From: Branchipolynoe longqiensis | Taxonomy: Eukaryota; Annelida; Polychaeta; Phyllodocida; Polynoidae | Direction of reading: 5' to 3' | Assembly (NCBI GenBank): GCA_030323885.1 | Contig: CM059193.1 | Location: forward strand, 96,464,852-96,528,851 | Length of the DNA stretch: 64,000 bases | Shown here: in pieces, positions 1-64,000 of the stretch | Layout: each line of letters starts with the position of its first letter | How positions within the stretch are numbered: the stretch's first letter is position 1 | Notes under the pieces: generated by a model | What the model was told of the DNA's origin: nothing | Database searches by the model: none | The model's input: the letters and a program-made list of their open reading frames with translations, nothing else | Position numbers and translations under genes: made by a program

Positions 1-3
1 ACC

Positions 4-1020
4 TGCACACTGTACACATGCACATTGTACACATGCACACTGTACACATGCACACTATACACATGCACACTGTACACATGCACACTGTACACATGCACAC
101 TGTACACATGCACATTGTACACATGCACACTGTACACGTGCACACTGTACACATGCACAATGTACACATACACACTGTACACATGCACACTGTATACATG
201 CACACTGTACACATGCACACTGTACACATGCACACTGTACACGTGCACACTGTACACTTACACACTGTACACATTCACACTGTAACATGCACAATGTACA
301 CATTCACACTGTACACATGCACACTGTACACATACACACTGTACACATGCACACTGTACATATGCACAATGTACACATGCACACTGTACACATACACACT
401 GTACACATGCACACTGTACACATGCACACTGTAATATACACAATGTACACATACACACTGTACACATGCACACTGTGCACATGCACACTGTACACATGCA
501 CACTTTACACATGCACACTGTAAACATGCACACTGTACACATGCACACTGTACACATGCACACTGTACACATGCACACTGTACACATGCACACTTTACAC
601 ATGCACACTGTACACATGCACACTGTACACATGCATAATGTACACATGTACACTGTAAACATGCACACTGTACACATGCCCACTGTACACATGCACACTG
701 TACACATACACACTGTACACATGCACACTGTACACATGCATAATGTACACATGCACAATGTACACATACACACTGTACACATGCACACTGTACACATGCA
801 CACTGTACACATGCACACTGTACACATACACACTGTACACATGCACACTGTACACATGCACACTGTACACATACACACTGTACACATGCACACTGTACAC
901 ATGCACACTGTACACATGCACAATGTACACATGCACAATGTACACATGTACACTGTACACATGCACACTGGACACATGCACACTGTACACATACACACTG
1001 TACACATGCACACTGCAAAC
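4..1020. repeat. 15-bp minisatellite
   Basis: About 65 tandem copies of a 15-bp unit, TGTACACATGCACAC, with scattered substitutions and few indels. Because 15 is a multiple of three, several frames stay open on both strands and give HMHTV-like or CMCTV-like polypeptides, which are artefacts. A short CATA run (about 1021-1041) closes the array. Confidence 0.95.
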
Positions 1021-1044
1021 ATACATACATACATACATACATAC

Positions 1045-2167
1045 TGCACATCCCTCCCCTCACATCCTCCCACTTCCCCCTCCCCTTAACCCCGCCCATC
1101 CCCTTCCTCCTCTTACCCCCCAGCCCGACCCCCTCCCCTCACGCCCGCCCTCCGCCCCTGGCCCCCGCCCCTCCCCTGCCCTTATCCCCGCTTCTCCCCC
1201 TCCCCCTGACCTTATCCCACCCCTCCTTCTCCCCTCATCCCCGCCCGTCGCCCTCTCCTTACCTCCACCCCTTCCCATCCTCTTACCCCGCCCTCCCCTT
1301 ACCCCTCCCATCCCCTTCCCCTCACACCCGCGCTCCGCCCCTTACCCCCACCCCTCCCCATGTCCTTAGCCCCGCCACGGCCCTTCCCCTCCCGCTGCCC
1401 TTATCCCACCCTGCCCTTACCCCGCCCCTCCCCCTGCCCTTACCCCGCCCCTCCCCTTACCCCCACCCCCCTCCCCTCACGCCCTCCCTCCGCCCCTTAC
1501 CCCGCCCCTCTCCCTGCCCTTAGCGCCGCCCCCCTACCCTTACCCCGCCCCTTCCCCTGCCCTTACCCCCGTCCCTCACCCTCCCCTTACCCCCGTCCTT
1601 CCCATTATCCCACCCTCCCCTTCCCCTTACCTCCGCCCATCCCCATCCCCTTACCCCACCCCTCCACTCGCTATCCCCTTACACCCACCCCTCCTGCTCT
1701 TACTCCCCCGCCTCCCCTTACCCCTCCCCTCCCCTCCCCTTACCCCACCCCTCCCTTTCCCTTACCCCCGCCCCTCCCCTCCCGTTAGCCCAACACTCCT
1801 CCCCTCCCCTCCCCTCCCCTTTCCTTACCCCCTTACTCCCCCTCCCCTTACTCCCCCTCCCCCTTACCCCACCCTCCCCTTACTCCACCCGTCCTCCTCC
1901 CCTTACCCCCTTACCACTCCCATTACCTCAACTCTCCCCCTCCCCTTACCGCGGCCCTCCCCCTCCCCTTAACGCCGCCTCGCCCCCTTACACCCACCCC
2001 TCCTCCTCCCCTTACCCACTCCCCCCTTACCCCAACACTCGCCCTCCCTTTACCCCTGCCTCTCGCCCCTACCCCTCCCTCCCCATCCCCTTACCCCCCC
2101 CCCCCCCCCCCCCCCACCTCCCCGTATCCCCCCTCCCGTCCCCTTAACCCCTCCCCTCCCCTTCCCG
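1045..2167. repeat. C-rich polypyrimidine tract
   Basis: About 1.1 kb made almost only of C and T on the plus strand, with loose tandem units of the CCCTTACCCC and CCCCTCC type and a pure C run near 2093-2115. There is no codon structure beyond low complexity. The G-rich complement could form quadruplex or triplex structures (inference). Homopolymer lengths here are probably unreliable. Confidence 0.9.
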
Positions 2168-2388
2168 GTGGCTTTAGTTTTATATTTGCAAACTAAGTCG
2201 TGAATGAGGGTAATAAAGCCGTCTCTCACGTCGACAGTCGCCGTCGATCTATCTACTCGGGCCGTCTGCTTCCAATCAAGCACTTTAATCCTGTCTGACA
2301 GCGGCAATAAATAGGGCCCGCCGGAGGGCGCCAAGCATCTCCAGCTGACCTCACTAGCGGAGTTGAACCATAGATGATGGCAGTTATT
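2168..2388. other. Unassigned flank, no gene seen
   Basis: A unique-looking stretch between the C-rich tract and the LTR element. Short ORFs run through it, but no recognisable domain or splice arrangement is visible. Confidence 0.5.
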
Positions 2389-2801
2389 GTTGTGAATATT
2401 GGTGTAGTATCAGTATTCATCTGACCAGATTAGATGGTAGTGTAGTAGTCTGAACATGACCTCTACTATCACGCGGTAGCAGCGGAGACTACGACACCAC
2501 TAACGCAGTACCATTACACTGCGCTAGGTGGTGGCATGGGTAGCCACCAGTCAGACCCCAACTGGGCTGACCCCTACTGCGTGTGGCTGACCCCCACCCC
2601 CCCCCCCCACCCCCCCCACACACACACCTATAGAGTCGATGTGGGATCTGGCGAGTCAGGGGGCGGGTCAGACAACTACTGACGCCGCGGAGAGCAGATG
2701 GTTCAATAAACCAAGGGTGAAGCGTACACTGAATTGAATCTTGGTGTTCTTCCATGTGACTGCGTGAGAGAGAGAGAGTCGGAGGGCCGTGGGCCATTAC
2801 A
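2389..2801 (+). repeat. Putative 5' LTR
   Basis: It begins around TGTTGTGAATATTGG, and the same first ~55 bases recur downstream at 4756 and 4821. It holds an AATAAA at about 2704 and ends in CA directly before a TTGGTGCC motif. The left edge is approximate because the 3' copy is truncated. Confidence 0.55.
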
Positions 2802-2819
2802 TTGGTGCCATGAGCCAGC
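2802..2819 (+). other. Candidate primer-binding site
   Basis: TTGGTGCCATGAGCCAGC follows the CA end of the putative LTR. TGGTGCC is a common start of tRNA-complementary primer sites in LTR retroelements. I did not match it to a specific tRNA. Confidence 0.4.
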
Positions 2820-2896
2820 TTGCCTTCTGCGTAAGGGGTGAGTATTGGACCTGGGCCATGGACTCCGAAGGTAGGTTCTCTTCGTAATTTGTAGTT

Positions 2897-4797
2897 ATGG
2901 AGGGGGCGACGGCAGGTCAACTGTGTAGTGGACGCCAGTACCAAAGTGATGGTACAGGGCGTCCCGACGCGGTGGGATCGCCGGTGAGCGTGGACGCTTC
3001 TGCGGTGAGTACACGGCACCACGCTCAAAATTCGCCTGTTCGGGATGTTGATGTTGTAACGTTCATTCCTAATACAGGTGCCGGCGTCATAGGGGACCGC
3101 CACCAGGTGTCAGTGAGTGGGGGGGGCGTAGCCACTCCCGCACTAGTGCCGGTGGTGTCGCCTAGGGGTGCTGAGGGCGCTGATAGCTATTGGACGCAGT
3201 TAGCACGACTGAGTGGCAGTCCGCCGCCAGGTATTGCACCGTTGTTTACACCGGTGGCGATACAGGGTGGTGGGCGTGACGCGCGGTTGGGCCCTCGTTC
3301 TGATAGTGGTGGCGCGGTGTTGAAAAATGTTGCGCCATCCATAGCAGCGCAAAATGTTCTCTCAGTTGATGATAGTACTGGGGAGGGCATTACGGGGAGT
3401 GCGATGAAAGTGGGCTTCGCTCTTGATGATATGCAGTCTCTGTCGATCAGTATTGATTCGGGGGCGGGTGTACGTGAGGGTAGCAGTTTGATCGTGTGTC
3501 GTGAGGATTTAGGTCTGGGCGTATGCGGGAGTTCTGTGGGAGGCATGCCGCTGGAGTATTCGCCGTGGGGGAGTTCGGCTGTCCGTTCTGTGGGGATGGG
3601 AGCTGAGCGTGGTGATCCCCAAAATCCCTGTCGTAGGGAGAGTTCCCCGGCTTTGGAGACAGGGCTCGTAGCTGATGACTCGTTAACGTTTACGTTGGAG
3701 CATGATTTGGTTATGGGTCGTACGTTTTCGGGGTCGCAGTCGGAGGTAGAGCGTCAGGAATCGATGCGTATCCGCCATCTGTGAGCTTGGAAGCGGGTCC
3801 AGTTTGACCGGATGGCGGGGGAGAGACGGGCGTTGGATGATTTAAGAGTCTCTAATGCTGCCTCCTTCGCACGTGAGTTAGCAGAGCTAAGCGTGGCACG
3901 GCGTGTTTCCGCAGAGGAGGCAAAATCTAATCGGATGTTGGTGGAAGAGCAGCAAACTGCGTTTACGAAACAGACGGAGGATTTGTCTATGCGGGAGGCG
4001 CTGAATGTGCACTTGCAAGATGAGAATCAGAGGTGTGAACGGTTGCTAGCTGCCGAGAGGTGTAGCATTGATTCTGCTCTGGAGATCCTTGTGAGTTAGC
4101 ACGCAGCTTTTCAGGCTGAGAAACTGGCATTTCAGCGCGGTTTGGAGCTTGGGGAGAGTAGTGCGAGGGTTACTGAGTCTACGCAGTTGGATAGCTGCGA
4201 GACGCAGTATCTGAGGCATAGGGCGCGCCCGGTTTCCGCGGTTAGCTCGCCGCCTTCGCCGGCGCCTTCTAAGGGGGGCAGCGGGGGAGGTGGGGGTCCT
4301 AGGGAGCCGGTGCCCTCCGCTGGGGATGTTAGTTCTTGGGGGGGGGGGGGGGGGGGGGGGGGGCTGGGCAACATCGACGGGGTGTTGTGCAGGATTCTGT
4401 ATATGTGGGTAAGACTCATGAGGAGGTGCGGAAGGAGAGGATTCCTGATCCGGTAGGTTTGGGTGGGGATGCAGTGCCTATTGCATCATTACATGGGCTG
4501 CCGGTGGGTCGAGATGTGGAAGAGATGTGGTTGTTCCGGAAACATCCTGCAATAATGGATCTGATTCGCGAGCCTGCTTCGATTGGGGGTGGGGCCGCAT
4601 GGGAGTCGTGTAATCGGGATATGTTGGAACTGGATGAGAATGTTCTGAGGTATCCTGTGGCAGGTTCTGCGCGTATTCCAACGTTGCATCCTAAGCCATT
4701 TACAGGTATTAAACAGGAATGGAATACTTGGTGGCGGGATTTTACATTGGATATGCGGTTATTGTTGGTGAATATTGGTGTAGTATCAGTATTCATC
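2897..4797 (+). pseudogene. Broken gag-like ORF of LTR element
   Basis: A single frame runs from ATG 2897 to about 4360 with two in-frame stops, TGA at 3782 and TAG at 4097. The open reading then resumes in another frame after a run of more than 20 G near 4340-4362. The first ~295 codons are Ser/Gly-rich and unrecognised. Codons after the first stop (3785-4200) are rich in Glu, Arg, Ala and Leu and probably form a coiled coil. A Pro/Gly linker follows, then a C-terminal part (about 4363-4755) with a Trp-rich capsid-like motif. The last ~14 codons read into the LTR repeat and stop at 4797. Gag proteins package element RNA in cytoplasmic particles; that role is known for the family and not shown here. 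The long G run may be a sequencing problem rather than a true frameshift. Confidence 0.55.
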
Positions 4798-4868
4798 TGA
4801 CCAGATTAGATGGCAGTTTTTGTTGGTGAATATTGGTGTAGTATCAGTGTTCATCTGACCAGTTGGTT
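4756..4868 (+). repeat. Two fragments of the LTR start
   Basis: Copies of the first ~55 and ~45 bases of the 5' LTR (core GTGAATATTGGTGTAGTATC) sit head to tail directly after the gag frame. They look like a remnant 3' LTR that was duplicated or deleted within. Confidence 0.6.
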
Positions 4869-4933
4869 CTTTTCAATCAGCGTGGGACGAAATTACTCAT
4901 TTTTAATTCTGATATTAATGCCCGGGGCGTAAT

Positions 4934-5391
4934 CGATTAATACGACCCGGGCGACTCCGGTCACCCGAGTTGGCAGAATTTCAAATCGAACACCGCGAGT
5001 GGAGTTGACAAAAACATGTGCCGTGTGCAAAACGATCCGACCCCAGTAACCCACCTCTTGGCTGGGGTTGGCTAGGAACGATGACGTCACATTTGTGCTA
5101 GTACCGTCCTGCTGGAAAACAGCTATCAGTACCAGTCCTACATGTGTGTTCTTTGGTAAGACACAGATTAATGAAATGGAACTATAACTAAACCATCATG
5201 AAATACTTTAAATTCTATTTTGCTGTAGTCAGTAGTTATATCGGTTATTAACAACAACAAAACAGGTGTTGGATTAAGCCACCATGTTTTCCACCCCAAG
5301 CGTGGAGAAGCGTATTCGATTATTCGACCCGAGTCTGTAGGATGTGCGCATGCCCGAAAAAGTGGCTCGGGTGACCCGAGTTGATTAATCG
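4934..5391. repeat. Inverted repeat, possible MITE
   Basis: An arm at 4934-4969 (CGATTAAT, then a motif ending GTCACCCGAG) is imperfectly complementary to 5365-5391 (CTCGGGTGACCCGAGTTGAT). About 400 bp with no coding signal lies between. No target duplication was found, so the mobile-element reading is tentative. Confidence 0.35.
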
Positions 5392-5482
5392 AGTACGCGA
5401 CCGGTGTCACGTGGACGGGCAGGTGTTGACCGCACAGGGAATGTGAGGCGGGGTGTGGGCGAGGTGTGGCCGACCCTCGACC

Positions 5483-5622
5483 ACCGACCACGGACCACCG
5501 ACCACGGACCACCGACCACCGACCACCGACCACCGACCACCGACCACCGACCACCGACCACGGACCACGGACCACCGACCACCGACCACTGACCACCGAC
5601 CACCGACCACCGACCACCGACC
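5483..5622. repeat. 7-bp minisatellite
   Basis: About 20 copies of CCGACCA, with CGGACCA variants. All frames stay open only because of the repeat. Confidence 0.9.
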
Positions 5623-5711
5623 AGCTGGCTGCCGGGCCCTCAGCCAGTAGGAAGACTGAACAGCCAGCCTACACGGGCGCCAGGCTGATAGTGCACAGCC
5701 CCGAAGGACCA

Positions 5712-6211
5712 NNNNNNNNNNNNNNNNNNNNNNNNNNNNNNNNNNNNNNNNNNNNNNNNNNNNNNNNNNNNNNNNNNNNNNNNNNNNNNNNNNNNNNNNN
5801 NNNNNNNNNNNNNNNNNNNNNNNNNNNNNNNNNNNNNNNNNNNNNNNNNNNNNNNNNNNNNNNNNNNNNNNNNNNNNNNNNNNNNNNNNNNNNNNNNNNN
5901 NNNNNNNNNNNNNNNNNNNNNNNNNNNNNNNNNNNNNNNNNNNNNNNNNNNNNNNNNNNNNNNNNNNNNNNNNNNNNNNNNNNNNNNNNNNNNNNNNNNN
6001 NNNNNNNNNNNNNNNNNNNNNNNNNNNNNNNNNNNNNNNNNNNNNNNNNNNNNNNNNNNNNNNNNNNNNNNNNNNNNNNNNNNNNNNNNNNNNNNNNNNN
6101 NNNNNNNNNNNNNNNNNNNNNNNNNNNNNNNNNNNNNNNNNNNNNNNNNNNNNNNNNNNNNNNNNNNNNNNNNNNNNNNNNNNNNNNNNNNNNNNNNNNN
6201 NNNNNNNNNNN
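5712..6211. other. Assembly gap (500 N)
   Basis: Exactly 500 unknown bases, the usual placeholder length. Nothing can be said about its content. Confidence 1.
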
Positions 6212-6544
6212 CCGTCAGACGTGGGGTCTGTGTCCCTCCCTCACCCCCACCCTGAGCATACAAGCCCGTCACATTCCCGTCACATTCCCATCACACCAAA
6301 CTAGTTCTCACTACGTTCTTGAAAATGTTGCCGAAACTGCGTGCAAACGGAGTGGACGTAGTAGCAACGTTTTACAGTCTTTTGACAAACTGCATGGACG
6401 AGATAGGACTGAATCGTGCTCCAGAAACTTGGGCAGCCACGTTCTACCGTGACGAAGGTCCGTTTTAGAACGGGGTCGGACGTTTAGAGAACTACTTTGG
6501 TGTGATGGGGGTGTCAGAGGGGGATGGAGGTCCGTGTTGCCGGC
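6212..6544. other. Unassigned, no gene seen
   Basis: Short unique sequence between the gap and a C-rich tract. ORFs are short and have no recognisable motif. Confidence 0.5.
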
Positions 6545-7313
6545 GTCCCTCCTCCCCTCCCCCACCCTCTCCCCTCCCCTCTCCCCTCACCAACCCCTGC
6601 CCCCTCTCGTCCTCCTCCCTCCCCTCCGGCACCCTCCCCTCACCTGTCCCCCACCCCTGCCCTATCTCCCCTCCCCAACTCCCTGCCCCCTCTCCCCTCC
6701 CCCAAACCATACCCCCTCTCCCCTCCCCCAACCCCTACCGCCCTCTCCCCTCCCCCAACCCCTGCCCCCCACTCCCCACCCCATCCCTGCCCCCTCTCCC
6801 TCCCCAACTCCTGCCCCCTCTCCCCTCCCCCAACCCCTACCCCCCACTCCCCTCTCCCAACCCCTGCCCCATCTCCCTCCCCAACCCCTGCCCCCCACTC
6901 CCCTCCCCAACTCCCTGCCCTCTAACACCCTCCTCCACCCCACTCCCTCACTACCTTTCCTCCCTTCCCACTCCGACACTCCCCTCACTGTCCCCACCCC
7001 TGCCCCCTCTCCCTCCCCAATCCCTTGCCCCCTCTCCCCTCCGCAACCCCTACCCCCGACTCCCCTCCCAACCCCTGCCCCTCTCCCCTCCCCCAACCCT
7101 GCCCCCCCTACCTCCCCAACCCGCCCCTCTCCCCTCCCCCCAACCCTGCTGCCCCACTCCCCTCCCCAACTCCCTGCCCCCTCTCCCCTCCCCAACCCTG
7201 CCCACTCCTCCCCTCCAAACACCCCGCCCCCTTTCCCTCCCCACCCCCCTGCCCCTCTCCCGTCCTCCACCCTGCCGTCACCTGTCCCCCATCCCTGTCC
7301 CCCTCCCCTCTCC
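6545..7313. repeat. Second C-rich tract
   Basis: Loose tandem units of the CCCCTCTCCCCTCCCCAACC type. Plus-strand frames give Pro/Leu/Ser-rich artefacts, minus-strand frames Gly/Glu/Arg-rich ones. Same comments as for the tract at 1045-2167. Confidence 0.9.
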
Positions 7314-8284
7314 GCGTACCAGCCCGTCAGAGGGCGGGCTGTGGCCGGCGTCCTTGACTGTTCCTCCGGTTACACCTGGCGGCGGTGCTTTGAATTGATC
7401 CCGCGCTTCTTTGACATGACTCACTCTTCCTATTTTCCCGATTTTTCAATTTGGTTCGTTGATATCTTTTTGTTATTAGGAAATTCCCAATTGGTCCTAA
7501 TGCTGAAGAGAAATCATGTTGCACTTGGAAGAATTGAATCGGAAAGACACCCAGCTGCTAATGCATCACACGTTTAACACTCTGGCATTTGCTTTTACTG
7601 TTAATGATTATTTAAGCATTAATGTCGTCATAAAAACCTACATTATAACACTAAAATGACAAGTGCTTTACGATCTTGTGTTTGTCTAACAACAGACGAC
7701 CTTCTAGCAAATTGCGATGTCATCTTTGAAGAATCTTGACTGTAATCTTGGCAACCCCGGTAAATAGGTTTGTGATGAACAGCTAGCTTTTGTTCAACTG
7801 TATATAACATCAACTGTATATAACATGTATATAACATGTTCTTGAAGATTTATAGTGCCTATCATGGATAAGACTGAATATACTTTTTCAACATTAGACA
7901 GTTGATCGATAGAAAGCCTGAGCCTACACTTTATCCAACCCAAGGGATTTTTAACCGCCCACACCACATAGACAAGGTATGACAGCAACTGGCCTTGGTG
8001 ACACTGTGACTGCGCCACAGAAAACCCAACTATAAGTGACAGGAGCAGCTCAAGGAACACGACTATGACTGAGAGGAGCATGTAAATGAACACCAGTATG
8101 ACTGACAGGAGCAGCTCAACTCGTTCATTATGCTTTGTTGAAGGCTGCTGCCGGCAAAGCCGAAACAGCATTGGACTAGAATCAGAAACGAGCCTGAGGT
8201 CAGCGTTCCTCTGACCCCATCCTGAACCTTGCGTGTTCCTTTAGGGCCAAACCAAGGCTTCTCCGCTCTGCAGCAGCTACACCG
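7314..8284. other. Intergenic or intronic, no gene seen
   Basis: Moderately AT-rich sequence with scattered short ORFs (for example minus strand 7794-8171, hydrophobic and of low complexity). I see no splice-flanked exon or known motif. It could belong to the long left-hand intron of the receptor gene. Confidence 0.5.
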
Positions 8285-11200
8285 CCAAGTATGTCAACCT
8301 GAGCAGCCTGCTGATTACTGGCGGCTACTATAGCTGTACAGTACATCACCGAGCACGTCAGACTGAGCAGCCTGCTGATTACTGGCGGCTACTATAGCTG
8401 TACAGGACATCACCAAGCATGTCAGACTGAGCAGCCTGCTGGTTACTGTTGGCTACTATCTATAGCTGTACAGGACATCACCGAGCACGTCAGACTGAGC
8501 AGCCTGCTGATTACTGGCGGCTATTATAGCTGTACAGGACATCACCGAGCACGTCAGACTGAGCAGCCTGCTGATTACTGGCGGCTACTATAGCTGTACA
8601 GTACATCACCGAGCACGTCAGACTGCGCAGCCTGCTGGTTGCTGTTGGCTACTATAGATGTACAGGACATCACCGAGCACGTCAGACTGAGCAGCCTGCT
8701 GATTACTGGCGGCTACTGTACAGTACATCACCGAGCACGTCAGACTGCGCAGGCTGCTGATTACTGGCGGCTAATATAGATGTACAGTACATCACCGAGC
8801 ACGTCAGACTGAGCAGCCTGCTGGTTGCTGTTGGCTACTATAGATGTACAGGACATCACCGAGCATGTCAGACTGAGCAGCCTGCTGATTACTGGCGGCT
8901 ACTATAGCTGTACAGTACATCACCGAGCACGTCAGACTGCGCAGCCTGCTGATTACTGGCGGCTACTATAGCTGTACAGTACATCACCGAGCACGTCAGA
9001 CTGAGCAGCCTGCTGATTACTGTCGGCTATTATAGCTGTACAGTACATCACCGAGCACGTCAGACTGCGCAGCCTGCTGATTACTGGCGGCTACTATAGA
9101 TGTACAGTACATCACCGAGCACGTCAGACTGAGCAGCCTGCTGGTTGCTGTTGGCTACTATAGATGTACAGGACATCACCGAGCACGTCAGACTGAGCAG
9201 CCTGCTGATTACTGGCGGCTACTATAGATGTACAGGACATCACCAAGCATGTCAGACTGAGCAGCCTGCTGATTACTGGCGGCTACTATAGCTGTACAGG
9301 ACATCACCAAGCATGTCAGACTGAGCAGCCTGCTGATTACTGGCGGCTATTATAGCTGTACAGTACATCACCGAGCACGTCAGACTGAGCAGCCTGCTGG
9401 TTACTGGCGGCTACTATAGCTGTACAGTACATCACCGAGCACGTCAGACTGAGCAGCCTGCTGATTACTGGCGGCTACTATAGCTGTACAGTACATCACC
9501 GAGCACGTCAGACTGCGCAGCCTGCTGATTACTGGCGGCTACTATAGATGTACAGTACATCACCAAGCACGTCAGACTGAGCAGCCTGCTGATTACTGGC
9601 GGCTACTATAGATGTACAGTACATCACCGAGCACGTCAAACTGAGCAGCCTGCTGGTTACTGGCGGCTACTATGGCTGTACAGTACATCACCAAGCATGT
9701 CAAACTGAGCAACCTGCTGGTTACTGGCGGCTAATATAGCTGTACAGTACATCACCGAGCACGTCAGACTGAGCAGCCTGCTGGTTACTGTTGGCTACTA
9801 CAGATGTACAGGACATCACCAAGCATGTCAAACTGCGCAGCCTGCTGGTTACTGTCAGCTACTAGAGATGTACAGTACACCACCGAGCGCATCAAACTGA
9901 GCAGCCTGCTGGTTACTGTCAGCTACTATAGCTGTATTGCACATCACCAAGCAGGTCAAACTGAGCAGCCTGCTGGTTACTGTTGGCTACTATAGCTGTA
10001 CAGTACACCACCGAGCATGTCAAACTGAGCAGCCTGCTGGTTACTGGCGGCTAATATAGCTGTACAGTACATCACCGAGCATGTCAGACTGAGCAGCCTG
10101 CTGGTTACTGGCGGCTACTATAGCTGTACAGACATCACCAGCAGTCAGACTGAGCAGCCTGCTGTTACTGGGCTACTATAGATGTACAGGACATCACCAA
10201 GCATGTCAGACTGAGCAGCCTGCTGATTACTGCGGCTACTAAGATGTACAGACACACCAGCCTCAACTGAGCAGCCTGCTGGTTACTGCAGCTACTATAG
10301 CTGTAGACATCACCAAGCAGTCAAACTGAGCACCTGCTGGTTACTGTTGGCTACTATAGCTGTACAGTACACCACCGAGCATGTCAAACTGAGCAGCCTG
10401 CTGGTTACTGGCGGCTAATATAGCTGTACAGTACATCACCGAGCATGTCAGACTGAGCAGCTGCTGGTTACTGGCAGCTACTATAGCTGTACAGGACATC
10501 ACCAAGCATGTCAAACTGAGCAACCTGCTGGTTACTGTTGGCTACTATCTATAGCTGTACAGGACATCACCAAGCATGTCAGACTGAGCAGCCTGCTGAT
10601 TACTGGCGGCTATTATAGCTGTACAGGACATCACCAAGCATGTCAGACTGAGCAGCCTGCTGGTTACTGTTGGCTACTATCTATAGCTGTACAGGACATC
10701 ACCGAGCACGTCAGACTGAGCAGCCTGCTGATTACTGGCGGCTATTATAGCTGTACAGGACATCACCGAGCACGTCAGACTGAGCAGCCTGCTGATTACT
10801 GGCGGCTACTATAGCTGTACAGTACATCACCGAGCACGTCAGACTGCGCAGCCTGCTGGTTGCTGTTGGCTACTATAGATGTACAGGACATCACCGAGCA
10901 CGTCAGACTGAGCAGCCTGCTGATTACTGGCGGCTACTATAGCTGTACAGTACATCACCGAGCACGTCAGACTGCGCAGCCTGCTGATTACTGGCGGCTA
11001 CTATAGATGTACAGTACATCACCGAGCACGTCAGACTGAGCAGCCTGCTGGTTGCTGTTGGCTACTATAGATGTACAGGACATCACCGAGCATGTCAGAC
11101 TGAGCAGCCTGCTGATTACTGGCGGCTATTATAGCTGTACAGTACATCACCGAGCACGTCAGACTGAGCAGCCTGCTGGTTACTGGCGGCTACTATAGCT

Positions 11201-12690
11201 GTACAGTACATCACCGAGCACGTCAGACTGAGCAGCCTGCTGATTACTGGCGGCTACTATAGCTGTACAGTACATCACCGAGCACGTCAGACTGCGCAGC
11301 CTGCTGATTACTGGCGGCTACTATAGATGTACAGTACATCACCAAGCACGTCAGACTGAGCAGCCTGCTGATTACTGGCGGCTACTATAGATGTACAGTA
11401 CATCACCGAGCACGTCAAACTGAGCAGCCTGCTGGTTACTGGCGGCTACTATGGCTGTACAGTACATCACCAAGCATGTCAAACTGAGCAACCTGCTGGT
11501 TACTGGCGGCTAATATAGCTGTACAGTACATCACCGAGCACGTCAGACTGAGCAGCCTGCTGGTTACTGTTGGCTACTACAGATGTACAGGACATCACCA
11601 AGCATGTCAAACTGCGCAGCCTGCTGGTTACTGTCAGCTACTAGAGATGTACAGTACACCACCGAGCGCATCAAACTGAGCAGCCTGCTGGTTACTGTCA
11701 GCTACTATAGCTGTATTGCACATCACCAAGCAGGTCAAACTGAGCAGCCTGCTGGTTACTGTTGGCTACTATAGCTGTACAGTACACCACCGAGCATGTC
11801 AAACTGAGCAGCCTGCTGGTTACTGGCGGCTAATATAGCTGTACAGTACATCACCGAGCATGTCAGACTGAGCAGCCTGCTGGTTACTGGCAGCTACTAT
11901 AGCTGTACAGGACATCACCAAGCATGTCAAACTGAGCAACCTGCTGGTTACTGTTGGCTACTATCTATAGCTGTACAGGACATCACCAAGCATGTCAGAC
12001 TGAGCAGCCTGCTGGTTACTGGCGGCTAGTATAGCTGTACATTACATCACCGAGCATGTCAGACTGAGCAGCCTGCTGGTTACTGGCGGCTACTATAGCT
12101 GTACAGGACATCACCAAGCATGTCAAACTGAGCAACCTGCTGGTTACTGTTGGCTACTATCTATAGCTGTACAGGACATCACCAAGCATGTCAGACTGAG
12201 CAGCCTGCTGGTTACTGGCGGCTACTATAGCTGTACATTACATCACCGAGCATGTCAGACTGAGCAGCCTGCTGGTTACTGGCAGCTACTATAGCTGTAC
12301 AGGACATCACCAAGCATATCAAACTGAGCAACCTGCTGGTTACTGTTGGCTACTATCTATAGCTGTACAGTACATCACCGAGCATGTCAAACTGAGCAGC
12401 CTGCTGGTTACTGGCGGCTACTATAGCTGTACAGTACATCACCGAGCATGTCATACTGAGCAGCCTGCTGGTTACTGTCGGCTACTATAGATGTACAGTA
12501 CATCACCGAGCATGTCATACTGAGCAGCCTGCTGGTTACTGTCGGCTAGCATAGATGTACAGTCCATCACAGAGCATTTCAAACTGAGCAGCCTGCTGGT
12601 TACTGTCGGCTACTATAGCTGTACAGTACATCACCGAGATGTGAAACTGAGCAGCCTGCTGGTTACCACAGAGTGGGTCAAACTTACCAG
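8285..12690. repeat. 64-bp tandem satellite
   Basis: About 68 copies of a 64-bp unit, readable as ATTACTGGCGGCTACTATAG, then CTGTACAGTACATCACCGAG, CACGTCAGACTGAGCAGCCT and GCTG. Variants alternate (GTACATC/GGACATC, CACGTC/CATGTC). A larger block is itself duplicated: the variant string at 9804-9995 recurs unchanged at 11583-11774, a 1779-bp offset, so there is higher-order structure. Units between about 10125 and 10345 carry many single-base losses that their neighbours lack. Confidence 0.95.
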
Positions 12691-13060
12691 CTGCTGGTTA
12701 CTGTCAGTTACTAAAGGTGCTGGTTACTGTTAGTTACTAAAGCTGATGGTTACTGTCAGTCACTGAAGCTGCTGGTTACTGTCAGGTACTATAACTGCTG
12801 GTTCCTGTGCTGTACTAAAGATGCTGGTTACTGTCAGTTACTAAAGCTGCGGGTTACTGTCAGTTACTGAAGCTGCTGGTTATTGTCAGTCACTAACGCT
12901 GCTGGTTACTGTCAGTTATTAAAGCTGCTGGTTACTGTCAGCGACTGAAGCTGCTGGTTACTGTTAGTCACTGAAGCTGCTGGTTACTGTCAGTCACTAA
13001 AGCTGCTGGTTACTGTCAGTCACTAAACTGCTGCTTAGTGTCAGTCACTGAATCTGCATA
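12691..13060. repeat. ~26-bp degenerate tandem repeat
   Basis: About 14 copies of a unit like CTGCTGGTTACTGTCAGTCA plus CTAAAG. It shares CTGCTGGTTACTG with the 64-bp satellite unit, so it is probably a shortened derivative of it. Confidence 0.8.
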
Positions 13061-13465
13061 GTACGGTAAAAGGATCAAAGTTTAAAAATCAAGTTTGTTT
13101 TCTATTTTTTTACTGATTGCTTGTTTATTCTGCTGATACTGGTTAAGTGCATGCACTTGCTTTCACTGCTGTGCAGAAGTGGTCATACTTCATATGGATT
13201 GATTTCCTTTATCAATAATTTCTAGAAACTTGTTCATGGTGTCAAAGTGGGGAGTTTCCAATTTGTTTGGTTTTTGATTATATTGTGTGCATAATCTGTT
13301 TAGTATGGTGCCTCCTATTGGTTTGTGATGTTGTATGGCTTATTTACTGTTTATCCCTCATCTATTACATGTCTGCAGTGAAATGTACGCTTGTGGGAAA
13401 AAGAGACTCAGCATGCAAAGTCAGGTATGCTGAGGAGCCAGAGCGAGGCTTCGACCAACACTCAC
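13061..13465. other. Intron of receptor-like gene (part)
   Basis: AT-rich unique sequence directly downstream (minus-strand sense) of the second exon's donor site. No other exon was recognised. Confidence 0.5.
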
Positions 13466-13636
13466 CTTTGCGCTGGCGCTGACAGTTGTCTCTGTAGACG
13501 GATCTGCGCAGTTGCAGACACGCTGCGTGATCTGCGGTGGACGTGTTGCAGGTGCAGCCCTGGAAGGATGACCTCAGCTGCAGCCAGCGCTGCACCGCGC
13601 GACACTGCAGGCGCGCCCTAGGAGCACAGGTGCCAC
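13466..13636 (-). CDS. GFR-alpha-like receptor, exon 2
   Basis: A 171-bp internal exon, phase 1 at both ends. The acceptor is a polypyrimidine tract ending CCACCAG at 13637; the donor is AAAG|GTGAGT at 13465. It encodes the second half of a GDNF-family-receptor-alpha (GFRα/GAS1-type) domain. Joined to the upstream exon the protein has ten cysteines at about residues 27, 34, 40, 51, 58, 66, 82, 84, 94 and 106. Spacings CX6C, CX5C, CX10C and a CTC pair match the usual GFRα domain. These proteins sit at the cell surface, often GPI-anchored, and present TGF-beta-like ligands to a co-receptor such as RET (family knowledge). Only one domain is visible; vertebrate GFRα proteins carry up to three, so the rest probably lies beyond 13466 or outside the window. 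The acceptor sits at the edge of a minisatellite whose units also contain CCACCTGGTGG. Confidence 0.8.
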
Positions 13637-13639
13637 CTG

Positions 13640-14098
13640 GTGGGGAGACAGAGAAGGGGGGTTAGCAGGCACCACCTGGTGGGAGGACAGAGAGCCGAGT
13701 TAGCAGGTTCCACCTGGTGGGAGGAGAGAGAGGCAGGTTAGCAGGTGCCACCTGGTGGGAGGACAGAGAGGTGGGTTAGCAGGCTACACCAGGTGGGAGG
13801 ACAGAGAGGCGGGCTAGCAGGCGCCACCTGGAGTGAGGAGATGAGAGGCGGGTTAGCAGGCACCACCTGGTGGGAGTAGAGAGAGGCGGGTTAGCAGGCA
13901 CCACCTGGTGGGAGGACAGAGAGGTGGGTTAGCAGGCACCACCTGGTGGGAGGACAGAGAGGTGGGTTAGCAGGCATCATTTGGTGGGAGGACAGAGAGG
14001 CGGGTTAGCAGGTGCCACCTGGTGGGAGGACAGAGAGGCCGGTTAACAGGTGCCACATGGTGGGGAAAGAGAGAGGTGGGTTAGCAGGTGCCACCTGG
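13640..14098. repeat. ~38-bp minisatellite, first block
   Basis: About 12 copies of a unit like ACCACCTGGTGGGAGGACAG plus AGAGGTGGGTTAGCAGGC. The array continues after the inserted foldback element (14812-15520). It lies inside the receptor gene's intron and abuts the exon 2 acceptor. Confidence 0.9.
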
Positions 14099-14806
14099 GG
14101 CCAAATGTAAGAGTCACAATTTATCGGCTGCGGAGTTAAGGGCGGCCGGCGGGGTATCTATTGTCGGCATTAATATATGTGTGACGGGGGATGTATCAGT
14201 CCAGAGCGCGCGCGGGTTAGCTAACGTTTCAGTTATTTATAGAGTTGGGAAATCCCTCTGCATTTGTAGGCATATATTAGGCTCAAATATATTAAATGCT
14301 ATCATAATTAACAGAATTACATACGCAATAAGTGAACTTTTATCAATTTAACCCTAAATTCGAACCCTCCTTAAGGCTAGTTATATTTTCGAATCGACGA
14401 TCGTGCAGTCAACAAACCGCCGCTGCTGCCAGTATGGGAAGTGACGTCGATGCGGCCGCGTCGGCGATTTGTTTACTTTACATTTGTCGATTCGAAAATA
14501 TAACTATTAATATCTCCGGCAATGCGGCTGTACCCTTAAGGAGGGTTCGAATTTAGGGTTAATTTAATGAAATTTCACGATTTGGGTATGTAATTCTGTT
14601 AAATATGGTCGCATTGAATAGATTTGGCCCGAATCGGTCCCTAACCTGCACTTTATCCCAGGCTCAAGTTGGAGTTAGCGAAGACGACGTTAACGCTCGA
14701 GGCGGTAGGCTACCCCGTGCACATACATTGACACTTTGGCCGCTAACCCGGGAAATCCGCACAACGCGTGGGTTACGAGCCCTAACCCGGACTCTTACAT
14801 TTGGCC
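14099..14806. mobile_element. Foldback/MITE-like DNA transposon
   Basis: A 708-bp insertion in the 38-bp minisatellite. Its 17-bp terminal inverted repeats are perfect (GGCCAAATGTAAGAGTC at 14099-14115 and its complement at 14790-14806). CCTGG (14094-14098 and 14807-14811) is a 5-bp target duplication; taking out the element and one CCTGG restores the minisatellite unit. Inside, a second long imperfect palindrome pairs about 14296-14402 with 14475-14611. No transposase is encoded, so it is non-autonomous. I could not assign a superfamily from a 5-bp CCTGG duplication. Confidence 0.85.
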
Positions 14807-14811
14807 CCTGG

Positions 14812-15520
14812 TGGGGAGACAGAGAGGAGGGTTAGCAGCCTACACCTGGTGGGAGGACAGAAAGGTGGGTTAGCAGGCACCATCTGGTGGGAGGACAGAG
14901 AGGTGGGTTAGCAGGCGCCACATGGTGGGGAAACAGAGAGGTGGGTTAGCAGGTGCCACCTGGTGGGAGGACAGAAAGGTGGGTTAGCAGGCACCATCTG
15001 GTAGGAGGACAGAGAGGTGGGTTAGCAGGCGCCATCTGGTGGGGAAACAGAGAGGTGGGTGTAGCAGGCACCACCTGGTGGTAGGACAGAGAGGCGGGTT
15101 AGCAGGCACCATCTGGTGGGAGGACAGATAGGCGGGTTAGCCGGGGCCACTTGGTGGGAGGTCAGAGACATGGGTTAGCAGGCACCACCTGTTGGGGAAA
15201 CAGAGACGTGGGTTAGAAATCGCCACCTGGTGAGAGGACAGAGAGTTGCCTTTGGAGGGGCCACCTGGTGGGAGGACAGATGCGGGTTAGCAGGCGCCAC
15301 TTGGTGGGGAAACAGAGAGGTGGGTTAGCATGTGCCACCTGGTGGGAGGACAGAGGCGGGTTAGCAGGCGCCACATGGTGGGGAAACAGAGAGGTGGGTT
15401 AGCAGGTGCCACCTGGTGGGAGGACAGAGGTGGGTTAGCAGTGCCACCTGGTGGGAGGACAGAGGCGGGTTAACAGGCGCCACCTGGTGGGAGGACAGAG
15501 GCGGGTTAGCAGGCGCCACT
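14812..15520. repeat. ~38-bp minisatellite, second block
   Basis: Continuation of the array at 13640-14098, about 18 copies, more variable in unit length. Confidence 0.9.
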
Positions 15521-16140
15521 TGGTGCTTATTTAGTGGAGCTTCCAACTTAGCACCACTTGATGTTACGACAGGACTCCAGCGACTTGTTACATGATGAAC
15601 TCATGTTTGCTATATAGTGCTGCCCCGATGGGCATCCCCTCCTCACGCCGGCATTTGTTTCTTGCAGAATCCTAGAAATGCAGATACTGAATCCAATGTT
15701 GTAAGTTATTGGTCTGCTGGAGGTGATCCTACATCCTTCCACGTTGTAAGATGCGCTATATCCAGTCTACTTTCCGTCTAGTCACGTGGGCCCAAGATTC
15801 ATTGTGGTACATGGTATCTACATCAGACGGTCTTCGTGGCTTAGACTCGGTGTACTTGCACGTTTTGTGGGAACAGTATTATATCATATGTATTCATTAT
15901 TTATTTACTTCTTAATCAATTAAAGATGTAGTCATATTTTAAATAAATCTGGATATTTGACAAATGAGGAAAGGACATATTTGGGTTCTTTGTTGAAATG
16001 TAAATCTGTCCCTACGCCGTGGCAAAGTGACTTTGAGGACCCCACCTTTGAATACACTAATAAACGTATTAACCGAGCAGATAGCTGTATATAACATGCA
16101 CACCTCAAGGTCCAACAAACCCTACAAAATGACTCATCTA
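15521..16140. other. Intronic, no gene seen
   Basis: Unique, AT-rich in part. Short ORFs only; nothing recognised. Confidence 0.5.
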
Positions 16141-16149
16141 GTACCAGCT

Positions 16150-16466
16150 ACCAGCACACTGCCCTTGCTGGTAGAATCTGGGGTCGTGGGTTTGAACCCT
16201 GGTCGAGTCAAACCAATGACTTAAGAATTGATACTTGTCGCTTCCTAGCCTGCTGCTCGGCATTATTAGGATAGGGCAAGGACTGGTTGGCTCAGTGTCA
16301 GGAGAATGTGACTGAGTGGGATATCAGGTCATGGTGCTGCTGGCATGGGATTCCAGTGGGGCAGCACTATAAAGTCACCATGAGTGTGCACTGTCACAAG
16401 TTGGTACCCGTCCTGATATGACCTGATATGTTGCTAGGACATAAAACAACGACAAACAAACAGCAC
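16150..16466 (+). mobile_element. tRNA-derived SINE
   Basis: A pol III B-box-like GGTTTGAACCC lies at about 16189. The body carries the core GGACTGGTTGGCTCAGTGTC, a CAGCACTATAAAG segment, and a tail of CGACAAACAAAC type. A second copy lies at 51003-51290 and a fragment at about 21505. SINEs are transcribed by pol III and mobilised by LINE proteins (family knowledge). I remember similar core sequences from mollusc and other marine invertebrate SINEs but did not verify this. Confidence 0.75.
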
Positions 16467-16943
16467 ACTGAACCTGGAAGTGCTTCTATGTAGATCCTAC
16501 TGAGGTATTTAATTCATAAAAATCAATCTAATGATATTAACAATAAGCATTTAAGCTCAAGATCATTTAAGCTTCAGAGCCCTGCCCCCCACTCACACAC
16601 CATACATATCGATCACCCACACCCACCACCGCCCCACACCCCCACCGCTATCAGTGTGTTATGGGTAGGAGAGTGCCACTTCTTGAAAACCTGATCAATT
16701 ACGCCTCCCTCACGACATGAGTAAGTATTGCCCTGATTGTCTCAGCACACACTACGGTCTATCACAAAACTGGTTCACTGACAGACATCAAGACAACACC
16801 ATCAACATAGAAGGATACATAAATCAACATAACAAACCAAATCAAAAAAGGTGAACGTGTTGCCATTTACTGCAAAACCTAAAAAATCTAAACACTGAGG
16901 CCCTAGAAATAGCAAACCTTTCAAATGAGCACTTGGAGCTACT

Positions 16944-19026
16944 CATCATCATCATCATGCTGTCGGTCGTGATGCGACAAAGACTGCTTTCATTACTTGA
17001 CTGCCGCTCTCCATTTAGCTCTCTGCTGTGAGAGTGATGTCCATGAGTTGGTCTTAATGTCTCTCAGCTTCATGTTTCTCTTGATGGTATCCTTGAACCA
17101 GAGACGAGGGCACCCTCTCTTTCCATAACCAGAAGACAGTTGAGAATACAGGATCTGCTTTGGTAGCCTGTCTGATGACATCCTCATGAGGTGTCCAGTC
17201 GACCGGAGATTCTTTTTGATCGGAAGATCTTCCATAGAGGGCAGCTCCGTCCATTCAAGTATTTCCTTATTTGTCACTTTGTCCTTCCAGGTTAGCCTCA
17301 TGATTGAATGCAGATGTTGCATCATGAAGGCATGCAGCTTTTTCACCTGTTGTCTGTACACAGTCCAGGCCTCAGCTCCATAGAGTCGGGTGGATAGCAC
17401 GATTGCACTGTAGATCTTGCCTTTGACCCGCATGGAAACATGGTGGTTGTTCCAGAGTCTCTGGTGTAGTTGGCCGAACGATGCGCTAGCCTTGGCCATC
17501 CTCCTCTGTATTTCAGCGTCAATGCGTCCATCACTTGATATAGTGCTTCCGAGGTAGGTGAATTCCGGAACAGAGTTCAGCTTGTTTCCGTCAACCATGA
17601 TATCCTCCTCTCGGGTTCTTGTAGAGTATGGTTGGTACAGCACCTCCGACTTCTTGATATTAATCTTCAGGCCAAACTTCTTTGATGCATCGGAGAAAGT
17701 GTCCACTATTTTCTGGATCTCTTCAGCCGAGTGGGCAGCTCTCTCACCAGTATCCAAGTCGTCTTGGTCTTCGCTCTGAAGTGTGTGACATTGAATAGGT
17801 CAGCGCTCTGTCTGGACTGTATATAGATGCCATCCCCCATGCCTTGGAAAGCCTCATCGAGCATTGCTGATAGGAAAGCCTCATCGAGCATTGCTGATAG
17901 AGCATGGGGGCGAGTACACAACCTTGCTTGACCCCATTGGTAACCCCAAATGATTCTGAGACTTCCCATCCAGCACTAACATTCGCCATCATTCCTGTAT
18001 GTAGAGCCTCAATCATAGTTGTGAACTTCTCTGGGCATCCATACTTCCTCAGTAGCTGCCATAGCCCGGTCCTCCCGACTGTATCAAACACCTTAGTGAA
18101 ATCGGCAAATACCATGTACAGTGGTCGGTCCTGCTCAATGCACTTTTCTTGGAGCTGTCGGAGTCAAAATATCATATCCACGGTGCTCTGGTTACCTCTG
18201 AAGCCACACTGTGACTCCAGAACTACATCAGGTGTTATGTGAATAGATAGTCTGTTGAGGAGGATCCTGGCAAAGATCTTGCCTGCTATGGAAAGAAGAG
18301 AGATTCCTCTATAGTTCCCAGTCTGTTTGATCACCTTTCTTGTAGATGGTTACAATGCTGTCATCATTCCATGCTTGGGGTACAGAACCCTCCTCCCAGG
18401 CATTGGTGATTAGTTGGTGCAGTCTGTTGAACATATTGTCTCCTCTGTGCTTCCATACTTCAGCAGGAATTCCATCACCCCCAAGTGCTTTGCCATCTTT
18501 CAGGCTGGCGATTGCTCTAGCCATCTCATCCATGGTTGGAATCTCATCGAGGCATGTATTGGTAATGTGCTGCTGGATATTGTCCAGAGCTTTGTGATCT
18601 ATGTCACCAGGGACATTGAGTAGCTTCTGAAAGAGTTCACTCCATCTTGCCACAACTCTCTTGCTGTCAGAAAAGGTCTCCATTCCATCTGTTGATTTCA
18701 GGTGAACAGGTCCCTTCTTCACAGGTCCCCAAACTTCCTTCAGTCCATTGTAGAAGCCCTTCATGTTGTTTTTGTCTGCAGCTCTCTGCAGCTCCTCTGC
18801 CTTCATTTCCCACCAGTCGGACTTCAGTGCAAGGGTGCATTTTTGGAGCAATCTGCAGGCATCGTTTTATGCTGCAGTGGTGGATCTAGTGTTCCTGATC
18901 TGTGACACTCTCTGGTGGGCTTGGTCTCTTCTGCTCATAAGATTCTGTAGCTCCTGATTGTTGGGGTCGAACCAGTCCTGGTGTTTTCTGTCTGGCTTGC
19001 TGAGATATGTATTAGCTGTGTTGTAT
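16944..19026 (-). mobile_element. RTE-like LINE inserted in CR1-like LINE
   Basis: Flanked by a perfect 16-bp target duplication AGCACTTGGAGCTACT (16928-16943 and 19027-19042). It is 5' truncated, lacking the endonuclease. The 3' end, at the low-coordinate side, has an (ATG)n-type tail (CATCATCATCATCATG on the plus strand). Its 3' end recurs as a tiny insertion at 24308-24448. Orientation is opposite to its LINE host. Confidence 0.88.
16993..18900 (-). pseudogene. RTE-like LINE reverse transcriptase, broken
   Basis: Reading from high to low coordinates: a pre-RT linker (ALKSDWWEMKAEELQRAADK, about 18820), early RT motifs (KDGKALGGDGIPAEVWKH, about 18500), FADFTK near 18110, GVTNGVKQGCVLAPMLY near 17940, then the C-terminal part (LGSTISSDGRIDAEIQRRMA; final codons KWRAAVK near 16995). 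At least three frames are used. A 27-bp tandem duplication (GCCTCATCGAGCATTGCTGA, 17855-17900) disrupts the frame after the GCVLAP motif. The expected catalytic YADD motif is missing: RT reading goes from ILVRE straight to AAHSAEEIQKI. The enzyme would have copied the LINE RNA at a nicked target (family knowledge). It is dead here. Confidence 0.85.
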
Positions 19027-20544
19027 AGCACTTGGAGCTACTATGGTGCCTAATAAAAAACAAGAAGCAGGCTAACATAGCCATAGAAAGCCTCTACAGG
19101 CAACCATCTGGAGATGTGGAAGCATTCCTTCAAACCAGATAAAAGCATAAGTACTGTGCGAAAATTACCAAATGCAGAAATGCTTGTGCTAGAGGATTTC
19201 AAGATAAACTGCAACAGCAACAACAAACATAACCTAATGCTACAAATGACTATCAAAATCCTAGGCCCCGAACAACCATTACAGAGAGCACAAGACTAAG
19301 CAATAATAGCTCAACAATTGATCTAATACTAACCAACCCAAACCATGCCACAAAATGGGGTACTAGAAGCTGGGGTATAAGTGACCATGAGGGAATATAT
19401 GTAACCAGGAAAAAACTCAAAATCACAAATCAATATGAGTACAAGATGGGCAGATCCCTAAAAAAATACTCAGAAGAAACACTAAAAAAACACTTACACA
19501 AAAACACAAACAACCTCAGAAAAAACAGAGATGATGCGATAGCTACTGGAAAAACATTGTCACAGATATAACAAAAATGTTAGATGAGATGTGTCCCACA
19601 AAGAAACTAAAAATACCAAAAAAACCAAGACCCATGGGTATACAATGAACTATTGACACACATTTCTTCAAGAAAGTGAAAACTGGGTGACAAAGCGAAA
19701 CATACTGACGTTTTCCACTGCACGTTCCGGTAAACTCAACGCAGTGTGCCTTCGTTATGTAGCCAAGCTGCGCGCGCATACACAACATTAGTAAACATTG
19801 AAATAGGTCTATGGGAAGGTAATCTACATGGGTGCTAACAACAAGATACTAAAAAACTGCAAATACTACAACATTGTTCCCTAACGATATGCCTAAAAGT
19901 AGACAAACCACAACCCACATATGACTTGCACAAAAGAACTAAAGTAAAGCTACTAGAAAACAGAAGAAAAATCCACCTAAAAACATTAGCATATGGATAT
20001 AGCCACAACATTAAGCATCTAACCCAACCATTAAGGAACACCAGAGCAAACAATTCACCACTACTAAGGCAGACCAGAAGCCAAATCAAAGCCCACAAGC
20101 TATGGAACACACAAACGGTGAAGGAAAGACAAATTCCTGACCTAAAAACATGCAACAAATAGCTGTGCAAAATAGAACCAGGAAACCCCAACTAAGCTGT
20201 GCCACAAGGGGGCATGTGATACGTCAGAGCCCACCAGCTAGACAGCCCATGACAGGAAAACAGGAAATATAAAAGCCAGATAACATGCACACCAACAATA
20301 TAATCAAATCAAATTCCAGGAAACATAACCCAACCACCTACTATGTACAAGCCTATAACATGTAAATAGAGTAGGCTAGAATAGAATTAAGTAGAAAAAA
20401 AGTGGAAATCTCTTCCCAAGAAAACCGCAAAACACTAACATAGATCACTAACCCAAGACATAGCTTTAAAAAAAACACAACTATAACTGCCCAGCATTGA
20501 AAACAAGCTTGATCATCAGAACTTACTTGCTAGGGACAGACATC

Positions 20545-20822
20545 TGAATAGGCCCTCTCATGTGACAACAGACGGCTGAACAGGCCCTCTCAGGTGCAAC
20601 AGATGGCTGAGCAGGCCCTATCACATGACAACATATGGCTGAACAGGCCATTTGACTTGACAACAAATGGTTCAGCAGGCCCTGTCACGTGACAACATAT
20701 GACTGAGCAGGACTTGTCATGTGGCAACAGATGGCTGAGCAGGCCCTGTCACGTGACAGCAGCTGGCTGAACAGGCCATGGCACGTGACAACATAATAAT
20801 ATATATATATATATATATATTC
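20545..20822. repeat. ~31-bp minisatellite and (AT)n
   Basis: About eight copies of a unit like GGCTGAACAGGCCCTCTCAT plus GTGACAACAGA, ending in an (AT)n run at about 20797-20821. Intronic to the receptor gene. Confidence 0.85.
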
Positions 20823-20978
20823 TGTGAGGCGAAAGTTACTACTTGCCAACATACTATGTGCTGACACTACTCAAAGTGCTAGATGCACTGCAATGTGCAC
20901 CCGTCCAAATGCCTGCTAATTAACTAATTTAAACCAACAATAATGAAACACGGTGAGAAGAAGACGTGCTGCTCCTAC

Positions 20979-21143
20979 CTGTGACATCACAGATTCGAGG
21001 TAGCGCCGCAAGCACCAGGTGACAGTGAGGGGTCAGTGTGCATGCGTCCACCCCGTCCAGGCAGTTGGGGGCGGGGGGCGGCGCGGCGGGGGCGGCGGTC
21101 GGAGAAGCCCGGCAGAGCAGCAGCAGTAGCTGGACCAGCATCG
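20979..21143 (-). CDS. GFR-alpha-like receptor, exon with start codon
   Basis: The ATG is at 21139-21141, two bases after an acceptor (CTCTTCTTGCAG|CG), so at least one untranslated exon lies further right. The donor is GTCACAG|GTAGGA at 20979/20978, phase 1. Residues 1-17 (MLVQLLLLLCRASPTAA) form a signal peptide; a Pro/Ala-rich stretch follows. Then come the first four cysteines of a GFRα domain: CX6C, CX5C, CX10C, with NCLDGVDACTLTPHC readable. Splicing to 13636 gives GG at the joint and restores one ten-cysteine domain with no stop. The protein would be secreted or surface-bound and bind a GDNF-like or GDF15-like ligand (inference from family). No expression evidence is available; the gene name cannot be resolved among GFRα, GFRAL or GAS1-like. 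Confidence 0.8.
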
Positions 21144-21504
21144 CTGCAAGAAGAGACGAAGAGGTAAGACAGGCTTCACCAGGGTAACCAAGTAGGACGT
21201 CAATAAGTCAGTTTATTTATCACTGGTATGACAAGGTAACATGTAATGAAATCTACCAAGTTCACCTATGTGTAGTATATTCATTCGGATGTAAATGGAT
21301 GCAGCATACTGTAGCGCCGGTCGATTAAATACCAAATCCAATCCACTCTCAAGCAGATACCAAGGGACAAAAGCTCTGGCACATTCAAACTCAGTGCAGA
21401 ACCCAGAAACTGTCCAAAAAGGCTGCCACACTTCTGCTTGGCACGTGATATCACACCTCTTCTATCGGAGTAAATTCAGGAATGTGACCTCTGCCTAGAT
21501 GTCT

Positions 21505-21610
21505 TAGCAAGGACTGGTTGGTTCAGTGTCAGGATCATGTGAGTTAGCTAAATGATCTGGTGGCAGATGGACCTCCAATCACTCGGAGTCCACCTCAATC
21601 CCCACGAATC
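21505..21610 (+). mobile_element. SINE fragment
   Basis: Contains GCAAGGACTGGTTGGTTCAG and the following TGTCAGGATCATGTGA, matching the core of the SINE at 16150. It decays beyond about 21560. Confidence 0.55.
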
Positions 21611-21899
21611 TTTGTAATAGATGAGGGTTCCGTCTTAGAACTTACAGACAATCACAGCATTGTGCTATAGCCACTAAACTGAGCCGCGCCCGTCTACATT
21701 CCTCCACTGTCCTCCCCAGAAGGCACACAACATTCACGTGGGTCTAACTAGCCTACACCTGCCACGCTTCTCCGACCAAACATCCTACTAGAAAGAAGCT
21801 TCCTGGGTAATGAACATCCATTGCAGCTCCCTTTTTCAACTGGCTACATACACATAGTTTAATGCAGATCAAAATAATGTCAATGAAGTTTCAATGCAA

Positions 21900-22595
21900 C
21901 AAGTTTCATGAATGTCCATAGTATGTGCATACTTTTAAGTTGAATCTCCATAGTGTGTTCATACTTTTAAGTTGAATCTCCATAGTCTGTGCATACTTTT
22001 AAGTTGAATGTCCATAGTCTGTGCATACTTTTAAGTTGAATGTCCATAGTGTGTGCATACTTTTAAGTTGAATCTCCATAGTGTGTTCATACTTTTAAGT
22101 TGAATCTCCATAGTCTGTGCATACTTTTAAGTTGAATGTCCATAGTCTGTGCATACTTTTAAGTTGAATGTCCATAGTGTGTGCATACTTTTAAGTTGAA
22201 TCTCCATAGTGTGTTCATACTTTTAAGTTGAATCTCCATAGTCTGTGCATACTTTTAAGTTGAATGTCCATAGTCTGTGCATACTTTTAAGTTGAATGTC
22301 CATAGTGTGTGCATACTTTTAAGTTGAATGTCCATAGTGTGTGCATACTTTTAAGTTGAATGTCCATAGTGTGTGCATACTTTTAAGTTGAATGTCCATA
22401 GTGTGTGCATACTTTTAAGTTGAATGTCCATAGTGTGTGCATACTTTTAAGTTGAATGTCCATAGTCTGTGCATACTTTTAAGTTGAATGTCCATAGTGT
22501 GTGCATACTTTTAAGTTGAATGTCCATAGTCTGTGCATACTTTTAAGTTGAATGTCCATAGTGTTTGCATACTCTTAAGTTGAATGTCCATTGTC
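21900..22595. repeat. 32-bp minisatellite
   Basis: About 21 copies of GTCCATAGTGTGTGCATACT plus TTTAAGTTGAAT. Variants (TCTCC/GTCC, TGTTC/TGTGC, TAGTC/TAGTG) recur in a fixed order of four units, giving a 128-bp higher-order repeat in the first half. Confidence 0.95.
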
Positions 22596-23899
22596 TGCCT
22601 TACTGAAAGTGACATGACATATACATACGAAGGTTATTGTTGGTTCCTCATGTGTTTACATCGTCTGGCCTATTAATATGCTAGTCCTGTCTTAGCTAAC
22701 ACTGAGATCAATGGGTACAACTGTTGTAATGAATACTCTTTCCCAGGCTTTTATAATTCTTGTTTAACTTAGATAACTTTCAGGAACATGTATGTGTTCT
22801 GTTATTGATTAGAGTAATTCGCGTTTAGATTACCCATGTGCAAGCCTGCCTTTACCTCCTTGTTAATAAGGGTTGCATTTGTTTTAATGAGCTGCAAATT
22901 AACCTTGTGCATGTATTATGTAAATGCTCATCTAAGTATTGTTAGTGTCATGTTATCTTCTTTTTTTGCTCTTACTTTTATTTGTTGCTTCTTGCACTTT
23001 TGTATGGTGGGTTTCAACTGTTTTGTTTGTATTGATAAGTTTTATTTTGAATAGAATTAATTACCCCAAAAAACAGAACAACAAGCACTACATATCTTGA
23101 CATTGGTCGTCCATGCCTCATGCACACGTTTCGAGTTGTCAGGGTTAACGTAAGGAAGGATAGTTTCTCGTATCCCAACGTAAGCTACTTAAGTCCTTCC
23201 TTGTTGACCTTTGCCCTCCCCCTGTGATGACCTCAGCGAGCCTCGTCTGTATCATATCCGGTTGTAATGTGCGTCATATAAGGGATTCTGGTAATCACTT
23301 CTAACCTGGTGTAAAGTCTACAGCTCGAATCTGTGGTTGTGTAGGCAGGCTCTAGTGAAATCAATACAGACAAAAAGAAAGGAAGAGTATAAAGTGTGAA
23401 AGAAGAGAGAGAGTCAAGCCCTCTGGTTTATTATTTATAGGGTACATGGGTTCAGTGTAGAGTATCACCCCACCCTATTCTCCCAATGAGAAACAAGCAT
23501 TCTTAGCTCTACCAATAGGAATCCAGCATTCCTGGTCCCCATGGTTACCAGTGATCTGCCCACCACCAAGCTGTGTGGCTCCCCTGGCCACCACCTGCCT
23601 TGAGCCTGAGTGTGGTGATCCTGACTAGCAGAGGGGGGAGGGGGTAGTCTCTGAGTGCCCCTTGCACACAGCCCTGCCAGCACCACTATTTACATCTAGT
23701 CAGGCACCACCAGCACTTACATATACACATACATGTACCTGGTCACATATACCCGATCAGTAATAGTAGATTTGCATTCCCCAACGAATGCTTTGAATCG
23801 GAATAGTTTACACTGGTGTGGAAGGGTATGAGGGAGATATGCTAGGCATCCCCAAACAGTCACCGCCAATGGTATCACGATGTGCATTGCACAGATTTC
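22596..23899. other. Unassigned, no gene seen
   Basis: Unique, AT-rich sequence. A plus-strand ORF at 22836-23054 is hydrophobic and composition-driven; a minus-strand ORF at 23465-23686 has no recognised motif. Untranslated exons of the receptor gene could lie here but none can be shown. Confidence 0.5.
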
Positions 23900-25340
23900 T
23901 TTTAACCTTTTCTTATAAGTGATTATGTTCGTATTCTTGCAGGGATGGCTTGTAGAGCATGTTTTAATACTTTAGTTGGGATATTTTCTATACCACTTGG
24001 TTTATTTGTGTCTATGCTTTGTATTAGTTGTTGTAATTCTTTTGCATTAGTTTTGCAGGTGGGGATTTGATCTTTTATTTGTTCTGAATGAATTCTGTTG
24101 ATAGTTTTTGTCCCACTGATGCAAAGTGTTCATTTAGTTTGTCTGCTGCCTCTAGGTTTGTTAGTGTGCTGCCTTTCTCATTTGTGAGGAGTGCTATGCA
24201 GTCTTTAGATTTATTGTTGGGGAATAGTAGATTTACATTTGTCCATAATTTGTTTGTGTTACTACCCCATTGATCATCTTGGTCTATCATGTATTTTGTT
24301 GTTGCTGATACCATCAAGAGAAACCTGAAGCTGAGAGACATTAAGACCGACTCATGGACATCACTCTCACAGCAGAGTGCTAAATGGAGAGCAGCAGTCA
24401 AGTAATGAAAGCAGTGTTTGTCGCATCGCGACCGACACATGATGATGATGTTGCTGTTCTGACAGTTTTATGGGACGTATTGCTAGCTGTGTTGTATGTA
24501 GGCTAGTCTATCTGCTGGGGTTTTGATGCTTTTTGCCAGGTTCCCTAGTTTTCTTTTGATTTCTATCTGGGCTTTTAGCTCATTGTTCACCCATGGATCT
24601 TGTTTTTTGTTTATGTAGAGTTTTTTTGGGGCACATTTGGTTTAGTGAGGTTGTTATTTCCATAATGATATTGTTCCAGAAAATGTTAATATCAGTTTTG
24701 TTACTATTTATTTAGTTTGTTTGACTCTCTAGGTGGTTTTCTAGTGATTCTTTTGAGTAGTTTACCAGTGATCTGCCCATCTTGTATTCATATTGATTTT
24801 TGGTTTTTATTTTTGTTCTGGTTACGTATATTAGCATTAGCTTGTGGTCACTAATGCCCCAGCTTCTGGTGCCCCACTTTGTTGCATGGTTGAAGTTGGT
24901 TAGTATTAGGTCAATTGCCAAGCTATTTTCACTGAGTCTGGTATTTTCTGTGATTATCTTTTGAATGCCTATGGTTTTGATAGTGGTCTGCAGCATTAGT
25001 TTGTTTTTTTTGCATTTGAGTTGTAGTTTATATTAAAATCACCCAGAATGAAAATGTCTGCAGTCACCTGTCTTTGTTTGTTGTGTTCCATTAATGTTTT
25101 TCTGTCATTACGTACAAGCCTATACCCATCTATGTTGAGAATATTGTTGTGGTGTTTGTAAGTGTACCAGGTTTCTGACATTGTTAGTACATCAATGTCT
25201 TCATCTTTTAGGTGTAGTTTTATCAGGTCTAGTTTATTGTATGCACTCTGGCAGTTTAAGTGGGCAAAGTGTGTGCCCCTGCCTAGTCTGCATTCAATTT
25301 CCTCAACCAAGGATAAAACAGTGGATGTCGGATAATGCAA
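23900..25340 (-). pseudogene. CR1-like LINE ORF2 (endonuclease, RT start)
   Basis: The apurinic-like endonuclease begins with HLNCQSAYNKLDLIKLHL and has LTMSETWY, then FILGDFNINY (25040) and WGISDH (24850). These are the N-, E-, GDFN- and SDH-type motifs of LINE endonucleases. A deletion inside the domain joins VRNDR to a later segment at about 25110. The pre-RT linker follows (DPWVNNELKAQIEIKRKL near 24590), then QWGSNTNKLWTNVNLLF, then a reverse transcriptase start (TNKPSGIENIPTKVLKHAL) near 23990, after which the copy ends. The protein would nick target DNA and prime reverse transcription; it is broken here. Clade is by eye. Confidence 0.75.
24308..24448 (+). mobile_element. 141-bp 3' end of RTE-like LINE
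   Basis: Encodes the last codons of the family found at 16993 (MKLRDIKT-type string, KWRAAVK, stop) and ends in ATGATGATG. It is flanked by TGTTGCTG at 24300-24307 and 24449-24456, an 8-bp target duplication. It splits ORF2 of the CR1-like LINE. Confidence 0.8.
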
Positions 25341-25546
25341 GTTTAGTTTTATTTTATTTTATATTTATTTTGTGAGGTGCAGGTACCAGTGCTTGGGCAC
25401 TTGTGACCCCTTCAAATAATAATAGCATTTATGTAGCCTGTGTAAACGGAGGAGAGGTACATGTGTTGCTATTGTATTAGTTACATGGAATAGCTTAGCA
25501 ATATTTCTAGGTTAGTAGTGGGCTATTTTATAGAAGATAGGACAAT

Positions 25547-26689
25547 TTAGTGTTTGATACTCAAGGTTTGTAGTTCCAGTTCTCCCCGATGCTGCGCCAT
25601 GTTGGTATCCACTTGCCTAGTATTCAGTATTTCAGGTGTGGCTGGAGTATTTTTTACATCATTTTTTAGGCTTTCCTTGATTTTTTGGAGGATTTCTCCC
25701 ATTTTATTGTTGTATCCTTGTTTAAGAATTTCCCCTTCATTTGCATTGTTTAAGAAAATGCCTGTTCCCCAATATGGGCATCTGGTGCATTCTGTGAATG
25801 CTTTGCCTGGGGCGTTTATCAATTTTTGCATTAATTGTTCGCTTTGTGTAAACTTGGCTCTGACAATGTCCTCTAGGACTTTCTCGTTTGTTTTACACCA
25901 TTCTGGTGTCCTCCACACTTTCTTTGCAATCGCCTTCTCTGTGTAGGGGCTTTCTGTGTCGTCGATGCGTCTCATTAGGTCATATTTGTCATGGAACTTG
26001 GCCATGATCGAACAGTAGTACTGTTCAACAGATGAGTATATTTTCCCATCTTTTCCTGCTATTTTACACTTGTAGAGGTTGTTGAAAGGAGAGTTGTGTC
26101 CCTGGAAGGATACAACTCTGTTTTCAACCATTCATGCTCTCTGGTAGCTGCTTTTTCAGGGTTTATTTCTTTGAATTCTATGTTATCAAATTCTTGGGGT
26201 TTGTAGCTTTTCCCATTTATCTCTATGTTGCAGCCCTTCATTTTGATTGATTGGATCTTTTTGTTTTTTGTTTCCTGCGCGAGTGTGTACATTTGCTGCA
26301 CCGTTTTTTCACTCATTCGTTTTCTGTCCTGACAGGCCTGATCGTTACCTTTTCATAGTTTTTTTTTGTCTGTAGTGTTTTCTTGTTTTGGAAGAGCTCC
26401 TTTTTGTGTGCTTCCTTTTCTAGTTGTATTCTTATACTTCGGGGTCTGTCAGTGAATTTGTTGCTGTCCGATTTGACTCGATCTGCAGTCTCCTGATTAT
26501 TTGTGTCACCTATTTCCTGTTTATTTTCCAGTTCTTCTGTTCCTTGTGTTATTTCTTTTTGTTGTCATGTTTTTTTTTCCTAGACGGTAGGCTTTTGTTA
26601 CTACCGTCCAACCAAAATTAGTGTTGGCTTTGCTTAGTATGTCATTGACTGTGGATTCTATTTTTTCGTCCTCTTTTTCAGAAACCCCA
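25547..26689 (-). pseudogene. LINE ORF1: RRM-like plus NADAR domain
   Basis: The reading uses three frames because of two indels. The N-terminal part (26689-26320) has WTVVTKAYRLGKKN, then RPRSIRIQLEKEAHKKELF and YEKVTIRPVRTENE, a pattern like the RRM and following domain of LINE ORF1 RNA-binding proteins. A linker (26316-26130) follows. Residues from about 26120 to 25600 then match the NADAR (YbiA/DUF1768) fold: VVSFQGHNSPFNNLY, YSSVEQYYCSIMAKF, AIAKKVW, DIVRAKFTQSEQL, YWGTGIF and NNKMGEILQKIKESL. NADAR proteins hydrolyse N-glycosidic bonds, in riboflavin intermediates or in ADP-ribosylated guanine in DNA (family knowledge). A role in the retrotransposon is unknown. Indels: an A run near 26575 and one near 26125, where EHEWLKTEL overlaps the NADAR frame. 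ORF2 follows on the same strand. Confidence 0.75.
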
Positions 26690-27006
26690 TTGTCCATGAT
26701 GTTCGCAACATGGGTAATTGAATGAACGAGACTGTGAATCTCAGTAGATTAGGCACTGTGGCGCCGACTATATTCTATTCTTCGAACTAATAACTTTGGC
26801 CGCTGATCGACGCGCCACCTACATGATACTTCTTGAACTCCGTATTGCGCAGTTAACTTAATTACGCAGTTAGTTTAATATCAGACTGTGGCGACACCTA
26901 TATTCGAGTTTAGAACTAGAAATGGTCGCCGATTGACCCGCCACCTGTGGGGATTTCCAGTCAAAGCCGATGACGTGGCACTGGATATCTTCACTTCGAC
27001 CAGATT
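26689..27006 (+). repeat. Ngaro-1 split direct repeat A1
   Basis: About 98% identical to 31830-32146. Differences include CAGTAG/CACTAG near 26742 and AACTCC(G/T)TA. It probably holds the promoter; no clear TATA box is visible. Confidence 0.9.
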
Positions 27007-27050
27007 TTTCAAACCGAGAGGACGTACTTCTTCTGACAAGATTTCTTAAA

Positions 27051-28413
27051 ATGCCGCCCGTCAAGAACACGAAGGCTAAGAAATCAAAAGTAGGTAATAG
27101 TGACAATGCTGGACCTGCGAAGAAGAAGAAAACTAAGGTTGGTGCGAAGTCAGTGGCTTTATCTCCGAATTCGACGACGGAAAGGCACACTCGTTCTGGC
27201 CGAACAAAGGACCGGCGCGAGGATCGATCAGTCGATTCGGACCAAGAACAAATGGATGTTACGATCAACGACGATTCGGGATTAACCGTGGCTCTGGCTA
27301 CCATACAGAAGCAGATGGCAGAGATCAACGCTGGCATAAATTCACGTATTGATGAACTTCAGAAAAAACGCTGACAAAAGAAAATCGAGATCTCTTTCTC
27401 CCCGCCGGCGCCACCGTGATGTCACGCCACGTGATGGCGGCCATGACACCTTGCTCGGCAGATCTGATCGGGACGGATCATTCGAACCGACAAGACGGCG
27501 TTCCGGCTCGCTACAATCGGCTGGGTCTTCATGGGATGCTGGTCACAGATACCGGCGACGTTCTCGAGAAAAATCCGAGTTCGAGCCGTACTCCTACGCT
27601 GAACGGGACCGTCATACCTGCCTCGGTGCTGCAGCACACTCAGTCGACGTACTATCTCCGGGAGGGGGACGTGATGGCGAGCGGGAAGACGCAGTCAACG
27701 AGCTGTTGGTGGCGGCAGGATCGGCCTTGGGCAAGAAAAGAGGTACGAATAAAATTCTCGCTCCCCATAGATATGTAATAAGAGGTAGCAAAAATGATAA
27801 GATCAGCATGGAAGAGGCTACTTGGCCTGAGTATCTGGCGGCACTGTGCCGTATGTGCAAGGACAGAAAGCTCCCCAAAAACTGGTCACACCACGTATTT
27901 GAGCACATGCACCAGGTTCTCACTATGGCAGGAAACTGGGACTGGCATACTTGCCGACAATGGTCGGAGACCGTCTTCACAATGATTGCGGACGGTCGTC
28001 TCCCACAGGCCTGGGACGACGCGTACGCTATCAAGGACGTCCAACGCGACATCTGTGCAATTGGTACGCGCGTCGACAAACAGGCTGGTCGATACCGTCG
28101 ACAGGAGTCGGCCGCTGCTGCCACTGTGTCATCGGCGTCCGCACATGCCAGTGGTAGAGTGAGTGAATATAGTCGACCTGAATACAACAAAGAAGTCGAT
28201 GGTAAACCATGTCACGCCTGGAATATCGGTAATGACTGTGGTTTCGCCACGTCCCACGGCATTCAGCCCGAGAGGCGCTGTCACCTCTGCGCCTGGTGTG
28301 CAAATAAAAATAAGAAGGCCAATCCGCACCAAGAAAAATTGTGTCAGAACAAAAGGAGATTCCAGGAGAGGATCACCAACAATGAGAAAGGTCAAGCGAA
28401 GGATTTTCAGTAG
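27051..28413 (+). pseudogene. Ngaro-1 gag-like protein, one frameshift
   Basis: The start at 27051 (ATG CCG CCC GTC) heads a Lys-rich N-terminus; the frame ends at 27374. Reading continues from about 27366 in another frame to 28413. The switch lies at an A6 run (CAGAAAAAACGC). The middle (about 27830-28050) has WHTCRQWSETVFTMIADGRL, homologous to WATVRRYSEMVFTWIADGRL in element 2. The C-terminus has a cysteine/histidine array (PCHAW, CGF, CHLCAWC, H, C) that would make a zinc knuckle. Gag packages the RNA (family knowledge). The conserved order with element 2 supports one original reading frame. Confidence 0.75.
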
Positions 28414-28507
28414 GTGGCCGAGCTGACCCCGCTCACTCTGTCCACGTCGGTTATGCTAATGCGGGAGGTGCGACTCAGCGCACCGGTGATCGACATCGCT
28501 CATTGTA

Positions 28508-31500
28508 ATGACTCGTGAACTGGGTCAAGGAACCAAGGCGCGCGGAAATGCCTTGATTAATAGCCGGGCCGGTATCGGACCCTTATCACCAGGAGTGAAC
28601 TTTGGACTTTCACGTGCAGGCACGACTGGTGCTGAGCGAGAATGCGTTCACTCCCTGGGTGTTTCTAGTCTAGGCTTGGCTGAATCGGACAATGCTGTGC
28701 CTGTTCATACGATAGACGCTGGTAACGGTGCTGGAAGCGCTGGGATGTACGCGCCGGTCTGGCGGCCGGGAGATGGACATGAACCACTGGATCCTCCGAT
28801 TGAAGGTAGGGAGAGTGTGTCGGTATATGATTTGGGATCTAATGGGGGTGTCAGTGGTGTATCAACACGATGTGGGGACTCGCCTGATAGGCTGCTGATT
28901 GATGATCATGTTGACACAGACGACGTGGAATACGTTATTTTGAACATTAATAATGATCAGCTACCATCTTATAATCCACCCCATACCCCGGTCACGTATA
29001 GGCACATACACGATGATATCTGGCCGCACCCGGTCGATAATATATGGGCAAAACATCTAGTCTATCTTGACATTTATATGCACGTGAGGGCCGGTGCCCT
29101 ACCAAATTACATAGGCCCCAGGATACCCATACCATCGGGTTTGAACATTGGCGTATGGAGGGAGTTATTGTCCGACTATCATGATCAACAATTGCTAGAC
29201 TTTCTGGAGTACGGGTGGCCTGTAGATTATACCGGTGACCGCCCCCCAGTCGCGTCGGTGGCGAATCATTATGCTGATACGGACAGTGAGGCTCATATGG
29301 CCGAATACATTAACACCGAACTTAAGCATGGTGCCCTGGTTGGCCCATTTGACATTCCGCCGTTCCGTCCATGGACTCGGGTTAGTCCTATGATGACGCG
29401 AGAAAAGCGTGGTACGACTAGGAAGAGGGTCATCGTTGACCTGAGTTACCCAGCTGGCGCCAGCGTGAACTCCGGTATCAGGAAGGCCCAGTATCAGGGG
29501 CAGCCGTACACCTAAACGCTTCCTGGTATCATCGACTTGGCCGATGAGGTCACGCGGCTTGGAAAGGGTGCACTCATCTGGTCTGTGGATTTGGCCAGGG
29601 CGTACAGACAGCTTCGTACCTGTCCTTTGTCGACCCCGCTCCTTGGCATCACGCTCAAGAAAAAGATATACATAGATCTGGCGCCGCCGTTTGGTTGTCG
29701 CACGTCTTCAATGGCTTGTGCCCGAACAACAAACGCGGTGGTATACCTTATGAGGAAGCGCGGACATCACATTCTATGTTACCTCGACGACTTTGTCGGG
29801 GCGGCCGGAACAATGGACGAAGCGTTAAGAGCCTACCGTGACATCATTGGCCTCGCTCTACGTCTTGGCCTCGACCTTGCTACAGAGAAGTGTGTCTCGC
29901 CCAAAACGGAGGTCTCGTGGCTCGGTTTCACAGTCTCCACAGACGAAATGACTATAACAATACCACAAGATAAGCTTCAGGAGGTTATCAGGGAGTGCGA
30001 GGTGTGGAAAAAGAAGGTTCTGGCGTCTCGTAGGGAGCTCCAGCGCCTCGTCGGACGCCTACAGCATATTGCTAAATGTGTGATCGCGGCTAGGAGGTTC
30101 ATGTCGAGGATCCTTAATGCCCTAAGGAACGCACCACACAGGGGTAAGCACATCGTGCCTCCGGAGCTTGCACTCGACGTCGGCTGGTTCACACGATATG
30201 CCGCCAGGTCGAACGGACTGGTGCTTCTCCCTCCCTGTGCTCGGGAGCCTTGGGTCATTGAGTGCGACTCCTCGCTGAGGGCTGGGGGAGCGCATTCGAC
30301 TACGACCTACTACGCAGCCGAGTACTCACAGGAGGTTGGCGATAAGCAATATGGAATTGCCCAGCTCGAGGCGATGAATCTGGTTGTTGCACTGAAGCAC
30401 CTCTCCCCACATGAGGCCCATAAATACACCATCATAATAAATACAGACAATGCAACCTCACAGCAGGTGCTCAGCTCCGGGGCAGGTCGTGACCAAGTCA
30501 TATGTGCCTGCGCCCGCGAAATCTGGCTCTTTGCCGCACAAAGAAGCACGGACATTCTCGTACGACACAAACCAGGAAAAGACATCATCCTTGCTGATGC
30601 TCTGAGTCGTATGTGTTTCGACTTGCGTGCAAAGAGACTAGCACAGAAACTTGTTGCTGACGCAGGTCTGAAAATGGTCATTGTGACCCATGACAATGCT
30701 TTAACACACAACCTGTAACCTGGGATCGATATTAAACCTTTTTTTTGCCTTCTCTCCCCAGGTTACTCACAACGTCACCATCAGCGGCTTCTTGATGCCA
30801 TTAGGGCGGGGCTGGCGGTTGGGACCTGGAGGAATAAGGCAGCTCAGGCAAAGGAATACTACATCTATATGCAAGAACACCAAGCAGACCCGTTGCAACC
30901 GTCCCAGTATCATATTATGTTGTATCTATTACATCTTAAAGATCGACTTTCCTCACCGAGTGCCATATTGAACTATCTGAGTGGCGCCCGCACATGGGTC
31001 CTGTCATTTGACGGCAGGACGACTTCATTTGACACGTACCTGGTTGGCCTCCTCAAACGAGGCATTCAGAGGGAGTCACGTCATGTGCCTGTCCAGGCCC
31101 CTCCTCTGCTACCTATAGATGTTCGGAATATCATCACTTTCTCCCGGACAACTGGTCCAAATGGTCCCGTACTGGTGATAGCCACTATCATCGCATACTT
31201 CACACTCCTTCGCCAGAGCAACTTGTTTCCTAAGGTTGGCAGATCTGACCCAGATCACTATCTTCGCGCTAAGGATGTGAGGCTGACAGCAAAGGGCATC
31301 AATGTCCGAATCCGTTCATCAAAAACCCAGTACAAGTCATCGTCTCCAAGAGACATCATCGTTCCGGCGATACCTGGATCGCCCTACTGTCCGCGTCAAG
31401 CGTGGGAACAATACGTGTCCATGACACCAATTCACCCCGATGGCCCTGCCTTCCTGACGATCAACGGATCACCCCTATGTGCAACCGCGTTGCTCGACAC

Positions 31501-31717
31501 CATACGACTGGCCTTGTCCGTGGCAGGCCACCCGGCCCCTGCGGCCATCACCCTGCACAGCCTGAGACGAGGCGGTGCACAAGCCTGTGCCCTGCAAGGA
31601 TCGACAATCAATAACATCAAACAGCTGGGTCACTGGACCTCCGATGCGGTGCATGATTATGTGCCAAGGCAGTCGGTTTCATCGGCTCCCAGGACACTTG
31701 CTCTACTTTTTGGTTAA
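28508..31717 (+). pseudogene. Ngaro-1 RT-RNase H-tyrosine recombinase
   Basis: One frame runs 28508-30665, then a candidate 96-bp intron (30666-30761), then 30762-31717. The in-frame TAA at 29513 sits where element 2 has a tyrosine codon and is the only stop. RT motifs: KRVIVDLSYPAGASVN, WSVDLARAYRQL, and YLDDFVG at 29780. RNase H acidic residues: IECDSS, QLEAMN, INTDNA, and LADALSRM. The recombinase shows the catalytic Arg in TLLRQSNLF, the HSLRRGGA box, LGHW and the nucleophile Tyr in VHDYVPR. RT copies the RNA; the recombinase inserts the circular DNA (family knowledge). Upstream of the recombinase the frame opens at YSQRHHQRLLDAI directly after the intron. The single stop makes this copy non-functional unless read through. 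Confidence 0.85.
30666..30761 (+). other. Candidate intron in Ngaro-1
   Basis: GACGCAG|GTCTGA at the 5' end and TTTTTTTTGCCTTCTCTCCC then CAG at the 3' end. It is phase 1 and carries in-frame stops. Removing it gives a continuous frame (ADAG then YSQRHHQ) from RNase H into the recombinase. Length is 96 bp. Confidence 0.65.
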
Positions 31718-31829
31718 GTGCCTGTAATCCTTGAAATATCTAAGGTCATTGTCATCATCAAGAGTAATGTAACAAGCTAATTAGAAAGAATTAAATTGCC
31801 ACTTTATACTGCTGTCTCGTTCTTTTTTA

Positions 31830-32146
31830 ATTGTCCATGATGTTCGCAACATGGGTAATTGAATGAACGAGACTGTGAATCTCACTAGATTAGGCACTGT
31901 GGCGCCGACTATATTCTATTCTTCGAACTAATAACTTTGGCCGCTGATCGACGCGCCACCTACATGATACTTCTTGAACTCCTTATTGCGCAGTTAACTT
32001 AATTACGCAGTTAGTTTAATATCAGATTGTGGCGACACCTATATTTGAGTTTAGAACTAAAATGGTCGCCGATTGACCCGCCACCTGTAGGGATTTCCAG
32101 TCAAAGCCGATGACGTGGCACTGGATATCTTCACTTCGACCAGACT
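31830..32146 (+). repeat. Ngaro-1 split direct repeat A2
   Basis: The second copy of the repeat at 26689. It runs into the assembly gap at 32147, so its end and any B2 repeat are not visible. Confidence 0.9.
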
Positions 32147-32646
32147 NNNNNNNNNNNNNNNNNNNNNNNNNNNNNNNNNNNNNNNNNNNNNNNNNNNNNN
32201 NNNNNNNNNNNNNNNNNNNNNNNNNNNNNNNNNNNNNNNNNNNNNNNNNNNNNNNNNNNNNNNNNNNNNNNNNNNNNNNNNNNNNNNNNNNNNNNNNNNN
32301 NNNNNNNNNNNNNNNNNNNNNNNNNNNNNNNNNNNNNNNNNNNNNNNNNNNNNNNNNNNNNNNNNNNNNNNNNNNNNNNNNNNNNNNNNNNNNNNNNNNN
32401 NNNNNNNNNNNNNNNNNNNNNNNNNNNNNNNNNNNNNNNNNNNNNNNNNNNNNNNNNNNNNNNNNNNNNNNNNNNNNNNNNNNNNNNNNNNNNNNNNNNN
32501 NNNNNNNNNNNNNNNNNNNNNNNNNNNNNNNNNNNNNNNNNNNNNNNNNNNNNNNNNNNNNNNNNNNNNNNNNNNNNNNNNNNNNNNNNNNNNNNNNNNN
32601 NNNNNNNNNNNNNNNNNNNNNNNNNNNNNNNNNNNNNNNNNNNNNN
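32147..32646. other. Assembly gap (500 N)
   Basis: Exactly 500 N directly at the repeat of Ngaro-1, where a collapsed or unresolved repeat would be expected. Confidence 1.
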
Positions 32647-33041
32647 TATTGAGTGTCGGGACATCCTTCTCTTATTTTTCATTGGATGGGAGGGTCATTT
32701 GAGTTGTCACAAGTTAACTCTCCAAGCATATACCTCATTCCACTATCATACCACACCTATTCCCTCCCACTCACCTCCCCTCCCATTCAGCTAACAGCTG
32801 AGGCGGAACGGAGTATAATCTTCAAGCATATACTCTGTGACTCCTCCCTCGCAGGAGAGGACGCTGTGTGTGTCTGTGTGTGTGTGTGGGGGGGTGAACA
32901 GGTTTACGGGACAGCTCGAGTGGTTTATGAGACTTTCACAGTTGCCCCAAGCATCAACTACACCCAATTCTAACAGTCAAATTTCCACAAGTGAATTCCC
33001 TCCATCTTCCCTCATCCACTCCACACAAGGAAGATTTTTGA

Positions 33042-33100
<59 letters not shown>

Positions 33101-33589
33101 AGAGAATGAATATGGATGACAATATGAATGTAATATGTGAGATATGTGAGTGTGTGTGTTCACTTCCCCTCCTACCCACACACACACACACGCACACACC
33201 ACCCTACCACCTGTTTACTGCACATCACACCCACCCACCAAGAATCACAAAAATAAATAAAATTAACTATATGCCTTCATTTCTATATTTCATTATATTA
33301 TGCATTATATTCATTTCGCATTTATTATTATTATTATTATTATTATTTTCGATAATTTTATTGATTAGAAAAAGAAGAAGAACAGATAAGATAAGATTTT
33401 CTAAATGAAGTTTAGTGTTGCATTCCGTAGATAAAGGTTTGATAACACGCGTCTAGACATTCTCCTCCAGTTTGAAAGTCGCTTTTCATTCAAGCAGCAG
33501 TTTTCCTCTAAAAAACTAGGTAAGTTGATTAAAATGTTTATTTTAGCAGTGGTTCATCCTGAAGTCAGAAGTCGAAGTCTCAACGTCCC
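32647..33589. other. Unassigned with simple repeats
   Basis: No gene seen. It contains (AT)n then (GT)n at 33045-33100, a short (CA)n near 33177, and an (ATT)n run near 33325. Microsatellite-rich spacer. Confidence 0.7.
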
Positions 33590-35710
33590 GTCGCCTCACA
33601 CTACCTCACACTGCCTCAAACTGCCACACACTGCGTCACACTGCCTCACACTGCCTGATACTGCCTCACACTGCCTCGCACTGTCTCACACTGCCTCACA
33701 CTGCCTCACACTGACTCACACTGCCTCAGACTGGCTTGCACTGCGTCACACTGCCTCAGACTGCTGCACCCTGCCTCACACTACCTCACACTGCCGCACC
33801 CTGCCTAAAACTACCTCACACTGCCTCACACTGCCTCACACTGCCTCACACTGCCTCACGCTACCCTACACTGCCTCACACTGTCTCACTGCCTCAAACT
33901 ACCTCACACTGCCTCACACTGCCCCACACTGCCTCACACTCCCTCACACTGCCTCATACTGCCTCACACTGCCTCACACTGCTCACACTGCCTCACACTG
34001 CCTCACACTGCCTCACACTGCCTCACACTGCCTCACGCTACCCTACACTGCCTCACACTGTCTCACTGCCTCAAACTACCTCACACTGCCTCACACTGCC
34101 CCACACTGCCCCACACTGCCCCACACTGCCCCATACTGCCTCACACTGCCTCACACTGCTCACACTGCATCACACTGCCTCACACTGCCTCACACTGCCT
34201 CACACTGCCTCACACTGCCTCACACTGCCTCACACTGTCTCACTGCCTCACACTGCCTCACACTGCCTCACACTGCCTCACACTGCCTCACACTGCCTCA
34301 CACTGCCTCACACTGCCTCACACTGCCTCACCCTGCCTCACACTGCCTCACACTGCCTCACACTGCCTCACACTGCCGCACACTGCATCACACTGCCGCA
34401 CACTGCCTCACACTGCCTCACTCTGCCTCACACTGCCTCACGCTGCCTCACACTGCCTCACACTGCCTCACACTGCCTCACACTGCCGCACACAGCCTCA
34501 CACTGCCTCACACTGCCGCACACTGCCTCACACTACCTCACACTGCCCCACACTGCCTCACACTACCTCACACTGCCTCGCACTGCCTCACACTGCCTCA
34601 CACGGCCTCACACTACCTCACACTACCTCACACTGCCTCACACTGCCTCACACTGCCTCACACTGCCTCACACTGCCTCACACTGGCTCAAACTGTCTCG
34701 CACTGTCTCACATTGCGTTACACTGCCTCACACTGCCTCACAATGGCTCACACTACCTCACACGCAGTACATTGCCTCAGACTTCTTCACACTGCTTCAC
34801 ACTGCCTCACACTGCCTCGCACTGCCTCACACTGCCTCACACTGCCTCACACTACCTCACACTACCTCACACTGCCTCCCACTCCCAAACACTGCCTCCC
34901 TGCCTCATACGACCTAACACTCCCTCACACTGCCTGATAATGCATGTCACTGCCTGACTCTGCCGCACCCTGCTTCACTCTACCTCAAACTGCCTCACAC
35001 TGCATCACTGCCTAACACTACCTCACACTACCTCACACTGTCTCACACTGCATCTGCCTCACACTACCTCACATTGCCTCACACTGCCTCACGCTGCCTC
35101 ACACTGCCTCGCGCTGACTCACACTGTATCACACTGCCTCACACTGCCTCACACTACCTCGCACTGCCGCACACTGCGAAAACACACCCTCACACTGTAT
35201 CACACTGCCTCACACTGCCTCACGCTGGATCACACTGCCGAGCACTGCCGAGCACTGCCGAGCACAGCCGAGCACTGCCGCACACTGCGAAACCCACCCT
35301 CACACTGTATCACAAGGCCGAGTACTGCCTCACACTGTCTCACACTACCTCACACTGCCTCACACTGCCTCACACTGCCTCACACTGCCTCACATTGCCT
35401 CACACTGCCTCATGCTACCTCACACTGCCTCACACTGCCACACACTGTCTCACACGGCCTCACACTGGCTCAAACTGTATCGCACTGTCTCACATTGCGT
35501 CACACTGCCTCACACTGCCTCACAATGGCTCACACTACCTTACACGCATTACATTGCCTCATACTGCTTCACACTGCTTCACACTGCTTCACACTGCTTC
35601 ACACTGCTTCACACTGCTTCACACTGCCGAGCACTGCCGAGCACTGCCGAGCACTGCCGAGCACTGCCGAGCACTGCCGAGCACTGCCGAGCACTACCGA
35701 GCACTGCCCT
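33590..35710. repeat. 10-bp minisatellite
   Basis: About 200 copies of CCTCACACTG, ending with a variant block CCGAGCACTG (35628-35708). Two long plus-strand frames (33525-34937 and 33736-34917) are repeat artefacts: a 10-bp unit cycles through all three frames, giving SHCLTLPHTA-type strings. Confidence 0.95.
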
Positions 35711-35879
35711 GGGGGCCCCCAGTGTCGAGCGGGCAGGAGGCAGCGGGCTGTGCCCTAATGAGAGGCTGCCGCCAGGTCAGCTCTCTATGGGAACCCTAAA
35801 AGTACATCAATCCCAGCGAATAGCTTAAATCGTGCATAGCTAGGGGGCTTCACCAGCCACACCAAACACGTGGACGCCG

Positions 35880-36720
35880 CCTTGGCCACCCCCTCCTTCC
35901 GGGTCAGATAAGCGCCTCCTCCTGGGTCAGGTGAACCCCTCCTCCTGGGTGAGATGACCCTGTCCTCCTGTGTCATGTCACCCCCTCCTCCTGGGTTAGG
36001 GTACCCCCTCTCTGGGGTTAAGTCACCCCTTCCTCCTGGGTCAGGTCACCCCCTCCTCCAGGGACAGGTCACCTCCTACTCCTGGGTTAAGTCACCCCCT
36101 CCTCCTGGGTCAGGCCCCCCTACTCTTGGGTCAGGTGAACCCCTCCTCCTGGGTCAGATGACCATTCCCTCCTGGGTCAGGTCACCCCCTCCTCCTAGAT
36201 CAGGTCACCCCTCCTGGGGTAGGTCACCCCTCCTGGGTGATGTCATCCCCTCCTCCTGGGTGAGGGCACCCCTTTATCCTGGGTTAGGTCACTCCCTCCT
36301 CCTAGGTCAGGTCCCCCTTACTCCTGGGTCAGTCACCACCCCCTCCAGGGTCCGGTCACCCCGTACTCCTGGGTGAGGTCACCCCCTCCTCCTGGGTCCG
36401 GTAACCCCATACTCCTGGGTAAGGTCACCGCCTCCTCCTGGGTCCTCCTGGGACAGGTCACCCCCTCCTCCTGGGTCAGGCACCACCCCCTCCTGGGTCA
36501 GGTCACCCCTCCTCCTGGCTTAAGTCACCCCCTGCTCCTGGGTCAGGGCACCACCATGATCGAAGTCAGGTCACTCCCTACTCCTGGGTCAGGTCACCGA
36601 TCCTCCTAGGTCAGGCCACCACGATCACCTGGGTTAGGTCACCACCTCATCCTGGGTCAGGCACCACCTCCTCCTGGGTCAATTGACCCCTTCCTCCTGG
36701 GTCAGGCCGCCGCCACCACC
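35880..36720. repeat. ~23-bp degenerate minisatellite
   Basis: Units like GGTCACCCCCTCCTCCTGGG plus TCA, with variable length. About 36 copies. It borders the left repeat of Ngaro-2. Confidence 0.9.
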
Positions 36721-36765
36721 TATGTCAGATCATGACCTGCAGTGAGCCCTCTGTAGGAGTGAATT

Positions 36766-36957
36766 GGTCGTAATGCTAGCATTGCGGTTGATGCGAGGCG
36801 AGGGAGGACCCCCCCCCCTCTCTCTCCCTCCCCTCTGTCCTCCAGCTCCTTCCTTACATAACCCCCCCCCCCTCTACTTCCCTTATAACCGCCTCCAGCT
36901 CTCTCCTCCTGCCACTCGCCCTCCTGCCTCCACACTCTACACTCCTCACCTCTTTTT
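36766..36957 (+). repeat. Ngaro-2 repeat A1
   Basis: Nearly identical to 41174-41367, including an 11-13 base C run. A TTATAACC motif lies at 36893 in both copies. Confidence 0.85.
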
Positions 36958-36989
36958 CTTTGGCCTCTTCACTCTCCAAGCACCGCACC

Positions 36990-38224
36990 ATGCCTAACGC
37001 ACGAGGCCGGGGGAGGCGCGCCGCCTGCCGGGAGGCCCAGCGCATATCAGAGGCAGGATCGACTGGCTCGACTCACTCGTCCGCCCCCTCATCGCCCCCT
37101 CAGGCCGCCCCGCTCCCGCGGACCGCCCCCGGCGACCCCCCCTCGGAATGGGGGCGCACCATGCAGGCCACGCTGCTCGACACGGTCGCGGCCTTGGAGC
37201 GCATGACCGCGAGATTCGACGTGATCGACGCCCGGGATGAGCGTGGAGCCGCGCCCCACCACTCCCCCGCCGCGGCCGCCACGCCCCCGCCGGCGCCGCC
37301 CCAGCCGACGGAGCCCGCCCGGACGACCCGCCATACCATGGGGGGGGCCCACCCGCCTCCGCCGCCCCTGCCGGCGGCTCCGGGGGCCATCCATCCGGAT
37401 TACCTCCGCTTCACTAGGGGAGGGGCAACCGCCTCACACCCCTCGGAGGCGCCGCCTCCACTCCACTACCGCGACGCCCACGCCCACGCCCACTCCGCCA
37501 CATCCGCCGCAGATGCCGTCCGCGAGATCCTCGACTCGGCCGACACGCACAATGCCGGCCGACGCAAAGGTATTTCGCCTCACTATATATTCCCCTGTGA
37601 CCTCATTGAGCGGGGGGCGGAGAGGAAGGCGGTGAAGCGAGGGGAGGCCACCAAGGACGAGTATACCCTCGCCCTCCGCATGCTGGAGGCGCACCCCGCC
37701 TTCCCCGCCCACTCCCTCTCCGGACTCAGCCACCACGCCCTCACCATACATCGGGACAATCTCGTCCACCCCTGGGCTACCGTCCGCCGTTACTCTGAGA
37801 TGGTATTTACCTGGATCGCGGACGGTAGGCTCCCCCACGGCTGGCACGACCCCACCGCCATCAACATGCTCCGGATGGAGGCCCTCACCACGCCCACAGC
37901 CGCCCTATCCATCCCCGCCCGCGCCCACTCCGACCCCCCCGCCCCGCCCCCAGACCCCTCCTCCCCCCCCGCCCCCAGACCGACACGAGGATCCCCTACC
38001 TCCGGGAGACCCACGGCGCCCCCTGCCCCACCTGGAACCGTGACCCCGCCTCATGCGACCGGGCAGGCGCCGGCGAGACCCATGGGGAGGGGGCGTCGAG
38101 ATATCGACACACGTGCGCATATTGCGCCAACGTGCGCAAATTCCTTACAATGCACTCTGAGGCCGTTTGCAACAGCAAAACGACCCGAGACCGGGGGGGC
38201 CCTGCCCCCGCGGCGGATTTTTAG
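36990..38224 (+). pseudogene. Ngaro-2 gag-like protein, frameshifted
   Basis: The ATG at 36990 (ATGCCTAACGCACGAGGCCG) fits a start; the open frame extends 30 bases upstream. The N-terminus is Arg/Ala/Pro-rich. The conserved middle (about 37760-37860) has RRYSEMVFTWIADGRLPHGW, homologous to element 1. In C runs near 37940-37975 the correct reading moves to another frame, where the zinc-knuckle part is found: PCPTWNRDPASC, then H, CAYCANVRKF, H and C, ending at TAG 38222-38224. The long open frame that continues to 38954 in the original frame is Pro-rich noise. Gag role as in element 1. The shift could be a homopolymer sequencing error. Confidence 0.7.
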
Positions 38225-39099
38225 TCCGCCGCCCCCTCCAGCCCGGCCCGGAGGGACCCAGCCGGCCCCACCCACCCCCACATGCCGACCCACACGCACC
38301 CACAACCGACCACCCTCACATCTCACCGCCTCAGAACTCACCGCCTCACATCTCACCGCCCTCCCGGCCCGCCCGCACCCCCACTACAGGGCGCCTAACC
38401 GCTTCCCCTCAGATCTCCCCGCCCCCCCACACACGTCCGCCTGCAGAGCGCCCAGTCGCTCACACCACCCCGGGCTTCAAAGCCCTCCCCCCGGCCGCCC
38501 CCCGCCGCGGCCCAACAGACCCGCCCTCTCTCGGCCGCCCCGCGCCAAACCGCCACTCCTCTCTCATCTCCGCCGACCACCCGGCCGCCCCCCGCCCCGG
38601 CCTAACCACAGGCCCCGCCGCCCCCCCCCACACCCGCACCAACTGACCGCCCTCCACCCGCCACGGTCCCTCCCCAACCCTCCCCCCCTCCCGCCCCCCC
38701 ACACCCTCCCCTGCCGACACAGCTTACCTCACCCTCCTCCCCGGCCTCCCCCCTCACCCCGACCCCCCCACACCCCCCCCTCCCCCACCTCCTTCGCCGC
38801 CCCCCTCGACCTCCCCTACCGCTCCTCCTCCCCCCCCTACCGCCATGACCCCCCCCACCCCCAAAACCCTAAATACCAAAATACAAAAAACCCCCCAACC
38901 CCCCCAAAAAAAAAAAAAAAAAAAAAAAAAAATAATAAAAAAACCACCAACTAACCCCCCCCTACAACCCCCCCAAAAACCCCTAATATAAAACTAACTA
39001 ACCCACACCAAAACCATATAACCCCCCCCTCCCCCCCCCCCCCCCCCCCCCCCCCCCCCGCCCCCCCCCCCCCATCCACGACTCAGGAGCACTCTCTGA
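38225..39099. repeat. C-rich low-complexity spacer with poly-A
   Basis: Lies between gag and RT of Ngaro-2. Mostly C with A, containing an A run of about 24 at 38908-38931 and C runs near 39027-39073. No coding signal; the base content suggests expansion or poor base calling. Confidence 0.75.
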
Positions 39100-40764
39100 C
39101 CGTCGTACAACCACACCATACAAACAACCCTCACCGTCCGCCCCCTTCCCCTCGCGCCCTCCCCCCACCAATACCGCCCCACCCTCCTCGCCATCTGGCC
39201 CCACGCCTCTAAGGAGGCCTGGACCCGTTACCCCACATTCATCCGCGCATACACCGCACTCAGGGAAGCGGGCCTCCCTAATTTTTTGGCCGCCCGCATC
39301 CCCCTCCCCTCTGGCCTCCACATCCCCGCCTGGCGTGACCGCCTCCGCGACTACCCCGACCCCGCCCTCCTCGACCTCCTCGAGTTCGGCTTCCCCGCCA
39401 ACTTCTCCGCCTCTTCCCCCCCCCGCCCAACCTTCACCAACCACCGCGAGGCCCCTGAGCACGCCCCCCATATAGAGGCCTTTATAACCACCGAGCTCGC
39501 CCTCGGCGCCCTCGCGGGCCCCTTTACCACCCCCCCCTTCACCCCCTGGACCCAGGTCTCCCCCATGATGACCCGCCCCAAATCCGACCCGGGTAAGAGG
39601 CGGGTCATCGTCGACCTCTCCTTCCCCCCCGGCGCCAGCGTCAACGCCGGCATCCCTCGCCGGGAATACCTCGGGAAACCCCACTCCTACACCCTCCCCT
39701 CCGTCGCCGACCTCGGGCGCCGCCTGACAGGCGAGGGCTCCGGCGCCTACCTCTGGTCCGCCGACATCTCCCGGGCCTACCGGCAGCTCCGCGTCGACCC
39801 CCTCGCCTGCCCTCTATTCGGCATCACCCTCAACCAGAGGATATATGTCGACCTCGCCCTCCCCTTCGGCTGCCGCTCCTCGGGCGCGGCATGTGTCAGG
39901 GTCACGGCGGCCGTCGCCTGGATCATGAGACGCGACGGATTCCACACACTGGTCTACGTCGACGACTTTGTCGGGTGCGAGGCTTCCTACCTCAGGGCCT
40001 GCCAGGGCTTCGACGCCTTCCTCGCCCTCGCCGCCGCCCTCGGGCTCGACGTGGCCCCCGGGAAGTGCCACCCCCCCGCTGACCGCCTCACCTGGCTGGG
40101 CTTCGCCCTCGACAGCGAGGCCATGACGGTGCGCATCGCCCCCGACAAAGTCGACGACCTCGTCGCCTCATGCGAGGCCCGCCTCACTTCCCCCGCCGTA
40201 ACCAGACGTGAGCTCCAGAGCCTCCTCGGGCGCTTGAACCACGTGGGCAGCTGTGTGCTCCCCGCCCGGAGGTTCATGAGTCGCCTCCTCGGGGCGCTCT
40301 GCCGGTGCTTCGGCTGCGCCTCGCTCACCCTGGACGAGGACGCCCTCCGGGACCTGAGGTGGTTCGCCCTCTACGGCCGGGCCTCCAACGGCCTCCACCT
40401 CCTTCGCGCCCCGGCAGGGCGCGTCCGCGTCATAGAGTGCGACTCCTGCCTCACGGGCGGGGGCGCCTACTCCGCCACCCACTGCTACGCCCGAGGGTAC
40501 ACCCTCGACTTCCGGGCGCGGTTCCCCGACATTCACGAGTTGGAGGCCGTCAACCTCGTGGTTGCACTGCGCGCCCTCATCCCGGAGGACGTGGTGGGGG
40601 CCACCATCGTCATTAATACCGACAACATGGCCTCCGCCGCCTCCCTCACCTCGGGCCGCGCCAGCGACGCTACCCTCGGGACCTGCGCCCGGGAGCTCTG
40701 GCTCCTCGCGGCGACCCGATGCTTCACCCTCACCATCCTCCACAAGCCCGGGGCCGCACCGTAG
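39100..40764 (+). pseudogene. Ngaro-2 RT and RNase H, truncated
   Basis: The frame is open from 39100 (after TGA 39097). Homology to element 1 begins at IWPHASKEAW (39196), well upstream of the first likely start-like codon, so the true start is lost or lies in the C-rich spacer. RT motifs: RRVIVDLSFPPGASVN, WSADISRAYRQL, and YVDDFVG at 39955. RNase H: IECDSC, ELEAVN and INTDNM. The frame ends at HKPGAAP then TAG (40762), where element 1 continues to the LADALSRM motif. The deletion therefore removes the end of RNase H and most of the recombinase. RT itself is intact and has no internal stop. Confidence 0.85.
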
Positions 40765-40804
40765 CCCCATCACACGACGCATTCCCCTTTAACCCCGGCC
40801 TCTG

Positions 40805-40983
40805 ATTCAGGTTTCACCTCGGCAGAGGTGGAGGATGTCCACATCGCCGACATCATGGCCCAAGGGACCTGGACCTCTGAGGCGGTCCACGCATACGTGC
40901 CCCGCCTCGCCCCCTCGGCGGCCCCTCGAGCCCTCTCCTCCATTTTGGTTGAGGGCTCCTCGGGCCCACCTACCAACTACTGA
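40805..40983 (+). pseudogene. Ngaro-2 recombinase C-terminal remnant
   Basis: After an acceptor-like CTGATTCAG the reading GFTSAEVEDVH is followed by WTSEAVHAYVPR, which aligns with WTSDAVHDYVPR of element 1 and keeps the nucleophile Tyr. The residue before the Trp is Thr (GTW) where element 1 has His (GHW). The catalytic Arg and HxxR box are absent, deleted with the rest. The end of this piece overlaps repeat B1. Confidence 0.75.
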
Positions 40984-41621
40984 CATTTACATTGACATTG
41001 CTATCATGAGCGTGCATTTTACATTATATTGATTACCTATATTGCTCCTCATTGATCTACTATACCACCTCTTATGTTCATGATACCCTCGGGCACTTAC
41101 TGAATAAACTGCCCTCTTTTTCCACTGCCCTCTTTTTCCACACCCGCTTTCTCGTCCTTCCTTGCCGCGCATCGGTCGTAATGCCAGCATTGCGGTTGAT
41201 GCGAGGCGAGGGAGGACCCCCCCCCCCTCTCTCTCCCTCCCCTCTGTCCTCCAGCTCCTTCCTTACATAACCCCCCCCCCCCTCTACTTCCCTTATAACC
41301 GCCTCCAGCTCTCTCCTCCTGCCACTCGCCCTCCGGCCACCACACTCTACACTCCTCACCTCTTTCTCCCCACCCACCATCCCTATAAACCAACTCTCCA
41401 CTATGGGGTTGAGGGCTCCTCGCCCACCTAACCAACTACTGATCATTTACATTGACATTGCTATCATGAGCCATGAGCATTTTACATTATATTTGATTAC
41501 CTATATTGCTCCTCATTGATCTACTATACCACCTCTTATGTTCATGATACCCTCGGGCACTTACTGAATAAACTGCCCTCTTTTTCCACACCCGCTTTCT
41601 CGTCCTTCCTTGCCGCGCATC
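40947..41621 (+). repeat. Ngaro-2 B1-A2-B2 repeats
   Basis: B1 40947-41173, A2 41174-41406, B2 41407-41621. B1 has an extra 15-base duplication of TTTTTCCACTGCCC type near 41118. B1 and B2 each contain AATAAA (41103 and 41566), a likely poly-A signal. Confidence 0.85.
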
Positions 41622-41889
41622 ATGCACACAACTGTAGTCATTGTGAGAATGTGGTCATCGTTCTGTGCTACAATGCACATTGCGAACATAGTCATCATCA
41701 CTAAATACTACACTATTCATTGTGACAGTAGTCATTGTGACTGTCACGCCGATGATGGAGCCCGCCGTGAGCCTGTCGTGTCGACTACACAATGATGTTT
41801 TTCACGCCCTTTTTTACCCCGCCACCTCCATCCCCGCCCGTAAGCACGACCCCCCCCCCCTCACCCTGCACCCACCTCCCCTCCCACCA
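41622..41889. other. Short spacer, no gene seen
   Basis: Contains a few loose repeats of GTCATTGTGA-type strings. Nothing coding recognised. Confidence 0.5.
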
Positions 41890-42441
41890 TGGTGTTGAAC
41901 TGAGGATGGATGGGAAGCGCTTTTATGCTGCAAAAGAAAGAATGTTGTGGACGGAATATAAAATATCACGGTCCAACCCGTAACACCCTCTGGGAGCTTC
42001 TGTTTGTGAAGTTGCAACACAGCATCCGATGCTGGCGATCCTCGCATCCACTCTATGGTGAGACTGCCATCACGATCAGTGGTCCAGCCATAACCGTTTG
42101 GGTGTGGCACAGTTGGTTGACTCGTAAGGCACTGCCTCCAAATCACAGCCTGATAGTTTGCATGGAGGATATGCCCCTCATTGACCTCCTGGATGGTGGA
42201 TGAGGATACATGTATAGATATGGCACACAAATTGTTCCAGTTGTTTAAAAGGTATGCAGACACATGCCATGACTCTCCAAGATTATTAAACGCATCCTGC
42301 TAGTTATTGCTGTCTTGCAGATAGATGCTTTAGTGCACTGAGCTTTCCATGGCCAGTGAACGCACTGATTGTGTCACAGCCTGTGCATGCCTGCAGTCGA
42401 ACAATACCCTGGCAAATGTCGGCTCCTACATAGCTTACAAG

Positions 42442-42563
42442 CGTGGCAATATCTCTGTACCGTGTATGGCAATATCTCTGTACCGTGGATGGCAATATCT
42501 CTGTCCCGTGTATGGCAATATCTCTGTACCGTGTATGGCAATATCTCTGTACCGTGTATGGTT
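42442..42563. repeat. 23-bp tandem repeat at telomeric-block edge
   Basis: Five copies of TGGCAATATCTCTGTACCGT plus GTA. On the minus strand this is the coding string TRYRDIA of the split ORF, so the repeat is an amplified piece of the coding edge. Confidence 0.85.
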
Positions 42564-43678
42564 CTGGGTTAGGGTTAGGGTTAGGGTTAGGGTTAGGGTT
42601 AGGGTTAGTGTTAGGGTTAGTAGGGTTAGGGTTAGGGTTAGGGTTAGGGTTAGGGTTAGGGTTAGGGTTAGGGTTAGGGTTAGGGTTAGGGTTAGGGTTA
42701 GGGTTAGGGTTAGGTTAGGGTTAGGGTTAGGGTTATGGTTAGGGTTAGGGTTAGGGTTAGGGCTACGGTTAGGGTTAGGGTTAGGTTAGGGTTTGGGTTA
42801 GGGTTAGGGTTAGGGTTAGGGTTCGGGTTAGGGTTAGGGTTAGGGTTAGGGTTAGGGTTAGGGTTAGGGTTAGGGTTAGTGTTAGGGTTAGGGTTAGTGT
42901 TAGGGTTAGTGTTAGGGTTAGGGTTAGGGTTAGGGTTAGTGTTAGGGTTAGGGTTAGGGATAGGGTTAGGGTTTGGGTTAGGGTTAGGGTTAGGGCTAGG
43001 GTTAGTGTTAGGGTTAGGGTTAGGGTTAGGGTTAGGGTTTAGGGTTATGTGTTCCACATTTCTGATATACAGGGAATGACAGGGTTAGGGTTAGGGTTAG
43101 TGTTATGGTTAGGGTTAGTGTTAGGTTTAGGGTTAGGGTCAGGGTCATGGCTAGGGTTAGGGTTATGGTTAGGGTTAGGGTTGGTTGTGTGTTGGTCTTA
43201 GGGGGTTAAGGTTAGGGTTAGGGTTAGGGTTAGGGTTAGGGTTAGGGTTAAGGTTAGGGTCAGTGTTGTTGGTTAGGGTTAGGGTCAGGGTTGTGGTTAG
43301 AGTCAAGGTTATTGTGGGTTATTGTTAGGGTTAGGGTTAGGGTTAGGGTTAGGGTTAGGGTTAGGGTAAGGGTTAGGGTTAGGGTTAGGGTTAGGGTTAG
43401 GGTTGGAGTTAGGGTTAGGGTTGGGTTAGGGTTAGGGTTAGGGTTAGGGTTAGGGTTAGGGTTAGGGTTAGGGTTAGGTTAGGGTTAGGGTTCTGTGTTC
43501 CACATTTCTGATATACAGGGAATGACAGGGTTAGGGTTAGGGGTAGGGTTAGTGTTAGGGTTAGGCTTAGGCTTAGGCTTAGGATTAGGGTTTGGGTTAG
43601 GGTTAGGGTTAGGGTTAGGGTTAGGCTTAGGCTTAGGCTTAGGATTAGGGTTTGGGTTAGGGTTAGGGTTAATGATTC
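42564..43678 (+). repeat. Interstitial telomeric repeat (TTAGGG)n
   Basis: About 1.1 kb of GGGTTA repeats in one orientation, with degenerate units (GTTAGT, GGCTTA, TTTGGG, GGTCAG). Two internal spacers (about 43048-43080 and 43491-43527) contain TTCCACATTTCTGATATACA plus GGGAATGAC, the same sequence that begins the right flank (43679-43710). The unit is the metazoan telomere type; unique sequence on both sides shows it is internal. Confidence 0.95.
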
Positions 43679-45284
43679 TGTGTTCCACATTTCTGATATA
43701 GAGGGAATGACATCTTCTTGCTGAAGCAAAGATACAGAATTATTACATTTGTGTCTTCAGCAGTGTGATAATGGATTTATATCCATCCTCTCAGGCATGC
43801 TGGGCATGGATAACAATTCTGGTGTCAGCTACCTCCTGCATTGTTTTCAGTCCTTGGATTTCATCCCCTTGATCATTACTGAGCAGGTAGCACACTTCTC
43901 CACTGCTTGCATACAATGCCTTGTCTTGGACCTTCTCTCTCTTTGCAGGCTGCTTCCATTCTTCCACCAAGAATTTGACTAGACTGGTCTTGTTCTCAGG
44001 GTTGATCAGTAATTGTCTCCATTGCAGGATGTTGTGGCCTGGTGAAATGTTCTTCCACTGTGTGCCACCACTATTGGAACCTCGGTTGCATCTTTCAGCA
44101 ATTTTGGTGTGTGTCTCCCAATAGACATCAAACACAACATTAATTATGTGACAATGAGCGCCATCATGCGAAGCCAGGGACAGGGCCAAATCTGCTAGCT
44201 GTGCAAATGTCTTGCCATCTCAATTCAGTTTTTAGACCAGGCTCTTTCCATCAATTATACATGCTGATGGTTCTGTTTCTTTATTTTGTCATGGAATCTG
44301 ATTGTTGCTGGATCTTTCTCCAAACGATTCTTCTGGAAGTTCTTGGGTGCTTTCTCTCCCACTTAGTGAGCCTTCAGAAGGTCATTGGCAATGTCTGCTG
44401 GGAGCACCATTCCCATTTTCTACAACAACTTTGATATCAATCTCATCCTTCATGATCCTGGGCAGTTGCAGATCTGACTGATTAAGCTGATGGGAGCTGT
44501 CTAGGCCTATGATTCCTCTCAACTGCCTCAAGTTTGAGTTCCTGTACTCAGATGTCAGGAAGTATTTACTGACAGCTCCTCGTTTTATACCGGATCATGT
44601 TGCCCCACCAGGAGTTTGAGTGTCTTTGTTAATAGTCTCTTCTATTGTATGGTCCACTGGGATTATGCCAAAGAGATTTCTCTGGCCATGGTGCACTGCG
44701 AATCCACCCTGCATGAGTACTCATATAAATAAGGATGGTCGATGGCCAAATGGGGCATCTGCGCATAGTGGAATGGTAGCCAACATGTATAGTTCAGCTT
44801 GTCATATGTGAAGCGTATCATGGCACAAATGGATGCAATCCAGTCACTCTCATGTGATGCTCGCAGCAGGTCCAGCAGTACCTAAACCATGTCCACATTT
44901 GACAGACTTCCATTCTTCTGTCTTAGATGATCGAGGTAGCCCTCAAATAACCTCAAATAGCCTCAAAATATGTGAATGCAGCCTGGGAAAGATCTTCATA
45001 AAGATTGCTGCTGGTTTCTTCCAAGTGCACAAGGTATTCACTGTGATTGGTGTCTAACCATGGAAGGAACTCCTTCAATGACAGCCTCATAGATGCCTCA
45101 CATAGCAATTTGTGGAGTCTGACTGCTTGGGTGTACGTTCGGAATTCCATCACGCCAGTTATGGACCCATCAGCAATGGCACCTGGCTCTACACACAGGC
45201 CCTTGAGTCCTTGAGTCTTTGAGTCCTGCATCTTGAAATCTTTTTCCAATGGTGGACATTACTGTGCATATGGTGTGGAAAACA

Positions 45285-46255
45285 CCCAACCTGAGGTTGA
45301 TGTTCTTGAACTCCTCTACATGCTTCCATTCTACTTCAGCAGCTTTCACATAAAGTGCTTGGGCAAATAGACCTGTAATCGTCTTCAGCTGAACAGACTG
45401 CATGATGTTGATGTTCTTGAACTCCTCTACATGCTTCCATACTACTTCAGCAGCTTTCACATAAAGTGCTTGGGCAAATAGACCTGTAATCGTCTTCAGC
45501 TGAACACACTGCATGAGGTTGATGTTCTTGAACTCCTCTACATGCTTCCATACTACTTGAGCAGCTTTCACATAAAGTGCTTGGGCAAATAGACCTATGC
45601 CTCCGTACTACTTCAGCAGCTTTCACATAACGTGCTTGTGCAAATAGACCTATAATCGTCTTCAGCTGAACACACTGCATGATGTTGATGTTCTTGAACT
45701 CCTCTACATGTTTCCATTCTACTTCAGCAGCTTTCACATAAAGTGCTTGCGCAAATAGACCTATAATCGTCTTCAGCTGAACAGACTGCATGAGGTTGAT
45801 GTTCTTGAACTCCTCTACATGCTTCCATTCTACTTCAGCAGCTTTCACATAAAGTGCTTGGGCAAATAGACCTGTAATCGTGTTCAGCTGAACACACTGC
45901 ATGATGTTGATGTTCTTGAACTCCTCTACATGCTTCCATTCTACTTCAGCAGCTTTCACATAAAGTGCTTGGGCAAATAGACCTGTAATCGTCTTCAGCT
46001 GAACAGACTGCATGAGGTTGATGTTCTTGAACTCCTCTACATGCCTCCGTACTACTTCAGCAGCTTTCACATAAAGTGCTTGGGCAAATAGACCTGTAAT
46101 CGTCTTCAGCTGAACAGACTGCATGATGTTGATGTTCTTGAACTCCTCTACATGCCTCCATACTACTTCAGCAGCTTTCACATACAGTGCTTGTGCAAAT
46201 AGACCTGTAATCGTCTTCAGCTGAACAGACTGCATGATGTTGAGTGATTGGTTCA
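45285..46255 (-). repeat. 111-bp coding tandem repeat
   Basis: Nine copies (one shortened to ~55 bp at about 45596) of a 37-codon unit with LKTITGLFAQALYVKAAEV and WKHVEEFKNIN. Period 111 keeps frame. Relatives I remember have one copy of this motif, so this is a local expansion. Alternating variants (W/R before KH, ITGL/IIGL) suggest stepwise duplication. Confidence 0.85.
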
Positions 46256-46690
46256 GCACTTCATATACAGTTGACATCTGGGTTGCAGGAGCTTTGATTG
46301 TAGGCAGATATCCTATCCTCTCCTGGACAACTGCAACCTTATTGCGGATTAGGATATTGAAGACAGTCCTGTTGCTGATGGCCATTCTGGTGAGACATGC
46401 GGGAAAGTAGCCTAATGAGGTTATTTTCCTTTGTATGCTGTATGCCCATTGCAGTGTCTGCCTCCACAGTTGTTATTGATAGTGGACCCATACACTCTCC
46501 AGCATTGCAGGGAAGCAGCATTAATGGTTCAGTGCTGATACTTCACTTTATTTGTTTTCTCACCAGAAGGTATGGGTCGGAGGCACTGGAAGTCAATCAC
46601 GTTGGACTGGACTGCAATTCCGTTGACCCTGCGGGAAGTCCCCTCACCACTGACTGTTTCTTCCAAGTGAATGGTCTTGTCCCACGCTAA

Positions 46691-48235
46691 GGTTGTGAGG
46701 TATGCAGGTTTTGCGGTTTTAGCAATACCTCAGGGAGTTTGACGCCCCTGCCCTGCAGAGTTGTAAACCACTGCCTTGTGGTACAGGTTCTTCACAGAAC
46801 CGAAGGCTAAGGGAGCAAACCCTAAACAGAAAACCATGTCATTCTGGCAGCATTAAGGGCTGTTGATGTATGGAACTCCCAACATCTCCCGACCAGCCAC
46901 TGCAGGGACAAATAGCTTTGCGCCTGTCTTGACATGTTCTTGCCAGTGTGAAACCTCTATTTGCTCCCCGAGAGAGTGCTGCTGGTAACTTGCAAAAGCC
47001 AGCAGCACTTCAACACTTGTTTTGCTTCCTCAGACCATCTCTTTCTATCCAATGAATTAATTTGAAAGTATACTGTAAACATGATTTGAAATGTCTTTAA
47101 ATTTAAAGGGTAGGGCCAGATATATGTGAAAAATATGAAACATTTCTTCAGATGATATCGATTTACTCGTTTGCTAGTGATGGCCCTATGTTGTAGCTAT
47201 TTAGTGATACCTCAATTGTAATTCTATCATAAATGGTTCCAAAGATATATATGATAATACTTTGGAAAAGTATACATTGCTGAAAATTATCACCCACTCA
47301 ATATTTCTTCCAATGTTCATGAAATTGGCTAGAAAATGTTTTGAAATTCTAAAAAATACACATAACATCGACTAAGGATACAGTGGATGTTGTATATTAT
47401 TCATCATTATTACCTATGCCATCACATACCTCGTTCGATACAAATTGACTTGGACAAATAAATAAAAATGTCCTAAATATTAAGGGCTAGCAGTACGTAT
47501 TAAAACTAGTAACTGCTCATATGTGTCATTAGTGGTCACATCTGATTATATATTGTCATGCTCTGCGTCTTGCCTATCTGTTTGGCCTATTAATTCTAAT
47601 ATACTTCCTGTATAAGTAAAGTGATAGTCTAATCATTACGCACAAGTATGCACAATAGCAAACTCAAAACAAGTGAAGAAACCATTAAACATATTGTCGA
47701 TTTGTATGATCTAATTGAACCGGTTATCATACGTTTGCTATGTCCCTATAGTAAGGTAGTAACAATGGTGTACACATAAAATTGCCAGTCCAGTTGGTAC
47801 CAACAAACCTACTGGGACCATGGACTAATTTGACTTGACTGACTTTTCTACAGTCGCAGAGGAAACAAGGGAGACTTGGCGGGCGGGAGTTGGTGTAATG
47901 GTCGAGTTGTTACCCACAATGCATCAGCAGAATACGCCTGGCTCCTTATGACGCAATCACCATCAGGGCGAGGCGCGACTCGAGCCAGTTGACGGGGAGG
48001 CAGGTGGGGAGGCTGGCTGTTGCTGCTCAGATTAATAAGGTTTATCCATATTTGAGGTGGAAACTCCAAACTTCTCATGGATGCTCCACCGTAGGGCATT
48101 TCGGTGCACGTTGCAAGTACTACCCTGCACTCTGCATACTACCGCAGTACTACCCTGCACACTGCATTATATCAAAGTACAACCCTGCACACTTGGTGTC
48201 TCCTCATGTACCACCATTGCAATGCTGGTACTTGC
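46691..48235. other. AT-rich spacer, no gene seen
   Basis: Unique sequence, strongly AT-rich at 47050-47800. Only short ORFs. The segment near 47880-48100 is GC-richer but has no recognised motif. Confidence 0.5.
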
Positions 48236-48239
48236 TGTC

Positions 48240-48915
48240 TCCTCCCACAGGACCTCACATACCACTGTTGACATGATGGTACTTGATTTCTCCTCAGAAG
48301 GTACCACATATACCACTGTTGACATGATTGTACTTGATGTCTCCTCAGGAGGTACCACAAATACCACTGTTGACAAGATGGTACTTGATGTCTCCTCAGA
48401 AGGTACCACATGTACTACTGTTTACATGATGGAACGTGATGTCTCCTCAGAAGGTACCACATATACCACTGTTGACATGATTGTACTTGATGTCTCCTCA
48501 GGAGGTACCACGTATACCACTGTTGACAAGATGGTATTTGATGTCTCCTCAGAAGGTACCACATGTACTACTGTTTACATGATGGAACTTGATGTCTCCT
48601 CAGAAGGTACCACATATACCACTGTTGACATGATTGTAATTGATGTCTCCTCAGAAGGTACCACATATACCACTGTTGACATGATGGTACTTGATATCTC
48701 CTCAGAAGGTACCACATGTACCACTGTTGACATGATGGTACTTGATGTCTCCTCAGAAGGTACCACATATACCACCTTTGACATAATGGTACTTGATGTC
48801 TCCTCAGAAGGTACCACATATACCACTGTTGACATGATTGTACTTGATGTCTCCTCACACAGTACCATCTGTACCCTTATTGACATGATGGTACTTGATA
48901 TCTCTTCACACGGTA
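48240..48915. repeat. 51-bp minisatellite
   Basis: About 13 copies of TTGACATGATGGTACTTGAT plus GTCTCCTCAGAAGGTACCAC and ATATACCACTG. The unit is a multiple of three, so a 287-codon plus-strand frame (MVLDVSSEGTTYTTVD) and minus frames stay open without being genes. Two-unit variants (GGAACTTG with TGTACTACTGTTTAC) repeat as a pair. Confidence 0.92.
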
Positions 48916-49250
48916 CCTGATGTACCAATGTTGACACCCAGATCATTGGTGTCTCCTCCTGCACCACTGTTGACAACCCGGTACTTGGTGTCTCCTCATG
49001 CACCACTGTTGACAACCTGATACTAGGTGTCTCCTCATGCACCACTGTTGACAACCCAGTACTTGGTGTCTCCTCATTCACCACTGTTGACAACCCGGTA
49101 CTTGGTGTCTCCTCATGTACCACTGTTGACAACCCGGTACTTGGTGTCTCCTCATGTACCACTGTTGACAACCTAGTTCTTGGTGTCTCCTCATGTACCA
49201 CTGCTGACAACCTGGTACTTGGTGTCTCCTCATGTACCACTGTTGGCATG
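48916..49250. repeat. 39-bp minisatellite
   Basis: Eight copies of TTGACAACCCGGTACTTGGT plus GTCTCCTCATGCACCACTG, a shortened version of the 51-bp unit. It passes at 49262-49395 into a ~10-bp repeat of CGCTGACAGT type. Confidence 0.92.
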
Positions 49251-49677
49251 CTGGTAAGTGTCATTCCGTGACAGTCGCTGACAGTCGCTGAAAGTTGCTG
49301 ACTGAGGCTGACAGAGGTTGACCGTCACTGATAGTCGCTGACAGTCGCTGGCAGACGCTGACAGTCGCTGACAGTCGCTAACACGCTGACAGCCAGTAGC
49401 ACACTTCAGTTATTCCGGGAGAACATCGACTGAGCTTGCTTACAGCTTTAACAACTCCCCCGATCCCCCTCCCCTCATCTACCCCCCCCCCCTTTCCAGG
49501 GCCGCTCCCCCCCACCCGTCCCCCCATTCACCCCATCCCCCCAAGAGGGCCGCTAAGTGTCGGCAGAACGCAGCACCGACAAGGGACAATAATCGGCTCC
49601 AAATCGAGGATGTAGAATCCACAACGAGGCGCGTCAAGTGCGGGGCTTTGAGGCAGCGGTGCACGGCGGGTAACGGT

Positions 49678-50515
49678 GTGCTGCACTCAGAGGGTGTGTG
49701 TGTATGGGTAATGGTGTGCTGCACTCAGAGGGGGTGTATGTATGGGTAATGGTGTGCTGCACTCAGAGGGGGGATGTGATTGGGTAACCGTGTGCTGGAC
49801 TCACAGGGGGGATGTGTACTGGTAACCGTGTGCTGCACTCAGAGGGTGTGTATAGGTAATGGTGTGCTTCACTCAGAGGGGGGATGTGTATGGGTAACCA
49901 TGTGCTGCACTCAGAGGAGGGATGTGTACGGGTACCCATGTGCTGCACTCAGAGGGGGATGTGTATGGGTAACCGTGTGCTGCACTCAGAGGGGGGGATG
50001 TGTACGGGTAACGGTGTGCTGCACTAAGAGGGGGGGGTGTATGGGTAACCACCTGCTGCACTCAGAGGGGGGATCTGTATGGGTAACGGTGTGCTGCACT
50101 CAGAGGGTGTGTGTGTATGGGTAATGGTGTGCTGCACTCAGAGGGGGTGTGTGTATGGGTAATGGTGTGCTGCACTCAGAGGGGGGATGTGATTGGGTAA
50201 CCATGTGCTGGACTCACAGGGGGGATGTGTACTGGTAACCGTGTGCTGCACTCAGAGGGTGTGTGTATAGGTAATGGCGTGCTGCACTCAGAGGGGGGAT
50301 GTGTATGGGTAACCATGTGCTGCACTCAGAGGAGGGATGTGTACGGGTAACCATGTGCTGCACTCAGAGGGGGATGTGTACGGGTAACCGTGTGCTGCGC
50401 TCAGAGGGGGGATGTGAACGGGTAATGGTGTGCTGCACTCAGAGGGGGGGGGTGTATGGGTAACCACCTGCTGCACTCAGAGGGGGGATCTGTATGGGTA
50501 ACGGTGTGCTGCCCT
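49678..50515. repeat. ~39-bp minisatellite with higher-order copy
   Basis: About 21 copies of TGTGCTGCACTCAGAGGGGG plus GATGTGTATGGGTAACCG. The first ~418 bp (49694 on) is repeated as a block from about 50113. It ends in a short inverted copy (CTCTGAGTGCAGCAC at 50514). Confidence 0.9.
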
Positions 50516-50768
50516 CTGAGTGCAGCACATTACTGCTTGGTGTAGATGATTACACATTGCACCTCGTGTAGGTGGTTTCACTCTGCAGCTACCGTAGCTA
50601 GTTTCACACTGCACGGTGGTGTATATGGTTACACACTGCAGCTTGTCCGTCTCCGTCACGCCTTGTGACGCGCTGTCTGTCTCCGTCACGCGCTATGACG
50701 CGCCGTCCGTCACGCGCTGTGACGTGCAGTCCGTCTCCGTCACGCGTTGTGACGCGCTGGGACGTTGC
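50516..50768. other. Short imperfect repeats, no gene
   Basis: Contains CGTCTCCGTCACGCGCTGTG-type repeats (50645-50765) and TTTCACACTGCA-type strings. Nothing coding. Confidence 0.6.
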
Positions 50769-50769
50769 C

Positions 50770-51002
50770 ATTCTGCATACCCATCTAGATGAGGCTTCAT
50801 ACCCATACTACATACCTTTCTACATCATACTGCATACCCTACATCGTTCTACACACCCATCTACATCATACTGCATGCCCTTCTACATCATACTGCATAC
50901 CCATATATACCATACTGCATACCCTTCGATGGCTCGCTTCATTGCCATATCAACCATACTGCATACCCATCTACAACATACTGCATACCATCTGTGTCAT
51001 AC
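50770..51002. repeat. 22-bp minisatellite, block 1
   Basis: Units like ATACCCATCTACATCATACT plus GC, interrupted by a SINE at 51003 and continuing at 51295-51920. The same unit forms 55580-56220. Confidence 0.88.
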
Positions 51003-51290
51003 AGTTCAAACCCTGGTCGAGTCAAACCAATGACTTAAAAATTGATACTTGTCACTTCCTAGCCAGGCGCTCAGCATTATTAGGATAGGGCAGGGACAGG
51101 TTGGCTCAGTGTCAGGATAATTTGACTGCGTGGGATATCAGGTCATGGTGCTGGTGGCCTGGTCTCCAAGTGGGCAGCACTATAAAATACACCATGAGTG
51201 CGCACTCTCACAAGTCGGTACCCATCCTGACATGAGCTTAGATGTTGCTAGGACGTAAAACAACAATAAACAAACAAACACAAGGCAACA
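51003..51290 (+). mobile_element. tRNA-derived SINE, 5' truncated
   Basis: Begins at the B-box end (TTCAAACCCTGGTCGAGTCA) and continues like the copy at 16150: AGGATAGGGCAGGGACAGGT, CAGCACTATAAAATACACC, and an AACAAACAAACAC tail. It is inserted in the 22-bp minisatellite. Confidence 0.8.
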
Positions 51291-51294
51291 TACT

Positions 51295-51922
51295 GTATAT
51301 CCATCTACATCTGGATCCATGCCCATATATACATCACACCTCATGCCCATCTACATCACACTGCATACACATCTATATTTCGCTCATATCCATCAACATC
51401 ATACTGCATACCCATATACATTAGGCTTCGTACCCATATACATCGGGTGTCATTCCCATCTAAATCATACTGCATACCCATCTACATCATACTGCATACC
51501 CATATACATCATAATGCATACCCATCTACATCCGGATTTATACCCGTCAATATCATAATGCAGACCCATATACATCATATGTATACCCATCTACATCCGG
51601 CTACATACTCATCTACATCATACTCTGTACACTTCTACATCATACTGCATACCCATGTACTACTCACTGCATGTCCAAATACATAATACTGCATACCCAT
51701 CTAAGTCATGTTTCCTACCCATCTACGTCAGAATGCATACCCTTCTACATCATACTGCATACCCATCTAAATCTGGTTTCATACCCATCTCCATCATGAT
51801 TCATGCCCATGTACATCATACTGCATGCCCATCTACATCATACTGCATACCCATCTGCATCATAGTGCATACCCATATACGTTATGATTCATACCCATCT
51901 ACATCATACTGCATACCCATCT
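51295..51922. repeat. 22-bp minisatellite, block 2
   Basis: About 28 degenerate copies of the unit described at 50770. Confidence 0.88.
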
Positions 51923-52312
51923 GTATATCGGTCCCCCACCTCGAACAAGTATTCCTTAGGCTTGGCGTAACACCTTACGTCACCTTGACCAGTGAGGGTG
52001 TTCCTCTGCGCGTGCACTACTCCGAGACGGTGGCCCGATTTCCGGTTTTATTGTGCAATAACTCTGTACCGGCATCTCACTTTGAAAGTTGTATTTGAAT
52101 TATATATATTTACGGAGTGTACATATTGAACCAAAAAAAGATGCCGGTGTTGGAATATGTCTTAGGCTTAATAAATTGATGGCCTATGGGCTTAGCACCT
52201 TGAAGATGTACCGCCGCATAGTAGCGCACGCCACATGGATGAACAACTACACTGGTCCCTCGCTGCAGATCTTCCATATATGGTCCGATGCCGTAATGGT
52301 TTTTGCCAAGCC
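51923..52312. other. Unassigned, no gene seen
   Basis: Unique sequence between the minisatellite and the Harbinger terminus. Short ORFs only. Confidence 0.5.
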
Positions 52313-52705
52313 TAATGGGGATGTCACACTATGGCGTATGGCGTAAGTGTATGCCGGAATTGGTGGTTTGAGTCATTTATGCCATCATATACCATCATAC
52401 CCTATGCATACGCTACACATAGGTCGGGCATATGCCATATACACTCGGCATATGCTGTCATACGCCTTCTTACATGTGTCCGTCCTAAAATTTGCTGCAT
52501 ATACGCTAGACATACGCTTTGCATATGCCGGCATAGGTTACACATAGGTTAGGGGTATGCCGGCATAGGTTATGCGTATGCTGAAACCATGCCTTCGGCA
52601 AATATCTAGCATATGTTGCGTATGCCTAACCTACATGTAGCATGTTCGAGCGTACTCCTAGCGTATATAAAGCGTATGCAAGGTGTATGCCCAACCTATG
52701 GTCTC

Positions 52706-52716
52706 GGTATATAAAG
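52706..52716 (+). promoter_or_regulatory. TATA box of Harbinger transposase
   Basis: GGTATATAAAGG sits about 50 bp before ATG 52764. This supports 52764 as the start rather than the in-frame ATG at 52683, which lies upstream of the box. Confidence 0.6.
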
Positions 52717-52763
52717 GCATCACAAGGCTTCTTCTGTCAGTCCTGCTCTGCTGCTCAGACAGG

Positions 52764-54021
52764 ATGGATATCCAGGCACGCCAAATACACTTCCAGCATC
52801 AGTACAGAATTGCCCTTCATCAGCATGAGGTAGGTCTCTACCTCATGGTTCTTCTGGCGGCCCGTCTCCAGAGGAGAAGGAGCAGGCAGTGGCAGTGCAG
52901 AGTGTGGGTCAGACCCTGGATTGGCAGGCGGCCACAGTTTGGCTTGTACGACAAGCTAATGGTCGAGCTCCGCAGCGAGGACACCGCGTCGATCGTGAAC
53001 TTCATGCAGATGGCTCCCGAGTTGTTCGACGAGATTGTGGCGCAAGTGGGACCAAGGATTGAAAAAAAGCGCACCACGTTCCGAGTGCCGCTCGAGCCTG
53101 CGCTGAAGATTGCACTTACTCTGTGGCACCTGGTATCTGGCACCAAATACTCATCCATAAAGTTTGGGTGGAGGGTCCCCCACGACGCACAGTTGCTCAT
53201 AGTGCGTGAAGTCTGTCACGCCATCATCGACGAGTACATGGACGATGTCATGATGTGTCCGACAACTCCAGAAGGATGGCGTGCCATCGTGGACCTATTC
53301 TTAGAGAAATGGAACTTCCTCCATACCTGTGGCACTCTGGATGGGAAGCACATCGCCTGGCGGTGCCCTCCAAAGAGTGGGTCGCTCTACTACAACTACA
53401 AGGGGTATTACTCTGTGGTCCTGTTGGCACTAGTAGATGCAGACTACAAGTTTATCTGGGCAGAACTTGGGGGTTTGGGCTCCAGGTCTGATGCCCAGAT
53501 CTACAACGACTCCGAGCTGAAGGCGGGCCCTGAAGGTGGCACTATCGGCTTTCCGCAACCTGAACCAATCGTGGATGGCCAGAAGGCTATGCCATTTTCT
53601 CATCGGTGACAATGCCTTTGCCCTGCAGCTGACCATGATGAAGCTGTATGGCAAGAGGGGTTTGAACAATGAGGAGCGACTGTTCAACTACAGGCTGTCC
53701 CGAGCTAGGATAGTGGCGGAGAATGCCTTTGGCATTCTAGCCAACCGCTTCCAAGTGCTGCTGACCACTATGCAGCACCACCCCTCCACCATGAAGGTCA
53801 TCGTCAATGCGTGCATGGTTGGCCACAACCTCATGGGGATGTGCTACCCAGCACTGCAGAACCAGCAGCTGGATCATGCCGAGAATGGCACCAACAACTT
53901 TGTCCCTGGAGCATGGCGAGAGCGCCCAAACCTGCCAGACATTGACGTTGTACCTAACCCCAACACCTCATCCAAGGTAGGAAAGGAGCAGTGCAATCTA
54001 CTTAAAGACTGGGTCATCTGA
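52764..54021 (+). pseudogene. Harbinger (HARBI1-like) transposase, one frameshift
   Basis: Starts at MDIQARQIHFQHQYRIAL and reads to 53609; the rest (to 54021) is in the next frame. The switch is at a T4 run near 53592-53596, between VDGQKAMPF and LIGDNAFAL. The N-terminal helix-turn-helix region (LALTLWHLVSGTKYSSI-type) is followed by the DDE triad: Asp in TLDGKHIAW, Asp in LVDADYKFIW, Glu in IVAENAFGILANRF. All three catalytic residues are present. The enzyme cuts the element at its inverted ends and inserts it at TWA sites, together with a Myb/MADF-type partner (family knowledge). Length of about 420 residues is normal. The copy is either recently dead or carries a one-base sequencing error. 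Confidence 0.88.
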
Positions 54022-54958
54022 TCTGCCAGAGCAGTGTCATGGCAAGACAGCATGATCTGACAAAACATTGTATATGTGTGTATGAACTGTGTATGTGTAC
54101 TGTTATGATCTATTTTTGAAAACTGATGTGCTTTTCTTTACACTGTACAGTTATCGCTTATTTACATGTCCGTTATATTGTGACACGTCTACTGTTATAT
54201 GAGATGGTAATATGTGTATATGTCTAGTAAAATAAACAATATCATTTTTTAGATATCAAAAGACAATTTACATGTCTGTTATATTCTTTCGATCCCTAAT
54301 TAAAGCTATCTAGTTAATGTATTTGTAATGAATCGGCTCTCTTTTTAAATGAATTAAACTTGTGAAAGCATAAGAACTGTTTTTACATACATACTAAGAA
54401 CTCAGGGAAAAAGAGGGTGAGGGACATGGATAGAAAGGGGGAGAGGAGAGAGAGAGGGAGGGAGAGAGAGGGAGGGAGAGGGTGATAGGGAGGGAGGGAG
54501 TGAGAGAGGGAGGGAGTGAGAGAGGGAGAGAGAGGGAGGGAGGGATAGGGAGGGAGGGAGGGAGAGGGAGGGAGGGAGAGAGGGGAAGAAAGAGGGGAAG
54601 AGAAGAGAAGAGATGGGAAGAGGTGAGAGAGGGGGGGGGAGAAAGGGTAAGAGAGGGTAGAGACTTGTGTCCTTAATATTCATAATAAGTAGTCTATATT
54701 TTCAATTTTACTTTAATTGTACTTTAATTTATAACAATTACATTATGGCATGCCATTATTGAATACGGACACAATAATTATAGTTTACAATATATGTATT
54801 TATGCAAGACATTTTTAAACATATATACATATAAACATATGTACATACAAACATACAAAGATAAACAATACAACATAGCATTTTACAAAAAAATACTAAC
54901 TATAACTACATATCTACATATCTACACATATATACACATATCTACAAATAATCACTTG
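54022..54958. other. AT-rich 3' region and purine repeat
   Basis: AATAAA at 54229 may be the transposase poly-A signal. A GGGA-type purine tract spans about 54408-54660. The rest is AT-rich with TACATA-type strings. No gene recognised. Confidence 0.6.
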
Positions 54959-55540
54959 TCATGTGTCCCGCTCGAGCCCCCGCTTGGCTGGTGACACCGT
55001 GGCTGATGGGGGAAGAGGTCCAAGTTGGAGACCCCCAACACTCCCGAGATCCCCGACAGCCCCAACAAGTTTAATAGTCCATCGGACCTCGGGCTGGCCG
55101 ACTCCGACAAAGTTCCCATCGCGGGGGCGACTCATGTGGGAGTGGAACTTGCCACGGCACCAGAAATCAACGGCCAGCCCACACCTACAGTGGCCCACCA
55201 CCTGGGCGGGCAACGAATCCTGGAGAGGCCCTGGTGTGACCCGCCAGGCCGAGTGTCCGTAGATGGGCAGGCGGCTGTGCCATCGCCACAGACGGCCGTT
55301 GCACCAACTGAGGCTGAGGCTGTATTGACACAGGTTGAGGCAGAGGTTGAGGCAGAGGTGGAGGCAGAGGCTGAGGCAGAGGTGGAGGCAGAGGCTGAGG
55401 CAGAGGGTGAGGCTGAAGATGCGGCTGGGGCTGAAGATGCGGCTGCATCATATATCGCTGGACATACTGTTGTGTCTGAGACGCCCATGGTGATGCCGGT
55501 GGTGGCTGGTGAGTCCACTGGTGGGGTTGAGGCTGCTTCC
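54959..55540 (-). CDS. Possible P/Q-rich Harbinger partner ORF
   Basis: Minus-strand frames stay open for up to 147 codons. The frame with QQYVQRYMMQPHLQPQPHLQ and PLPQPLPPPLPQ looks like the proline/glutamine-rich tail of the second Harbinger protein; a Ser/Ala-rich frame over the same bases is an alternative, and a plus-strand Glu/Ala frame also exists. The reason to consider it is position: it faces the transposase, as expected for convergent Harbinger genes. A short internal tandem repeat (GAGGCAGAGGTT/C type, 55335-55440) makes all frames open, so evidence is weak. The 5' part would be lost to the minisatellite at 55580. Confidence 0.3.
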
Positions 55541-55579
55541 CTCACTTGTAGACACAGGAGCAGGTGCAGCCACATGAGC

Positions 55580-56222
55580 TACATTGTACGGCATACCCAT
55601 CTACATCATACTGCATACCCACCTAGATCTGGCTTCTTACTCATCTATACCACGCTGTATACCCATCTACATCATACTGCATACCCATCTACATTATACT
55701 ATGCACCCATCGGCATCATGCTGCATACCCATCTACACCTGGCTTCATACTCATCTACATTGTATTATACACCCATCGGTATTATCCTGCATACCCATCT
55801 ACATCTGGATTCATACCCATGTATATCATATTGTATACCCGTCTACCTTATATTGCATACCCTTCTACATCATACTGCATACCCATCTACATCATACTGC
55901 ATATTCATCTACATCTGGCTTCATACCCAACTATGTCATACTGTATACACATCTATGTCAAACTGCATACCCATCTACATCCGGGTTCACTCCCAGCTAC
56001 ATCATATTCATACTGTATCCCTATCTATGTCATACTGCATGCCGTTCTATATCATACTGTATACCCATCGACATCATGCTGTACACCTGTCTACATCCGG
56101 ATGCATACCTATCTACATCATATACATATTGGATCCCTCATACTGCATACCCATATTACATCATACTGTATGCACTTCTACATCATACTGCATACCCATC
56201 TGTATCCGGCTTCATACCCGGC
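55580..56222. repeat. 22-bp minisatellite, second locus
   Basis: The same unit as 50770-51920 (CCCATCTACATCATACTGCA plus TA), about 29 copies. The two loci flank the Harbinger element. Confidence 0.9.
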
Positions 56223-56239
56223 CTATTCATTAGGCGCTG

Positions 56240-56799
56240 AGTGCTGAGCGTCTTCTTGGACAGTGCCTGAGAGGTGCTGGTTTGTGTTTCCTGTTTTTGT
56301 CCCGCATCTGTTGAGGCTAGTAACTGATGATTTCTCAGTGTTTGAAGGTGTTTCTGCCCGTGCCTTGTCCCGCATCTGTTGAGGCTAGTAACTGCTGATT
56401 TCCCGGTGTTTGAAGGTGTTTCTGCCCGTGCCTTGTCCCGCATCTGTTGAGGCTAGTAACTGATGATTTCTCGGTGTTTGAAGGTGTTTCTACCCGTGCC
56501 TTGTCCCGCATCTGTTGAGGCTAGTAACTGATGATTTCTCGGTGTTTGAAGGTGTTTCTGCCCGTGCCTTGTCCCGCATCTGTTGAGGCTAGTAACTGAT
56601 GATTTCTCGGTGTTTGAAGGTGTTTCTGCCTGTGCCGTGTCCCGCATCTGTTGATGCTAGTAACTGATGATTTATCGGTGTTCGAAGGTGTTTCTGCCCG
56701 TGCCTTGTCCCGCATCTGTTGAGGCTAGTAACTGATGATTTCTAGGTGGTCGAAGGTGTTTCTGCCCGTGCCTTGTCCCGCATCTGTTGAGGCTAGTAA
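56240..56799. repeat. 68-bp minisatellite, left part
   Basis: About eight copies of a 68-bp unit: TGATGATTTCTCGGTGTTTG, AAGGTGTTTCTGCCCGTGCC, TTGTCCCGCATCTGTTGAGG, CTAGTAAC. The array is split by a MITE at 56800 and resumes at 57241. Minus-strand ORFs through it are artefacts. Confidence 0.95.
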
Positions 56800-57240
56800 A
56801 GGCCCTGTCACATTACGGTGTATGGCGGGAGCGTATGGCGGCGTAGCGGCTTACGTCATATACGTCGCCATACGCCGCATACGCTACGCATACGCTACGC
56901 ATACGCTACGCATACGCTACGCATACCCGCCAGTTGCCGCAACACGCCGGCGTATGTGAAGCCTATGATGCATACGCCGCCATACGCTTTCTAAATCCGT
57001 CCGTCCAAATTTTTTTGTGCATGCTCAAAAAACGCGACCTATGAGGGCGTATGGCCCATACTGTCAAAAAATGTCACAGCACGCTCCCATACGCTCCATA
57101 CGTACGCATACGCTACGCATACGCTACGCATACGCTCTTCACACGCTCCTCATACGCTCAAACACACCCGAAAGTGGCACCCGATGGCGTACGTAGGTTT
57201 TCAATACGCTCCCGCCATACGCCGTAATGTGACAGCCCCT
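56800..57240. mobile_element. Harbinger-type MITE
   Basis: 441 bp, with termini AGGCCCTGTCACATTACGGT (left) and the complement of AGGGGCTGTCACATTACGGC (right), matching over about 34 bp with three differences. The target duplication TAA (56797-56799 and 57241-57243) interrupts a 68-bp minisatellite unit exactly. The subterminal part holds tandem CATACGCTACG motifs. There is no ORF. The termini closely match the left end of Harbinger 1. Confidence 0.92.
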
Positions 57241-57730
57241 TAACTGATGATTTCTCGGTGTTTGAAGGTTTTTCTGCCTGTGCCTTGTCCCGCATCTGTT
57301 GAGGCTAGTAACTGATGATTTCTCAGTGTTTGAAGGTGTTTCTACCCGTGCCTTGTCCCGCATCTGTTGAGGCTAGTAACTGATGATTGTCCCGCATATG
57401 TTGAGGCTAGTAACTGATGATTTCTTGGTGTTCGAAGGTGTTTCTGCCCGTGCCTTGTCCCGCATCTGTTGAGGCTAGTAACTGATGATTTTTCGGTGTT
57501 TGAAGGTGTTTCTGCCCGTGCCTTGTCCCGCATCTGTTGAGGCTAGTAACTGATGATTTTTCGGTGTTTGAAGGTGTTTCTGCCAGTGCCTTGTCCCGCA
57601 TCTGTTGAGGCTAGTAACTGATGTTTTCTCGGTGTTTGAAGGTGTTTCTGCCCGTGCCTTATCCCGCATCTGTTGAGGCTAGTAACTGATGATTTCTCGG
57701 TGTTCGAAGGTGTTTCTGCCCGTGCCTTGC
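57241..57730. repeat. 68-bp minisatellite, right part
   Basis: About seven copies, one shortened to ~39 bp (57370-57410). Confidence 0.95.
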
Positions 57731-58072
57731 TCGGCTGTGCTTTGTGCGTGGTAGCTCCTTGTTTAGTACCTGACAGCTTGCTGATTATTTCCCAGCCTGA
57801 CTCTCTTGGCACCGGCCACCTTCTTGCTTGCCGCATCTATATATTGATCAGGCTGGAGGCTTGCAGCGTGAGATTCGATAGAACAGCCTGGGGCTTGGCG
57901 TTATCAATACTCGGGCAACCCAGGCGTGTTTGAGGTAGAGGGCGCCCAGCTCCGACACTGCACTCTGACACAGCCATCCACTGTGAGCTGAAATGCAAGC
58001 ACCGGCCCATTCCCCTTCCTGTGCATGTACCTTTGGCTATGGACCATTCAAGAGTGCCTCACACACACTGCG
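57731..58072. other. Unassigned, no gene seen
   Basis: Short unique sequence between two minisatellites. Confidence 0.5.
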
Positions 58073-58490
58073 AACTAGAATAAGTGATGCACGCTGATCG
58101 GTGATGCACCCTGCTCAGTGATGCACACTGCCCGGTGATGCACACTGCTTGGTGATGCACTCTCTTTGGTGATGCATGCTGCTCGGTGATGCACACTGTT
58201 CGGTGATGCTCGCTGTTCAGTGATGCACACTGATTGGTGATGCACACTGATCGATGATGCACACTGCTAGGTGATGCAGACTGTTCAGTGATGCACATTC
58301 CTCAGTGATGCACACTGGCCAGGGATGTACACTGCTCGGTGATGCACATTGATCGGTGATGCACATTGCTCGGTGATGCACGCTGATCGGTGATGCACAC
58401 TGTTCGGTGATGCACACTGCTCGGTGATAAACACTGCTTGGTGATGCACCCTGTTCTGTGAAGGACAGTGCTTAGTGACACGCGGTGCTC
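58073..58490. repeat. 17-bp minisatellite
   Basis: About 24 copies of CGGTGATGCACACTGNT. Minus-strand frames give HHRAVCITEQCASP-like artefacts. Confidence 0.92.
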
Positions 58491-58928
58491 TGTGATGCCA
58501 GGTGCCAATTAAAGGCCCTTTCACACTACGATGTATGGTGCCAGGGCGCGCGTAACTTAAAACAATATAAATCAAATTCAAATAGGTCGGCATTCGCCAA
58601 ACTTTTCGCTCTGTGGGCAGTCCGAGCAACATATGAAGCATACACAGAGTGTATGGCTGGTGTATGGCTAGCATATGCATGGTGTACAGTGATGTATACA
58701 AAATGTATAGCAATGTATACTCGGCGTGTTGGGACATGTAGTGACGTTGACATTTTCAGCGTATGAGTGATGTACGCCAACGTATGGTCAATGTATGCCG
58801 AGCATGTCAACATGTGCGTAGCATGTGCAAAATGTATTCAAAACTTATGCATAACCTGTGCAAAGCATGCTCGTGATGTATACAATCACCCTTAGGGCAC
58901 GCCCTGGTCACATGATCTGTCACTGATG

Positions 58929-58980
58929 GATATAAATACCCTGGAATTTTTGCTCTCTCCACACACTGCCACCATGCCTG
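58929..58980 (+). promoter_or_regulatory. TATA box and start context
   Basis: GGATATAAATACC at 58929-58941 is followed by GCCACCATGC, a strong Kozak context, with ATG at 58974. The upstream in-frame ATG at 58926 lies before the TATA box, so 58974 is chosen. Confidence 0.6.
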
Positions 58981-59100
58981 CCAAGAAGAGCATCACAGTT
59001 TCAGCTGCCTGCAAGGCTGCTATCACTACATGGCTAGGGCATGGGAGAGGCAGGAAGAAGCACATTCTGCCAGCATCACCATCACCACCATCACCATCGC

Positions 59101-60694
59101 GGGATCCTATTAAAGTCATTGAGAAAACCACATTTCTGGGCCTCATTCTCGACGCAAAACTGTCTTAGTAAAAAGGTCATGCATACTGTCTGCAGTGTAG
59201 AACTGTTGTTGCAGGGCCAACAAATCAATGCAACTTAGTAAAATGTGTTTGAGTGTCAGCAGGGACTGACACCCAATACATTCAGGGGGAGGTTCCCCCT
59301 TGAGCAGAAAAGCATATGTAAGCCACGAGTGGCCAATACGGCAGCGGCTAAGGACCACTTGGTCCCGCATGAGTCTGTGGTGGCTTTCCCACAGATGGTT
59401 CAATTTCTTTAAGTTTATTAATGTTTTCATCCCACTCATGTTGCCATTTGGATTTTATGTGGGTGGCTATTAGTGGTTTCAGATCAGAGTGAGGGATCAG
59501 ACACGGTTCAAGATCACAGTTCAGGGCCTTCTTCGCAGCCCGATCAGCTCGTTCATTTCCTTGTATGCCGGCATGGCCAGGCACCCAGCATAGGTGGATG
59601 TCATACCCATCCGTTGTCAGTTGGTTCACTTTATAAATGACCGTTGCTAGAATAGGGTGATTTGTTTTCAGTCCAGCAACAGCCAGGAGGCAAGAGAACG
59701 AATCACTGTATATTACATAGTTAGTGTGTTTGGATACCTCGATACACTCCAACGCGAGAAGGAGTGCTCAGGCTTCTGCAATGAAAATCGAGCTCTGATC
59801 GGGCAAACATACACCAAATTTTTCCCGTTGGCAGACTGCCACAGCAGCTACCCGGCGTGGGTCTTTCAAACCATCAGTGTATATGGAGAGGTGGTCTGCA
59901 AACTGGCCTTGAATCTCTGCATGCATTCCTTGGTGCTCGAGTGGATGTGTCCCAGACTTCCTCAGTTCCCTCAGTCGGAGGATAACCGATGGCTTTCTCA
60001 ACGACCATGGGGGATGTTCTGGGACTTTGGCATGCTCCAACATGTCCAAATCCATCCCCAAGGCCTCCAAATGAGGTTTCATTTGGAGCCTCAGTGGCCG
60101 GATGTTATTCGGCCTGGCTTCATACCTGGATTTGTCATGTTGCTCGAATAGACAATTGTGTGCAGGATTCAATGCATTAGTTTTTATCTTGATTACATAT
60201 TGCATGGCCAGTTTGATTCTCCTGTTGTTAAGTGATGGTTCATTGGCTTCGACGCAAAGGCTCTGAACCAGTGAGGTGCGGAAGGCCCCAAGGGCCAGGC
60301 ACAGTCCCTGGTGGTGGATCGTGTCTAGCAGCCCAATATATGATTTCCTTGCGGAACCGTATACTATGCTGCCGTAATCCACTCATGACCGAAGCAAGGT
60401 TCTGTACACGGAGAGCAGAACATTTTAGCCTTTTTGAGAGCAGCTGTTTACTAAATAGATTCTATCAATTATTAATAAACTTTTCTTTTTCTATGGGAAT
60501 TTGTTTCCCTTGACCACAAATATATGATTGTGAGCTTTCTAATTTAATGAGTGTCTATTGACACATAATTGATTGTCTGCTTTTACATGTAAAAGCGATG
60601 GTTTGAACAAAAAACAAACATTTCTCGCCGTGAATATGGCCTATGCTGCCGACACGGCGTAAACCAACCACCAATCAATCAATCAATCAATCAA
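59101..60694 (+). mobile_element. I-clade-like LINE with internal inversion
   Basis: Target duplication ACCATCGC (59093-59100 and 60695-60702). The 3' end is at the right: CGCCGTGAATATGGCCTATG, then a tail of (AATC)n at 60671-60690, so the element is plus-oriented. The first 68 bases (KTTFLGLILDAKLS) and the last ~265 bases (LFTK, then ILSIINKLFFF, then 3' UTR) are in plus sense, but 59169-60425 is in minus sense. It is 5' truncated. Confidence 0.8.
59143..60430 (-). pseudogene. LINE RT end, RNase H and C-terminal region
   Basis: Read on the minus strand from 60430: LSVYRTLLRS, stop, VDYGSIVYGSARKSYIGLLD (end of the RT), a linker, then an RNase HI domain: IYTDGLKD (60382-59768 frame, near 59890), IAEA at 59770, VIYSDSFSCLLAV, and CWVPGHAGIQGNERADRAAK near 59570. 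All four catalytic acids (D, E, D, D) are visible. An in-frame TGA follows IAEA. After a frameshift comes VVLSRCRIGHSWLTYAFLLK and a CX2C...H...C zinc motif (ECIGCQ, LKHILLSC), typical of I/Nimb-type LINE C-termini. The RNase H degrades the RNA template (family knowledge). The piece is inverted relative to its own LINE. Confidence 0.85.
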
Positions 60695-61380
60695 ACCATC
60701 GCCGGTGTCATCACCTGCCTCCTCACGACACCACTCTCCAGCACACCACTCTCCAGCACACCACTCTCCAGCACACCACTCTCCAGCACACCACTCTCCA
60801 GCACAACACTCTCTAGCACACCACCCTCCAGCACACCACTCTCCATCTAGCCAGCCTGAAGAGATGGAGATGTACAAGGTGGAGATGCAGATGCAGATGC
60901 AGACCCAGATGCAGAGCCAGATGCGGCCCCGCTCCAGCTCTCCATCTCCAGCTTCCCATGGGAGCTCTCATGCATCATCCGTTGCCTCCACCACCTCGGC
61001 CTCCGCCTCAGCCTCCAGTAGCACCTTGGCCAATAGAAGAGGGCCAAGAAAAGCAACTGTTCTCTGTCACTAGGTGAGGCTTTCGAATGTTGGATTTCCT
61101 GTAGGAGAATCCAGTCATCTGGAACGTCAAGATGACAGATTACCACTGGTCGGACAAGAAGGGGAAGATGTGGTAGGACCAGGCAAAGTGGATGGGGAGG
61201 AAATCCATGCATATGCAGGGGTGGTTCAAGTAGCAGTGGGACACCAACACGAGGCTTCATAAAAAAAAGAGTGGCAAATGAGCCCCCAAACTGACTGAGA
61301 GGGAGCTGTGGATAATGAAGAAGTTTGGTTTCCTGCAGTCAGTCATCAGGCACCGGCCTGAGCCCTGCAGAACTGTAAGT

Positions 61381-61497
61381 GAAAAATCTGTAATCCTTCT
61401 GTGCAGTGTGGGCATTCTCATAAAACTCATATTATTCTGGACAAGTCGACAAAGCGATATATTTTATTTACATAATTAATCTGGAGAAATCAATTTC
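61381..61497. other. Short spacer
   Basis: Unique bases after the splice-donor-like site of the MADF ORF; nothing recognised. Confidence 0.4.
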
Positions 61498-62400
61498 CCC
61501 ACCCCACCTTGTACCTCACCCTGCACCCCACCCTGTACCCCAACCCGCATCCCACCCCGCACCCCACTCTGTACCCCACCCTGCACCCCACCCTGCACCC
61601 CCCTGCACCCCACCCTACACCCCACCATGTACCCCACATTGTACCCCACCCTGCACCCGACCCTGTACCCCAACCCGCACCCCACCCTGCACCCCACCCT
61701 GCACCCCACCCTGCACCCCACCCTGCACCCCACCCTGAACCCCACCCTGAACCACACACCCTGCACCCCACCCTACCACCTCACCCTGCACCCCACCTGC
61801 ACCCCACCCTGCACCCCACCCTGCATCCCACCCTGCACCCCACCCTACAACCCCCCATGCACCCACCCTGCACCCCCCCTGCACTCCACCCTGCCCCACC
61901 CATCCCAGCCTGCCACCCACCCTGCACACCACCGGGCGCCCACCCGGACTCCGGCATGCAGCCCCCTGCACCCACCCTGCACCCACCCTGCACCCCTGCA
62001 CCCCCCTGCACCCCACCCTGCACCCCACCCTGCACCCACCCTGCACCCCCGCCTGCACCCACCCTGCACCCCACCCCGCACCCCACCCCGCAACCCCCTG
62101 CACCCACTCTGCACCCACCATGCCACCCACCCTGCACCCCACCCTGCACCCCACCCTGCACGCCACCCTGCACGCCGCCCTGCACCCCACCCTGCACCCC
62201 ACCCTGCACCCACCCTGCACGCCACCCTGCACCCCACCCTGCACCCCACCCGCACCCCACCCTGCACCCACCCTGCACCCACCCTGCACCCCACCCTGCA
62301 CCCCACCCTGCACCCCACCCTTCACCCCACCCTGCACCCCACCCTGCACCCAACCCTGCACCCACCCTGCACCCACCCTGCACCCCACCCTGCACCCCTT
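61498..62400. repeat. ~11-13-bp C-rich minisatellite
   Basis: Units CACCCTGCACCCC with length variation, about 75 copies. Frames on both strands stay open for up to 333 codons (HPAPHPTLHP or GVQGGVQG strings) and are artefacts. Confidence 0.95.
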
Positions 62401-62838
62401 CCCCCCCTCCACTTCCCTTCCACCGCAACTACCTACCATCAACAGAGCATCCAACGACACCGCAACCTCCATATCCGACGCGACCAAAGTTAACTGTGAT
62501 TGATTGCTGAGTGTTTGTTTACCGTGAGGTCGGCAGCATGAACCATGTTAGCAGCTCAACGCTAGTCGTTTATATAGTTGTCCTTCTTATCATTCAAATG
62601 CACATTCCTCGGCTGACGTTTATATGGAACTCCGTAAAGATCAGAGATCCATGTCAGTCAAATGGTAGCTGAATGTGCTGAACACGTGTGATGAGAGAGG
62701 AGTGCCTGAGTAACGATGAATGAAGTACCTGATGAAGTGGTCTTCTTACCCTGCATCTGAAAGGAGCGCTAACGTTCGTAAGGCAATTAGAGACCTATCA
62801 GAGCTCACTTCAATGCCACATGTTGTCATCATCAAGAC
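62401..62838. other. Unassigned, no gene seen
   Basis: Unique sequence before the MITE; short ORFs only. Confidence 0.5.
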
Positions 62839-62842
62839 TTAA

Positions 62843-63164
62843 GCTAGGATTCCTTACACACGGTATGCGGCATGCGATATGCGGCATGCGGCATGCGGTA
62901 TACAAACGATTTGGGTCCTTTCACACACACCCGCACCCACACACACACATAGTGTCAGGTTTCTCTAACACTGTTGTCTATGGGCATTCGCATTCACATG
63001 CCGCACCGATCGCTACATGGACCGATTCAGTATTCGCATGCCGCATGCCCCATGCTGCATACCGAGTGTAAAGAATCACCCCCATTGACTTAGATGCTTT
63101 TCGATTGTTTGCCGCATTTGCATTCGCATTCGCATACCGCATACCGTGTGTAAGGAATGCGCCC
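62843..63164. mobile_element. MITE with TTAA flanks
   Basis: Termini share ATTCCTTACACACGGTATGC (left at 62849; right, as complement, ending near 63156), then GG(C/T)ATGCG. TTAA lies at 62839-62842 and 63165-63168 (CTTAAG on both sides). A TTAA duplication suggests piggyBac-type; the ACACxGTATGCGG ends also resemble the Harbinger termini in this window with a TAA target. A second, degraded inverted pair lies inside (near 62915 and 63085). No ORF. Confidence 0.75.
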
Positions 63165-63185
63165 TTAAGGCTTAGCACTAAGTTA

Positions 63186-63449
63186 AATAGTATAGAGAGG
63201 ACCGATATAGGTTCATCTTATGTACTCGTCCCACGTCAGAGGTCCGACGCAACCCAATGACCTTAAATGAACCATCTACGTGCTTGCAGGATGGCCATCT
63301 GTTTTAGGTTGAACTCATTTAAGGTCATTGTCCTATCACAGAGGGTTCATTTAAGGGCATTGTCCCATCACAGAGGGTTCATTTAAGGTCAGTGTCCCAC
63401 GTCAGACCTCTGACATGGGACGATTACCTAACATGGTCTTCTCTATACT
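63186..63449. mobile_element. MITE with 9-bp target duplication
   Basis: ACTAAGTTA at 63177-63185 and 63450-63458. Termini AGTATAGAGAGGACC (left) and the complement of AGTATAGAGAAGACC (right); deeper inverted match TCGTCCCACGTCAGAGGTC. Three direct copies of GGTTCATTTAAGG-type strings lie in the middle. A 9-bp duplication would fit a Mutator-like element (inference). Non-coding. Confidence 0.75.
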
Positions 63450-63559
63450 ACTAAGTTACCTGGCTTTGAAGAGAGATTCAACAAAACATGCATTTACAAG
63501 TTCCAAGACAGAGCAGGTACACCAGAGTATAAACCCACCAATAGCGGCTCCCAGGGGCC

Positions 63560-64000
63560 ACATCGACTGCACTAAGCGACACACATCGGGGAGCCCCTCT
63601 CTCACCGCCTGGCACACATCGGGGAGCCCCTCTCTCACCTCCTGGCACACATCGGGCAGCCCCTCTCTCACCTCCGGGGACACATCGGGCAGCCCCTCTC
63701 TCACCTCCTGGCACACATCGGGCAGCCCCTATCGCACCTCCCGGCACACATCGGGGAGCCCCACTCTCACCTCCTGGCACACATCGGGGAGCCCCTCTCT
63801 CACCTCCTGGCACACATCAGGCAGCCCCTCTCTCACCTCCCGGCACACATCGGGCAGCCCCTCTCTCACCTCCCGGCACACATCGGGCAGCCCCTCTCTC
63901 ACCTCCCGGCACACATCGGGCAGCCCCTCTCTCACCTCCCGGCACACATCGGGGAGACCCTCTCTCACCTCCCGGCACACATCGGGGAGCCCCTCTCTCA
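63560..64000. repeat. 33-bp minisatellite, runs off the window
   Basis: At least 13 copies of CGGCACACATCGGGCAGCCC plus CTCTCTCACCTCC. The unit is 11 codons, so minus-strand frames (REVREGLPDVC) stay open; they are artefacts. The array is cut by the window end. Confidence 0.93.

What the first reader, a model, noticed from the sequence alone, without database searches (positions are those of the whole stretch)
25547..26689. NADAR (YbiA-like) domain fused to a LINE ORF1
Directly upstream of a LINE endonuclease ORF, on the same strand, an ORF1 with an RRM-like half ends in a domain with clear NADAR motifs (SPFNNLY, VEQYYCSIMAKF, VRAKFTQ, YWGTGI). NADAR enzymes cleave N-glycosidic bonds, and some bacterial ones remove ADP-ribose from guanine in DNA in DarT-type systems (established). 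A retrotransposon carrying one could protect its nucleic acid from host ADP-ribosylation, or use it otherwise (inference). I do not know of a described LINE of this kind, though one may exist.
Basis: partly seen in the sequence, partly recalled or inferred. Interest (0 to 1): 0.9.

Follow-up and report, generated by a model that had tools for sequence, protein, structure and literature searches.

The report
Jumping gene with altered NADAR enzyme
A multi-copy jumping gene (LINE) in this genome ends its predicted RNA-binding protein with a NADAR domain, a relative of enzymes that strip ADP-ribose from DNA and RNA; the domain is strongly conserved and likely acts on modified element RNA or DNA, but a lysine that a studied enzyme of this kind needs is methionine in nearly all copies read.

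Summary
Window 25547-26131(-) holds a NADAR domain (PF08719, E=3.3e-17), with a broken RRM-CTD remnant upstream and broken LINE endonuclease/RT pieces downstream. It is a decayed copy of an abundant family with young members. Nine other copies have one continuous ORF1 (513-521 aa, stop to stop: predicted coiled coil, L1-ORF1p-like RRM+CTD, C-terminal NADAR); ORF2, where open, is 962 aa. All 42 distinct NADAR loci read have the RRM-CTD upstream, 37 the endonuclease downstream. Between two subfamilies NADAR dN/dS is 0.06.

A second, distantly related NADAR-ORF1 LINE group (B) is in the same genome; 67 relatives of A or B were found in public assemblies. Both catalytic glutamates are kept, but the lysine essential in E. 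coli C7 NADAR is Met in the window's group (39 of 42 loci; the 3 others are decayed) and Lys in 121 of 121 standalone NADARs. Group B keeps it (66 of 67, one Arg) but changes other contacts. Protection against host ADP-ribosylation is thus plausible for B, doubtful for the window's group, which looks re-tuned.

A 2025 paper notes in one sentence that ORF1s of oyster Tx1 LINEs appear to be NADAR domains. Substrate unknown.

The parts
25547..26131 (-). C-terminal part of LINE ORF1: open frame (194 aa) with the NADAR domain (profile match 25664-26098)
   Evidence: PF08719 E=3.3e-17; 72% identical over 151 aa to the NADAR of an intact copy
26134..26703 (-). decayed RRM-CTD part of the same ORF1, 5 in-frame stops; the copy is cut short at its 5' side (the coiled-coil part of ORF1 is not found)
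   Evidence: tblastn of intact ORF1 residues 168-356, 45% identity; stops counted
23932..25310 (-). decayed ORF2: pieces of the endonuclease and of the start of the reverse transcriptase (within ORF2 residues 16-501 of 962) in several frames; the 3' half is missing
   Evidence: tblastn with the 962-aa ORF2; weak Exo_endo_phos match
26024..26026 (-). codon of the first conserved glutamate (E43 of the Phytophthora NADAR 8BAU)
   Evidence: GAA in the window; equivalence
26003..26005 (-). Met codon at the place of the essential lysine (K50 of 8BAU, K95 of E. coli C7 NADAR)
   Evidence: ATG in the window; Met in 18 of 18 group A rows and 39 of 42 loci
25790..25792 (-). codon of the second conserved glutamate (E125 of 8BAU), the YbiA-family hallmark
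   Evidence: GAA in the window

Best explanation
The window holds a decayed copy of a LINE whose ORF1 protein consists of a predicted coiled coil, an L1-ORF1p-like RRM and CTD predicted to bind the element's RNA, and a C-terminal NADAR domain that is likely an N-glycosyl hydrolase acting on ribosyl adducts of the element's RNA or cDNA. Shown here: the architecture in many copies, the linkage to an endonuclease-RT ORF2, strong purifying selection on the NADAR part, conservation of the two ribose-contacting glutamates, and loss of the lysine that a studied guanine-ADP-ribose hydrolase needs. Inferred: ORF1p coats the LINE RNA as L1 ORF1p does and so holds the NADAR domain at the RNP, where it would clear or edit adducts that would block reverse transcription. 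In the window's group the pocket is changed (K50 to Met396, Phe to His400, Asp to Arg427, Asp130 to Cys471; L031 ORF1 numbering), so its substrate is probably no longer plain guanine-ADP-ribose; in group B, which keeps the lysine, the ancestral activity may persist. Untested: any activity, substrate or binding.
Against: Met for the essential lysine in group A (18 of 18 rows; 39 of 42 loci), and Asp or Glu for R79 in 64 of 66 group B rows, argue against the known reaction, and perhaps against any catalysis. The lower dN/dS of NADAR than of RRM-CTD is not significant (NADAR as high or higher in 67 of 1000 bootstraps) and rests on one main pair of lineages. No DarT in the host genome. The LINE NADARs sit on long branches, which can join falsely. 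No expression or biochemical data.
Confidence: 0.5

Rival explanations
1. The NADAR part of group A is a pseudo-enzyme: a folded module that binds a nucleotide, ADP-ribose or a protein partner, or helps RNA binding, without catalysis.
For: The essential lysine is Met in 18 of 18 group A rows, and the Asp at D130 is Cys in 18 of 18.
Against: The two catalytic glutamates, the pocket Trp (W89) and K75 are each kept in at least 40 of 42 group A loci, which a mere scaffold would not need; dN/dS 0.06.
Confidence: 0.27
2. The NADAR domain works on small molecules: it removes NAD-derived signals or nucleotides made by host immunity, as PMC9503650 proposes for phage NADARs (passages).
For: That proposal; the acidic or neutral changes in the group B pocket.
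Against: The same paper favours macromolecular targets for the NADARs of eukaryotic RNA viruses. The domain is joined to RNA-binding parts in 42 of 42 loci, which favours an RNP-bound substrate. No host pathway was tested.
Confidence: 0.13
3. The domain processes the RNA intermediate of transposition itself (ends or caps), a reading of the one-sentence suggestion of RNA processing in the Ectocarpus paper (PMC12477816).
For: Fusion to a predicted RNA-binding ORF1.
Against: The NADARs tested are inactive on phosphate-end ADP-ribosylated RNA (PMC11833690, passages); I know of no RNA-end activity of this fold (recalled).
Confidence: 0.05
4. A host or foreign NADAR gene that happens to abut a LINE.
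For: The genome also holds standalone NADAR genes (L051, L052).
Against: The same RRM-CTD and NADAR order in 42 of 42 loci read, with EN in 37; 150 NADAR matches scored in each; the standalone genes are far from the LINE NADARs on the tree.
Confidence: 0.01

Closest known systems
NADAR-like ORF1 of Tx1 LINEs of the Pacific oyster (Repbase; mentioned in PMC12477816, passages read)
   Same: YbiA-family NADAR domain in a LINE ORF1
   Different: That paper gives one sentence and puts the oyster elements in the Tx1 clade. The ORF2 here (962 aa, EN and RT only by Pfam) looks Jockey-superfamily-like by motifs that I recall, not by a tree. The oyster sequences could not be compared here.
Gypsy elements of Ectocarpus with a NADAR domain at the N terminus of Pol (PMC12477816, passages)
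   Same: a retroelement that carries NADAR
   Different: LTR element, other position; the authors suggest acquisition by horizontal transfer
Type II LINE ORF1 (coiled coil-RRM-CTD; L1 ORF1p 2YKO/2YKP)
   Different: adds a C-terminal NADAR; the survey of 448 Jockey-superfamily elements (PMC4120745, passages and outline) lists coiled coil, RRM, CTD, CCHC, PHD, esterase and zinc finger/leucine zipper, and the word NADAR does not occur in its main text
Phytophthora nicotianae NADAR (8BAU), E. coli YbiA (2B3W), E. coli C7 DarT1-linked NADAR
NADAR domains in polyproteins of animal RNA viruses (PMC9503650, passages)
   Same: a NADAR carried by a selfish RNA-based element
   Different: not compared in sequence here

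Membership tests
NADAR superfamily (PF08719) | profile score over the curated cut-off | tested here: met
   63.7 bits (window), 64.5 to 69.5 (three group A ORF1s), cut-off 35.1
NADAR superfamily (PF08719) | YbiA-type fold | tested here: met
NADAR, YbiA subfamily | glutamate in the last strand (E125 of 8BAU) | tested here: met
   E in 16 of 17 group A and 66 of 66 group B rows; 40 of 42 group A loci
DarT1-linked guanine-ADPr hydrolase (BC4488 type) | Asp in place of that Glu; essential Lys (K95 of E. coli C7) | tested here: not met
   Glu, not Asp, at the E125 column in A and B; Lys replaced by Met in group A; group B keeps Lys
NADAR hydrolase active on guanine-ADPr | enzyme activity | not testable with these tools
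   needs an assay
Type II LINE ORF1 (L1 ORF1p-like) | RRM followed by CTD | tested here: met
Type II LINE ORF1 (L1 ORF1p-like) | N-terminal coiled coil | tested here: inconclusive
   predicted helices 49-76 and 89-131 of low confidence
LINE (non-LTR retrotransposon) | AP-like endonuclease and RT in ORF2 | tested here: met
   Exo_endo_phos 2.6e-11, RVT_1 8e-44
LINE (non-LTR retrotransposon) | A-rich 3' end | tested here: met
   A-rich tail in 6 of 6 copies inspected, with AATAAA in 5 of 6
LINE (non-LTR retrotransposon) | target-site duplication | tested here: inconclusive
   no clear duplication in the 6 copies inspected; 5' ends not certain
Jockey superfamily / Tx1 clade | place in a reverse transcriptase tree with named references | not testable with these tools
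   no labelled Jockey or Tx1 sequences at hand; the best of 15 PDB matches are L1 and R2 proteins

The most novel reading that the evidence does not exclude
A LINE lineage captured a NADAR enzyme into its RNA-binding ORF1 protein and rewired its pocket into a new kind of retrotransposon-borne ribosyl-adduct hydrolase or ADP-ribose sensor: a nucleic-acid cleaning module carried by the RNP, whose substrate differs from every NADAR studied so far.
Probability: 0.35. Interest if true: 0.82.

Novelty: new variant of a known kind. Interest (0 to 1): 0.62.

Why it matters
The physiological roles of NADARs in animals are said to be unclear (PMC11125620, passages). A many-copy retrotransposon with recently moved members that keeps a NADAR under strong selection implies that something about NAD-derived or ribosyl modification of its RNA or DNA matters for transposition. 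The natural contrast inside one genome (group B with the catalytic lysine, group A with Met) makes the question of substrate directly testable. It also adds a new module to the known set of LINE ORF1 parts.

Tried and rejected
The group B model (4-row alignment) had mean pLDDT 58 and was not used. A host gene lying beside a LINE was rejected because of the copies. Host DarT as the counterpart: none found. Target-site specificity: the 3' flanks of 6 copies differ, and no duplication was clear. Placing ORF2 in a named LINE clade could not be done with the sequences at hand; my Jockey-like reading rests on recalled motifs. Met at K50 was first counted on 12 genome copies picked for an open NADAR frame plus 5 relatives; the recount over all 42 distinct loci gave Met 39, Ile 2, Lys 1, and the three exceptions all carry a stop inside the domain. 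In one search all 207 domain rows were kept. The standalone set is the best 120 of 1543 hits, picked by words that partly come from the LINE domains, so it is not an even sample; 2 of the 120 are LINE-like (P0084, P0090) and were moved to groups A and B. In one search pairs with saturated dS gave no ratio; among close pairs group B L053/L055 gave 0.47 for NADAR from 8 changes only, and group A L037/L031 gave 0.08 from 4 changes. The tree used 63 of the 207 rows. The paper search matched 104 papers, of which 20 were listed; many seem to match a surname that begins with the same letters, and I opened one of the 20.

Full report
What is in the window. The minus strand at 25547-26131 holds a 194-aa open frame; its residues 12-156 match the NADAR profile PF08719 (E=3.3e-17). 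Upstream, 26134-26703 matches the RRM-CTD part of ORF1 of intact copies but has 5 stops, and at least one frame change separates it from the NADAR part. Downstream, 25310-23932 matches pieces of residues 16-501 of a LINE ORF2 in several frames. The copy is dead and cut at both ends.

The family. The window lies in a 1.85-Gb genome, unnamed; its own standalone NADARs are closest to animal proteins (66% to a tubeworm protein), so it is most likely an animal. A protein search with the window's domain scored 150 of 2318 candidates, and all 150 are significant. Nine fetched copies of a sister subfamily have one continuous ORF1 of 513 to 521 aa, counted stop to stop (L031-L039). ORF2 frames reach 962 aa; ORF1 and ORF2 are both fully open at one of these nine loci. 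The element is about 5.8 kb; several copies are 98-99% identical, with an A-rich end in 6 of 6 and AATAAA in 5 of 6 inspected, so it moved recently (inference). Of the 77 best ORF2 places, 53 have an open frame of 940 aa or more.

Linkage. Of 50 fetched NADAR loci, 8 repeat others, which leaves 42 distinct ones. RRM-CTD lies upstream on the same strand in 42 of 42, and the endonuclease downstream in 37 of 42; 22 of the 42 were read only about 3.5 kb wide. From the ORF2 side, 44 of 77 have a listed NADAR place; I read 2 of the other 33, and both contain the NADAR end.

A second group. A PF08719 search of the genome listed 150 matches: three hits in two standalone loci (a tandem pair, L051, and L052) and 147 others with 84 to 102 bits, above the 64 to 70 bits of the four group A proteins that I scored. 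I read five of the 147 (L053-L057): they are ORF1s of 463 to 506 aa with a C-terminal NADAR, group B (Pfam on four of them). ORF2 was read at two loci: EN and RT by Pfam at one (L061), RT by Pfam at the other (L060; its EN part was seen by eye only). The L061 ORF2 is 33% identical to the ORF2 of group A over 697 columns. ORF1s of A and B align over RRM, CTD and NADAR (hhalign probability 99.7%, E=1.4e-25, 324 columns). Relatives in public genome or metagenome assemblies: 5 of group A, and 62 from the group B search, of which 61 were counted as B and one (P0067) as a third type. All 84 LINE ORF1 rows compared share one residue fewer between E125 and W133, and the LINE rows stand on one side of a 99/99 branch from the standalone NADARs; the branches are long, so a single capture is likely but not proven.

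The pocket. Published work on E. coli C7 and Phytophthora NADAR names E88/E43, K95/K50 and D171/E125 (PMC11543638, passages and section 12): K95 is essential for efficient guanine-ADPr hydrolysis, and Arg could replace it in vitro. In one search K50 is Met in 18 of 18 group A rows, Lys in 66 and Arg in 1 of 67 group B rows, and Lys in 121 of 121 standalone rows. Over all 42 distinct group A loci it is Met in 39, Ile in 2 and Lys in 1; the three exceptions have stops inside the domain, so they are decayed. E43 is kept in 207 of 207 aligned rows and E125 in 206 of 207. Group A also has His400 for Phe (17 of 18 rows), Arg427 for Asp (17 of 18), Lys423 for R79 (18 of 18), Cys468 for Ala (18 of 18) and Cys471 for D130 (18 of 18). 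Group B has Asp or Glu for R79 in 64 of 66 rows, Asn for D130 in 62 of 66, and Phe or Tyr for W133 in 66 of 66.

Selection. Between L031 and L039, dN/dS is 0.060 for NADAR (0.024-0.112), 0.125 for RRM-CTD (0.053-0.219) and 0.25 for the N-terminal part; for ORF2, 0.105 (EN), 0.29 (between EN and RT) and 0.25 (part of RT). NADAR has the lowest ratio; its difference from RRM-CTD is not significant (67 of 1000 bootstraps).

How it most likely works. Shown: the parts, linkage, constraint and pocket changes. Inferred: ORF1p binds the LINE RNA and carries the NADAR to it, where it would remove ribosyl adducts that stall reverse transcription. NADARs do act on guanosine-ADPr in RNA (PMC11833690, passages). 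For group B that reaction is plausible; for group A the lost lysine speaks for another substrate or for binding only. No DarT-family match was found in the genome (the control search found it in 1 of 14 named genomes), so the host writer, if any, is unknown.

Prior art. In the paper searches the one paper that I found to link NADAR with LINEs is PMC12477816 (passages), which describes NADAR in Ectocarpus Gypsy elements and says in one sentence that ORF1s of several oyster Tx1 LINEs appear to be NADAR domains. One search matched 104 papers and listed 20, of which I opened this one; the narrower searches held 1 to 3 papers each. The survey of 448 Jockey-superfamily elements (PMC4120745, passages and outline) does not use the word NADAR in its main text. 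The library is open-access only. So the fusion itself is in print in brief; the architecture, selection, lost lysine and two groups were not seen in the passages read.

Verdict. Real, not chance, and not host DNA: a new variant of a known kind (type II ORF1 plus NADAR), with an unusual pocket that makes the function an open and testable question.

Noticed in passing
L051:205-1299 (+); L052:145-747 (+): Standalone NADAR genes of the same genome: one open frame of 364 aa with two NADAR domains in tandem (178.9 and 176.8 bits) and one single domain (163.5 bits), with canonical E, K, E residues.
   Followed up: partly
L031 and L039 ORF1/ORF2: Synonymous divergence is about 1.0 to 1.2 in the NADAR and RRM-CTD parts of ORF1 but 0.2 to 0.7 along ORF2, as if ORF1 and ORF2 of these subfamilies had been reshuffled by recombination.
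   Followed up: no
window 19029-20192 (+); 16756-16932 (+); 17897-18319 (-): Further ORF2 relics of related LINEs (32 to 66% identity to the group A ORF2), the first two on the strand opposite to the copy in question.
   Followed up: no
L059:2413-3126 (+): Between NADAR-ORF1 and ORF2 of one group B locus lies a 237-aa frame that by eye (recalled motif) resembles a SGNH/esterase domain; Pfam shows nothing above cut-off. It may belong to the element or to a nested one.
   Followed up: partly
window 27340-30718 (+): Another retroelement upstream: frames of 357, 341 and 400 aa, the last with RVT_1 (E=3.5e-13) and an ADALSR motif.
   Followed up: no
window 21909-22624: Minisatellite with a 32-base unit, about 20 copies.
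   Followed up: no
P0067: A third type of NADAR ORF1 (606 aa) from a public assembly: NADAR in the middle with a long C-terminal tail, Lys at K50 kept, E-to-W spacing 7.
   Followed up: partly
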